Source of the DNA: Vishniacozyma victoriae
Taxonomy: Eukaryota > Basidiomycota > Tremellomycetes > Tremellales > Bulleribasidiaceae
Reading direction: 5' to 3'
Assembly (NCBI GenBank): GCA_017654735.1
Contig: JADPYG010000088.1
Location: 3,658,001-3,722,000 of the forward strand
DNA: 64,000 nt
This document shows positions 1 to 64,000 of the stretch, one piece after another (position 1 is the stretch's first letter; each line of letters starts with the position of its first letter). Made by a program: the position numbers and the translations under genes. Below the pieces are notes generated by a model. It was not told the DNA's origin and did no database searches. It saw only the letters and a program-made list of their open reading frames with translations.

Positions 1-2439
1 AAGCTGTCGAGTCCCGCTTATCGACGCAGTCCGTAATGGGCTGATCGTGCGCGGGGCAGATCCCTTCGACCGGAAAGTGGCCTGCGCGGTAGCCTCGCCA
101 TTCCAAGGTAAGGGGGGGTAACGACAGAGCCAGATCAATTAATTGCAAGCGAGTTTCTGGAACAGACGGTTGATCGCCCGAGAATAGCACAAGGCGCATT
201 TCCGCTAGATGGTCCATAGCTTTCGTCTGTATAGATTCCTCCGAGTCGGAGGACGCAGCGGGTGATGGAGTGGCGTTGACGGTGCTTGGATTATCGATTG
301 CTTCGGTCGTTCTCACTCTTGTCGCATTCGTGTGATCCTGATTCTCGGTTGCTGTATTCGGAGCAGGGTCTAGCAAGGTATCGACGACGAGAATAGAGCT
401 GTCTGAGCTGTCCGCAGTTGAGGTCGCGTTGGCAGCTAATTGAATCGAGCCTTCGAGCTGGGTAGGTGACTTGAGTGACGGTGAAGACAAGTTCTCGGTC
501 AACTGATGACGGTCAAAGTAATCACAGACCGCCCCTAGCGTATCCAGCCCTTGTGATATGAGAATCGTCTCCAAATGGTCGGCTTTGTATCCATAAGACT
601 CTCCGTCTTGTACTACGGTATAAAGATTACGAGCACCATCGTCGGTTTGTATGGCATGGTTGATTGCTTCATCAAGCTCTTCTTCATTAAAAGTGGACTG
701 ATCTTTGTCGGTTTCGCCAGAGTATACGTCGACGTATCCCAGATCCTCGTCATCATCATCGTGATCGCAATCGAGTTGGTCGGTCTTTGAATTTGATGAC
801 ATGGAGGTGTCCGGGGACTTAGATTCTTCGTACAAGTCGCAATCGTCATGGTATTTGGTCCACTTGACCAGAAATTGCGAATACCGATGCCACGCCCGGT
901 TGATGGTCTTCTTGTCTTCTGCTGGGATCTCCTGCATGGATCCATACTGATCAACCAAGTCGGCAACCAGATCCAGTGCTCGTGTTTTAGAATCAAGGAC
1001 TTTGATCAGCAATGGCCAGACTAGGATTACGTACCCTCAGATTCAGCAGCTGCCCGACGGATTGCTGTCACCGGGGGAAGCACTGGAAGGCCGACTGCGG
1101 TCACGGGGCGGATCACACCAGGATGATTAGAAATGAGAGTAGGAGTGTCGGCATCAAGACCGAATACTGCGTCTCCTGCAGAGATGGGCCTATTCAATCA
1201 GTCTCCAACCGCAACAACGGACGTACAAGACTCCTTGCAGATATCGACGGGTCATGCCGGTCATACTATGGCCCAGTGTATAGGCTATCTCTTGTAGAGA
1301 GTGACCTATGAAGTCAGCTTGACCTGCCATGCTTTTTCTGACTCACCAGCTGCCAGCAGCATCACGGCGCCGGTCCTTCGGTAATCATGAGTTCTAATCC
1401 TGGTCGGAATTCGAGCGATCCTACATGCATTTCCTAGTGTTTCCCAAAAAGACCTAACAGTCCAGTAGTTGGGTGAATCCGGTTTACTCTGTGAAGACCG
1501 ACATACTGGATGAGAAGCGTGAGATGGAAGAATCTTGAAATTACGAGTCGCTTCTCGACCAAGTATCGCCGGATCATATAGCTCCTTGACGGTGTAGGGT
1601 AAAGCGCCATCGAGGGAAGCAAGAAGGAGGAACCAGACAACAGGACATCTCCAAAGCTTCTCTTGAGGAAGTAGAGTATGTTCACCTCTCTGCGTCGTTC
1701 TAGTCTTGTGTCTTGCGGCTTTGTAGGTGAGGGCGATGTGGTTGAGAGGGCCATTCTGGTTTCGGCTCACGTTGATTACAAAGTCACAGTACTGAACCGT
1801 CCTCGCGGTTTCGACGCTTTCCTTGTCGCTCGGTAGATGAGACGAAAGCCGGGTAGCAGTCGATAGTTCCACGGCTTGTAGAAAGAGGAATTGCCATCGC
1901 TGAAAGGTGTATTTGCCTTTCCACCTCAAGTCGAAAGCAGATTTAGCTACCGCCTCGAATGCCTCTGTGCTGATGATCGTTGCTTCTACCGGATAATCGA
2001 CCAGCTGGCCATCTTTGAGAAGGCGCTTGTGTGCCTCGACGGCGCTTCGTTTCGAATCGTCGTCAACTCGCGTGTGAAGAACACTCTCGTAGTAAAAGAT
2101 GAGACCGTTCCAGATGTTCCGAGCAGATATGATTGACGGTTTTTCGTGTTTCCGAGGGATACAGTTGACGGCGAAGAAGGACAGAAACTCTTGGATCAAT
2201 CCATGAGTAAGTTTGAGGGCAACTCCTTGAGGAGTATCGATCGTTTCTTGGCCGTTTAGAGCGTTCGAGTCGTGTAAGTGCGTTCGAAAGCGGTCCAACC
2301 AAGCCTGCCCAGTCTGAATGACCATCTGCTTGGCAGCAGAAAGGTAACCCTTGACAGCTTGTTGCCCGTTGCCCTCGCTGAGCCTCTGAGCACGCTTGAT
2401 TCGGGCGGCTTCGATTCGAGCTTGACGGTCCTCGGGCAT
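1..2439 (-). CDS. DUF3435/Crypton-like tyrosine recombinase, 3' end outside window
   Basis: Exons 2439-1347, 1305-1227, 1189-1035 and 999 to beyond position 1 join in frame. Introns use GTGAGT or GTACGT donors and GCTGAC/CTGAT branch points. The first 390 residues have the layout of fungal DUF3435 / Crypton-type tyrosine recombinases: a basic helical N-terminus, a CPVVWFLLLASLDGA segment, then the catalytic core. Arg I is R197 (TATRLSSHLP), box II is H351-x-x-R354 (THDYRRTG), followed by H377 (LGHS) and the candidate nucleophile Y386 (RRYL). The residues LGHS...RRYL lie in exon 2, so they are missed if the first intron is not removed. A Ser/Thr/Asp-rich tail of more than 330 residues follows and leaves the window still open. 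The role as a DNA strand-exchange enzyme of a mobile element is inferred from the family. No element ends are visible. It could also be a domesticated copy. Confidence 0.75.
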
Positions 2440-3364
2440 ATTGAGGTTGACGTCGGTGACGATCGAACCTGCGTATCACCAGTGTTGAGCGATAAGGTAG
2501 AGATGTAGATATATCGTGGTTCCTATTGATTAAGAACAGAGTCAAGGAGGCCCTATAGGTCTCAGTATACCATACTTTCTGCATTGTTGCAGTTGACTTA
2601 CGAGTGTAGTGCTGTGCGTATAAAGTCGCAAACTGAGGAAAGAGAGGTAAAGATGAGAGAGTCAAGGAGGGCATCATGACGTGAGCTGATGGGTGAGTCA
2701 TCTCAGGCACAAAGGTTGATGGATAGGTTGAATGACCTAGATAAGTTGAATGAGATAGACAAGTTGAATGATCGAACAAGATTGAAATCCAGACCCCCGG
2801 CAGCCATGACCGAAATATCAAATTCCGGTAATTAGGTTCCGGTAATTAGTCTTTGATCTTTGATTTCAATCTACGAGGACAACCACCCCGAGAACAACAA
2901 CAAGGCTCAGTTCAACAAGGACTAGAGTGCTTAGGTGTTGATTAGAAGAGTATATTGTGCATAGGTAGCAGCAGCAACAAAATTTGACATGAATTGTTAT
3001 CTGTCAGCACGGTGGGCCGCGTCTGGTCATTCAGTAGACCACCCTTGTACTCTAAACGTCACTATGTTACCGTGAAACCCCTGTCAATAACATCCTGTGT
3101 GGAGATAGGTGGCCATTGGTGTTGAAGGGGTTTAACAATGACATCGTCATTTTGGATATCCATAAACTAAGGCGCCTATACAGTTCGGCTCGTAGTGGCC
3201 ATACTTACTGTAGATCGCCCCACCAGTTGATTGTACACTATAGAAAGAAACACTGACGGGAACAACAAGCGGAGTCATGTAGTAGCCAGAGATATGGCAT
3301 GCATCTCTGACAGATCACAGTCTAGCAAGAGTACTGCTAAGTAGTCCTGCTGGTTTGGTCATTT
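2440..3364. other. Intergenic region between recombinase and COQ9
   Basis: This is 925 nt between the recombinase start and the COQ9 stop. I see no convincing coding exon. A 252-residue minus-strand open frame overlapping 2063-2821 is a shadow of the recombinase N-terminus and the repeat below. The region probably holds the recombinase promoter and the COQ9 terminator. Confidence 0.5.
2722..2776. repeat. Three imperfect 18-bp tandem repeats
   Basis: The core GTTGAATGA occurs at 2727, 2745 and 2763 with a constant 18-bp spacing and similar A/T/G-rich flanks. It lies about 300 bp upstream of the recombinase start codon. It might be a recombinase-binding or promoter subrepeat, but only the periodicity is seen. 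Confidence 0.65.
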
Positions 3365-4383
3365 TTACCAGCCCCTACTTCGGAAGATACCTGCCCACGC
3401 ACGCCCAATGAAACCTAGGTATCCAAACATATCACCCGCCCTACTCTCCCCAGCCTCAATGGTCCCCATAGTCTGCTCGTACCGCTTTAGATTCTTGTTG
3501 AGCGTTCTGAGTGCCTTTTGTAGTCGTATATCGGGTGTGTCTAATGTATCAGAGCGAGGAGATTGTAGGAGATGCGATTCTGTCGATCAGCCATCAATCT
3601 CGCGTTGGAAGGAAGTTGGAGGACTGACCTGAAGCTAGATATACAAGCCCAAGTCCTATTCTACCCATGTACCATTCCGGCCCCGCTCCTGTCGGTTCAT
3701 TATACAGCCCCTTCCTCAGCCCACGCTGCTCTTCGATTGCATAACATGCTTTATCAGATATTCTCCAGGCGTAAGCGAGAGGTCCGAGGGGGTTCATACG
3801 GAAGAGCGGTAATCGGTTATTTGAAGTTTCAAGGAGCGAGGAGAAGAATGCTTGACGTGTCCTAGGGGGTTCGGGAATGGTTGTACTTGATGATGGGGGT
3901 CGGTACTGTGGTGGGATTGAGGGGAGCATTGACGATAGGATAGAAAGCGTTCTTGTGGGGATTGGAAGGGAGGTGGACGATGATGGGGATGATAGTAACG
4001 CTGAAGCCTAAATTATCAGGTCGTGCCTCCTGGATATGGACAAGACATACCTCAACAAGATGTTCACCTATACGAGAACTATATTCAAGCCTCCTAGCCA
4101 AGATCTCTCCAATAGCCTGGATCTCTGAGTTGCCCTTCACTATCTCAGCCCCTAGCATTTCATTCAATCCCTCCTCCTCCCAAGCTTTCACAAGCTCCCG
4201 TCGAGCATTCAACTCCGACCCAAATAAGATATCAAGTACTTCCGGCGTAACTTTATCATTCCGATCGAGGTGATTTGCCGGTAATTCATTCAAGGAGTTG
4301 AGCAGGGGTCGGAGTGTGAATGAATGTTCTGATAGATAAGGTAGGGCATGTTTGAGGATCTGTGTTCGAAGTGTCATGCTCAT
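3365..4383 (-). CDS. COQ9: Ubiquinone biosynthesis protein COQ9
   Basis: Exons are 4383-4051, 4007-3629 and 3579-3365, giving 308 residues. COQ9 is a lipid-binding TetR-fold protein of the mitochondrial CoQ synthome that helps COQ7 hydroxylate demethoxy-ubiquinone. The N-terminal helical part (ILKHALPYLSEHSFTL) and the family's C-terminal signature are visible: a helix with GPEWYMGRIGLGLVYLAS, matching the conserved WYTKRA...VY region, then an acidic stretch before the last amphipathic helix. The third exon start was chosen at 3579 because this restores the family's ESHLLQSPRSDT segment; a later acceptor is also in frame. The gene is head-to-head with the mitochondrial AspRS across 161 bp. 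Confidence 0.85.
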
Positions 4384-4544
4384 TTTGATGTCTCTTGATA
4401 CTCGTTGTTGTCGTCATGTAAAGAGTGATTGTCGTTATCGAAAGTAGATTCACCATCATCAGGCACCATCATTAAGCGGAATCAAAAAGTTGGATCAAGT
4501 GTCAAGATGATTGATCTACTGTCTAAAGTAACACTATAATAGCC
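4384..4544. promoter_or_regulatory. Shared COQ9/MSD1 bidirectional promoter
   Basis: Only 161 bp separate the two divergent start codons, so both mitochondrial genes must draw on this interval for promoter elements. No specific factor site is recognised. Confidence 0.5.
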
Positions 4545-7167
4545 ATGCTCACTCCAGCTAGATTAAGAGCTGTAAGAGCAGCAGCACAGACTATTCGATA
4601 TCGTCCAGCGATCAGGCCTAGATTTTCAGCTCAGCCTTTTATTTCTGCTATTACGGGCGGACGAAGATGGAATTCGAGCCAAGCCGAGGCAGTAGATGAG
4701 GAGGAGACGATTCGGCCATTCGTGGATACCCGATCACTGAAGGCTTATCACGGTATGTGCCCCAATTTAGACGTCTGCTAGTATACTAATAGCCCAGGAC
4801 CTAGGCCTAAGCAAACACATCAGATCAAAGACGTCACTTCAAGCAATGAAGGCTCAAAAGTGATTTTGGCAGGATGGTTGACTTCTCAGAGGTGAGTCCT
4901 TGCTGTCTGATGATGAAAAAAGCTGATGTCTAGGCGTGCTTCTGAGAACCTCCATTTCTTCACTCTCCGCGATTCGACCTCATCAATCCAGCTCGTCTCG
5001 CGGGATAAGGCATTATCAGAGGAATTGATGTCTGCACCTTTAGAATCGGTCATTCAGATTGAAGGAGGTGTGAAGAGCAGGAAAGCGAAATCGAAGTCAT
5101 CTTCTGCGGCGGCAAACCCTGTGAGTCATAACGGAGATGTAAAGAACGGTACTGACGGAGCAGCAAGATGAAGTGGAGGTCGAAGTTACGAAATCGATCT
5201 TGCTCAATCCCGCTGAGGCTAGTTTACCGTTCTATTCCTCTAATCCCGAGCTTGTAAGCTATCTGCCACCACCTCAGTAGACGAGAGCTGATGAAAGGCC
5301 AACGAGGACTTGCGAGCTCAGTATCGATACCTCGACTTACGTCGTGCGGAGCTTGCTAACAACCTCAAGACGCGGAGCAAAGTTGCCCATATCGTCCGTT
5401 GTCATCTCCATGACCAGGGTATGTGACTGCCACGCACTCAATCATTACAGAGCTAAGATTATAGGATTTACCGAAGTCGAGACTCCCGTTCTCCTCAACT
5501 CCTCACCTGAAGGTGCTCGCGAATTCCTAGTCCCCACCCGAACATCCCCCTCGTCCCCACCATCATTCTACGCCCTCCAGCAATCCCCACAACAACCTAA
5601 ACAACTCTTGATAGCCTCCGGATCCGTCGACAAATACTTCCAACTAGCCCGTTGCTTCAGAGATGAAGATGGCCGTAAAGACAGACAGCCTGAATTTACT
5701 CAGGTTGATTTAGAGATGGCTTTTGCGTCTGGTTCGGCGGAGGCTGTACCGGAGGGCGGGATGAGGAGTACGTGGGCTATTGGTGGTCAGGAGGTTAGAG
5801 AAGTTATTGAGGGTTTGGTCAAGAAGATTTGGAGGGAGGTCAAGGGTGTTGAGTTGGAGGGGTGGTTCAGGGTTATGCCCTATGATGTCGCCATGGATGT
5901 GGTATGTCCTTTCCACTGTTCTCAATCAGTGCTGATGACTAGTATGGATCCGACAAGCCAGATACCAGATTCGAGATGTATGTGAGTAACTCTTAATCTC
6001 AAGGCTGGCCAAGTTACTGACATCCAGACCCTTCCAATAGGATACTACCCAACCCTGGCAGATGAATCCCTCGACAAGATTCTCCTCGACCAAAACCCAT
6101 CCCACGTAGAATTCATGATCACCCCAGCCCACCTCGCCAAGAACCTAGATATAGGTTCAATAGCAGAATCATCCCAAGTCGTACGTCTCGCCAAAGCTCA
6201 TTCATGAGAAAGCTGACAGACAGATTGATCATGTTCGAATTACTGAAGCAAATCGGTATTCCTGGCCTTCTGAGAGTGTTTTGACGATCCCTATGGAATT
6301 GGAATTGGACAAGAGCATTAAAGGGGGTGCGGAAGTTGGAGATGTTATTTGGCTTTCGAGGAGAAAGAAGATTCCAGAGGTGTGTACAATGTACTGGCTG
6401 TTTGGACAACACTAACGGGTAGGGAGGATGGACAAACTTAGGAAGACTCAGGACTCAAATCATGGATACCTTGGTCTCCAAAGGTATTCTTGACTACTTT
6501 GAAACTGGACGAGACTTACAGTCAGGCTTACACACTTTATCGACCCAGCCTCATTTCCTGTGGATAACCCAATTCCCACTATTTACACGTGCGGATGAAG
6601 ATAAAGCCCATCTCGCCAAGGGCAGGTGGTCAGCCACTCATCATCCTTTTACTGCGCCCATGCTTGAGGATCTGGAGGATCTGAAGCAGGGTAAAGTCAA
6701 TACTGTACGTGTCTCCTCAATTACGTACCATCCGCAAGGCTAATTAGCAGGTTCGGGGCCAGCACTATGATCTCGTGCTGAACGGACAAGAGATCGGAGG
6801 AGGCAGTGTCCGGGTCCACGACGCGGCATTACAAGAGTACATCATGAAAGAAGTCCTCAAGGTACTCTCCTCACTTTCTCCGTTGATGCAGCTAACGATG
6901 TAGCTGGACGAAGAAGAGATTGGTAGATTCTCACACCTCCTCCAAGCACTCAAATTCGGAGCACCCCCACATGGAGGTATCGCTTTAGGATTCGATCGAT
7001 TAATAGCCATCCTATGCGAGACTAAGAGTATTAGGGATGTTATTGCTTTCCCAAAGACTGGATCTGGGTTTGATCCTGTTTTCAAGTCGCCTTCGAGAGG
7101 CTCTGAGGAAGTACTCAAGGGATATGGGTTGAAGGCTATCAATGAGGAGAAGATGGCAGAGAAGTAG
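4545..7167 (+). CDS. MSD1: Mitochondrial aspartyl-tRNA synthetase
   Basis: Twelve exons (4545-4752, 4798-4891, 4934-5120, 5164-5253, 5298-5418, 5465-5901, 5943-5981, 6028-6180, 6227-6379, 6423-6704, 6751-6861, 6904-7167) give 712 residues. It charges tRNA-Asp in mitochondria. The N-terminus is Arg/Ala rich without acidic residues over about 45 residues, as in a matrix-targeting peptide. The OB-fold anticodon domain follows ([17 protein letters not shown]). The class II core shows motif 1 ([20 protein letters not shown]), motif 2 ([19 protein letters not shown]) and motif 3 ([14 protein letters not shown]). The bacterial/mitochondrial-type insertion lies between motifs 2 and 3. The exon 7 to exon 8 junction sits inside that insertion. 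Confidence 0.93.
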
Positions 7168-7315
7168 AGAGGTAGAGGAGCAGAGGAGCACGTGATAACA
7201 CCTTTCACTCTTGGAACAATGTATTGCATGATGTAAGCATTTTCATCGCCCTCATCATCACCCTGAACCTTCTGCCAAAACAAAACAACTCAGCCATATT
7301 ACAACTACTGACTTC

Positions 7316-8399
7316 TTACAGGTAACCCGATAGTCTCTCCAACTGGCTCTGCGGAATCGGAGTATAGGTCGCAGTGTCGCCGTTGATGATCTCGATGTAT
7401 TGATTGGACGTATTTGGGCCGAGTTTCAACAGCAATATCCGCAGAGCGCACCAGTCTGCGTGCTCCTCCCCAACCTGGAACCCACCATTGTCATGCGACC
7501 ACTGATCCAAGGAGAACAGGTTCGACAGTAACATTATCGGACTCGCTTCTAAATGCGCGTCCTTGTCTCTCACGTCGATTGGAGCTGCTCTGTTCATCTT
7601 TGTGATCGCACTCTTCGTTAGGGCCTTTCGCAGCCGAGGACTCTCATCGAATTTCTCGGCGACCGTTTTTGGAAGATTGTGGTCGGCAAGCGCTATCAAT
7701 GTCTCCAGCCGAGACGCATACTGTCGATATCAGCATCAAACGGGCATCACATGTGGTTTCACATACAAAACAAACCGGAGTAAAGCGTTCGATCTCGCAG
7801 AGATCCGTAGCCAGCAATCCCAAGATTCCCAACATTGACTTCGGTCGCACCTCCTGATATCTATGCAAAGACGCCATCTGCGATGGTCAGAGAAGCTCCT
7901 AACGGGCACTGAGTGACGTACTCGAGCGAGTATGAGCTGATTGGCAGTTTCAGCATCCCTGGCGACCGCTGCCTCAACTTCCTGGGCCTTCTGCGCAGTT
8001 TCTTGCAATGATCGCTCCAGTAAGAGACTCGTTCGAACCAAGTCCTCAGTCGCTTTATTCAGGGCCTTGAGCGCCGTGTTCAGATCACTTCTTAGAGTGT
8101 CGTTTTCGGATTTCATTTCCTAAGCTGTCAGCTTGTTGCCAAGAGTGCGAGACTACCGGACTGACCTTATTCTCTCTTACAGCTTGAGCTGCAGTCCGAT
8201 TCACCAGAACATCTATGCATGAGATATCGGCATCTTGAGGAAAAATTGCGACGTCTTCCGGCAGTGTACTCGGCGAGAGGTGGGGCAAGATGCGCAGCGT
8301 AATCGACCGATGATCGGCTGGGGTTGACGGTAGTTCCATGCGAAGGCTTGCCCCTTGAATGGCGCATACAGTAGAGGTTGGGTACGAGACTATCTTCAT
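7316..8399 (-). CDS. Family member A: uncharacterised protein, paralog of B
   Basis: Exons 8399-8166, 8119-7922, 7877-7776 and 7720-7316 give about 312 residues. The third donor could instead be the GTATGT nine bases further on, which adds three residues. I do not recognise a named domain. The N-terminal block contains ILPHLSPSTLPEDVAIFP and a VLVNRTAAQAVRENK segment. Next comes a predicted coiled coil in exon 2, with heptad-like Leu/Ala spacing and many Glu/Lys. Then a conserved KSMLGILGLLATD block and a C-terminal helical block (RDKDAHLEASPI, VGEEHADWCALRILLLKLG). The whole organisation, including phase-0 introns at the same places, is repeated in the gene at 20214-21421. It is convergent with MSD1 and downstream of PEX5 on the same strand. 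Function unknown. Confidence 0.75.
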
Positions 8400-8620
8400 G
8401 TTTGAACGCGACAGTATACAGAAGACTAAGGATGACAGGTGCAGTTATCAAGAGACAAGCGATGTTAGATGGACAGAAGACGATCTACGGGACTCATCGG
8501 ACACTATCTGTTTCAACCCATGTTTGGTGATGGCGGAGCTCGGGTCCGACTGCAAAATGCATACCTGAGTCTAGAAAGTTAAATCAGATCTCCGCTTTTC
8601 GCCAACTGGGCAGGCGCGCC

Positions 8621-10980
8621 TTAGAAGTTGAAGCCCGCTCGATGAAACTCATCCAGGTCAGCCCCTGGATTGGCCTTAGCGGCAAGCCCGTCCATATCCT
8701 ATCCTATCAGCGTCATATCCAACGGAGCCGAAGCGATGACTCGCCATGGCAACTAGTGCCCGCCGGAGGGTTGACCAGATAGACATTGAATCCGCGATGT
8801 TTGCATTCGGTTCTGCATGCTTGGAGTGCATGGAAAGAGCCGCCAGGACTGGTTGTCAACCGTTGGACGAGTGAGGATCAGCAAACGCACAATGTTCCGC
8901 CGCTTCTCTGTGAACACCAATATTCAGACCTACCAGATCAGCTTGGAAATCAATTGTATCACAGTGAAACAAAGCTTACAAGCGACACCGAGGTTGAAGA
9001 TCGCTCTTGTGAACGTTGGTTTCAACTCTAACGCTTTTCGATACGCATCAACAGCTTCTTCGGGATTACCTCCATTTGCCAGCGTCGCACCCAATCGATT
9101 CCAGAGTAGGTAGTCCTATCAGTCAACTACCCGCTTTGGTACTTAAAAATGGGGACTCACATCAGGCCTTTCGCCAAGAGCCGCAACCCAGCATTTCCTA
9201 GCCTCCTCATATTCGCCCATCATGTAATAAGCTGTCCCCAAGCCGACTTGGACATCTGGGTCAACTTCTCCTCTGGACGTATATTGTGCCCTGGCGAGGT
9301 CTAAGAATGAGCTGGTAAGAGTTTGATGTAGGGCCCAAGGGGATTCAGATTCAGTCATTTGGGTTCGGGTGGGTGCTGGGCCTGCGTGCTGAGGGTGTGA
9401 GGTCGTGAGGAATTGATGGAGAGTCGTGAGGGCCGCGAGGTCTTCTGACTCATTCACGTAGGATATGGCAAGGTTCTATCCGTCAACGCCGTCCGTACAC
9501 CCTGCTTCGGAGGTGGACTCACGGTCAACATTTCTCCAGCGATATTCGCACCTCCATGTCCAGCTTCCAAAGCTTTCCGACCCGCTTCAAATGCCGCCAA
9601 AGCCTTGTCTTCCTTTTCGTTCATAGCATGAACCCTTCCAAGGAGAGACCAAGCTTCAACATCGCTAACCGGCATCTGAGATTGGGATTCCAGTGTAGCC
9701 CTTCCCCGGCGTAGGTAATTTTCCAGATGGTAGGTGACATCTGTAAGTGACCCGCCAGTTGCTAGTAGCTCGTTCGCTTGTTGCCATGAGTCTGAGGGCG
9801 CGAGATCGTTGAGCGGGTTCTGTTGCGCTAGATCGTCAGCTTCAGCTCACTTTCCGGGACGAGCGTGACTTACACCAATCATATTGTCGATTGATGGGAA
9901 TCCCGTTCTCCGGCAACATTTCTCTCGACTTCCACTCGTTAAATTCCCTCTGAATCTGAGCATTCATCGCTTCCTCCTTGGGTGTACCACCATGTAGTCG
10001 GTCCTGGTAATCTTGCGATGGAGCGAAATGGTTCAGATCAAGTTGATCATCGAGGTCGTTCTGCCCGTCATCTCGATGCAGAGAATCATTGAGAGTCTCA
10101 AATAGGTCGTCTTCGTCATTAGTAAACTGATATTAGCTCGACTCTGGAAAATGCTGTCTTGACTGACCTGTGAAAAGTCCTTCTCCCACTCTGCGAGTTT
10201 ATTCAGTCGTTCCGCCTCGGGCTTCAGACTCTCCCAGACTGCATCCAGATCACCTTTCGTCTCCCTCGTTTCTTCTGCCTGGGCTTCTGGCTCTGCTGAC
10301 TTCGTATCCGCCGTGGTCTCGGTACGAGTCTGAGCCCTAGCGTCTTCCAGAGCCTGCTCGAAGGCGGCTTCCATCTTCTCCTGCTCTGCTCGATCCATTT
10401 GCCTTGTGGCTCCACCTTGTTGCTGGATTTGACCTTGATACATTGGCTGGAAATTTGAATGCCCCATTCCCATTCCCATCCCCATTCCCATGCCCATGCC
10501 CATATTCATCTGGGGCATAGGCTGATACTCCATCCTAGCCTCGGAGGTCATAGGCGGCGGACTAGCCATCCGACCTTTCCCTTTCGTATCGTATCCCTCT
10601 GCCCAGTTCTCCCTGGGTCCAGACCATTGTTGATACTCCGAGCTGAAAGCTGAATTTGCTGGTACCGGTGAACCTTGTCGACCTGCTCTAGCCCAATCTT
10701 CCGAGAAATCTCGCTGAGCAGGGTGGGATAGTGCCGCTGACAAGTGGGAGAGGTTGAAAGGTTGAGGGGGATGCTGGTATTGTTGATTCGATTGCTGTTG
10801 AGCGTGCTGTGGTGTGGGCTTGTATGAACTGGATCCCTGGCCTACTTGACGGTCCTAATCATCAGCTCTTGATGGTTTGGATTGACATACCTGGAACAAA
10901 CTTCTGTCTATGCCTTCCCTGTTTCCAAGCTGGTTCAGCGGATTCGCTGTCCCCTTTCCATTTGCAAAGAAGTTGCTCAT
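8621..10980 (-). CDS. PEX5: Peroxisomal PTS1 receptor PEX5
   Basis: Nine exons (10980-10891, 10854-10168, 10126-9874, 9827-9523, 9475-9161, 9115-8980, 8929-8891, 8848-8745, 8698-8621) give 668 residues. PEX5 binds C-terminal PTS1 signals in the cytosol and docks at the peroxisome membrane. The N-terminal half is disordered, Gln/Met rich and holds WxxxF/Y-type motifs ([36 protein letters not shown]). The C-terminal half is a TPR array, clearest at [40 protein letters not shown] and [20 protein letters not shown]. The C-terminal helices end [12 protein letters not shown]...EFHRAGFNF. The usual N-terminal cysteine of PEX5 (near residues 6-11) is absent; the start reads [18 protein letters not shown]. 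The last intron appears to be GC-AG (GCGAGT donor). Confidence 0.92.
10463..10509. repeat. Met-Gly codon microsatellite in PEX5
   Basis: A 6-bp repeat (CCCATT/CCCATG on the plus strand) encodes a run of about eight Met-Gly pairs in the disordered part of PEX5. It is low complexity and likely length-variable between strains. Confidence 0.8.
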
Positions 10981-11042
10981 CCTGTCTGTCTGCCTTGCTT
11001 GATGCCTTCTGGTTGACGATGGGCAGTGTACAGTTCAGACAT
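10977..11042 (-). promoter_or_regulatory. Upstream ORF overlapping the PEX5 start codon
   Basis: A 22-codon frame opens with ATG at 11042 and ends with TGA at 10979-10977. The stop shares bases with the PEX5 ATG (ATGA). It is out of frame with PEX5. If the leader includes it, translation of PEX5 would depend on leaky scanning or on termination-reinitiation. Leader extent is not visible from sequence. Confidence 0.45.
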
Positions 11043-11144
11043 GACGATCATCTCGGCTTGCCAACAACCGGTGCAGCCACGTGACCAACTCCGCCTTTGT
11101 AATGGATCAACTTCAACCTATGACTTGCTCCCTTGTATCATATC

Positions 11145-13661
11145 ATGACAACACCAGCATCACAAGCAGTAGCAGATATACTTCGTCAACCTGATGATTT
11201 GCTAAAGCTTGCATCCTACCGAAAGAAATTGTTGAAAGAAAAGGCAGCACTGGACGCCAAGCTACAAGAAGGAGTCAAGACTCAGTTGGACGCTACGCGA
11301 GATGCTTTGCTCAAGCTTCAAGCGTCAAGGGCGGCTGTGGGGATGGTGAAAGAGGAGATGATGGCTGTTGAGCGTCTTAAGGGTGGGATGGAGGAAGGCG
11401 ACGCGTTTGAGAAGATCACAAGGGTGAGTAGTCGATTCAGAAACTGGGATGGGGCTGATTGAAGGTATCGACTATACATCGTAATTTCGCCCAAACTACC
11501 AAAATGGTAAACAACCTCAGGTCTATGTCGGACAGAGTAGATCATATAGCTTCACTACTCGATTCAGACCGTAATCAACGAGATGGGCCATTCGGATCTT
11601 CACCAAACCTCCTCCCTATTCACTTTCAATTACAGCAACTCGAAGCATTCCGGAATGAAACTCTACATCAAGCCAAGAGGGGTGATCAAGCCGAGAAGGA
11701 AGTGTTGGTGAAATGGTTCGAAAAGCTGGATAGGGTTGGGGCAGAGTTCGAGAGCTGGTTATGGGAGATTAGTGGGGGCGTGGTGGAATTGGCAAGGCGA
11801 GGGAATGGGGGGACTGTGGTGAGACTGCTGAAGATCATCGAGTTCGAGGGCAAGGAAGATGAAAAAGTGAGTCAGATCGTTGAGGTGCGGTGATGGAGCT
11901 GATAGAAGGCTGTCGCGATGAGATTGGTACGAAAGGTCGCAACTACCGACGCTGCTTCCAAATTCAAGTCAATGCAGGCAAATGCTCGAGTCATCAAAAA
12001 CTACCGTCACAAATTCCTCGATACCCTCACAGCGTCTATCAAGGCTAAATTCGATAATCACCTAGTGGAGAACGAGATGGATATGCTTGGCTTTATCGAG
12101 GGCTTAGGGTTTATCTACAAGGATATCATTCGAATCAAGGACGACGTTGAACCACTCTTCCCGGCTGACTACGAGATATTCGCCCAGCTCATCAAGACCT
12201 ATCACCGGCTTTTGAATGAATCGCTACGAAAAATCGTCGAAATGGCACCCGAAGCCAAGGTGTTGCTGGAACTCCACGCTTGGATCAAGGAGTATAGACC
12301 TAGTATGCGGGAGCTGGAAGTACCAAATGCTTGGTTACAACCCCCTCTGCTAGATGGCAAGAGTCAAGAATTGATCGAAGATTACGTCAAATTGATCGTC
12401 ACCAAGCTGGATGAATGGACAGTCAATCTGATGAAGGAAGAAACTGGAAAATTTACTTGGCGAACCAAGGAACCGGAACAGTCGGAAGATGGTCAATTTG
12501 GAATGGAAGGTGTGGTCGATTTCTTCCATATCGTCAATCAACAATGTGATCTCGCTCTCGATTCGAACCAGGGTGCAGTCCTCGGAAGGGTCGTTACGGA
12601 ATGCTCAAAAGTCATGCGGAGGAGTCAACAACAATGGCTACAAGTCGTTGCTGATGAGTCGAGGGCGCAGGTGGAGAAGAAACCGGAAGAAGTTCCTGGT
12701 GGGCTGGTGGAATATGTCATTGCTTTGGCAAACGATCAACTCAAATCTGCCGATTATGCAGAAGCGCTCTCGGCTCGATTGGAACCCCTGGTATCAGACA
12801 AATACAAAGCAGTCATCTCTCAAGGATTAAACGAAGCTATCGACGGCTACCTCGACGTCGCCAAGCAATGTACTTCCTCTCTAGTCGCTTTCGTGTTCAA
12901 CGACGTCAAGATCGCTACAGGCCGCTTGCTTACCGCACCATGGTATACCGAAGCCCTCATGCCGCAGATCATCGAGACAATGCGAGACTACATGAGCGAC
13001 TATCAAGCACATCTCAACCCCTCTATATTCGAAATCCTAGTGGAAGATCTCCTTGACGCTTTCTTGATCGCCTACCTCACAGCATTGAGGAAAGCACCAA
13101 CAAGATCACTACGTATGCCAACTGCCATCGAGCTCATTAAATCAGACATCGACTTGGCATTTGAATTCTTCGCAACGCATAAACCGCCACAGGAATTACA
13201 ATTGAATTTCGAAGTCCTCAATATGGTGGTCTCCATGCTCAGTGCGAGTTCCTCGATGGTATTCATGGATTATTGGACTTTTGCAAAGATCCATGGACCC
13301 AACCTACCTTTTGTCGAAGCGATCATCAAGGCTAGAGACGACTTTGATCGTCCGCAGGTCAATGAGATTATGGAGACTCTGAAGCGAAAGGTCAAGGAGG
13401 AAGGTATTGGGGAGCCAGCAGAACCTACTATCATGGTATGTCCCTTCCGTTCTTACTTGAACTTTGCTGACAATATAGGTCAAGATCCAAGCGTCGTCCG
13501 CTGGATTGTTGGCAAATCTTACGAACTTCGCCGGAACGTATGCACCGGGATTGACGAGTAATATCGGGAATTACAAACCTTCCAAGTTGGCCGAGAATAT
13601 CTCGATTGATAGGTATAAACCAAGTCTGCTGGCCAGCAACTTGGCGGAACGGTTACGGTAG
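11145..13661 (+). CDS. SEC6: Exocyst complex subunit SEC6
   Basis: Exons 11145-11423, 11465-11866, 11909-13435 and 13479-13661 give 796 residues, close to the usual SEC6 length. SEC6 is part of the octameric exocyst that tethers secretory vesicles to the plasma membrane. The N-terminal coiled coil (LLKEKAALDAKLQEG) and the conserved SEC6 stretch TIHRNFAQTTKMVNNLRSM are seen. They are followed by the long helical-bundle body with VIKNYRHKFLDTLTASIKAK and a typical C-terminal helix-rich end. An in-frame ATG four codons upstream (11133) is a possible alternative start. The gene is divergent from PEX5 and convergent with QNS1 (170 bp between stops). Confidence 0.9.
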
Positions 13662-13830
13662 AGGGCATAGAGTTTGGTTGTAAAGTAGATCGTTTGCTGT
13701 CAATCTCTGTATTAGTAAAAACATTCGAAAGGATGTGGAGAGAGGACGGCCGGGGGAGAGAATGGGAAGAAAGGGAGAGCAAAAAGCAAATGTATACATT
13801 ATTACTAAGCTGCTTCACCCAGGAAAATAG

Positions 13831-16773
13831 CTAGTCCTGCTTTGTCTTGTCGGACCCTGGCTGGGTGGATCTATCTGGTATTGACTCCGCCAAAGCATCA
13901 ATCTTGGCGAACTGGTGATCGAACTTTGCTGGGTAGAGGAAAGGCCTCATGTCGAATCCTATTTGTCAGCCTCTTCTATTGTGGACTTGCGGGATCACTG
14001 ACGATTGTCATCTGGACTATATGACTCCTGTGATGTCAGCGTTCTGTCTTTGTACTGACTCTTGGACTTACCATATGGACTGATGGAGTGATCGTCGTCC
14101 TATCGCTGTCAGCTGATCGCACTGTATTGTAGAAGCTTACATCTTGTGTCGATTGATAGCATGAGTAAAGAAGAAGTGTTTAACTTTCTCCGCAATCTAC
14201 TGGCTCAGCTCTTGCCGTAGCCTGGATACCCGAGCCGACTCACCTGTAGAGGCGACAAGAAAGTCCCCCACTCCTGGATCAATTTCCCAAACATACTATA
14301 CGGACCACATTTCTCGACTTTTCGTAATCGCCCATAAATCGAGAGCTCATCGTACGTCATTCCCATTTCCACCTCATCCGACTGGACGGCTTTGTCTTCG
14401 CCAATCGGGATAAGCTCAGCTGAGGGGATCGCATCTAAGAAACTGGTTGTTAGCTTTGTGTCTCCGCATCGAGGTCGTTGAGTTACCTTTCCAGAATCGG
14501 CAAGTCGAAGGAGGTTTGAGCGTAGGCTATGAAACGCTTGAGATCGGTTTTAGAGATTCCACCAATTGGGTTCAAGTCTGCACTTGAACAACTGGAAGCT
14601 CAGCTTATTCCAGACTTCCTAGCGACCATGCTACTTACTCGTATTTCGTGAGATAGCCTCGAAGACTCTCGTCGACATTGGCACTTCCCAATACCAATAG
14701 TCCGCCAACCTTTCCTCGTGCCCAGGGTAGTAATTGAGCAAACATGTATCCTACGACCATTCGCAGACGAGCCTGTAAGTCAGCTTGGCCAGACAGATCG
14801 CTGCAACTAGCTTGCCTGGATATTCTGTAGAGCTAGATTCTCCGCGTTAGAACCACCGTGAACCTTGAATTGAGGCGATTTTCCGGTTACGAAGCTGAAG
14901 ATCCCTTTGACGGCAGATACTGCGGTGTCCATGTTGAGGTCCACATGGTAGCTGAACGTCAGCTGTGCTCAGTAACATTCGACTCACGCTCCGATACTCT
15001 CTGCGAGATCTTTGGCTCGCTTTCGAGTCTCAGGTGACGAGTTCTCGGTACCCATGTAACAAGTATGGAAGATCCTGTTGGCGAATTCCTTGGGATCTGT
15101 AGGGAGGTACTCGGAGTGTTCTGGTTCTCCAGTCATACGTCTTGCATCGGCGATGACTTGTCCATCTAATGGTCAGCCGAGGGTTCAAGGAATCCCAGAA
15201 GCGACTAGCTCACCTCCTTTGTCAGCTGCTTCTGCGACGAGCCGACACATGGAGTGAACGATCACTGCTGTCGCACACGAATCGATACCACCACTGAGGG
15301 GCAGGAAATAACCCTGGATTCTCGATCGACGCAAGTAATCCCATAGCCAACAAGCTGGGCCAAGCCTGGTTATCAGTCTAGATAAACGGAACACCTGGGG
15401 CACTCACGCAATTTCCTCTTCAGGGGTGTGATACCTCACTTCAGTCTGGCCAACCTTTGTCTCCACTTCTCCTGGTCTAATTCCATGGCCTCCATCGAGA
15501 CGCATGTCCACTCTGATTCGCTCATAAGCCTCTGATTGAGCACTTTGCATACGACGACTTGAACCCATTCGCTGTGCTCGAACAGCTTCCAGGTCGATCG
15601 TGGCCGTGACAACTTCTACTTCTGAGAGGGAGAATTGGGATCCTTGGGCTAGAATCTGACCGTTCAGTGCGATGAGACAGGCTCCATCGTAGTACAGTCT
15701 ATCCCCGTCACAACCTTGTTGGTTTGCGTAGAGATAGATTCCGCCGAGCTGGATATCAGCTATAGCTCGAAAAATGCATCCACGACGATAGCCCACCTTT
15801 TGTGTGGCCTCCTTCATGAGATCTATCCTCCTGTTCAATTTTCGGAGCTCGTGGTGACTTGCCGAAGAGTTGGTGAAGATCTCAACTCCGTCTAGTCCCA
15901 TTTGGATGTGTGGACTGATATCAGCTGATCCGTCGACATTGGGATCTAACTCACGAGTTTGGGGTGAAGAGCTCTTCACAAAGCTCGACTCCGATGACGG
16001 TATCTTCTGTGGCGACTACTGCATCTCCGAAGGGGACAGTGGTCTGCATTTCAGCTCATCTCAAGGTCCATTCAGCCCTGGACTATAGCTCACCTGTCCA
16101 GTGACTTTCCGGATCATGCCAGGTAGAGAATGCTCTTCTGTCTCCTTATATTTCATCCAAGGAGTGAAATGCCTTAATTCTCTCTACGAAATCAGTAGGA
16201 CCTTCCATTATTGTGAAGATGACTCACATAGTTCCCGTCATTGGCCATCCACATCTTGGGCCTGATGAGGATAATTTTGCCATTGTAGATGATCACTCGG
16301 CAATTGTAAGGTACGTTCTTGTGTAGGATGGGCCTGATCTCGTCAGCTCGTGACGGCCATAGGTAGCCCCAACTCACATTCCAATATCACAGATGATACC
16401 TTGCGCTTCCTCGCTCTGAAGGATCTTGGCCAAGACCTCCCATGAGTGCAATACTGTATCGCCTTCTAGAAAATGATCCAGACAGCCATATCCTGGAATC
16501 TCAAGCTCGGGACCGACTCGAAGTGATGCGCCTCGCTCTTTGGCGATAGCTATAGATTTGAGGATCCTCTCATAGTTGCCCTGAGATTGTCAGAGTGATC
16601 ATGGGTATGTGAAGAGAGTACCTACAGTAAAGTCTAGAGCCCATTGATGAAGCTGGCTGGGACTGTTAGCTGGGCCTTATGTACACGCTATTAGCAGCTT
16701 ACCATCTAGGATATCAGCTTTGATACTCTTGGATGATATAGACTACTTACGTAGCTACAGTAATGAGGTGCAT
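13831..16773 (-). CDS. QNS1: Glutamine-dependent NAD+ synthetase
   Basis: Nineteen exons sum to 714 residues, the same length as yeast Qns1: 16773-16751, 16705-16703, 16656-16626, 16580-16378, 16333-16228, 16183-16094, 16043-15955, 15914-15797, 15748-15408, 15365-15214, 15165-14988, 14951-14816, 14772-14639, 14591-14487, 14442-14244, 14196-14141, 14099-14072, 14027-14003, 13958-13831. It makes NAD from nicotinic acid adenine dinucleotide, ATP and glutamine. The N-terminal nitrilase-type glutaminase shows the Glu ([10 protein letters not shown]), Lys ([10 protein letters not shown]) and Cys (GVELCEELF) catalytic triad. The C-terminal synthetase shows the pyrophosphate loop [13 protein letters not shown] and [20 protein letters not shown]. 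Exon 2 is only three bases. The intron after exon 12 is GC-AG. Confidence 0.93.
16703..16705 (-). other. QNS1: Three-nucleotide microexon of QNS1
   Basis: ATG lies between a perfect upstream acceptor (GCTGATATCCTAG) and a perfect donor (GTAAGC) whose own intron has GCTAAC...CAG. Including it makes the N-terminus [18 protein letters not shown], which matches the family's invariant ATC-x-LNQWALDF in both length and cysteine. Skipping it deletes exactly the Cys codon and keeps frame. Confidence 0.7.
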
Positions 16774-17096
16774 GGTGATAGAGGTGGTCGATAGTGTATA
16801 GTCGAGCATTAGATAGCAAGCTACTCATGACTCGAGAAGGTGGAGGCATGAGATTGTATTACGTAATATACCACGCGACTGATTTGTGTTCCAGGTCCGA
16901 AGGGGGGTTGAATGAACAGGGATAATATGACAACAAACATTAGAGACATTACCATATACAGCCATATACATACCATATACTACTATACAACCACATAGCA
17001 TGCCTGTATCTACATAGACAGTGCACATATCAACGACAACGACCATCGCCGTCAACCACTCTCTTTTAAAAAGTAACGATTTAGCAATCAACAAGC
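16774..17096. promoter_or_regulatory. Shared QNS1/polo kinase upstream region
   Basis: This is 323 bp between divergent start codons. It contains an A/C-rich stretch with repeated ACCATATAC words around 16951-16985 on the plus strand. No factor site can be named. A 103-residue minus open frame here lacks family resemblance. Confidence 0.4.
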
Positions 17097-20029
<2,933 letters not shown>

Positions 20030-20213
20030 GAGCGAGGGTGTTTATTGGGGTATTTCCAATTGATCATTTTGGAAGGAGTTGTAGCATATAACACCATGAA
20101 TCATTCTTGCAGTCTTTCAGCTGCTTGCGATCGTGATCCTCCGGACATTGAACACATATTGCTCTCGACCGACTGAGCGGACTGAGATAGAGCATTGCAT
20201 GTTGATGATGTAA

Positions 20214-21421
20214 TTACAAGAACTTAGCAAAGCGTTCTTCTTGACCCGCCGCCAATGGGCAATATTTGAGAGGATCAGATTTAATCTCCTCCAAATACTG
20301 CTTCGCCTTGGAATTACCCAATCTAGCTAACATCAGACGTAGAGCAGCGAGCTCTGCCCCCTCTTCCCCTGGCAGAAACATTCCGCTCTCATGTGCGCTC
20401 TGTTCTAACTCCAATAGGGTCGACAATAACGGGATCGGCGTATTTTCCATATGAGCGTCATTGTCTCGTGCCGCCACCGATGCCGCCGAATCTATCTTAG
20501 CGATGGCGTTTTTGTTGAAGTATTTGCTGATGTCCGGATGATCTGAGATTTCGTTGGCAAGTGTTTCCGGGAATTTGCCAGGATGATCTAAAAGTCCTGT
20601 GAGTTTCGTGCCGTACTGAATCAGTCAGTAAAGAGGAGCCACAGCACAGCAGAACGGACATACCGATCCGGCTGGAACCCAAGTCCCACTCTTACACCAA
20701 TCCCTCGCGAGCCAACCTAAGATGCCCAGCATCGCCTTAGGTTTCAGTAGTCTAGACCGATGTAAGCGGTCTGACTATTGGGATCAGCTCAGGTGCGGTC
20801 GGATGCAAAGTGCTCAGTCAAGAGGCTTATGTGAGGATCACAGTGGACATGCGTCTAGATGGAGGACATGGAATCAGGCCAGGAGAGATCGAGACTGAAC
20901 TGAACTTACCTTTAACACTCCGAGCTCAAGTCTGGTATCCCTCAGATCGGTCGTAGCCGTAGTCAATGCAACTAATTCAGTCGCATGCAAAGCGTTGGTT
21001 TTTTGCAATTCGACTCGTACCGACTTCAATTCTTGCAACATTTCCTGAAACGTCAGTCGACATGGATCATGTGGCTATACGACAAGGACTGGAATCGTGA
21101 ACAACGATGATGGTGCAGAATGATGGGGGGTGATTGGGGTTCATGAAGGTTGGTGTCTGTTGTACTCACCTTGTTCGTGCGCAACAACTCCGAAGCGTAT
21201 GGGTTGATGAAGACATCGATCTCCATTGCAGTGGACTGCGTTGAGGTGGAACGAGGAAAGATCGCCACGGCTTCCGGATCGGTGTCTGTTGGCAGATGGG
21301 GTAGAAGATGATGTCGCATTGCTTGGATGTTGTCGGGGTTGGCGACTGACATGGTTACGCTTGAAGAAGGCTGATTTAGGTGACAGGTAACCTCCTCTTT
21401 GTTGGGTGTAATGAACTTCAT
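20214..21421 (-). CDS. Family member B: uncharacterised protein, paralog of A
   Basis: Exons 21421-21170, 21044-20910, 20774-20664 and 20615-20214 give 299 residues. It aligns with gene A over all four exons and with the same phase-0 intron positions: LLPHL...AVAIFP and LLRTNK in exon 1, a coiled-coil-like exon 2, LHRSRLLKPKAMLGILGWLA in exon 3, and RDNDAHMENTPIPLLSTLLE with GEEGAELAALRLMLARLG in exon 4. No named domain is recognised. Introns 1 (125 nt) and 2 (135 nt) are nearly three times longer than in gene A (46 and 44 nt) because they hold sequence resembling the MET6 3' flank and a QNS1 exon. Transcribed toward the polo kinase and located downstream of CCT3 on the same strand. Confidence 0.75.
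20802..20890 (+). pseudogene. QNS1 exon fragment inside intron 2 of gene B
   Basis: This interval matches the sense strand of QNS1 positions 15551-15463 at about 76 of 89 bases with one inserted base. One frame reads [19 protein letters not shown] against QNS1 [19 protein letters not shown]. It lies wholly within the 135-nt intron of gene B and is antisense to that gene. About half of the codon differences are synonymous. Confidence 0.85.
21068..21162. repeat. MET6 3'-flank-like segment inside intron 1 of gene B
   Basis: Positions 21068-21127 match 55973-56032 at about 52 of 60 bases, starting with an identical CATGTGGCTATA. Positions 21145-21162 match 56057-56074 at 16 of 18. The two blocks are collinear with a 7-bp length difference between them. 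The 559xx-560xx copy lies just downstream of the MET6 stop codon, in its likely 3' UTR, and has the same orientation relative to transcription. Confidence 0.75.
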
Positions 21422-21626
21422 GTCAAACAGGGACTGGAATATGTATATGCACTGAGTAATTGAGGTGTTGAAATGTGTATGATAGATTGAAGGGATGAAG
21501 GGTGGAGTGCTCTTTATTAGTTGAGTTCAGTGTTGTGAGACATGCTCGACTCCGCCGGACCCGTTGAGTCAACTCATGCACGTTGAAAGACCTGAACGCA
21601 CAAAATGCATGATCGGATCTCCGGAT

Positions 21627-23817
21627 CTACTGCTCGGGTCCATCTTCTCCCGGTTCACCCATCGTCTGGACTCCGCCTCCACTTGCTCCACCCTCCTCGG
21701 GTCTCCTGGCTGATACAATATCGTCCACTCTCAATAGCAGAGTTGCGGACTATGGGTCAGCTGTATTCAGAAGGAAATTGTGGTGGGTAGTTAGACGGTG
21801 AAAAAAATGATAAGAGCGTGCCCTGGAAAGTAAAGGATGAAGATGGAGGTGGAGAGGATGAGAGGCAATGAAGATGAATTAAGAGGCGATGAAGGACTTG
21901 GTGACGTTGAAAATGTACTTACCTCGATAGCAGTCTTGAGAGTCTGGATCTTGACACTTGCTGATTCAAGTAGACCGTACTCCTTCATATCGGTCATTTT
22001 ACCAGTATCACCATCAACACCATAATTGTAGTGGCCTTCCAAGTGTTTTGCCTATACATTAGTATGTAACAGATATCATGTATAAATGGGACTCACCCTC
22101 AACTCTGTTAATGTCCTGATAACATTACCACCACAGTTCTGGATCAGAGTCCTTGGGATGACCTCCAAAGCCTCGGCAATAGCTTTGTATGGTGCTCCTG
22201 CGACACCAGGGAGTAATTTGGCCTTTTCACTTAATGAGACAGAGATGGCCATTTCGGTAGCTCCTCCTCCTGGAGCTAGGATTGGGTTGAAGACGACATT
22301 TCGGGCGACAGACATGGCATCTGCGAGATTTCGGTCAATCTCGTTTAAGATGTCTTTAGATGGTCCTCGTAGGAGGATTGTACACGCTTTTGGCGATTTG
22401 CATTCATCCAAGAATGAGAAGTACCTGTTTGTTAGCTTGATCGATAGAGAGGAAGCATTAGATTTACTCGTCACCGAGCTTCTCAATGTGGAACATTCCA
22501 CATTCTGTTCCGACGTCTGCGTCCCTCAAGTCTTCGATTCGGTTGACGATGGTAGCTCCGACAGCTCGGGCGATTCGGTTGTTGTCGGACTTTCGTACAC
22601 GACGTAGAGCGGTAATGTTTGCTTTTAGCAAGTAGTGCTGAGCGAGATCTAGATGTCAGTTTTAGCCGCCTTTGGACACGAGCCAACTCACCAGATACAC
22701 CCTTCTCTGTAAAGACGAGATCTGGCTTGAACTCGATAATCTTTTCACACATGGCCTTGATCTGTTCCTCCTCAATCTGTAGAACCCTGTTCCAATCCTC
22801 TTCCTTTGAAATCTCAATGTTGGTCTGACTCTCTCCCTTCTTGTACTCTAGCGGACAATCCAAAAGAACGATTCTTGGGTTGGCAATCTTTCTCCTCATT
22901 TTAGGGTGGGTGACATCCTTGTTGATCATGACTCCCTGCAATACTCGACAATCCTCAATCTCTCCTCCTGGAACCTTCTCGACTCGTGCGTATCGCTTAA
23001 TGTCGACAGTCTTGATGTTCAAGTTTGACATGCCGGAATCCTTGCCGGTGACATTACCGACTAGACCATTTTCAGCCTCGGCAGTGACGGCGACAGTCTT
23101 GACGGCTTGTAAGGCGAGGGAACACATGAGGTCGGACCATCTCGAGGAGAACTTGGTTCCGATAGAGGTTTTGATCAAAGCGAGCATCTCGGTCTCGGAA
23201 GAGATATCGACGGGTTGCGAGATTCGAGAGATTGTTTCCAAAGCATCATTGAGAGCGGCTTTGAATGCTCGGATGATGACGACAGGGTGGATATTTCGTT
23301 CAAGAAGGGGGAGGGAGTAAGCTAAGATCTCTCCAGCTGTAGATTAGCGTTGCGTGGAACGTTAGGGTAGACGCAGAACGCACCAAGGATGATGACACTG
23401 GTTGTTCCATCTCCAACTTCCTCATCTTGCGTCCTCGACAACTCAATCATCGATTTGGCAGCGGGATGGGCAACATCAATCTCTCGGAGAATAGCATGTC
23501 CATCGTTGGTAAGGCTGCTCGTCAGTTCTGCTCTCATTCAACCTTGAACATGAACTGACAGAATACCACCCATAGGGTCGAGAATCATCTTCAACATCGC
23601 CTTGGGTCCCAAACATGTCCTGATGACATCTGCTACTGTCTGTAACTGTCAGCTTGGCTCTCAAGTATAATGGACATGGCTTACCTTGGCAGCAACGATA
23701 TTAGCGTTCTGAGCTTTCCTTCCAGATTGACGCTCAGGCCCAACATCTGATTGTTAGCTTCTGCCCTCCCGTTCTCGCACTTTGTAGCTTACTCATGACC
23801 ATCATCTGACCTGACAT
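21627..23817 (-). CDS. CCT3: Chaperonin-containing T-complex subunit gamma (CCT3)
   Basis: Nine exons (23817-23793, 23746-23685, 23639-23560, 23514-23384, 23336-22692, 22648-22468, 22424-22097, 22051-21923, 21749-21627) give 567 residues. CCT3 is one subunit of the cytosolic TRiC/CCT chaperonin that folds actin and tubulin. Visible signatures are the N-terminal [32 protein letters not shown], the ATPase loop [14 protein letters not shown], the apical-domain [15 protein letters not shown] typical of gamma, and [16 protein letters not shown]. The C-terminus after [13 protein letters not shown] is Gly rich. The last intron is 173 nt, long for this genome. Confidence 0.95.
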
Positions 23818-24019
23818 CTTGAATAGATATAGGTGATTATGGGTTCAAGTAGAATGAGTATATGTATAGGGGTAGAATTGAATGGAATTTCAGAACATAG
23901 AGTCAACGCGTTGCGCGAAGTAGATTGATAAGAATGTTAGAATACCACGTCAGAGGATATTTCACCTGTCCTTACCCCTCTCTGTTCCATTGACGATAAG
24001 ATACTCAGTCATATACACA

Positions 24020-24426
24020 ATGAGACCAACAGCATTCTTACTAAAACGATCAACATGGAAGGGTATGCTATCGTTGACCACAGTCTGACAGGAGCTAATG
24101 ATCAGGTCCATACTTCACAGCCTTCCCATCTCTAGCCGCATCACTCAAAAATAATACACCCATCTACACAAAATCGAGGGCATGTACAGTCGTACCCAAC
24201 TTCGTTGGACTCAAGTTCATGGTCCACAACGGGAAGGATTTCACACCAGTACAGATTTCCGAGGAGATGGTCGGGCATAAGTTGGGAGAGTTCTCGGCTA
24301 CTAGGAAGAGATTCAGCTATAGGTAAGTCATCTTCTTCGGGCCTGACCATCTCTTGGCGATGAATCAGGGGTCGGAACTACGCACCATATCTTGTGCTGA
24401 CCACTAGACAAACAAAGAACAGATAA
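24020..24426 (+). CDS. RSM19: Mitochondrial small ribosomal subunit protein uS19m
   Basis: Exons 24020-24062, 24106-24322 and 24369-24426 give 105 residues. It is the mitochondrial homologue of bacterial S19, a head-domain protein of the small subunit. The S19 signature is complete: RSTWKGPYF, the basic middle with [17 protein letters not shown] and [18 protein letters not shown]. The CCT3 start lies 203 bp away on the other strand, so the two share an upstream region. Confidence 0.9.
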
Positions 24427-24916
24427 TCGATTAGAGGAGTGGAATTGTTGTTGTACTTCTTGCATTGCATCGCATATCATCATCGCGCTGTTGGGTGATC
24501 TGGCTGCTTATGAAAGCTACCGTCGGAATGCCTGACAATAACCCGCTACTCACTCAAGAGACACACACCCTCGTCTGGAGCCGCTGTCCTCACCTCGCTC
24601 CACGAGATGGGCGAGGACAGAACATCTGAGCCGCTCAAACTATTCCCCCCGAGACCTGGCGGTCTTCAACCTCCTAGCTCGTCCCTCTGCTATACTTGTC
24701 CCCTCATTTTGAGATACCCAAGACCCTCCAAGTTCTCTTTGCATGTGAGCCGCGTTTGAACTCCATCTGCAATCAATCCGGTCGTGCCCACCCGGAAATT
24801 GCCATGACGCGTGAATCGTCTTTGTGCTTTCCGTTCACCACTTTATCACACATTAGCGCCTAGATCCCGTTGTCCAGGTAGTCTACAGCTCCTTCAAGGC
24901 TCTTGATCACGTTGGA
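24427..24916. other. Intergenic region upstream of the TBC-domain gene
   Basis: 490 bp with no exon or RNA gene that I can support. It presumably holds the RSM19 terminator and the promoter and leader of the next gene. Confidence 0.4.
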
Positions 24917-27482
24917 ATGGATCAGTACGTGTCCCAGGAGGAGGCGTTGCAGAGGCCAACGGAGGCGGAAATCAAGTGCGTCATACCTGCCAACAGCATT
25001 CATGCTGAGACTACAGATCATCATGGCGAGCTATCTATTCTGATCCACTCGTCTCACCGTCGACCTTCAAGGCTGTGGCAGTGTCTAAGCAGGGTTTAGG
25101 AGAGGTCTCGGAGGATGGGGGGATCACGCTGCGGTCTGTCTATTGGCGGGTCCGTCCACTGTTCGTTCTGGTTGAAATGAGCTGAAGATATAGCATTATC
25201 ACGACCTCCTACCTTCACCTACCTCTCTCGATCAATTCACCGACGCCCTCTATGCTACGAGACAATCCTACGCGAGATTAAGAAGACGATACCTCCTAGC
25301 CCCAGACGGCAGATGGGCTTCCGACTGTTCGCCCCCTCTGCCAGACCACCTTGATTCTCCCGGAGCTGGGCCTAGTCGACCCACATCTCCTGGTACAAAA
25401 GAATGGGATCCGCTCAGTTTGGAAAGTGAGAGTCCATGGAAAACATGGTTTGCGCATCAAGATCTAAGGGCGACTATAAGGCAGGATGTGGATAGGACTT
25501 TTCCTGATATCCCCTACTTCGAGTCGGAGAGGGTAAGGAAGTGTATGGTTTCCATACTATTCCTATACTCCATCTTGAATCCCGATGTCGGATATCGACA
25601 GGTATGTCCCTGTGAAAAGTGGAGCTGATGGTAGGGAATGCACGAATTATTAGCCGTCTGTTTCTGGGCAATTGATAGGGATTCTATCCTACCCGACACG
25701 GATGGATTACAATCGCCGTTGGCAAGGGACATCATGGACGATGCGATGCGAGCTACGCTCGATAGGCGTTATGTCGAACATGATGCTTACGGCCTCTTTG
25801 CAGAGATTATGAAGTCTGCAAAGACATTCTACGAATGGAGAGCGGAAGAGGGGACCGTAAGTCTTCTGACCCTTACGACACGGGACTTAGCTTATGAGAC
25901 AGCGATCTGGGAACACGACATCTCGAGCACCGGTCATTACGAGATGTCAGCACATCCACAATAATCTGATTGCCAGGATTGATCCTCAATTATGGGAACG
26001 ACTAGAGACAGAAGGTGTCGAAGCTCAAATATGGGCCATGTATGTTCACCCCCAGAATGACTGCTAGATAACTAATGAATAGTCGTTGGCTCCGACTGAT
26101 CTTTACTCGGGAACTCCCTTTTGGGATAGCGCTTCGGATCTGGGATGGACTGTTCGCTGAGGATCCGGGATTGGGATTACTTGATTTCATTTGCGTTGCC
26201 ATGCTCCTTCTTATCCGGAATGAACGTAAGTGATATCTATTCATGACGCCGAGAACCCTCACTGATCGAGCAGTCATTGAAGCGGATTACCCAACTCTTC
26301 TCACTCAGCTCCTTCACTACCCAGCCCCATCGCCCACTTATCCATTCGACCCATCCCTAATCCTCTCCCAAGCAATCTTTCTGAGGGGGAATATCTCTCC
26401 AGCAAGCGGGGTTGAGATCGTTCTCCAGAATCAAGATATCCTGGGTATAAAGGCACAACCACCAGAACGTGATCGCTCAGAGGAGCCTGAACGCATCAGA
26501 GGACAAAGAGCACCCAGGGGTCGACCCAGTCAAGGACAAGTACAGGCTCAACAGAGGGGAGTACAAGGTTTCGCGCAGGGGTGGATCGATAAAGCCCAAG
26601 CTGCTGGGCTCGATAAAGCTGTTCTATCAGCTGTTTCCGATCTAAGAGTATGTCATCCACTTTATACTTGATAAGTGTAAGCTGACGAAATAGCGTAATC
26701 TACCCGATACATCTTCTGCGTACTCGTATCTGCCCAATCTGCCCTTCTCGCCGCTCAATGCCCCTACTCGTGATGGGCAATTCTCTGCCATCCCAACATC
26801 CAGCTCGGCTCTACCTAATCGAACAACTCCAAACAATACGTATTATCCACCACCCATCCCGACCCCTTCCAACTCTACCGAAGCCCTTCAAGCTCAAATA
26901 AGGGATCAAGAGAGACAAATGGCTGAATTAAGATTAGCGATGCTAGGTATGGGAAAAGCTATGGTCGGATACCTTTCCGAAAACGACACACATGGGTTGG
27001 AGAAGGTCAAAGATGGATTACTGGGAGCTGGAGGTGGGGATTTGGACGAATTGGTGAAAGAGTGGGCCTGGCATGATGGATTGGAACGAAGTGCTGTCAA
27101 TGGTCATGGACCTAATCCTTCCACACCGATAATTCAAGAAGCGCCCAAACATGCCGTTCCGACTATGGGTACACTCAATACCCCACGTGGATATCCTTCG
27201 CCTGTTTCATCGCCATCAGTCACACCTGCCAAGCCGCCTTTGACACTATCAAGCCGGACCGATAGTGGTCCTCTCAGCAGTCTGCCGAGGGTACCTCAGA
27301 CTGCTCCCCTTGCTCGGTCCCATCCACGATCTAGGCTAAATGCGAATATGCCAATAGAACAACCAGAACGATCTGAAGCCGATCCTCTGGGTAATTTGGG
27401 TGTAAGTCAAACCGTTCGCAACCGCCAACAACAAAGCAAGTCAGCGTCAAGTGGTGATCCATTAGGAGTTGGCCCTTTATAA
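24917..27482 (+). CDS. TBC-domain Rab GTPase-activating protein, TBC1D5-like
   Basis: Eight exons (24917-24975, 25017-25149, 25194-25601, 25635-25856, 25903-26039, 26083-26225, 26274-26647, 26694-27482) give 754 residues. The TBC domain spans roughly residues 20-360: entry at LRSVYWR, the Arg-finger motif IRQDVDRTFPDIPYF, the Gln-finger motif GYRQGMHELL, then IWAIRWLRLIFTRELPF and RIWDGLFAEDPGL. This order and the divergent N-terminus resemble TBC1D5-type GAPs that act on Rab7 with retromer; that assignment is inference. The C-terminal half is low complexity, with one coiled-coil segment (QIRDQERQMAELRLAM) and a Pro/Ser-rich tail. Confidence 0.85.
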
Positions 27483-27648
27483 TGTCAGTACCAATGGAAG
27501 TTGCGAGATATCATATTCGTAATCATGCATTCTTGTTTTTGTCATTTTAATGTTTCTAGATACAGACATGATGGATAACTACGGAATGAAGTAGTGGGGT
27601 AACTACAATGAATGGTTCTAAACTACACGGGATGATATGAGACTGGAT

Positions 27649-29700
27649 CTAGAGCAATTCGTAACCTTCTTCCTTATTCTCTTTTCCTTGTACTTCTGAT
27701 TCCTTCTTCTCGTCTACTTTAGGTTCGGAAGTGTCGTCGGAGATAGTCTTGACAGCTTCGGCGAATGTTGATGGTTTCTCGTCGACAGTCTCTGCAGCCT
27801 CGGTCGAAGTAGTATCAGGCTTGTCGGCACTGGCAGGAGTCTCCTCGGCGACATCTTCCACATGTACCGCCTCGTCATTCTCATTCTCATGATCAGAGGT
27901 AGAGCCAGTGCACCAACTTTCACCCTCACTGACTTCTCCAGTCGTATCCCTCCTCTCCTTGACCTCGGCCCAATAATCATCCCTCTTTCTCTCGAGTTTC
28001 TCAATTTCGCCCTCGACTGCTTTTACAACATTCTTTCTTCGTCTTCTGACTTCCCTATTTCCGTTAGAAGCTACTCCATCCGCTTGGAGGAGGAGTTGGA
28101 GAAGTCGATTGTTTTGAGCGTGGTATGGTTTGTTGGTCTTGTTGTATAGCAGTGAGGGGGAGGAATCGGTAGTTTGTGGGCCGAAAGATAGGGTGGTTGG
28201 GAAAGTGAATTGAGATTTAGCGAGAGCTAATTCGGATTCGATATTGGCGAGAGCAGACATTGACTCGGAGATAGCTTTCGAACTATCGACCTCGGTCTCG
28301 GTCTCAGCGGCAGGAGCAGGAGCTGGAGTAGTATCAACTGGAGCGGGAGTGGAAGTAGCGGCGGGAGCAGGAGCAGGAGTAGGAACAGCCTTCTTTTCAC
28401 CCTCAGCTACTCCTTTTCCCTTACCCTCGGACTTTTCCTGCGATCGTTCCTTGAAAGCAAGCTCGACATTACCAAGGATATCTCGGACAAAAGGTGGTAG
28501 GCCGTGGGATCCGGATAGATATTCGGCTAGATCGACTGGACCTCTTGATTGAGGTTGGGCGGAGGACGAAGGAGCGGATTTGGGGGTAGCGGTGGATGGA
28601 GCGGGAGCGGGAGCGGGAGCAGGAGTGGGTATGGCACTGGGTCCAGCTTCATCCTTCTTCTCTTCCTTCTTCTCCTCAGGCTGATCAGGGGAGAATTCAA
28701 GTCCGAATTGATTAAGGAACTCGTTCAAACCCTCTGGAACCTTGTTGACCTTGTTGGAAACGGCTTCACCTAATTTCGATTCTGGGTCGACTCGTAGACC
28801 GAGGAAAGTGGAGAGGAGGTCGTTGATGGCTTCGGGGAACTCGGATTTCTTCTCCTCAGCAGCGGGCTTGGCGACTGGGGTAGGCTCGGCAACTGGAGTA
28901 GACTCGACGACGGGGGCGGACTTCTCGACTGGAGCAGAAGTGGTATCCTTCTTTTCGACGGGAGCAGTGGCCTTCTCCTCAGCTGGAGCGGCTTTGTCGT
29001 CGGTAGGGAGTTGAAGACCAAAGAGAGCTCCGATCCATTTGTTGAAAGCGTCGAGATCGGCTTGAGATTCGGACGCACCCTCAGCCTGAGCCTGAGCAGG
29101 GGCAGAAGCGGGCGTAGGTACTTCCTGTCGTCGAGCGCAATGTCGAGCACATTGTCGTCGTCGATGTTCGTTGACAGCTTGTTGTCTCTCGTGGATTGCT
29201 TGTTGTCGTTCAACCTCGGCTTGTCGTCGCTGGTTTTGAATTTCTGCAAATCGAGCCAATTCGACTTCCCTTGCCCTTCTAGCCAATTCAATCTCCCTCT
29301 CTCGTTGGGCTTTAGCATAAGCAAGAGCTACTTCCCTCTCTCTCATAGCTCTAGCCAAAGCGATCTCTCGTTCTCGTTGAGCTACTTCTCGTTCTCGATA
29401 CTGCCTAGCCAAAGTGGCTTCCCTCTCGATTTCCTGCCTGTTGATCTGTTCGAGTTGCTTTCGTCGTTGAATAGCTCGAAGGTGGGCGATAGCAGCTCGT
29501 TCTTCATCTTCGATCGAGTATTCGTCATCATCGTGAACGGGGGCGGGTGAGGGGGATGGAGAGTAAAAGTTAAATTGGGGAGTGGCGAATGTGTGTGGTT
29601 GAGGGATACCGTAACCATAAGGCGAAGGTTGGGATGGGTATCGTCTCTGCTGCCCAAGTTGAGCAAGCTGAGCAAGGTGTGGGTTGGTGTAGTATGACAT
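27649..29700 (-). CDS. BAG-domain-like co-chaperone, single exon
   Basis: One uninterrupted 683-residue frame. The N-terminus is Tyr/Pro/Gln rich. Residues of about 85-200 form a long highly charged helix rich in Arg/Glu/Gln (REREVALAYAKAQREREIEL). Ala/Pro-rich linkers separate two short conserved blocks (INDLLSTFLGLRVDPESKL and GLNEFLNQFGLEFSPD). Near the C-terminus, ALANIESELALAKSQFTFP through NRLLQLLLQADGVASNG and VRRRRKNVVKAVEGEIEKLE has the pattern of fungal BAG domains, which bind the Hsp70 ATPase domain and release nucleotide. An acidic tail follows. The BAG call rests on pattern memory, so a profile search would settle it. Lack of introns is unusual here and fits a stress-induced gene. 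Confidence 0.65.
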   Translation of the reverse strand: MSYYTNPHLAQLAQLGQQRRYPSQPSPYGYGIPQPHTFATPQFNFYSPSPSPAPVHDDDEYSIEDEERAAIAHLRAIQRRKQLEQINRQEIEREATLARQYREREVAQREREIALARAMREREVALAYAKAQREREIELARRAREVELARFAEIQNQRRQAEVERQQAIHERQQAVNEHRRRQCARHCARRQEVPTPASAPAQAQAEGASESQADLDAFNKWIGALFGLQLPTDDKAAPAEEKATAPVEKKDTTSAPVEKSAPVVESTPVAEPTPVAKPAAEEKKSEFPEAINDLLSTFLGLRVDPESKLGEAVSNKVNKVPEGLNEFLNQFGLEFSPDQPEEKKEEKKDEAGPSAIPTPAPAPAPAPSTATPKSAPSSSAQPQSRGPVDLAEYLSGSHGLPPFVRDILGNVELAFKERSQEKSEGKGKGVAEGEKKAVPTPAPAPAATSTPAPVDTTPAPAPAAETETEVDSSKAISESMSALANIESELALAKSQFTFPTTLSFGPQTTDSSPSLLYNKTNKPYHAQNNRLLQLLLQADGVASNGNREVRRRRKNVVKAVEGEIEKLERKRDDYWAEVKERRDTTGEVSEGESWCTGSTSDHENENDEAVHVEDVAEETPASADKPDTTSTEAAETVDEKPSTFAEAVKTISDDTSEPKVDEKKESEVQGKENKEEGYELL

Positions 29701-30187
29701 CGTTGTTGGTTGGCTGTTGTTTGTTGTTTGTTGTTTGATAATATAGTAGTATGAGTGAATGAATTGATTGATTGATTGTTAATGAGAAAGAAGAATACGT
29801 CAGTAAAGGAACTCCTTTATATATCATCTGAACCCTATCGAACGCTTTGTCACCTCCCCGAACTCGGCCTCGTGTAGGGTGTGTACCGCACTGAGTAAGC
29901 GTGTTGTATACCTCGGGCAGAAGAGTCTGGAAATACGTGGATGAGAGTGGAGGATTATAGAATAGCGTAGAAGGATCTGGTGCCCCCCTTTGACCTTCTA
30001 GTAGATTCTTGCCTGATCGGGTAATTCCTAGATTTATCCATCATTACCTCGCGTCCCCTTGATCCACTAGGGACAGGTACTCAGACTCAGACCCATCAGC
30101 TATGAGATGTGAGCCCAGTCGCGGAGATATATGCTGGATGTCCCTCATGTACATATCTGCCAATTTGTGATCATACTATGACATCCT
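29701..30187. promoter_or_regulatory. Upstream region of the BAG-like gene
   Basis: 487 bp between the BAG-like start and the CLC stop. It holds the T/G-rich leader of the BAG-like gene. At 29996-30008, TTCTAGTAGATTC is one base off a three-unit heat-shock element. CCCCT words at 29985-29990 and 30056-30060 resemble stress-response elements. These are pattern matches only. Confidence 0.4.
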
Positions 30188-33100
30188 CTATGTAGGTCTA
30201 TCTTCCGACAACTCGTAATCATAAGCAGCATCAACACCTCCAGGATCACGTCTCCGTCCATTCCTCCCTCTACCCAACATACCCACCAGCCCAGCTGTCC
30301 TTATCTTCACCCAACTCAATCCCACCTCTAGCGCATATTCCAACCCATTACCCCTTACTCCGCCTATTTCTTCTTCTTCCTGCCAAGAGTCTCCCCAGCC
30401 GTTCCATGAGCCTGAGGAGTCGTGGCGCGTATGACCCGTTGGTTTGGGTTGGGAGGAACGGTGGTGATGTGTGAATGCTTCGTGGCGGAGGACATCTTTT
30501 ACCGTGACTAGTCCCACTAAGGAACCTTCTTGGCTTACTAAAATTACTCGGGGTCTACCATTAGTACTCGCACAATGCTGTTGAAACATACACTCACCCC
30601 ATACGCCTGAACAGCTGCATGACAATCTCGAGCGGCATTTTGGGCGAAACACTGAGAGCAGTCTACCATCAGCAACACCTCACCACCTGCAGATGATGAC
30701 TTACCACATCGACATACTGCCCAAAGTCAACTTCATTGACTTCAGATGCGCTAGGTCTACGCTGGTCCAGATTGGGTGATCTCGCAGTATGACGGCCTGG
30801 GATGACGATATCGGGTACAGACAAGTGGCTCGCGCCGCTGGAGTCGCCTGGTAATGCTTTGAAAGTACATGTAGCATTGGCGGAGAGATGCCGCGTACGC
30901 ATCGCCTTATCTATCTGCATCAGCTGATGTACAAGCATTTGTGCAAAAAAGCTCACCTAGCGCGTATCGTAGTTCTGCTTTATTGACGAATCCGACTATG
31001 GTTCGATCTTCCTCGTTTCGAACCACAGGGAACCCTTGGTAGCTCGTACTCTGTACAATCTCGCCTATCTATCAGTTGCGCCCATTGTCGAAGATTGTGA
31101 GACGCACTGATTTCCTGCAAAGGCATACCCGATGCTTTCATGTATGTCAAATCCTTCTTCATGACATGCGCGACTGCCATCAGCATCGCACCATGTAGAG
31201 ATAGCTGTACTCACTAGGCTCGAAGGAAGCATCATGATCCGCCTCCTTGTCCTCTTTTTCCAAGAAGGGAAAACCGTTGAATCGGATGACTTCATCTGCC
31301 ATTCCTCCACCTCCGATCTGGTCGCTTACAGCCTTGGTCACCAATATCGTGATCTGTCATCAGCTGTGGCTCTGTCAGGTGTGAACGAGCTCACCATGAC
31401 TGGAAGAAGGTAGTTCAGTGCACCGGTCAGTTCAAACATGATGACCACAACAGTCACTGTCAATCTCGTGACCCCACTAGCCAGTCAGCCACCTCTCCGT
31501 CGACATTCTTGACGACTCACCTCAATGCGGCGGCAGCCCCTAGATAGGCATAGGTTCCAGGGGTGATACAAGGCGCATCAGGCTGACAAGCAGCAAACCA
31601 AGGAGCATCGGGAGCAGAGCTACTGATCAGCGACTACAATATTTACAAGTAAAGAAATGGACTCACGCATGCAGGGCCTTGACGACTATACCAATCATCC
31701 TTCCGAAACAAGCGCCGACCGCCATGGACGGGACGAAAATACCACAAGGAACTTTACAGCCGTATGAAATGATGATGAAGCCTATACGGATGATGGTGGC
31801 TAATAAGAGTGAGTTGACCATTTTCCATTGTTCAGACGATCTACTATGTTAGCTTGTACACATACGGAGAGTCGATGAGCTCACTGGCAAAGACCATTAT
31901 GATCACCACCACCCTCGCATTCTCTGAATAGTAGAGACATCATCTCAGTCATATCAATCCGCAAGAACCGATTGAGGTACCCAATAATAGCGGAGATGGT
32001 AGCTAGCGTGACTGCCTCTGCGACACCATGAGCCGCGAGGTTTTTACGTCGGAAAGCGGCCATTTGAAGATTGAATTTGATTACTAGTGCTCCATATAGA
32101 CCCTTTTCGTCAGCTGAGCACAAATGTGAGAAGGGGACATACACCAAAGATCCCAATCAGGACGAAAGCGGGTAGCTCAAAGTAATGCCAATCTCGATCG
32201 TAGGAGACTTGGAACAAGACTAGCTTTCCTGTACGGAAAGGATCCATAGACTGGGATTAGTTGACATCTAACGAAGGATGAATGGACGTACCGCCAGAGT
32301 GAAAGTAGCTACCAGAGCACAGATGAAACTATGCCACATTGTCCTAGCTGAGAATGTTTGGTTCATTTCCTTAAAGTCAGCTTGAATGCCATATGTTGTG
32401 AAGCCAGGAGCTTACCTCTATTGCAAATAGTACACCACCAATAGGTGATCCAAAAGCCACTGCGACCCCTGCTGCACTTGAGGCTGTTACAATCTCTCGC
32501 ATTTTCGCTGATGATCAGTCAAAATCGAGATCAAGGGGACATACAGTGACTTTGATCATAACGCCTGAACCGCCTCGCAACGACATTCCCAAAACTACAT
32601 GCGACGTGTACGGATGGTCCTTCCTTCCCTACCGAGAGTCCTGATCCGATCGCTAAAGGCTATCCATCAGCTGAAGTCCAGGACGAGTGCTGCCAGCTCA
32701 CCAATGTCAAACCTTTGATGAAGAACGTCTCGACGTCCAAGAAACCTTTAATGATGAATCCACCTAGAATGCACTTGATTTCCGAAATTCCAGAACCGGC
32801 TGCATATGGCGCGAACGCTCTGACCAAAAAGGCGGCCGAGAACGAGAACATTGCCTACATGTCAGCTTGAATTCACCCAATGACAGCGAGCTTACGGCAA
32901 AGATGATATAGAAGAGGTACCTGAATGGCTCGATGCCTCCCCAATTCCTCCATTCTGAACATCCTTCCCCCTCGGCTGAGACTTCCAAACAGCAGAATTT
33001 CTGGGATAACCACCAGCCTGTGGTACAATATCCCATCTTTAGATCTGAAAGCCAGACTGTCATGATTGATATCAGAGCTGCACTGAGTCCGATGCCGACA

Positions 33101-33509
33101 CCTTCGAATTAGTACCGATCGAGATGATGATGACTTAGACTGACCGACTAAGGATAAGACGACCCATGATTCTCCTTCTTCTAGCACTTGAGATATCAGT
33201 CTCCAGATATACCCTAGGAACCCATCCATTTGGTCTAGTCTAGCAAATATCGGATTGCGCCTCATAGGCCCTTTCGCCCGTATGTTTCGTTCATGCAGAC
33301 TATCCTGTATCCAATCTATCATCAGCCCCCGAGATTGTATGTCTCTTCAAGCTGTACATACCAACAGTTGTGAAATCCTCGTAACGCCTAACAGCATTCA
33401 ATTCCTCTTCCTCTTTTCCCTCTATTTCCTCGGTAGCTCCTCCAGTGGACGATTGACCGGTCAATAACGGATCATCTGGATCGCCATATTCTTTTGGCGG
33501 ATAGGACAT
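30188..33509 (-). CDS. GEF1: CLC-family chloride channel/transporter (GEF1-like)
   Basis: Multi-exon gene; the first exon is 33509-33362, the second starts at 33315, and the stop is at 30190-30188. The N-terminal [13 protein letters not shown] motif is typical of eukaryotic endosomal CLCs. The membrane part shows [20 protein letters not shown], matching the GSGISE variant of yeast Gef1. It also has [20 protein letters not shown], which retains the gating glutamate in GKEGP that supports Cl-/H+ exchange. Further segments include [13 protein letters not shown] near 32420-32460. The C-terminus has two CBS-type blocks ([20 protein letters not shown] and [20 protein letters not shown]). It likely acidifies and balances charge in Golgi/endosome compartments. 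I did not fix every internal exon. Confidence 0.88.
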
Positions 33510-33680
33510 GGTTATCAGTCCAATATCCCGCCGTTAGAGGCTAAGTGTGGTATGTATACGGTTAACGAGACTCAGGACATGTAAAGTGGAGGGATCTACG
33601 CGTAATGAAATAGGCGCGCTGGGAAACATTAACTCCTCTTTCAAATCGCACTGTAACCTCAACTACCACATTACACCACC

Positions 33681-36600
33681 ATGAACCCAGAAGCGGGTCC
33701 TTCATCACAGCCTACAGCGAATGGTGAAGGTTCGAATATCCCGATGGAAGTCGATTCCAGACCTACAACTCCGGTCGTCAATGGAGAGCCGACATCGAAA
33801 TTCAAGGGCAAGGGTAAAGACATTGATTGGTGAGTCTTGATACTTCTCAGAAGCGCACACAATACCTCGACTATCCTACATGGCTCGTGGATATCCTGTG
33901 GCAGATCAATGCTCCCTCAGCAGCCTCTGTGCCCCTTGCTATGAGAAAACCAGTCGAAACGTCAAGTATGGAGCTAATGTATTAGGGATGCCATACGAAC
34001 GGTCAATCTCGGCTCTGGTCCATCAACAGGTCCATCAACTGGAACAACGTCCTCGACATCTAGTACTCGCTTCCTAGCCCTCTCGCCTGTTCCCTCACCA
34101 TCCCGCCAGAATCCAGTAGTTACCCTTGATCAAGTACCCCTTAGACGCCGTACATCCAAGGATACCGACTCTTCCAACCTCGATTCAAACAGTTCAACAA
34201 CTCTACCAATGGGCCGACCACTCCCCGATACTACCGCTTCGCAACCACCCGCCAAGAAATTCCGCCCCCTTGGCGCAACTCCCCTTCCACCAGATCCACC
34301 TACAGTCCAGCATCTGAGAATTTTACTGGAACCAGAACATGTTGATATGAACAGACCCAGGCAGTTCTTTGATTATCTACGTAAACGTGATGGTCAACCT
34401 CCTAGGGTTGTATTGTCGCCTCCAGAGATCAAAGAGATTTTGGATAAAATGAAGAGGATCAATGAGATTTGGTTGAGGACGATGGGGGAGGATGAGGCCT
34501 GTGTGCAGTGCGTCGCCGAGTGGTTGAGGGAGTTTATGAGAAGTAAGAATCCCAAGATGTACGAGGGGATCGTCAGTCCAGCTATATGGGTAGGTCTTCA
34601 TTCTCCAACTCCCCCACCCGCCCCACTTCCTTTGAGTATACCCTTGGCAGGGGAATCGTAACCACTCTCTTGATACCCACGCCATGAGCCGTCTTGATTA
34701 CAACCAATACCACAACAGCCGTCACCAAAGCGCATCACTGTCCAGTGGACAGCGGTGTCGTTCCTGCTAATCAATGTTGCACTGCCGTCAAGGCCTCCAG
34801 GGTACATACACCATGTGTTGTGTGAAACATTCCAGGGGTCAGGCGGGACTAACTACTTTTCCATACTCTATACTGCTCGATGGAATACTATCATGCCCAA
34901 TGCAGAATATCAACTGATTCCAAAAGGTCGTCTTAAAGGCCAAGCCTCCACTCAAAGTGTTGAAAGTATCACGTTTCGGTACATTGGCTCAGCAATGTCT
35001 CGAAATTGCGAAAAAGCAGAGTGAGTCATGCTGTTTTTTTTTCTCCCCACCAAAACCGCAGCCTCGCTGCGTCGCTAGAGGCAGGCAGCTGACGATAGAT
35101 TTATCGAAACGGGAAGAGATTGAGAAAGCGGTCAAATATGTGGAGCAAATGTTGGAATCGCTCAAAAAGAATTCTAGTTCGAACCCCACCCCGGACCCTG
35201 CGCCCGGGTCTGGGACGACAACAGCATCCACTTCGACTGGGCCAGCGGATCCAAAGAAGCCTCTACCCAACTTCAAAAGAACAAATTCATCGTCTACATT
35301 GCCCAATGGTTCCGGACCATCATCTTCGACACCATCCATGCCGACCTTTTCCGCCGGACCCGCACCTGGACCTATACGTCCCCCATCAGGCCCCGATCTG
35401 TCCAAGCTCCTTGCGAGCATTATGCCTGTTGTCACCAACCTACCTAAACTCGAATCGACGAATCCTCCATCTCAACGCCCACCGCAGATGCCAATGGTTA
35501 GGCCAAAGCTCGAGCCTGGTGTACCTGACGGCGCACCGTATCGACCGCCTCCCTCCAATCGTGTTGCTGGGCCATCGGTGGCTTTCAGACTTGTAGCGGC
35601 ACCTACTCCTATGGTGATCAAGCGTGAATCTGGCCTTCCTCCTCCATCAGCCACAAACACACACCCTCGTGGCAGCGCTTCCGGTCCTTCAACCGTATCA
35701 CCTTCCCCTTCTGGGTCCGGATCAGTTTCCTATCCAGGGGACAACAATCGATGGTCTTCCGTCGCTACCCCTGCCGGGCGAAGTCGACCCTTTGACGACA
35801 AGAAGAGACCCAATTACCGTAATCAGGTAATTAGGTATCGAGACGAAGCTCTAGCAGAAGCTAGATTCTTTGCGCAGGATGAAGGAGAGGAGGAATGGGA
35901 TCCATATTGGTGGGCATATGTATGTGGTCCTGTTTCATATTGATGACACCACTAATTCAGTAGGGCAAACTTGGCAAATTTGGTCGATCTAGCGGTAATA
36001 TGGATAGAGATGAGGGCCATACAATGAAACACCTACATGGACATGAACCCGCTATCGAGTGGTATGATCCACCTGGTAAGTCTCATTCCGCTCACGAGTG
36101 ATTGAACCTGACAGCAGTCTACGACACCCAAGCTACGACGGTACATCCCGTCCGTACGGCCGAATGTCAGGATCAAGATCAAAGAGAACGACCTATTCTA
36201 GCCGCATATTACCGAGACCGAAATGCGATTCCTCCAACACCAGATGAATCGAATGTCCGGATGGTACAAGCAGGCTATGGGACAGTGTTAATCCCCGAAC
36301 TACCTCGAGCATATATCCCTCGTCCTCAACCATTACCACCCCAAATGGCCATGTACAACCCACCACTACCACCTCAACAGCCCCACCAAAGTTTTGGGAA
36401 CGCTTATCGTCCTCGAGATATCCCATCCAACAATCATCCAATGCCGGCCGCTACATCTTCGTCGTTCAGACCGAGGAACCCACCCTCTGCCCCAACCCCA
36501 GGACCAGGTGGGATGTCATCTTCCTACCGCCCAAGAGATCGAGGTGCTTCTGCGCCCGCTCTACACGTTCCGAAACAGGAACCTTCCGACCCGCCCATTC

Positions 36601-36887
36601 GACGAGCAAGTACCCCCGGCCCCGGTGGTAATGTGATAATCAAAGCTTGGGAATCGGATAGTGCCAACCCAGCTCCAACGCTCGATTTACAGGGCACGAT
36701 CCGTTATTGGCGAAGAGAAATGAGGCCTAGGAGACCGGCTCTGTTAAACCCGTTGACACCCCAGGAGATAGCTGAGAATACAAGACGTGTAAATAACGCT
36801 CCACCGTTCAATTATGAAAAGTGCGAGTTGGAGGGAGAGGATGACGAGGAGACAGAGTGGAAACCGGGTCCACCTTATCAGGGATGA
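33681..36887 (+). CDS. Large disordered protein of unknown function
   Basis: Clear coding blocks are 33681-33829, 33986-34589, about 34928-35021, 35102-35921 and 35963 to 36887. They join in a consistent frame except between 34590 and 34927, where I could not fix the splicing. Either one 338-nt intron or an extra small exon is possible. One structured-looking region is LLEPEHVDMNRPRQFFDYLR through EIWLRTMGEDEACVQCVAEW. It is followed by VVLKAKPPLKVLKVSRFGTL across the doubtful junction. The rest is Pro/Ser/Arg-rich disorder with several sumoylation-like sites (VIKRESG, VPKQEPSD). No family is recognised. It might be two genes. A nuclear or RNA-related role would be a guess. Confidence 0.55.
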
Positions 36888-37280
36888 GGTGAAGGCCGGC
36901 GATATCATTATTGTAGCCTACCTCTCAAGGGTAATGTATACCTTACAAGTATGCATATCAAGACCATCATACGATCTGCGCTTTCGTGCAATCCGTTAAA
37001 GATGGCGCATGTGAACAACATTTTCAATCACGATCAGTGTGAGGCCAGGTTTGCCTCTTTAGCGAATCTGGTCCGACTTATCAGGGATAGGAATGTGACC
37101 ACAGTGGCATCGTTGTAGTGTATGTCCCAATAGATTGAAGACCTCCGGCTTATTGAGGATAGGATGATGGATGGCAGTATACTCATTGTAGTGAATGTAG
37201 CCATTGGAGGAATGTAAACCTCACAATCATGCATATCAAGATCACAATCACAATCAAAATCTGCGTTTCCATACAATCTT
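36867..37280. repeat. Diverged direct duplication at the gene's 3' end
   Basis: GGTCCACCTTATCAGGGA at 36867 recurs as GGTCCGACTTATCAGGGA at 37070. A block at 36932-36993 (AATGTATACCTTACAAGTAT onward) recurs at 37211-37279 with the shared core ATGCATATCAAGA and ATCTGCG. Order and orientation are kept, with extra sequence in the second copy. The first copy contains the last codons and 3' flank of the disordered-protein gene, and the second lies near the BLH1 stop. Confidence 0.6.
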
Positions 37281-37314
37281 CCCATTTCTCTACATTTAAC
37301 AAAGATTGAGACCA

Positions 37315-39029
37315 TCAAGCAAGGGTACCCTATCACCGTCAGCATGTCTCGATGACATTAGCTGACCACTCACCATTGGGTCCCAAGGCTTGAGAACAGT
37401 CGCATGACCATCATCCAGTACCTTATTCCACCTCTTGTCGGCAATACTCCTAGGAACAACCACCTGGTAAACAAATTCCTTAAACCAGTCGGCAGTCATC
37501 ATGAACCATCCCGCCTCACCAGCAGCCTCGGACCAAGAATTCTCAATCTTGTACCTGACCGGTCTGCCCTTCGTATCAAGGTGGACAGCAGTAATAACCA
37601 TCGCGTGGGTCATACTGCTTTCTCCTGTTCGCAAACGCTGGGCTTTGTCCATGTTTAGGTCGTAGCCGAACGCAAGCTTGTAGTTATAGACTTCGGTATC
37701 CCAGATTCCTTTGGTTCGTTCAGAGTACTTTCCGGAGTCGCAACCGAAGAAAAGGGGAGTGTTGGCTTTGATTCCGGCGATGACTGCGTCTTCGAGGGCC
37801 TCGGTAGTTACGTTGACGTCTGTTTTGTGAGCCGAGACCGATTCACAAGATCAGGACGTACACTGGACAGGCCGCCCACCAACGACGTTCCCGAGCCTCT
37901 CAACAGTGTACAAACTCTCGTACTTGTTCCGTGGATCATTGATCAAACTGAATGAATCCTTGGGATCCATGTTCTTTCTCTTGCAGAACTGATCGTGGTA
38001 CTCCTTGGGTGTTCCCTCCCATCGATTGTACTTGTTGTCTTTATCGTAGTATTCCCATACAAACGATTCAGATGGTCGAGGTGGGGATCCGAGAGCAATA
38101 GAAACGGTATTGAAGATTTCCTTCATGTACTTCGACTTGAGCTCCTTTGCTTGAGATGGCTTCGATCGGAGGTTCAGCGAGTATTCGCGAAGCTTGGAAG
38201 TGAGGACTTGGCCGAGCCTTGCTGATGCCATGGACGAGTATGAGTCGGGGTAAATCTTGTAGGGGACGATACCGTATTTCTCTGCCACTCAGCTTGTGTC
38301 TAGTGAAAATGAAGCTTACCGATGAGGTTGACTGCCATATCCCATTGACCACCATCTCCCACGGGCGATTGGTTCATGAAAGAGATAATCCTAGAATCTT
38401 CGTCTTCATCCGCCAAATCCAGCATGCTCCTGACTATCAGCTCGGACGATCGTGTGAACATACTCAAGGTAGTAATTCGCCTTCTCAAGCTTATCATAGA
38501 AGAACAAGTAGTTCTGAGAGAGCTGGAAGTCTCCGAGGTTCAACTTCTCGATGACATTGTATCGCAAGACGTTGGCTATGACTGTCAGCTGTTGCCCTAG
38601 AAATGGACAGCGGACATACTGGTGGCGAACAGCCAACATCTTCCACTGCTGTACTGATTGACCCTTGGACCAGGGTACTCTCCATTGGGACCAAGTCCCT
38701 TCAGGTTGAGGTTGAATATCTTCTCATCGTGCAAGATGGTCTTTCGGGAGGCAAGAGCCGCGACTGGGTCGACCTGGGACAAGACCAGTCGAGACAGGGC
38801 GAGGGTGCTGTCCTGATTGTCAGCGTCAGGCTTACACTATCAGAGACTGAACTGGGCCTACATCTTCAAGCTCGTTAGTCCACCTGGTGATATTGTCCGA
38901 GCTCAGGGCTTGTTCTACCTCGACCGAAGGCTTATCTGACTTTGGTGCATCATGCCTCTCTACGATCATCTGCTTCTCGTTGATCTCGGCAGGTGGGTTG
39001 ACTGTGACTTTGGAGTAATTGCTTCCCAT
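37315..39029 (-). CDS. LAP3: Bleomycin hydrolase, cysteine aminopeptidase
   Basis: Start ATG at 39029, stop TGA at 37317-37315. It is a papain-fold (C1B) cytosolic aminopeptidase that also hydrolyses homocysteine thiolactone. The active-site region [14 protein letters not shown] supplies Gln and Cys. [20 protein letters not shown] supplies His, and [17 protein letters not shown] supplies Asn. [19 protein letters not shown] and [11 protein letters not shown] are also family hallmarks. The N-terminus MGSNYSK fits an N-myristoylation consensus. The last coding exon is only 15 nt (37329-37315) and encodes GTLA plus stop, which is the C-terminal tail that reaches into the active site in this family. 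Start codons of this gene and GIM5 are 227 bp apart. Confidence 0.92.
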
Positions 39030-39256
39030 GGTTATTCGAGAAGTATGAGTGTGTTGTTTGAGAACAGCGAGTTCTGAGATGGCGTATTTGAGAACAAAGG
39101 GGAGGGGGGAGGTATCTCTAGTCACCCGAGAGCAACGCGTGACCGTTCAGTCCTTATCATCGGTCATCTCCGGTAAGAATAGGCGTGACAGCTAGGCGCT
39201 TTAAGCTAAACTCAAAGTCTGTCGCTCAGACTCATTGCATCCATCATTTAGCAATC

Positions 39257-39837
39257 ATGGCAGAACAGCAAGTAAACCTTACAGACTTGGATCTGAATCA
39301 ACTACAGGATGTCAAGAAACAGCTCGACTCGGTAAGCCCTTCGCTCCTTCCTCTCGAAAAGCTTACTGACAAGTAGGAATTGGAACATTTGACAGGATCA
39401 TATCAGCAGCTTAAACAGGCTCAGGCGAAGTTCAGGTCGTGTGTATCGGATATCTCGGAATTGACACCTTCTTCCAAAGGTAAGCTCCGAAGCGCTGCGC
39501 GAAGGACTGAGCTGATGGAGTAGGAAGGGAAATTCTGATACCTTTGACAAGCTCTTTATACGTCCCCGGAAGATTAACGGATGTTGAGAATGTAATTATT
39601 GATGTTGGAACTGGTTACTATGTCAAGAAGGTAAGCTGATTGGACCTTGCTGCCGAAGCGGAGCTAACAAGATAGAGCAAAGCTGAGGCAACGAAACATT
39701 ACGGTACGAAAAATGAATTCGTCCAAGGAAACCTAGAGACGCTGCAGAAGACGATAGAGAGGAAACAGGATAATGCGCAGAGTGTGGTGCAGGTGTTACA
39801 GATGAAGATGCAGGAGCAACAACAACAAAAGGCATAG
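39257..39837 (+). CDS. GIM5: Prefoldin subunit 5
   Basis: Exons 39257-39331, 39377-39479, 39524-39630 and 39676-39837 give 148 residues. An alpha-type prefoldin subunit with N- and C-terminal coiled-coil helices flanks the beta-hairpin core ([34 protein letters not shown]). The hexameric prefoldin hands actin and tubulin to CCT, so it works with the CCT3 product encoded 16 kb upstream, though the genes are not adjacent. Confidence 0.92.
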
Positions 39838-39905
39838 GCATGGTCGAACTCTCTGGCTAGTCATGTATATCGTAAATGTATGTATCTATATACACATGAC
39901 CCTCG

Positions 39906-41265
39906 TTATGAGGAGGGCACAGAGCCCGCCGCGTAGATGACGCTACTATCCAGGTCTCTATGTGCTCTCTTGATGATCTCGAAGTAATTGGGGTCCTCCT
40001 CTGGAGTGACCATATTATGGCGGACGAGGAAATCGATCAGGATCAAGCCGCAGTTTGGCTTGAACTCGCCATTATGCAATGCCTCAATCACCTCGGGGAG
40101 GGGTCGGAGCTGTGGATTAGCACGATTCGTGCTAGCATAGATCGGACTGACCGCAAACGATTCCACTTCATCGTCGTGAGGCTTTGGGCGAACATACTCT
40201 GCATTGTCTTGAGGCGGTAGTTGTAGATCATAGGTGTATTCGAGTTCTGACGAGTCAACTACTAGTCATTCAGCGTGATACATGTGACTTGCCAGGTTGC
40301 AGCCACCCGTCATCTGTTATGTAGAAGTACGTCACAGCTCCGGTTTGCCTGTCATCAGCTTGTTCAGACGGTCGACTTGTGGTTTGCGTACTTCATGTAT
40401 TTCTTGACAAAGGCATCTGGGAGACTGGCTTCCTCGTCACACTCTTTGATCATCGAGTCGATAGGTCTCATACCAGCGGGAATCCCACCCGCAACAGACT
40501 ACAATCAGCCACTACCAGCATCTTGAGCCTACGTTGTCAAGTTTGCTAGGCCACCTGAAATGAGCATTGTCGGGTCAGACATGAGGGATAAACTCACGTC
40601 GCTTTTGTAGCGCTTCTTGTTGGTACCCAGATCTTCATATCGTTCCCTTCACCTTCATAGGCTATTTGTCAGCCTCGCCCCTGCAACATGGCTTACCAGT
40701 CATGTGGACTCCAATCGTCCTCAGCCCAAATAGTGCACACGCCGCTCGTTCGATGGTGAATGCTGCATTTGACAGTGGGCTACCGGCGGACTTGGTGGAA
40801 AAGATTGATGATCGTCTATCAGCAAAGATCGTATAATGCTCGTTCCTCCAACCTAAATATTAATTCTGTCAATCATCAGGTGTGGAGCGACGGACCACCT
40901 AGCGGTCCTGGAAATTTCCCCTCGTCCCTCCACTTTACTGAAAGCTCATTTATGACCTCACCCATTTTCCCCTGCTTCACAACCCAGTCATTGAAACAGA
41001 TACCATTGTCGACCCCGTCATTCTCGGTGGACAAGAGCTTGAAGGGCTCTTTATCATCTCCGAATAATGACCTCATGCACTCCAATACCTCGGGTCGTAT
41101 TAGGCCAACGGGCGGTACGTCATTTGCCTGATCCTCTGCAGTCAAGTAGAATGGGATATACACCTCGGGCGTGGGTGGTGATAACGTATTTTCCCATCGA
41201 TTCGTATGAGGAAGGTAGAGGAAGTTGTCGGCCGCGGCCACGATGGGCAGCAGGGATCGCGACAT
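39906..41265 (-). CDS. Nudix hydrolase with DUF4743 N-terminal domain
   Basis: Seven exons (41265-40899, 40852-40697, 40661-40598, 40554-40533, 40498-40392, 40348-40293, 40246-39906) give 370 residues. The N-terminal half is the DUF4743 domain (PEVYIPFYLT, PVGLIRPEVLECM, FPGPLGWRNEHYTIFA, AACALFGLRTIGVHM). The Nudix box is the variant of this family, GGIPAGMRPIDSMIKECDEE, where the first Glu of the classic signature is not kept. Yeast YJR142W-type relatives hydrolyse oxidised thiamine diphosphates; the same role here is inference. Exon 4 is 22 nt. The intron after exon 6 uses a GC donor (GCAAGT). Confidence 0.85.
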
Positions 41266-41809
41266 GCTGAGATATAATACAGTGATTGTATGGACACCTT
41301 TGTCAAGTCAGACCGAGCAGGCCAATCGTCAAGTCTGGAGTCCCACAAACGACCACCTTTGCCAGCAAAGCACCCGAGGATAAGAAGTGCATGGCTACTC
41401 TTCACTGCCAATTAGGCGCCGTGCAGTCTATGAGGACGTGAAATGCTGAGAGGACAAGTGCTTTCAGACCTAGGCCGGAGTTATGTGGTCATTAGTCCGT
41501 AATGCCGTTGCATCGACTTGTCACTGACAATACTCTAGCGTTGAGCGACTATGAAAATAAGGTTTGAGAGTGGCACTCGAGACGCGTTGTTCCAAATCTC
41601 GAATGGATCTCCAAAAGTCCCGTTTGGAGAAGCCGCAACCCGATTCAGAGCCCTTAAAGGACAGTTGTAGGCTTTCAGGAAATACAGATAGAATCGGGGA
41701 GAGTCGGTGAAGCTACAAGGCGTACTAAAGGAGCAAGATACAGCCAGCTACACTGCCCGACCTGTCGTCACGTTTATATTGCAACAAAACGGAAAGTCGA
41801 AATGACGTA
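41266..41809. other. Intergenic region upstream of the tRNA
   Basis: 544 bp without a supportable gene. It probably contains the Nudix gene promoter on its left side. Confidence 0.4.
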
Positions 41810-41897
41810 TCTCTTGTAGCTCAGTGGTAGAGCATTGTGCTTATGAGGTTACGCGTTGGCATCGCAATGGTCGGCAGTTCAAACCTGTCCTGGAGAA
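41810..41897 (+). tRNA. tRNA-Ile (anticodon UAU) with intron
   Basis: The cloverleaf can be folded. Acceptor TCTCTTG pairs with CTGGAGA (one T-T mismatch, one G-T). D-arm GCTC/GAGC encloses AGTGGTA. Anticodon stem TTGTG pairs with CGCAA. T-arm GGCAG/CTGTC encloses TTCAAAC. The anticodon loop reads C-T-TAT-G with TAT at 41842-41844, then about 16 extra bases (41846-41861) at the canonical 37/38 intron site. A box (TAGCTCAGTGGT) and B box (AGTTCAAACCT) promoters are present. A T5 terminator follows at 41901-41905. Confidence 0.78.
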
Positions 41898-43659
41898 TTC
41901 TTTTTAGACATCGCCACATGCATCGCTTGCTTGGTAATCCCCTTGTCAACAACTTCAGCTTACTCTTTGCCAGGGATGAGAGCGTCAGGCGGAGCGATTT
42001 ACGCGATATACATACACATACACAAGCGAGGCACGGCCATCGCACACAATAGACACACATTTAGGTCTTACGGCAAGTTACTTGCCAATTGGTCCCGTAT
42101 CGTGCATGCATCTCACATATGACCCGGACGCCTGAGAGCATTGTCGCATCACCTGAATACGTCCTCCCAGCACCAGTGATGCATGGCGTATTGGCTGATA
42201 GTTAGTCGTATGAGAAGTGCCACGTAGATCGCCCGTGATGACGCAAAGTTGGCCGGACTCGGAAGCAACGTTCCCAGCCACAGATTCCCCGTGACTTTCA
42301 GGGGCGGGGCGTTAAAAATACGCTTAACGGTGAGGTGTTTTTTCTGGCCAAGGAACGGTAACAAGGGAGTGCGTGTGTCGGAGCTTTTAGTGGTGGAAAT
42401 TAAGCTCTGTTGGCGGGACCTGAATGGACGCGCAGAAGCAGACTAGCGTGCAAGTGGGCATTTGCAGAGAGAGATCCGGTATGGCGTAGTCAGGGTCTTA
42501 GTTGAACAACACACTCCTTTTTTGGGTCGCTGGAGACCCGATACAAGCTACCGACCGATCACCTAGCTGTGATAGAATACCGAGGAACCCCAGACCCAAA
42601 TAACTGCGACTTGTTATCAACACATTCACCGTGCTATACCTCTCACCTTTCGTTCACTCCACTGTTTATCCATTACCGGATACTCTGACCGAAGTCGAGA
42701 TCCGACCATCCCGCTCGGACCGCAAACGCACTGCCAGGAACGGGACTTCGACTGGAATCTCGGCAACGAAACATCTCACCTAATCCTATCATTGTCTACT
42801 TTATCATTCTCGACTTGTCAATATAGGTACGTTGCCTTCTTCTACTATCCCACCTTCCAACGCGACGTACACGTCGTGACCATTTGTCACTCACGCGAGA
42901 CGCACGAAAGGGTGTGTTTCACTCGTGCGGGAGAATACGTCAGGTCCGCGTCGATCAATTAGGCCGGGATGCGCCCTTTCGGTTCCTATTTCTTTTTGTC
43001 ATAGCATGCTTCTCGCTCCGGTCTTCCCAACATCCTTTGCTCAATCATCCTTTGACGCCCTTTGATCAACCATCCAAACGCACCTCCCCCCACTTTCACC
43101 TGCTAAGGTTCCTCTCCCTCACTACACACCTTCCTTTCGCCTCGACAACTAGAGTTTCATATAATTCCCGATCAATGTGAATGAAAGCTATTGTGCTGAC
43201 TCAAGACCCTCCTTTAGGCTACGCCATCCACACCATCCCTTTTCACCTAAACAAACCTTCCTTGCGCCTCCTCGGACAACACAGCTTCGGACGTCCGAAT
43301 AACAACTTGATTGTCTCGTTGCCCCTGAGATAATTAACACGGAAAACGGATTTAGCGCCGCCGCAGCACCATCATCTCGACGACCGGGTGCACTACACGA
43401 GGCGACATCCTTCGATCGACTCATCTTCTCACGCCCCTCAACCTGATCACCATCTCTCGACAGGATTTACATCTTTGCCCTTTATACCACAGGTGAGTAC
43501 AGATCCCTCATCTTTCCTTTCATCTTTCCGTGCGCATCATTACCGCATCACATCAAAGGCCACCATACCCACAAAGGCTCGTGCGACAAAGGATTATCGG
43601 GCGAAGGCGGAGTTGCGGGATTATCAAGCAAATGGATGGAGCGTATACGCGCATCAATC
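41898..43659. promoter_or_regulatory. Long upstream/leader region of SSN6
   Basis: About 1.76 kb without a conserved coding frame. The right part (from about 42600) is C/T rich on the plus strand, as in fungal leaders. It holds many short uORFs, a strong splice donor (GTACGT at 42827) and a branch-like GTGCTGAC near 43194, followed by possible acceptors. A second donor-like GTGAGT is at 43492. This suggests a long spliced 5' UTR, but transcript ends are not known. Confidence 0.4.
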
Positions 43660-46600
43660 ATGTCACACCCCATCATGTCTTCTGAACTTGTTCCGGCTCC
43701 AAGGCAACCTAGTGGGCCCCGACTGACATCTCAGAACGGACACGGACATCGAAAAAAACCATCTGCTATCGAATTGCCCAACATGTCGCATCGACACCAT
43801 TCACAATTACCCCACAACTACCCTGGGCCCGCCTATCCACCTTCCAATTATCACTCTACTGCCCGTCATGTCTCGAATGGACCACCTCCCCCAGGAATGA
43901 TGGCTGCTCCACAGACCATGCCAATGTCTGGACCACCCGAACCCATGCCGCATATGTCGAACGGACACGGTCACAGTCACGCACCACACGTACCTCAGAT
44001 GAGTGCAGCAGCGAGAATAGGCAAGGAGAATATGGAAAAGACGCTAGCTCAGCTGGCGAATGCCAATGAGAACACCTGGATGTTGATTGGTAAGCATCTT
44101 TGAAAAATGCCTCCCTTCCTTTACTGACATAACAGGTGCTGTAGCAGAGCAGGTGCAGGATCAGGACAAGGCACTAAGAGCTTTCGAGACTGCGCTCAAA
44201 CACAATCCCAATTCGGTCCTAGCTCTGAACGCCGTCGCTTCGATTGCAAGGAGCAGGGACGATTTCGATAAAGCGATCGAATATTTTCAGCGAATTTTGA
44301 ACATCAAGCAGGATAATGGAGAGGTTTGGGGATCAATGGGTGAGCAGACTTTCCCTCTTCAATGATGCGATATGTGTGGACTAACGAATCTTAGGACATT
44401 GTCTGTTGATGAAGGACGATCTTCCAAAAGCATACACTGCTTACCAACAAGCCCTATACCATCTCCCAAACCCAAAAGTAAATACCTCAAATTTTCCCCG
44501 ACTTTAGCTAATATTGCAGCAAGAGCCAAAGTTGTGGTATGGCATCGGTATACTTTACGACCGGTATGGATCATTTGAGCATGCGGAAGAGGCATTCTCA
44601 AGTGTGCTCCGAATGGAGCCCAGTGAGTCATCACCCTTCGCATTGATACATCTGCTGACAACCAGACTTTGAGAAAGCCAACGAGATCTATTTCAGGTTG
44701 GGTATCATCTACAAACAACAGCGAAAATATACCAACAGTCTAGACGTACGTTGGTTCTGCGGAATTGAGCTGATTGTCCAGTGCTTCAAATACATTCTCG
44801 ATAATCCTCCTAGACCTCTGACTTCATGGGATATTTGGTTCCAACTTGGACACGTCTATGAGCAGGACGGTAAAGTGAGTCGAAAACTAGCTCAAGTCAG
44901 ATGCAGTACTGACGATCCAGTTCGAGGACGCTCGTGATGCGTACAGTCGGGTTCTCGAACATCAACCCGATCATGCGAAAGTACTACAGCAGCTCGGTTG
45001 GTTACACCATCAGCCAGGAGCTCCTTTTGCCGACCAAGAAAAGGCAGTCACGTACTTGACCAAGAGTCTCGAGACTGGTTAGTTATGCCGGTGCAAGGTG
45101 TTGTTGATATGCTAAGGTACAGATGCAAACGACGCTCAAAGCTGGTACCTCCTCGGACGAGCCTACATGGCCGCTCAGCGATACAATAAAGCCTACGAGG
45201 CTTACCAACAAGCAGTATACCGAGATGGTCGAAACCCAACATTCTGGTGCTCGATCGGTGTGTTGTATTACCAGATCAACCAGTACCGAGACGCCCTTGA
45301 TGCCTACTCTCGAGCTATCCGATTGAACTCCTACATCAGTGAGGTATGGTTCAACTTGGGAAGTCTTTACGAGTCTTGCAACAACCAGGTCGGAGACGCT
45401 ATCGATGCGTATGAACGAGCATTCGAGCTCGATCCCGCAAAGGAAAGCATCAAACAACGGCTACAGATTCTCCGGGGTGCTCGAACCGATCAACCGCTAC
45501 CTCCACCACCACAACCAATCGACGTTCACCCATCGCAATACTCTACTGCACCTGGTAATGGAGCCTACGGTGGATCACCTCATCAATCTCCTGGTCGTGG
45601 TCACGGACAGCTTGAAGGTCGAATGGATGGTCACGCCGCTCCCGGTCCTGCTGGTCGAGACCTACCCCCTCCACCTGGTGGCGATGCTCGAGGGCATTCT
45701 CCTGCTCCTTTCCGTGGTGGTGCCGCACCTCCTCCACTTCAGCTTGCCGACGAGTCTCGAGGCTCAATGTCTCGACACGCACCACTTGCACCTATTGAAG
45801 TCGGTCAATCGGACCCCCGCAGTCAGCGAGATGCGCAAATGCATAACGGCAGTCAACGTGATCCCTTGGGCAGAAGGCCTATCGATGCCCCACCTTCGCC
45901 TCGACGTCGATCCGAATACCCTCCGTACCCCGCGCATGGTCAAAGAGAGAGAGAGCGAGAAAGGGAGCGAGACGAATGGGAGAGGAGAGATCGAGCCCGA
46001 GCCCCTGCAGGACCGGATCCCCGTGGACCATCTCCAAGACTACCCGAGTACCGACAAGGTGGTCATTATCAATCTCCACGACTTCCTTCCGATCCTCGAG
46101 ATTATCCTCGATATGGCGAGGGCCCACCAGGTCCCCCTGCTTCGCAGTACCCCACCGACCCCCGATACGATCCTCGACAAGGTGATCGAATGGATGCTAG
46201 GGGCCCTTCTGTCGTTCGAGATGATCCTCGAGCCCATTCTCCTGCTCCATCTGCTGCTAGTCGAGCTTCTACCAAGAGGAAGCAGAAGGAAGACGAGTCT
46301 AGGTCGGCATCAAAGAAAGCTAGGGATGAGAGTGGTAAACCGCCAAGCAAGAAGACTTCGAACGGAAATGGCGAAATGAATGGTGCTGCTCCCAACCGAT
46401 CCATTGATGAGGGTGAGCTTTCAGGATATGTCATCGGGTGTCGCAGCTGACGAAACAGACTACGATGACGGTGCCGGTGCTGTCGACGCGTTGATGACAC
46501 TACATGGTGATCGACCATCCAACTCTGCCTCCCCATTAGGATCGCCATCAGCAGGATCCAAGCGACCCGCGTCCCCAAAGCTCGAAGCAGTGCAATCAGT

Positions 46601-47228
46601 CAAGAAGTCCAAGAGCGCGACAGGTTCTCCAGCCACCAGGGTCGTTCTCGAAGTCATCAACACTCCTACTGTCGACAGTCCAATCCCACGCACCGATAGC
46701 GCTAGTAACGGAGATGGTTACTTCAAGGGCGTTGAGACTAAGAATACAGAAGCCACAACTACCGAGGCAGCTCAGGAGAGCTCTGAGAAGAAACTCGAGC
46801 CAAATACGGAACCTACCGCAGCCGAGTCTGTCCCTGCTCCATCGGCACCTGCCGCTGTCGAAGAAATCAAGGATCCTGCCTCACCAGCTGCGCCTGTCGC
46901 GGACGCTGCAAGCGCCGAGGATGTGACCATGGCGGATGTCGAACCAACCGCCGTCGCTCCAGCCACAGTCGACTCTGCCCCTGAAGAGGTTGCTCAGCCT
47001 GCTGCCGAAAAATCGACTGTCGAGCCCACCGCTACTGAACCGACCACTACGGAACCCGCTGCCCCTGCTCCTGCTGCCGCTAAACCAGAAAGCTCCGCCA
47101 TGGAAGTAGACGCACCGGCTGAGTCGGAGAGACCAGCTACCCCGGACCTACCTGCTCCACCTGCAGCTACTGCTGCCACCACCACCGAAACCCCTGCTCA
47201 GCCGACGGAAGATGAGAAGAAAGAGTGA
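43660..47228 (+). CDS. CYC8: General transcriptional corepressor SSN6/CYC8
   Basis: Nine exons (43660-44089, 44136-44339, 44395-44477, 44520-44622, 44666-44745, 44782-44874, 44921-45077, 45123-46412, 46459-47228) give 1069 residues. It pairs with Tup1 to repress many gene sets. About ten TPRs follow a His/Pro/Met-rich N-terminus, for example LRAFETALKHNPNSVLALNA, LWYGIGILYDRYGSFEHAEE, TSWDIWFQLGHVYEQDGKFE, SWYLLGRAYMAAQRYNKAYE and EVWFNLGSLYESCNNQVGDA. The C-terminal half is disordered: Arg/Pro/Asp-rich, then KR-rich, then a Pro/Ala/Thr/Glu-rich tail. An in-frame ATG eight codons upstream (43636) is an alternative start. Confidence 0.92.
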
Positions 47229-47538
47229 AGATCGGGATTAGCTTACCATAACACATGAGACATAAGCATGAGGAGAAGATATTTGTTTATGGATATATCT
47301 AGACTTGTATATAGTGTTCATGACCCATGTAGGGTGCGAATCCACTTAGAAGATAAATATTTGACATATGTGCATTTATACGAATCAAGCGTCCAAGTAT
47401 CTTGACTGGCGGTGGAGGCGATCGTCATAGATCTGGTAATCAGATTGCTATATTCTGAGCTGTCTTACTCCATCTTTCTTGCACTCAACTCAATACTGCC
47501 TTCAGACCGCTTATATTTGGTCATTGAATAGGTCACAG
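47229..47538. other. Intergenic region between CYC8 and J-protein gene
   Basis: 310 bp, A/T-rich just after the CYC8 stop. No gene is seen. An in-frame ATG at 47479 could extend the J protein by 20 residues. Confidence 0.4.
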
Positions 47539-48452
47539 ATGCGACCTCTACCAGACTACCGCATACCATTCCAATTGGTCAATCTCGGAACCTCATCAGC
47601 CGTGGCATCATCATCGAGATCGACACTGTCATCCGCTCCACGACCCAGGTTACCTTGCTCCCCCAAATGCGTTGGGCGAAATCTACATACTACTCCACCT
47701 CGCCTGGCTAAAGTCAAAAGCCATTATGAAGCTTTATCATTACAAAAGAATGCTACGAAACAACAAGTAAAAGCTAGATTTTACGAGGTGAGTCTACACA
47801 GTGGAACTAGATCAGTGACTGACGAGTAGCTGTCGAAGAAACATCACCCTGATGCGCCTGGAGGGGATAAGGATAGATTCCTAGAGATTAATGATGCCTA
47901 CCATACGTTAGGAGATGACGGGAGGAGGTAGGTCAACCACTCATTAGCTAGTCACAAGACCAACTAACCCCCAGGCGGGTATACGATAATTCCCAAACAT
48001 CCAGATCGTCCGGTCCATCTGGCTACTATTCACCTCATTCGCCAGGATCTCGCCCAACAGGTCAAGGACCTCATCGAGCATGGGGCCGTACTAGACCACC
48101 ACCGTCAGGTAGATCGCCAAATGAACCTTATAACCCATTCGCTCGGCCTCATGCGTATCCCCGAGCTGAACCTTCTGGGCATCCTGGAGCTGGCCCATTT
48201 GGGAGGACATCGACTGGTCGTAAACCACCCCCGAGTTCCGAGTTTGAGGGATTGAAGGCGGAAGGAGGGGTCTGGAGGTTCTCGGTGGTATTGGGGCTGT
48301 TGGTCGCGGTGATCAGCTTTGGAGGGGGGTTGAGTGTTAGTGCAGAGGAGCTGGATACAGAGAGGATGACACCTCCTGAGGACTATGAGGAACGCATAAT
48401 GGACAGTCCACGGAGTTTAGATCCAGAAGGTATAAGCAAGATTGATGCATAG
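47539..48452 (+). CDS. Mitochondrial-type J-domain protein with C-terminal TM segment
   Basis: Exons 47539-47787, 47830-47927 and 47975-48452 give 274 residues. The N-terminus is basic and Ser rich up to RNLHTTPPRLAKV, resembling a presequence and cleavage region. The J domain follows, with HYEALSLQKNATKQQVKARF, the HPD tripeptide in SKKHHPDAPGGDKD, and FLEINDAYHTLGDD. A Gly/Pro/Ser-rich linker leads to one hydrophobic segment (VVLGLLVAVISFGGGLSV) near the C-terminus. This suggests a membrane-tethered Hsp70 co-chaperone of the mitochondrion. The specific partner cannot be told. Confidence 0.8.
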
Positions 48453-48544
48453 ATCTACGAACATATGTCATTATTGTGTAATCTGACTCGGCGGTGAGAC
48501 GTCCAGGGCCTTTGAATACAGCTCGACAGCTGACGGTCAATGTC

Positions 48545-51026
48545 CTACTGGACCATCTCAACCGGCTTGCACTCGCTCTGAAGCCATTTGACCGCTCTCT
48601 CATCCCCCAGTCGTTGTAGCAGCGGTGTCAATTTCTCCTCGACTTCCTGATTGTAGTCGTTCAACCAGCGATGCTCCTTGGGCGATAACAAGCTAAGATC
48701 GACCAATTTGACCTGTATTGGCGCCTATGAATCAGCTCTGCCCGTCTGTTTGACTGGCTCGAACAATGACTGACCATGGTGAAATGCTCAAACTCCAGGT
48801 AGCCCTTGTTGCCAAAGTTGTTCCTTGTCTCGGAAAGCTTTACACCCATGACATTCTCGATTCGAATACCGAATTTCCCATCTGCATAGTATCCTGGCTC
48901 GTTCGAGATAACGTGTCCAGCTTGTAGTGCTGTATCGTTGTAGTGAGGTTTTGGTCCGATTCCTTGCGGTCCTTCGTGGACATTCAGGAAAGATCCTACT
49001 CCGTGGCCGGTACTGTGTCTGTAGTCTAGCCCGTCGGCCCATAGGAATTGACGCGCTAGTGGATCGAGTATGTATCCTGCCAGTCAGGTGATGATGATTG
49101 TAGTTGGTGAGAGCTTACCTGTCGTACCCTGTGGGAATACTGCAGTGTCGATAGCTAGATGATGAGCTCCTCTTCGAGCCTTTAAAAATCAGACACACCG
49201 ATATGCCCTTGCAAAACCCTGGTGAACGCTCTCTTCTCCTCCTCAGTAGGCTGACCAAAGTGCTGTCCAGATCAGTCAGGTTCCGTAACACCATAGCAAC
49301 ATACCAGTGTTCGTGTAGTATCAGTTGTTCCTGCCAATCAGCAACCGAAAATATCAATTAGGAGCACTCACCATCGAGGTACTGTGCCCCAGAATCACAA
49401 AGATAGACCTGGTTGATATCGATGATAGACGAGCCCTCTTCAGGTGCCTTGTAGTGGATCACAGCTTTACACATCAGCGACACCAACTCTCAAGACTTAC
49501 CTGCATTTGGTCCTGTCGATGATATAGTGTCAAATGATAACCCTTTGAAACCGAGCATCTCCCTATTCATCAGCTCAGGACAAATGTCAAGTGAGCGGCG
49601 TACTTTCTGAACTTCTCCAATTCTTCACCTGCATCGTACTCGGTCCATTTCTCTCCCTTTTTGAGGACCTCCTCGAGCCAGGCGAAGTAACGGACAAGAG
49701 CTGCTCCGTCCCTGATATGACATTGCCTGAACCCTTCCATCTCGGACTATAATATTAGCTCTGAAGACCGATGGAGATTTTGAACTGACAGCATTCTTCT
49801 GAGCCTTCATATCTTCCACTAATGATCGTCCGACCTCAACATTGTCCTGAATGTCAACTTCGAATTAGCAGAGTATGGAGCCGCTGACCTTGCCGAGAGC
49901 CTCAGCTACTGCCCAGCTGGTCTTGCCAGATATCGAAGCTTTGTAGGTCGGAGCCGCGTTCTTCTTCTCTCCATCCTTTGAATCTGACTGCTTCGCTTCT
50001 AGGGTAGGTTGATTGGTTTCGCGAGCTTTGTTGAGCTGTTGACCCCAGGTGGACAGGTAGCCCCAGATCTCATCATAAGGCAGAGTCGTCACCCCTCCGG
50101 TTTGTAGATGGCCTTTGGCGGTATCATCGATGGCGCCAGCGTTTGTGAAAAGGGCACATTCGTTCATCGTCAGGATGGCATAGGCGAAGAATACCTGATA
50201 CTTGAGCTTTGGAGACGAACATACATCCCTAATAGCTTACCGGATTGTAAGGTATATCGCTACCTCTCAAATTGAGCAGCCAAGCGACTTCATCCAGCTG
50301 ACTGACAACAGTACCAGGTGATCCACTCTTGGCCATCTGTTCCCTCAAGCGACGTATCTTTGAAGATACACTGGCTCCAGTGTACTTCTCATCAAGTCGG
50401 AAGATAGGATTACAGGGTCGAGAAGGCTGATCCGACCAAATGTCATCCACCAAGTTCTCTTTGACAGGTACAAGCGTGACCTCTCGGTTTGCTTTTCCGA
50501 ACAAGGAGGTGAGGTTCTGTGATTCCGCAAAAGACACTATAGCGGCGTCGATACCGACTCTGGAGCCTCGAGCAACGTCCTATATAGTTCAGCAGATAGT
50601 CAATGTGAGGAAAGGATACATACTGTAGACAACCATTTAGACCATGTGGGAGTTTCCGGTAATCCAGCTTTCATCAATGTCCACCCTGGACCAAGCTCCT
50701 TCCCAGCTTGCAGAAAGTATCGGCCATCTGTCCAACATCTGGCATCGTCCACAGTGATCACTGCAAGACCCGCTGAGCCCGTAAAGCCGGTAATGTACTC
50801 CCTCCGGGCATCGCAGGGCGCAAGGTATTCGGATGAGTCTGTGTGTCGTCAGCCACTGAACCCATCATGTACCGGGGGACACTCACGAGCATCTTCTGAC
50901 GGTACGACACTGATTGTCAGCTCTCCGAATATGACTGTAGATGGAAGCTTACTATGCCTGCAGGTTGTGTTGCTCCATGAGCTGTCGTAAACTCGACAGC
51001 CTGTCGGGCAAAGAAGTGGACGACAT
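48545..51026 (-). CDS. FRA1: Xaa-Pro aminopeptidase (aminopeptidase P)
   Basis: Start at 51026 (exon 1 51026-50953, then a 23-nt exon 50909-50887), stop at 48547-48545, with many short introns between. It is a three-domain cytosolic aminopeptidase P that removes N-terminal residues ahead of proline. N-terminal blocks are [18 protein letters not shown] and [11 protein letters not shown]. The pita-bread catalytic domain supplies the metal ligands: Asp in [20 protein letters not shown] (two), His in [18 protein letters not shown], Glu in [20 protein letters not shown] (two). The C-terminal [16 protein letters not shown] matches the family. The yeast symbol is assigned by similarity. Confidence 0.9.
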
Positions 51027-51752
51027 GACGAAAGTGGAGGTCCTACGAAAGTGGGAGAACCTTGGGGCTGGGCAGCGATTCGTGTATGACTTGGTAAAAC
51101 AAGAAGGGTGGATCCAGCTGACAGGTCGTATCTTGACCTGAATGCCTATTTTGGCTATGTAGTAGCTGGGTATAGTAATATATGAGGTTGATTCTCTATA
51201 TAGACCATACTTGAGTAGTCATGTGATCCGGTTCGGAACAAGCCGAAGACGATCAATGTGTGCCTGGAATACAAGTGTGGCAGAGTAGACCTATAGGCAA
51301 CGGGGTAAAACGTTCACGGCGGCTCTCGATAGTCGCCAGAGTATATAGGCAGCAGGTTAGTAGATGATATAGATTGCATGGTTTACTATCTGAGCAAAAG
51401 CAACCATTTCCGGAAGCTGAGACCGCCATGCAAAGTATGCTCCTGCGGTGAAGGCGTGTGGGCATCTGTCGGACACGGCCCGTCAACTCGTAGAGGTCGG
51501 TCGACATCTAGCTTCTTCAAAACCAAGCACGGAGCGCTTTTGATGACGAGCTAGTGACGGAAGATTGGGGTCGGCCAGGGTCCTGTCTGAGGGTGTTCAA
51601 CAATGGGATCGAGGTCATCTAGCACGTTAGCCGAATTGTGTCTTGTGTCTTGGGTAGATGACAGCTGGACAGTGGTGTACCTCGTCCGAAGCCGCGATGA
51701 CAGCCAGAATGGAACGAGGAACATACCTTTTGGACACCTTGCGTTCGGCATC
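51027..51752. other. Intergenic region between HEM4 stop and aminopeptidase P start
   Basis: 726 bp upstream of aminopeptidase P. Short open frames on both strands show no family resemblance or splice context. Nothing else is recognised. Confidence 0.4.
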
Positions 51753-52644
51753 CTATACTACGGCATCTGCCTTACCCATACCTTCTTCGTAGGCCCGAAT
51801 GGCGCCGACCAAGCCTTCCGCAGTGGGCTCCTTAGCCACCGCATGAACCTCCATCCCATACTGCACTAGGAATTGTTTGGTCGTTTCTCCGATCGCAGCA
51901 ATCTTGGATTCTGGTCTTATTTCGTTTGAAGAGGAATCGTTCGACGATGGAAAGTGGTCAAGTACCATTTCAGCTGAAGAGGGCGAGAAGAACGCTAGCC
52001 AGATTGCCTCATCCGTATCCCCAATGTCCTCGAGTAGTGACCTGACATCTGAATCGAGTGATGGGCGACAGGCAGTGGAGTATACTGTTGTTTCCACGTA
52101 TGTCCGCTGAGCTCCCTTCAGACCGTCCTGAAGCTCGTTGGTCGACTTGTCACCTCGTATGATGAGCAAGGGTTGGGTGTCGGTCGAGGGCGACTTCGGG
52201 ATGAGGGGAAGAAGGGCAGATGCCGATCTCGCTTGTATCGCTCGGGTAGTATCTAGTCGAAGATGGCCTGGTATAGATGGGTTGGTTTCGGAGAGGTAGT
52301 CAAGGGAAGACGAGCCGACTGTGTAAAGTTGTATGTCGTTCCAGTCTGTTGTATCAGAGATCTCCTATGGCTACAGCTGAATGAAACTTACTGTTCGTAG
52401 ACGGAGCGTCTCTGCATCTCTGAGTGGCCTGTACCCATCCTTCAGCTCCACGCTTACTGGTGATCACCATCCCACCCCAATCCCTCCTGGTATCCGACAT
52501 TAATTGACTTAATTCATTGACGTGAAATTCCTCCTGCAGGACGGGTATGTATTGCACCTCGAATCCAGCTTGGGCGAATGATTCTCTATACGCATCGGAA
52601 CCATTGACTTCGCTCTTGGTCTTGAACAAGACTATTCGAGGCAT
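51753..52644 (-). CDS. HEM4: Uroporphyrinogen-III synthase
   Basis: Exons 52644-52392 and 52345-51753 give 281 residues, the usual size. HEM4 cyclises hydroxymethylbilane in heme synthesis. The family is poorly conserved but its landmarks are present: N-terminal RIVLFKTKS, FEVQYIPVLQEEF, WGGMVITSKRGAEGW, then LYTVGSSSLDYL, PLLIIRGDKSTNEL, WLAFFSPSSAEMV and KIAAIGETTKQFL near the end. It is divergent from MIC12 with 125 bp between start codons. Confidence 0.88.
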
Positions 52645-52769
52645 AAACGAACGGACCGGAATGATGTATGATATACAGTTGTAGATAACTAACTCCGCTC
52701 GCGTTACGCAACCTAACCTGAACTACCTATTACTCTCTATCCATCCTTCCTCGGTCACTACATTATATC

Positions 52770-53436
52770 ATGGCTGGCTTCGTTCTTGGTACCGGATCAG
52801 GTGTATTGGCCTCAGCAATGGTCTACTATACTCTCTCCACATCTCTACACAGAGAGACGGCCGATATTCAGCATCAGTGAGTGCTCTTCAATTCCCGTTT
52901 TATGTAAAACCAGCTAATCCCAACTCAGGCTACATCACTCTTCCCGGCTACTAGACAGCTCGTTCGACCCAACAACTCCCCCAGCACCATCATCTCTCAT
53001 CGGTCCTCCCCGTAATGCCCCTGTACCATTCTCTACGCTCCTCGCCCAACGTTGGAACCACGCTATAACCTCAGCAACTTCTACCGTCCGTCAAACCGAC
53101 TTCCTAGCTCTAGGCGGATCAGTAGTCGCAGCCACCCGAGATCTAGCAGGTAGCTTGGGAAATGAAATGAAGGGATCAGCTTCGGACATCCAGAAGGGCA
53201 AAGTGGGCAGGGATATGGGTGCTTTGGAAGGAGGAGTAGGGATGGATAGGTTACCAGGGAGGATTAGTCCTGATGTCTCGAACCCTGGCAGGAAGGATCT
53301 GCACGAGGTCAAGGAGTTTGGAGAGGGCATGAGGGAAGAATGGGGAAAGATCAAGGATTCGTTGAGGGAAGGACCCAGTAAGAATGAGGTCAAGGGGATG
53401 GCCAAGGAAATGTTGGGCGACAGAAGGCTGGTGTAG
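52770..53436 (+). CDS. MIC12: Probable MICOS subunit MIC12
   Basis: Exons 52770-52876 and 52929-53436 give 204 residues. A single N-terminal membrane segment (VLGTGSGVLASAMVYYTLST) is followed by Ser/Arg-rich sequence and a helical part with the conserved-looking LLAQRWNHAITSAT. The C-terminus is charged (MREEWGKIKDSLREG). Size, topology and the AMVYYTLSTSLH start are as in fungal Mic12/Aim5, an inner-membrane crista-junction protein. The family diverges quickly, so a profile search is needed to confirm. Confidence 0.65.
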
Positions 53437-53440
53437 ACGG

Positions 53441-53629
53441 CTAGACGGCTAGAGATGCATCAAATGGAATCAAGAAGATATTGGACGCTGCTGAAGACTT
53501 ACAGGCTGAGCGCGTAGCGTGCTCGATACCCAGTTGAGCTCCCTCATCGACCACGCCCTGCCATAGTAGGAACATCCTGATGCCCAGGAGAACAAGCCCG
53601 CAGACCTGGTAAAGAGTACGGAGCGTCAT
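53441..53629 (-). CDS. Small ORF with hydrophobic N-terminus, doubtful
   Basis: A 62-codon frame with one hydrophobic stretch (LYQVCGLVLLGIRMFLLWQG), starting 148 bp from the RAD57-like stop and ending 5 bp short of the MIC12 stop on the opposite strand. A GTAAGTC donor-like site lies inside it near 53500, so the true protein could be shorter or spliced. No family is recognised. It may be chance. Confidence 0.3.
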   Translation of the reverse strand: MTLRTLYQVCGLVLLGIRMFLLWQGVVDEGAQLGIEHATRSACKSSAASNIFLIPFDASLAV

Positions 53630-53776
53630 GACTGTCCGGGCCTGATGAGTTGGATTGCTCAGACCTTCATATCCTACTGATCGCTCATGCGGACTAAGCC
53701 AGAACCAAAACGGAAGTCTATTCTCGAAGTATTGACATGCACAAACTACTAATTGTCTACAACACCACGCTGTCCC

Positions 53777-55518
53777 CTAAGCGCCATCTCCAACAACTCC
53801 AACCGCCTCAGCCTCAGCTCTCTGATCAGCAAACTTCCCCTCCCATATCTCAGCAGGGAGATCATCCAAACTATCATCCAACCCATACTCATCATCGCCG
53901 TCCCCATTCTCATTTCCATTATCATCTTCTTTTCCCTTCAACCCAACTCCGGAATCATCCATTTCCGCCCTAATTGCTTCCATGACTTTTCGTTTACGGA
54001 GTATGGAAGCTAGATCTAGTAATCTTCGAGAACCTGAGATGGTGTGTATACCAGAGGGGGCGATTATATAGTCGGTAGTAGAGGATGGGGCAAATGGGGA
54101 AAAGACGAGGTGAAATCGACGAATGAGGGTAGGAGCGTCAGAATCGAGTTCGATTCCAAATATTTCGTCTTCGGGGTGGTTCGTTTCGTCAGGCTGTTCA
54201 CCGTTCCCGACTAATTCATCTCGTCGAGCTCTCTTGTTGGCCACAACGCTCAGACTCTCGGGAGCTATCCTCTTTCGCCTCAGTGTTCTCGACATCATTA
54301 CCCTTGTATTAATCGCGTTTGCCCATACAATCCCCAAACTCGCTTCCTTCCTACACCCCTGGCTCTGACCCGAAAACCATCTCGCTTGGGTGGAATACAA
54401 CATCGGCGGTTCAGGTCCTGGATCTGTGTAAAACTGTGTACTATAATCGTACGCCGATTGAGCTTGTGATGGCTGCAATTGAGATGGTCCGGAAGATTGG
54501 GTATATGAAGGTACGGGTTGGGGTAGTTTATTGAATACGTCCGAAACTTGATTGATGACGACTACGGCGATATTGTACTCCACAGCAAGGGCTTTCAACT
54601 TATCGGCGATAGAGCAAAGTAATCTTGATCGATGCGTGAGACCAGCCGACGTTGACGAGTATGTCGTATCTGCCCCTCTGAATAAAGCGGTGATACTGTC
54701 CAATACGATCAAACGTATCTCCTTCCCAGCCAAGCGATTCTTTTCCAATTCCCAAGGTAGACTATAGCTGAGAGCGTGATCGAGAGCATCAACATCCGTA
54801 CATTTGTTGGTATGGATGTTATCGAGAAGCTGCTTGAGCGTTGGTGTCGGTGTCGTGGTATTGCCAAGGTTCGGTAAGTCAATCTGCGACGCGATCATAC
54901 TCTTTGCCAGTTGAATCAATCGATCGGTAGGAAGTTCTCGTTCAGAGGTGAGGATGATAGATCCGCCGGGGAAGGGTGTACAAGTAGGGAGCTGGGCAGA
55001 TAAAGCCAACGCCATACAAAGGTGTGATTTACCTGCCGCACTGCCAATCAGCCTTTTCGTCTGGCCACACCCGTATATGATTACAAGAAATAAGACATAC
55101 CTCTCCCCCGAGATCTCCGTCAATACCCCAGTCCTCAATCCCCCTCCCAAAGCCTCATCTAAACCAACATCTCCTGTCCCTACCCATTTCTCAACCCCAA
55201 CTGCTGATCCAGTACTACTTTCCCCATTCCTGACATCCTCTACCCCATGTTCCTCCTCAGAGCCAAGACACCTCGTAGATGGTGCAATAGCTTTAGCAAC
55301 GATCTTGACGATTTGTTGAATATGTTGAACAGTTAAATTCTTTAATTTCCGATTAAGTTCAGGTGGTGCAGCGAGTAGTATGTCCGCTGCTGTACTGTAT
55401 CCCGCTAAGCTGTCAGCTCTAGATATAGGAGCTCTGGAATATGCGTACCTCTCTCACAGGCTGCTAGCTGTGATGGCGTTAATGGGAGCTCCGACAGGGG
55501 AAAGGAACCGAATGTCAT
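53777..55518 (-). CDS. RAD57: RAD51 paralog, RAD57-like
   Basis: Exons 55518-55449, 55404-55101 and 55040-53777 give 545 residues, longer than yeast Rad57 (460). The N-terminal helical domain (ERAGYSTAADILLAAPPELN) precedes the ATPase core. Walker A is GESAAGKSHLCM, Walker B is IRLIVLDSITALFRG, and NIAVVVINQVSDVFN follows. RAD57 with RAD55 loads and stabilises Rad51 filaments in homologous repair. After the core, ASLGIVWANAINTRVMMSRT is the conserved L2-region helix. The C-terminal 110 residues are an acidic, Asn/Asp/Gly-rich extension. XRCC3-type assignment is equivalent. Confidence 0.85.
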
Positions 55519-56093
55519 GTTGTCTGTCGCGCTTTCCAATGATGTCGGCGCTAAGCTATATGCCGGCGCTGGTGATCAATGTTCGAGGTTCTCGACTATC
55601 GTATTATCCGCTACGACATGACAGCCTAAGGGAGGATCCTTCTTGGCGGGCGATGTATGAAGTAGTGAGTAGGAAGAAAGAGAAATCAGTCGGGTCAATG
55701 TCATTTCAACATTATTGATCGACGCGTCGATTCACGAACTTGATTTGGGAGAACCCCTTGACCAGCAAACTATGTGAATCATTGCATCACAAGTATATGT
55801 ATCAGTATCAAGAGGCTGTCGATACGAAGAATCTATTGGTAAGTAGCGAGAGACTGCAGAGATAGGTAGTGCCGGTTGAACAGACTGCATTTCTGTTTTT
55901 TTTGTGTATTTAAATCTATATAACAACTACTAACTTTTCGAGCTTTGAAACTCTCTTTTTTCTTAACAAAAGCATGTGGCTATATAACAATGAATGGACT
56001 CGAGAACAATGATGATGGTGAAGAATGATGGGTTATGATGAATGAAGAAGGAGGTGGAAGGTTGATGGCTGTTGAAGCAGTGACACCAGGTGT
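55519..56093. other. Intergenic region between MET6 stop and RAD57 start
   Basis: 575 bp. The right part is the MET6 3' flank, with T-runs at 55898-55907 and 55951-55962 and the segment 55973-56074 that reappears inside intron 1 of gene B. The left part is the RAD57-like promoter. No gene is seen. Confidence 0.5.
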
Positions 56094-58600
56094 TTAAGCG
56101 TAGGTCTCACGGGCCCATCGGGCAGCGGCGACAAGGTTGGTGAGGGACTCCTCGGTCTCCTTCCATCCTCGGGTCTTGAGACCACAATCGGGGTTGACGA
56201 TGAGGAGGTCGGCGGGGAGAACCTTGGCCATGGCGGCGATTCGGTCCTTGATCTCCTGCTCTCCGGGAACTCGGGGAGAGTGGATGTCGTAGACACCGGG
56301 ACCGATCTCGTTAGAGTAGCCGTGCGACTTGAAGACGTCGAGGAGCTTGAGGTCGGCCTTGGAGGCTTCGATCGAGATGACGTCGGCATCGAGTCGCTGG
56401 ATGGAGGGGAAGATGTCTCCAAAGTCGGAGTAACAGAAGTGAGAGTGGACTTGGGTCTCATCGGCGACACCGGAGGTCGACAATCGGAAAGAGTCGACGG
56501 CCCAGGTGAGGTAGTTGTCCCAGTCGGCCTTTCGGAGGGGAAGACCCTCTCGGATAGCGGGCTCATCGACCTGGATAGCCTTGATACCGGCGTTGGCAAG
56601 GTCGACAACCTCGTCTCGGAGAGCAAGGGCGAGCTGCTTGGACTGGACCTCCTTGGAGACATCGGCTCGGGGGAAAGACCAGTTGAGGATGGTAACGGGA
56701 CCAGTCAACATACCCTTCATGGGCTTGTCAGAGATCTTCTGGGCGTAAGAAGACCATCGGACAGTCATGGGGGTAGGTCGGGAGACGTCGGAGACAACGA
56801 TGGGGGGTCGAACGTATCGGGATCCGTAAGACTGGACCCAACCAAGCTGGGTGAAGATGAATCCGGTCAACTGTTCACCGAAGTACTGAACCATGTCGTT
56901 TCGCTCGGGTTCACCGTGGACAAAGAGGTCAAGTCCGACCTTCTTCTGGAAGTCGACAGCGTACTGGATCTCGGCCTCCATAGCCTTCTCGTACCTGTTT
57001 GTCAGTAGTTGAAACAGTTTAGATTGTATAGTGACTTACTCCTCCTTGGAGATGTCACCCTTGGTGAACTTGGATCGGGCAACTCGGATCTCCTTGGTCT
57101 GGGGGAAAGAACCGATGGTGGTGGTGGGGAACTTGGGGAGGTTGAGGTGCTTCTTCTGGGCCTCTCGTCGGGTAGCGAAGGGGGACTTTCGCTCGAGGTC
57201 CTTCTCGGTGATACCGGCAACTCGGTCTCGGACAGCAGAGTCGGAAGATCGCTCAAACTCTCGTCGGGCAGCGATATCCTTGGTGTTTTGGGCAAAGTAT
57301 TCTCCCTCCTCACCGTTCAAGGCCTTGGCAAGAGCGGCGACTTCCTCGCACTTTTCAGTGGCGAAAGACAACCAGCTGACTTGCTCAGCGGTAAGCTTGG
57401 TCTCGACCTTGATCGAGATGGGAGTGTGGAGTAGGGAAGAAGAGGTAGAGACATCGACTCGGTCGGCTCCGAGGGCAGAGACAGCCTTCTCGACAAGGGC
57501 CTTGGAAGCCTTGAGGTCGTTCTTCCAGATGTTTCGTCCGGAAACGACACCGAGCTCGAGGTGGATCTTGGTGTCCTTGATGGCGGCGACGACAGCTTCG
57601 ACCTGCTCGGGTTCTCGGTTGACATCGAGGTGGAGACCGTAGATGGGGAGGTCCTTGATGAACTCGATAGACTTGCCAACTCGACCGTAAGCGGTGGTGA
57701 TGGTGATCTTGGGGGAAACGGGGGCGAGGGCCTCGTAGACCTTCTTGAACTCGGCACCCATGGACTCGGCCTTGTCTAGGACAAGGATGGGCTCATCGAT
57801 CTGGACGTTCTCGACACCAGCCTCCTTCAACTGAGAAAGGAGCTCCTTGTAGACAGGGAGAAGAGAGTCGAGGAGCTGGATGGGCTCGAAGTCGGCGGGA
57901 GCATCTCGGCTCTTTCGGACAAGGGAAAGGTAGGTGATGGGACCGAAAAGGACAGGTCGGGTAGTGATACCGGCGGCCTTGGCCTCCTTGTATTCCTCAA
58001 GCTGCTGGTTGAAGGTGAGCTTGAAGGTCTGGTTGGCAGAGTGGTCGACCTTGACAATGTGGTAGTTGGAGTCGAAGCTAGCTGTCAGCTAGGCCCTAGG
58101 AAATGAAGGGTATAGAGCTTACAATTTACCCATCTCGGAGGCAACGACATCGATACCCTTCTCTCGGTCCTGTCGACCTCGACCCATGGCAAAGTAGGTG
58201 TCAAGGGGAGAGAGCTTCTGGGACTCGTATCGCTCGGGAATGACACCAAAGTTGTAAGAGTGATCAAGGAGGTGGTCGTAGAGGGTGAAATCACCGCTGG
58301 TCGATTAGCTTTTTGTTCGACAAGAGGTCAAAGCGTAGATAGACATACGAAGGGATGATGTCAACACCAGCGTTCTTCATGGCGTCCCATCGCTGCTTTC
58401 GGACAGTCTTGGAGGTCTCTTTGAGCTCCTCCTCAGAAGCCTTACCGTTCCAGTAGGACTCGATAACCTGTCGATCAGTATTTTGTTTCTAGCACGTTCG
58501 TTTCTCGATGGAAACAAGTGGGGGAAGAAGTAGGACTGACCTTCTTCATGGCTCGGTTTTCACCGATTCTTGGGAAACCTAGGACAGCAGATTGAACCAT
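56094..58600 (-). CDS. MET6: Cobalamin-independent methionine synthase
   Basis: Exons 58600-58541, 58467-58349, 58296-58123, 58077-57040 and 56994-56094 give 763 residues. MET6 transfers the methyl group of polyglutamyl 5-methyl-THF to homocysteine. Signatures are [20 protein letters not shown] at the N-terminus, [46 protein letters not shown] (zinc ligands His and Cys), SIEASKAD (Glu) and [11 protein letters not shown] (final Cys). Codon use is strongly biased (GTC, CTC, AAG, GAG), as expected for a highly expressed gene. This creates long meaningless antisense frames. Confidence 0.96.
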
Positions 58601-58954
58601 TGTGATAGATTTGAATGTATAGATGGAATAGGAAAGAGAAGTATAGAAGAGAAGGTAAACGGTGGGGTAACTTTTCCTGTCGCGATGGCGATGGAACGAG
58701 GCACGTTATTCCCTAATATTCCGAATAATGTATGGCGCGAGCGTTGAGCCACAAAAGGAAATATCCGACCACATACGATAGCTCCGAGGTCGCGCCTAGG
58801 GGACGTGCCTACTACGGATATTCATCGATTCATCCTTTCCCACTATGTATGGGGAGCTGGACTCAGAGTTGAGCAGTCATTGGCTCAAACATAGGCGTCA
58901 TGACAGTCTGCAGAAGTGGCAATACGTAGAGCAAGCATCGCTCAGGTCTACAAT
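58601..58954. promoter_or_regulatory. MET6 upstream region
   Basis: 354 bp between the MET6 start and the RAV1 stop on the same strand. A pyrimidine-rich leader (minus strand) lies next to the MET6 ATG. No clear CACGTG site was found. Confidence 0.4.
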
Positions 58955-61900
58955 CTAGAAGAAAGAATCCATATTGAACTCCATAGCACCCTGCGTAACA
59001 TCCTGTTTCAACTCCTTCATCAAGTTACCCATCTTCTTTGGTTTTTCCTCAACCTCCTGAGGTTCGGTCTTGACGGGATCCTCTTCCACCTTCTCAACGA
59101 CAACAGGGGGTGGAGAAGATACCGTAGAGACCGGCTCGGACTCGACTAGGACATCCATGTCCATATCCATGATCATACTCTCGTGCCTGTTGTGGCTGTT
59201 TGATAACATGAATGAAGGTCTCCTTTGGCGGACAGGGGAGAATTGAGGATTCTGAGCCTTTTGTTTCTGAGGGAAAAAAGGTCGCTCGAAAGACCAGTTC
59301 CGCAATAGATCGAGGGCGAGAGAATGGCATCCTGATCGTCAGCTGGCAATATGAGTATCATGCTGTATTACTTGCCCATCCGGAAGAATACCCTAGCGTT
59401 GTGTAGGACGAAATCGAATTCGAGCTTGGACGGGATCTCGCTTGCTCCTTTTGCAGTCTGCATCGACTTCGGTTTGAGGTATTGGAACAGAAGCAGTAGA
59501 CTCGGATCATCATTCTCCGAGATACCGACTGGGAGCTTGGACGAAGGCGACCAGGAGAGTGCGACGGTAGAAAGTGGTGACTATCATCAGCTGAATTTCA
59601 CTCATCAAGCAAGCTGGGACATACAATCAACACCCTCACTGCCAGATCCCTCCTGCCCAGAGTCCAGAAAGCCCAACTGGCAAGCCATCGATGTCCGCCC
59701 TCAAATGCCATAGGTACAACCCGATCCATTAGGATCCACTTGAGTAGCGGACCGTTACTATCGGGCTCAATGGCTTTAGCAAGTGCGACAGCAAGCTGCC
59801 AATCGCCCATCTGCCTCAGGCAAACGCTAATAGCATCTCGAGGTTGATTAGCCAGCATGAAGAATGCCGCTGCGTATTCTGATCATCAGTATACTTTCTC
59901 GTTTCATCGGACAGGACATACCATAACGATTCTTGGATAGCAAGGCATAAGCGTTCTTGAGAGCTGCAGTCTTCCATCGATCCTGGGTGAAATCGTTGGC
60001 CAGGAATTTCAGCATCATATTCTGTTCCTTGTGTCCTGGAGCTTGTCGCCATAGACCATGAACGACCTTCTTCTTGCCCAAGGCGAAAAAGATAAGGGAG
60101 CAGGAAGTAGGATCTCGGTCTTCTTGAGTCATGAATGTATTTCGAGCCACTACTTCCAGTTGACCCCTCTGCAAGATCAGCGTGATATCAGCCCATGAAT
60201 CGACCAGGTGGGCGTACAATGACTTCTGGCGACTTGAGCCATAGGAACACACCCAAAGCTTTTGCTTCTTTCCACATCATCTTTCCGTCCAGGCAATACT
60301 TTGTCGAGGCAGTAAGTAGCATATCTTGCGATTCGCTATGAGATGCCCAAACGATATTCCGGAAAGACAAGCGGTGTTGATGCGTGATAGTATCGGCAGG
60401 TCTTGCCTTGGTGTCGTGACGGCGGAAATGGCTTGCTAGTAGCTCCACTGATATCAAGTATCGTAAACCACATAGATCAAGGGCACGCCGCTGCTGTTCG
60501 ACCTTTATGTCAGTGAGTACCCTGGGCGTCAAAGTTAGGCTTACCTCGTGAGTTCCCTCGATTACCGTGATCAAGAGCGCCTTCTCGTGAGACGACAGCG
60601 GTAGTCGTACTGGTCCATCCAGCCTTCGTATCAGGTCATTTACGATTCGGTCATTAAATTCGTCATCATCACTGCGAATCAGCTCAGTCCCGATCCGTCT
60701 CGCGAAGGCACTTACTCGATAACAGGTCCGGCATCAAACAGTCCGTCGTATTTTCGTGTCTTCTAGTCACGTCAGATTCCGCTCTTCTTGAAGTTCGCTT
60801 ACGGATTTGGGACTATTCGCAACATTCGTTGTGGTCTTGACGAATTCAAACGGATCAAATCGCTTGAATACCAAGTTCTTCTTGCCCTCGTCCTCACAGT
60901 CCTTCAGGCTTCGATGTAATTCGAGCAAGACACATTTGACGAGATCAACCTTATCTATCACGATCAGCTTCATTTCCTCGTATAACAAGATACTCACCCC
61001 AAATAAGACATTGAGCGAGGACAGTCGGGTGATAATCCAAAAGGGGTCCATTATGCCATGCGATAAGTTGAAACAAATCCTCTGGACCTTCTGGATCGAG
61101 AACCACACTTTTCGCTGATGCCGAAGGCGACGGAGCGGGTGTTGTGCGGTCCAAGAATCGGGAAAAGAGGTAGATCTGGTTGCCTGCTCCAATCGCGAGT
61201 GATCCGCCTGCTAACCATATCGAGTCATTGATTGGAGCAGAGGTATACCTGATTGTTAGCTCTGCAATCGCGGGGAAGGGCTGACTTTTCAAGATTGATT
61301 GTAATGAATGGTGCCCAGCCTGGGGTCTTTTCGGTATATGACATCCGCTGTTCGCATACTAGTACTGCCTCATGCGAAAAGCCGACTGCCAAGACGGATT
61401 GCAGATCGGAGGTCGTCGTCCAGTCGAGATCTTGTACTGGTCCACTCCCACTGGTCGTCAGCCTCATCATCACCAGGCGGTAGTAGAGGACACACTCGAA
61501 ATAATGAGTCAGTTCCAGACCTGTAGAAAACTCGCTAACGTTCGAATCCCAGATCGTAGCTTCTTGTCTCCCATCCGACATTTCCGAGACTGTTCATCAG
61601 CTCATGTTGTAAAAGTGTTGTAGCACTCACTCAGTACAGTCTTTTTCCTAGAACTGCACCTGGCCATGACAATATTCGTTCGTCCAGTATCAACGAAGCC
61701 GCTCCTCACCCAAGCTTCCCCATCCACACCATTCACCCTTTGTCCTTTCGTCGCATTATCCTGCACGGCTAGATGCTGGCCCAGTCGAGGTTGCCAGTGA
61801 ACCACACTTTTCGCTGATGCCGAAGGCGACGGAGCGGGTGTTGTGCGGTCCAAGAATCGGGAAAAGAGGTAGATCTGGTTGCCTGCTCCAATCGCGAGTG

Positions 61901-64000
61901 ATCCGCCTGCTAACCATATCGAGTCATTGATTGGAGCAGAGGTATACCTGATTGTTAGCTCTGCAATCGCGGGGAAGGGCTGACTTTTCAAGATTGATTG
62001 TAATGAATGGTGCCCAGCCTGGGGTCTTTTCGGTATATGACATCCGCTGTTCGCATACTAGTACTGCCTCATGCGAAAAGCCGACTGCCAAGACGGATTG
62101 CAGATCGGAGGTCGTCGTCCAGTCGAGATCTTGTACTGGTCCACTCCCACTGGTCGTCAGCCTCATCATCACCAGGCGGTAGTAGAGGACACACTCGAAA
62201 TAATGAGTCAGTTCCAGACCTGTAGAAAACTCGCTAACGTTCGAATCCCAGATCGTAGCTTCTTGTCTCCCATCCGACATTTCCGAGACTGTTCATCAGC
62301 TCATGTTGTAAAAGTGTTGTAGCACTCACTCAGTACAGTCTTTTTCCTAGAACTGCACCTGGCCATGACAATATTCGTTCGTCCAGTATCAACGAAGCCG
62401 CTCCTCACCCAAGCTTCCCCATCCACACCATTCACCCTTTGTCCTTTCGTCGCATTATCCTGCACGGCTAGATGCTGGCCCAGTCGAGGTTGCCAGTATT
62501 CCAATACCCCAGCCTTTGAAATAGTGAGCACCATGTCTTGAAGCGGAGTATCAGTCTTCCAATCAATCACGGAAGTATGCCATCCCATCGGATCAACAGG
62601 TAGCACAAGAGCAGGCAACGATCCCCCTTGAATCGGTAGGCGATAATTATGGAGTAATTGAATGTCCGGCTTGTCGTTGTCCATCTCGTTGGTAGTAGAG
62701 GTGACGCGCCAACACCATGCCTGACCGGATCTCGTGACTGCCATGACGACCGCGCTCTGCGTGCGACGCCCTTTGCGACTGATTCCATCATCGATATCCG
62801 AAACAGCCAACAACATCGCAACATCATCATCATCCTCCATCTGGAATCCAGGCATAGGCACCGGTTCAGTCGGTTGCGAAGATCCGGGATCAAGATGTTG
62901 TATGGTGATTTGAGGACCTTGTTCGTCCCTGGTGAAGAAGACGATAGCGCGACCTTTGGCAAAGATAGCGGAATGTAGGGATGTGCTCGACATGTTCCAA
63001 TGTCCTTTTCCAGCGAGTGATTTCGGTGCTTCCTTGCCATTGACAGGAATGTCCCCTTTTTCTTTAGACCATACTGCAATCTCTCCATTTTCGCATATTG
63101 CCAGTAAACCTCGACCATTCGGAGTACGAACAAAGTGTGACAAAGGATTGTTGAGCTGAACGGATGTCGTTTCTTCGTGATTGACGAGGTTCTCTATTGT
63201 TGTGAGACCGGAGGGTTGGCCTGAAATGAGGTCGGTGAGGGATATACGATATCCCTCTATCCGGTCTGAAGAGGAGAATGCCAGTAGTGAGGATGATGTG
63301 GGTGAGTGGAGAAGCTGAGAACGGGGTGACCATGATACCTTGAGCGTATCGGGGATTCGTATACGGGCAATAGGCAGTGATTTGATCAAAGTAGGTGGTT
63401 TTCGATCAAGGTTCTGCCCATTAGCATCCATTAATCCTGCAAGAGTTGACCTACCACGATACTCCGCAGCGCCAGATTCCCCTGATTGTCCAGATACATC
63501 AACACATCACTCTCTTCACTCGCCAGCCCCTCCAATATCTTCCGGGTCATAGCGGAAGGCTTTGCCTTGCCATCATTTGCCCCACTAATCTCATCCAATA
63601 GACCAGCTCGGAGGACTTCAGCGTCCAGAGCCCATAGCCAGCCTTGTCGTCCTGCTGTGTACTTGTCTTTGCCTTTTCCAGTGAGCGGTATGGTAGGTTT
63701 CGCAAATGCCCGGTGGTCGATTGACGAGACGAGTTGGAACCATGTTGGATCGTCTAGGACTGGTGAGTATATTCGAAAGACGGTATCGGATGTGATGGTA
63801 TAGAGGACTGCATCTCCCCTAATGCTCAGTATGAGTCGAGCGTAGATGAAGGGGTACGTACGAGGATGAAACGCTCTTCCTCCATCCGATCCAATCGATT
63901 TCACGTGGATGCCTGAGTTCTTGCGGCATTCCAATCGCTTCTCCTTTCCTATTGACACCCAAAACATGGACCGACCGGGCTCCCTGCATGTCAGCTCATG
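58955..64000 (-). CDS. RAV1: RAVE complex subunit RAV1, 5' end outside window
   Basis: Exons 63983-63862, 63818-63455, 63412-62330, 62288-61985, 61947-61631, 61589-61286 and 61248-60998 are followed by several more short exons to a stop at 58957-58955. RAV1 (DmX/Rabconnectin-like) reassembles V-ATPase V1 with V0. The WD40 propeller part includes GDAVLYTITSDTVFRIYSPV and DDPTWFQLVSSIDHRAF. The Rav1 core has INDSIWLAGGSLAIGAGNQI, FVKTTTNVANSP, DLCGLRYLISVELLASHFRR and YALLSKNRYEYAAAFFMLA. The C-terminus MEFNMDSFF is family typical. A perfect in-frame tandem duplication (61100-62497) repeats 207 residues; without it the protein matches the normal family order. Confidence 0.9.
61100..61798. repeat. 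699-bp tandem repeat, copy 1 (within RAV1)
   Basis: Identical as far as can be read to 61799-62497, including both introns and the same translated frames on both strands. The left junction shares only a G and the right junction shares none, so no flanking repeat explains it. The unit carries 621 coding bases plus introns of 41 and 37 nt. Confidence 0.95.
61799..62497. repeat. 699-bp tandem repeat, copy 2 (within RAV1)
   Basis: Second copy, directly adjacent and in the same orientation. The junction at 61798/61799 fuses the end of one coding block (ASAKSVV) to the start of the other (HWQPRLGQH) within one exon, in frame and without a stop. Confidence 0.95.

Follow-up and report, generated by a model that had tools for sequence, protein, structure and literature searches.

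Probable templated insertions resembling nearby QNS1 and MET6 DNA in two adjacent introns of an orphan gene of Vishniacozyma victoriae

Most knowledge of short templated insertions comes from induced breaks and from tumors. Those described at yeast and human breaks are about 50 to 300 bp long and derive from local or distant donors, sometimes from two (PMC11724301). Introns can also be tied to small-RNA silencing, as in the intron-coupled RNAi (SCANR) described in Cryptococcus neoformans (PMC5851062). Here, we describe what appears to be an old, natural case of templated insertion, with both donors identified, in the genome of the basidiomycete Vishniacozyma victoriae. We consider it probable that both long introns of one predicted orphan gene, termed gene B, are old introns extended by templated insertions from nearby loci that were copied during break repair; that the templates had themselves diverged from the resident genes is a part of this reading that we hold less surely. 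Among the titles and abstract openings listed in searches of the open-licence literature, none describes the arrangement of two such inserts.

The DNA analyzed, referred to as the window, is a 64,000-nt stretch of assembly GCA_017654735.1 (contig JADPYG010000088.1, positions 3,658,001-3,722,000 of the forward strand), and its features are given in its own coordinates. The assembly comprises 11.58 Mb in 17 contigs, and the window lies on a contig of 5.39 Mb; a tRNA (41810-41897) is the sole Rfam match in the window at the gathering threshold. Gene B (20214-21352, minus strand) has a predicted spliced model of four exons (21170-21352, 20910-21044, 20664-20774, and 20214-20615) that together encode an orphan protein of 276 amino acids, followed by a stop codon. 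Its paralog gene A (7316-8399, minus strand; start codon tentative) has 41% identity to B, and a second paralog, gene C (C11:3740704-3741693, L016), has 32% identity. The three constitute a small orphan-protein family, all of whose members lie within 77 kb of one another; weak further matches, D and E (E values of 0.0017 and 0.03), occur on C11 near 988 kb and on C1 near 781 kb. Used as a single query, gene B yielded no homolog in the protein search, and a search with the alignment of A, B, and C, which scored the 7993 candidates that had the most words in common, yielded one metagenome protein, P0121, which is 175 amino acids long and has 50% identity to B and 40% to A. No Pfam family was found for either gene B or P0121, and, judging from these searches, public proteins appear to include almost no homologs of the family.

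Intron 2 of gene B (20775-20909, minus strand) is 135 nt long and runs from GTAAGT to CAATAG. Most of it resembles an exon of QNS1, the gene for glutamine-dependent NAD+ synthetase, which we named by its homologs: in the protein search, an approximate QNS1 query has its top match in Tremella mesenterica (85% identity), other Tremellomycetes come next, and no close relative is among the proteins listed. By BLASTN, the captured piece (20798-20895, plus strand) aligns with 15555-15459 on the opposite strand, with identity in 84 of 98 columns, a single 1-nt gap, and an E value of 2.4e-27, and in a gapped alignment it spans intron columns 15-121 (107 nt). Its source (15459-15562, minus strand) lies within a single exon, between the introns at 15366-15407 and 15749-15796. 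Because the minus strand carries both gene B and QNS1 and the insert is inverted, and hence antisense to gene B, the pre-mRNA of B would be antisense to QNS1 mRNA over this stretch. An earlier, sequence-only reading of the window had placed this intron, had claimed an 89-nt antisense match to QNS1 at roughly 85%, and had noted that gene A has only 44 nt at the same intron; all of this held on closer analysis, the match being real and slightly longer than claimed, the ends of the intron being GT..AG, and the 44-nt intron of gene A lying at 7878-7921. An own-genome DNA search with intron 2 gave, among the matches listed, only the intron itself and the QNS1 exon. An exact 14-base match, TCAGTCAAGAGGCT, is shared by an exon of gene C (C11:3741034-3741047, L016) and the intron 2 insert, including the base that the insert has added relative to QNS1; this sequence occurs twice on the plus strand of the 264-kb stretch described below, and the shared match is probably due to chance.

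Intron 1 (21045-21169, minus strand; 125 nt, from GTGAGT to TTTCAG) carries a second captured piece, which is absent from the sequence-only reading. This piece (21068-21162, minus strand) resembles the 3'UTR, so assigned by its position past the stop codon, of the methionine synthase gene MET6 (identified by Pfam PF01717, with an E value of 4e-132, and by TIGR01371), and it is sense to both gene B and MET6. Its ungapped core (21068-21127) is identical at 52 of 60 positions to the DNA directly past the MET6 stop, with an E value of 3e-13 within the window. With gaps allowed, the alignment extends over intron columns 8-102 and has 78 matching bases, 14 mismatching bases, and 4 gap events totaling 13 bases (i.e., gaps aside, mismatches at 14 of 92 aligned bases); its local score is 103, whereas none of 500 dinucleotide-preserving shuffles scored above 53. 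The source (55973-56074, minus strand) lies 20-121 nt beyond the MET6 stop codon (56094-56096). The MET6 donor is 35 kb from gene B and in the same orientation, and the QNS1 donor is 5 kb away and inverted, all on one contig. When intron 1 or the MET6 3'UTR was the query, the intron 1/MET6 match was absent from the matches listed in own-genome DNA searches; since a 60-bp match was missed, the sensitivity of that search is limited.

The lengths of the introns in and around gene B point to an enlargement of introns that already existed. Intron 3 of gene B (20616-20663, minus strand) is of normal size at 48 nt. The introns of gene A are 46 nt at the place of B intron 1, 44 nt at that of intron 2, and 46 nt for the third, and those of gene C are 44, 45 or 48, and 52 nt. 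For QNS1, guidance by T. mesenterica yields a model with one 3-nt exon and 15 introns of 36-50 nt, and guidance by P0009 yields one that omits this exon and has 14 introns, one of them 94 nt long. We prefer the T. mesenterica-guided model because, with the putative 3-nt exon (16703-16705, flanked by introns of 45 and 46 nt), the protein regains the ATCQ found in T. mesenterica; the annotations of several relatives lack that residue. At 125 and 135 nt, introns 1 and 2 of gene B exceed every comparison intron on either QNS1 model (36-52 nt, with the one of 94 nt); going by the P0009-guided model, introns near 100 nt may exist in this genome. The positions of the long introns are not new, and intron gain was rejected as an explanation: genes A and C carry introns at places matching those of gene B, so existing introns of B would have been enlarged and none newly made. 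The comparison for an ancestral state without inserts covers these two paralogs, whose introns are short, and P0121, which is partial and begins after intron 2.

Copied pieces of this kind look rare in this part of the genome, with only two such pairs listed in 264 kb. In a self-BLAST of that stretch (the window plus 100 kb on each side, with the low-complexity filter on and counting only pairs with both members inside), the two gene B inserts form the sole listed dispersed pairs of at least 50 bp and at least 80% identity. The remaining pairs listed are an exact 699-bp tandem, matches of 127 bp at 72%, 60 bp at 77%, 48 bp at 81%, and 32 bp of low complexity, tandem repeats near 220 kb (72-75%), and repeats of 66-76% identity at 44-46 kb of the stretch, which one of two comparisons listed and the other left out. 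A long minus-strand reading frame (62301-63431) ends in the 699-bp tandem (61100-61798 and 61799-62497), which represents either a recent duplication or an assembly error. A whole-genome DNA search with window positions 1-40000 as the query, which covered 40 of the 64 kb and is insensitive to matches like that of intron 1 to MET6, listed only the pair formed by intron 2 and QNS1 and one 41-bp match. This last match (10463-10503 to C15:212882-212922, 93%) falls in a repetitive stretch. Neighboring introns of a single gene, B, hold both pieces, and the donors of the pieces are on the same contig, 5 and 35 kb off.

On the reading that we find probable, breaks or stalled forks in gene B would have been mended with short pieces copied from DNA close by or by template switching, perhaps in a single complex event with two templates; two separate events are also possible. 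A single two-template event is attractive because exon 2, which separates the inserts, is only 135 nt long. The two donor genes, each with an open reading frame, stand intact elsewhere in the genome, as expected of templated insertion, and the aligned lengths of 95 nt (intron 1) and 107 nt (intron 2) agree with the tens to a few hundred bases that such insertions span. The aligned part starts 7 nt after the 5' splice junction and stops 23 nt before the 3' junction in intron 1, and it starts 14 nt after and stops 14 nt before these junctions in intron 2, such that the splice signals of both introns lie outside the aligned parts; the branch site, going by the consensus, presumably falls in the final 14-23 nt of the introns. 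The inserts would have been tolerated because, as we infer, they are spliced out, and they need no regulatory function and probably have none. A point against templated insertion is that two inserts arising in one gene through unrelated accidents would be an awkward coincidence.

The identity of the templates is less certain than the mode of insertion. The 97 bases of the QNS1 insert contain 13 substitutions, 9 of which are at third positions, and of the 11 changed codons, 8 are synonymous and 3 change the amino acid, a higher synonymous share than the "about half" claimed in the sequence-only reading. Four residues of the resident QNS1 are kept in the insert (S of QSE, M of VDM, H of GGH, and P of RPG), and they occur at these sites in 3, 1, 0, and 1 of 15 aligned relatives, respectively; they thus point to a donor from this lineage or a close sister. 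In simulations, whose outcomes depend on the assumed omega and kappa and on a single 97-base record, an insert that was neutral since the split and evolved at an equal rate showed three or fewer amino-acid-changing codons at a P of 0.001-0.005 and nine or more third-position changes at a P of 0.03-0.04. For the former count, separate runs gave 0.002, 0.001-0.005 across three settings, and 0.002-0.003. Under the same count of amino acid changes, P is 0.02-0.05 when half of the source branch is coding, 0.08-0.25 when three quarters of it is, and 0.33-0.89 when it is wholly coding; an intron evolving 4 times slower than QNS1 is marginal (P of 0.05-0.07), and one evolving 10 to 20 times slower fits (P of 0.20-0.57). 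Because 3 of 11 would be a rare outcome for a neutral copy with the same age and rate, divergence of the QNS1 donor may have taken place in a sister lineage or haplotype in which it still coded, and to this extent the simulations favor, short of proof, the earlier proposal that the source diverged while still coding. The lost paralog that was proposed as one such source was not found: own-genome protein searches listed only QNS1 and the gene B intron with one QNS1 exon as the query and no second copy with the last 299 residues of MET6, which also leads us to reject a still-present paralog as donor, with the proviso that the assembly may be incomplete. The insert also bears marks of decay as noncoding DNA, namely, one inserted nucleotide and the replacement of a mostly conserved glutamate by valine, and the low divergence between intron 1 and the MET6 3'UTR (14 of 92) is compatible with a short time spent within the intron.

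The same templated insertions could instead have been copied from the resident QNS1 and MET6, all differences arising later as the introns drifted neutrally and the sources drifted at synonymous or UTR positions. This account needs no lost donor, own-genome searches list neither source a second time, and if half of the changes should fall at third positions, 9 of 13 is not an extreme excess (binomial P of 0.13). With equal rates, however, it must accommodate the low probability of so few amino-acid-changing codons given above (0.001-0.005), and we view it as possible but doubtful. We lean instead, though less surely than on the insertions themselves, to templates from a diverged version of the region, either another haplotype or a sister lineage that took part in a past cross. 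We put forward only tentatively the fuller version of this idea, in which the two introns are fossils of a lost or foreign version of a 40-kb stretch, repair in a cross of diverged lineages having copied the other parent's QNS1 and MET6 into gene B. Yet another path to the same pattern would be the later replacement of the resident QNS1 and MET6, which would leave the introns as fossils of a vanished allele.

Other explanations dispense with templated repair or assign the inserts a role. Intron 2 might act as an antisense regulator, its pre-mRNA or lariat pairing with QNS1 transcripts and feeding small-RNA silencing as stalled Cryptococcus introns do. The strand is correct for this; the predicted duplex between intron 2 and QNS1 (-158.3 kcal/mol) is far more stable than those of 100 single-base shuffles (mean of -64.2, minimum of -83.3); the pairing includes a 24-column stretch with a single mismatch; and the genome has Piwi (190.6 bits) and RdRP (120 and 108.2 bits) domains, identified as domain matches. 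These domains are at C11:4264243-4264860 and C6:126319-127993, with more Piwi matches on C3, and they suggest that the fungus carries at least part of an RNAi pathway, such that an action of RNAi on QNS1 via intron 2 is possible in principle. However, the longest perfect run of pairing is 15 nt, and a G-U wobble pair is kept at only 2 of the 13 differences and thus gives no sign that pairing has been preserved; moreover, the MET6 insert in intron 1 is sense, which antisense regulation does not predict. We consider such a regulator very unlikely, and only a little less so a copying of both pieces from mRNA by reverse transcription rather than from DNA, although each piece would lie within a mature mRNA (the one in a QNS1 exon, the other directly past the MET6 stop codon). 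Neither contains an exon junction and no poly(A) is seen, observations compatible with either kind of template, but mRNA copying would not favor donors that are both at most 35 kb away in an assembly of 11.58 Mb. Delivery of both pieces by a mobile element or a Helitron-like carrier strikes us as the most improbable of all: Helitrons in fungi do pick up gene fragments (PMC4289320), but the donors here are two different genes, the pieces fill most of introns of 125-135 nt and leave little room for element ends, and own-genome searches, within their limited sensitivity, list no further copy of either piece. On the same searches, with the same limit, a repeat origin of the inserts was rejected.

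If templated insertion is correct, the case illustrates one way in which very short fungal introns can lengthen while the gene is kept. The QNS1 insert additionally holds a reading-frame record that bears on the evolution of the donor both before and after copying, and if that donor was a sister lineage, pieces preserved in introns could reveal past gene flow or old hybridization that is otherwise traceless.

Among described processes, intron gain by break repair is similar in that foreign DNA is turned into intron sequence, but no new intron has arisen in gene B, and the indirect evidence put forward for that process consists mostly of similarity to mitochondrial DNA. The SCANR system of Cryptococcus (PMC5851062) is likewise comparable in that the fungi are related, introns are involved, and Piwi and RdRP domains are present; as described there, however, it targets inefficiently spliced, transposon-type transcripts. 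The insertions described from yeast and human break assays (PMC11724301) differ from those in gene B in that the event here is old, took place in a wild fungal genome, and involves two introns 135 nt apart whose copies are 14-15% diverged, the mechanism being inferred. Several features are common to both settings: the inserted pieces are about 100 nt long, the donor is intact and local, and two donors are possible.
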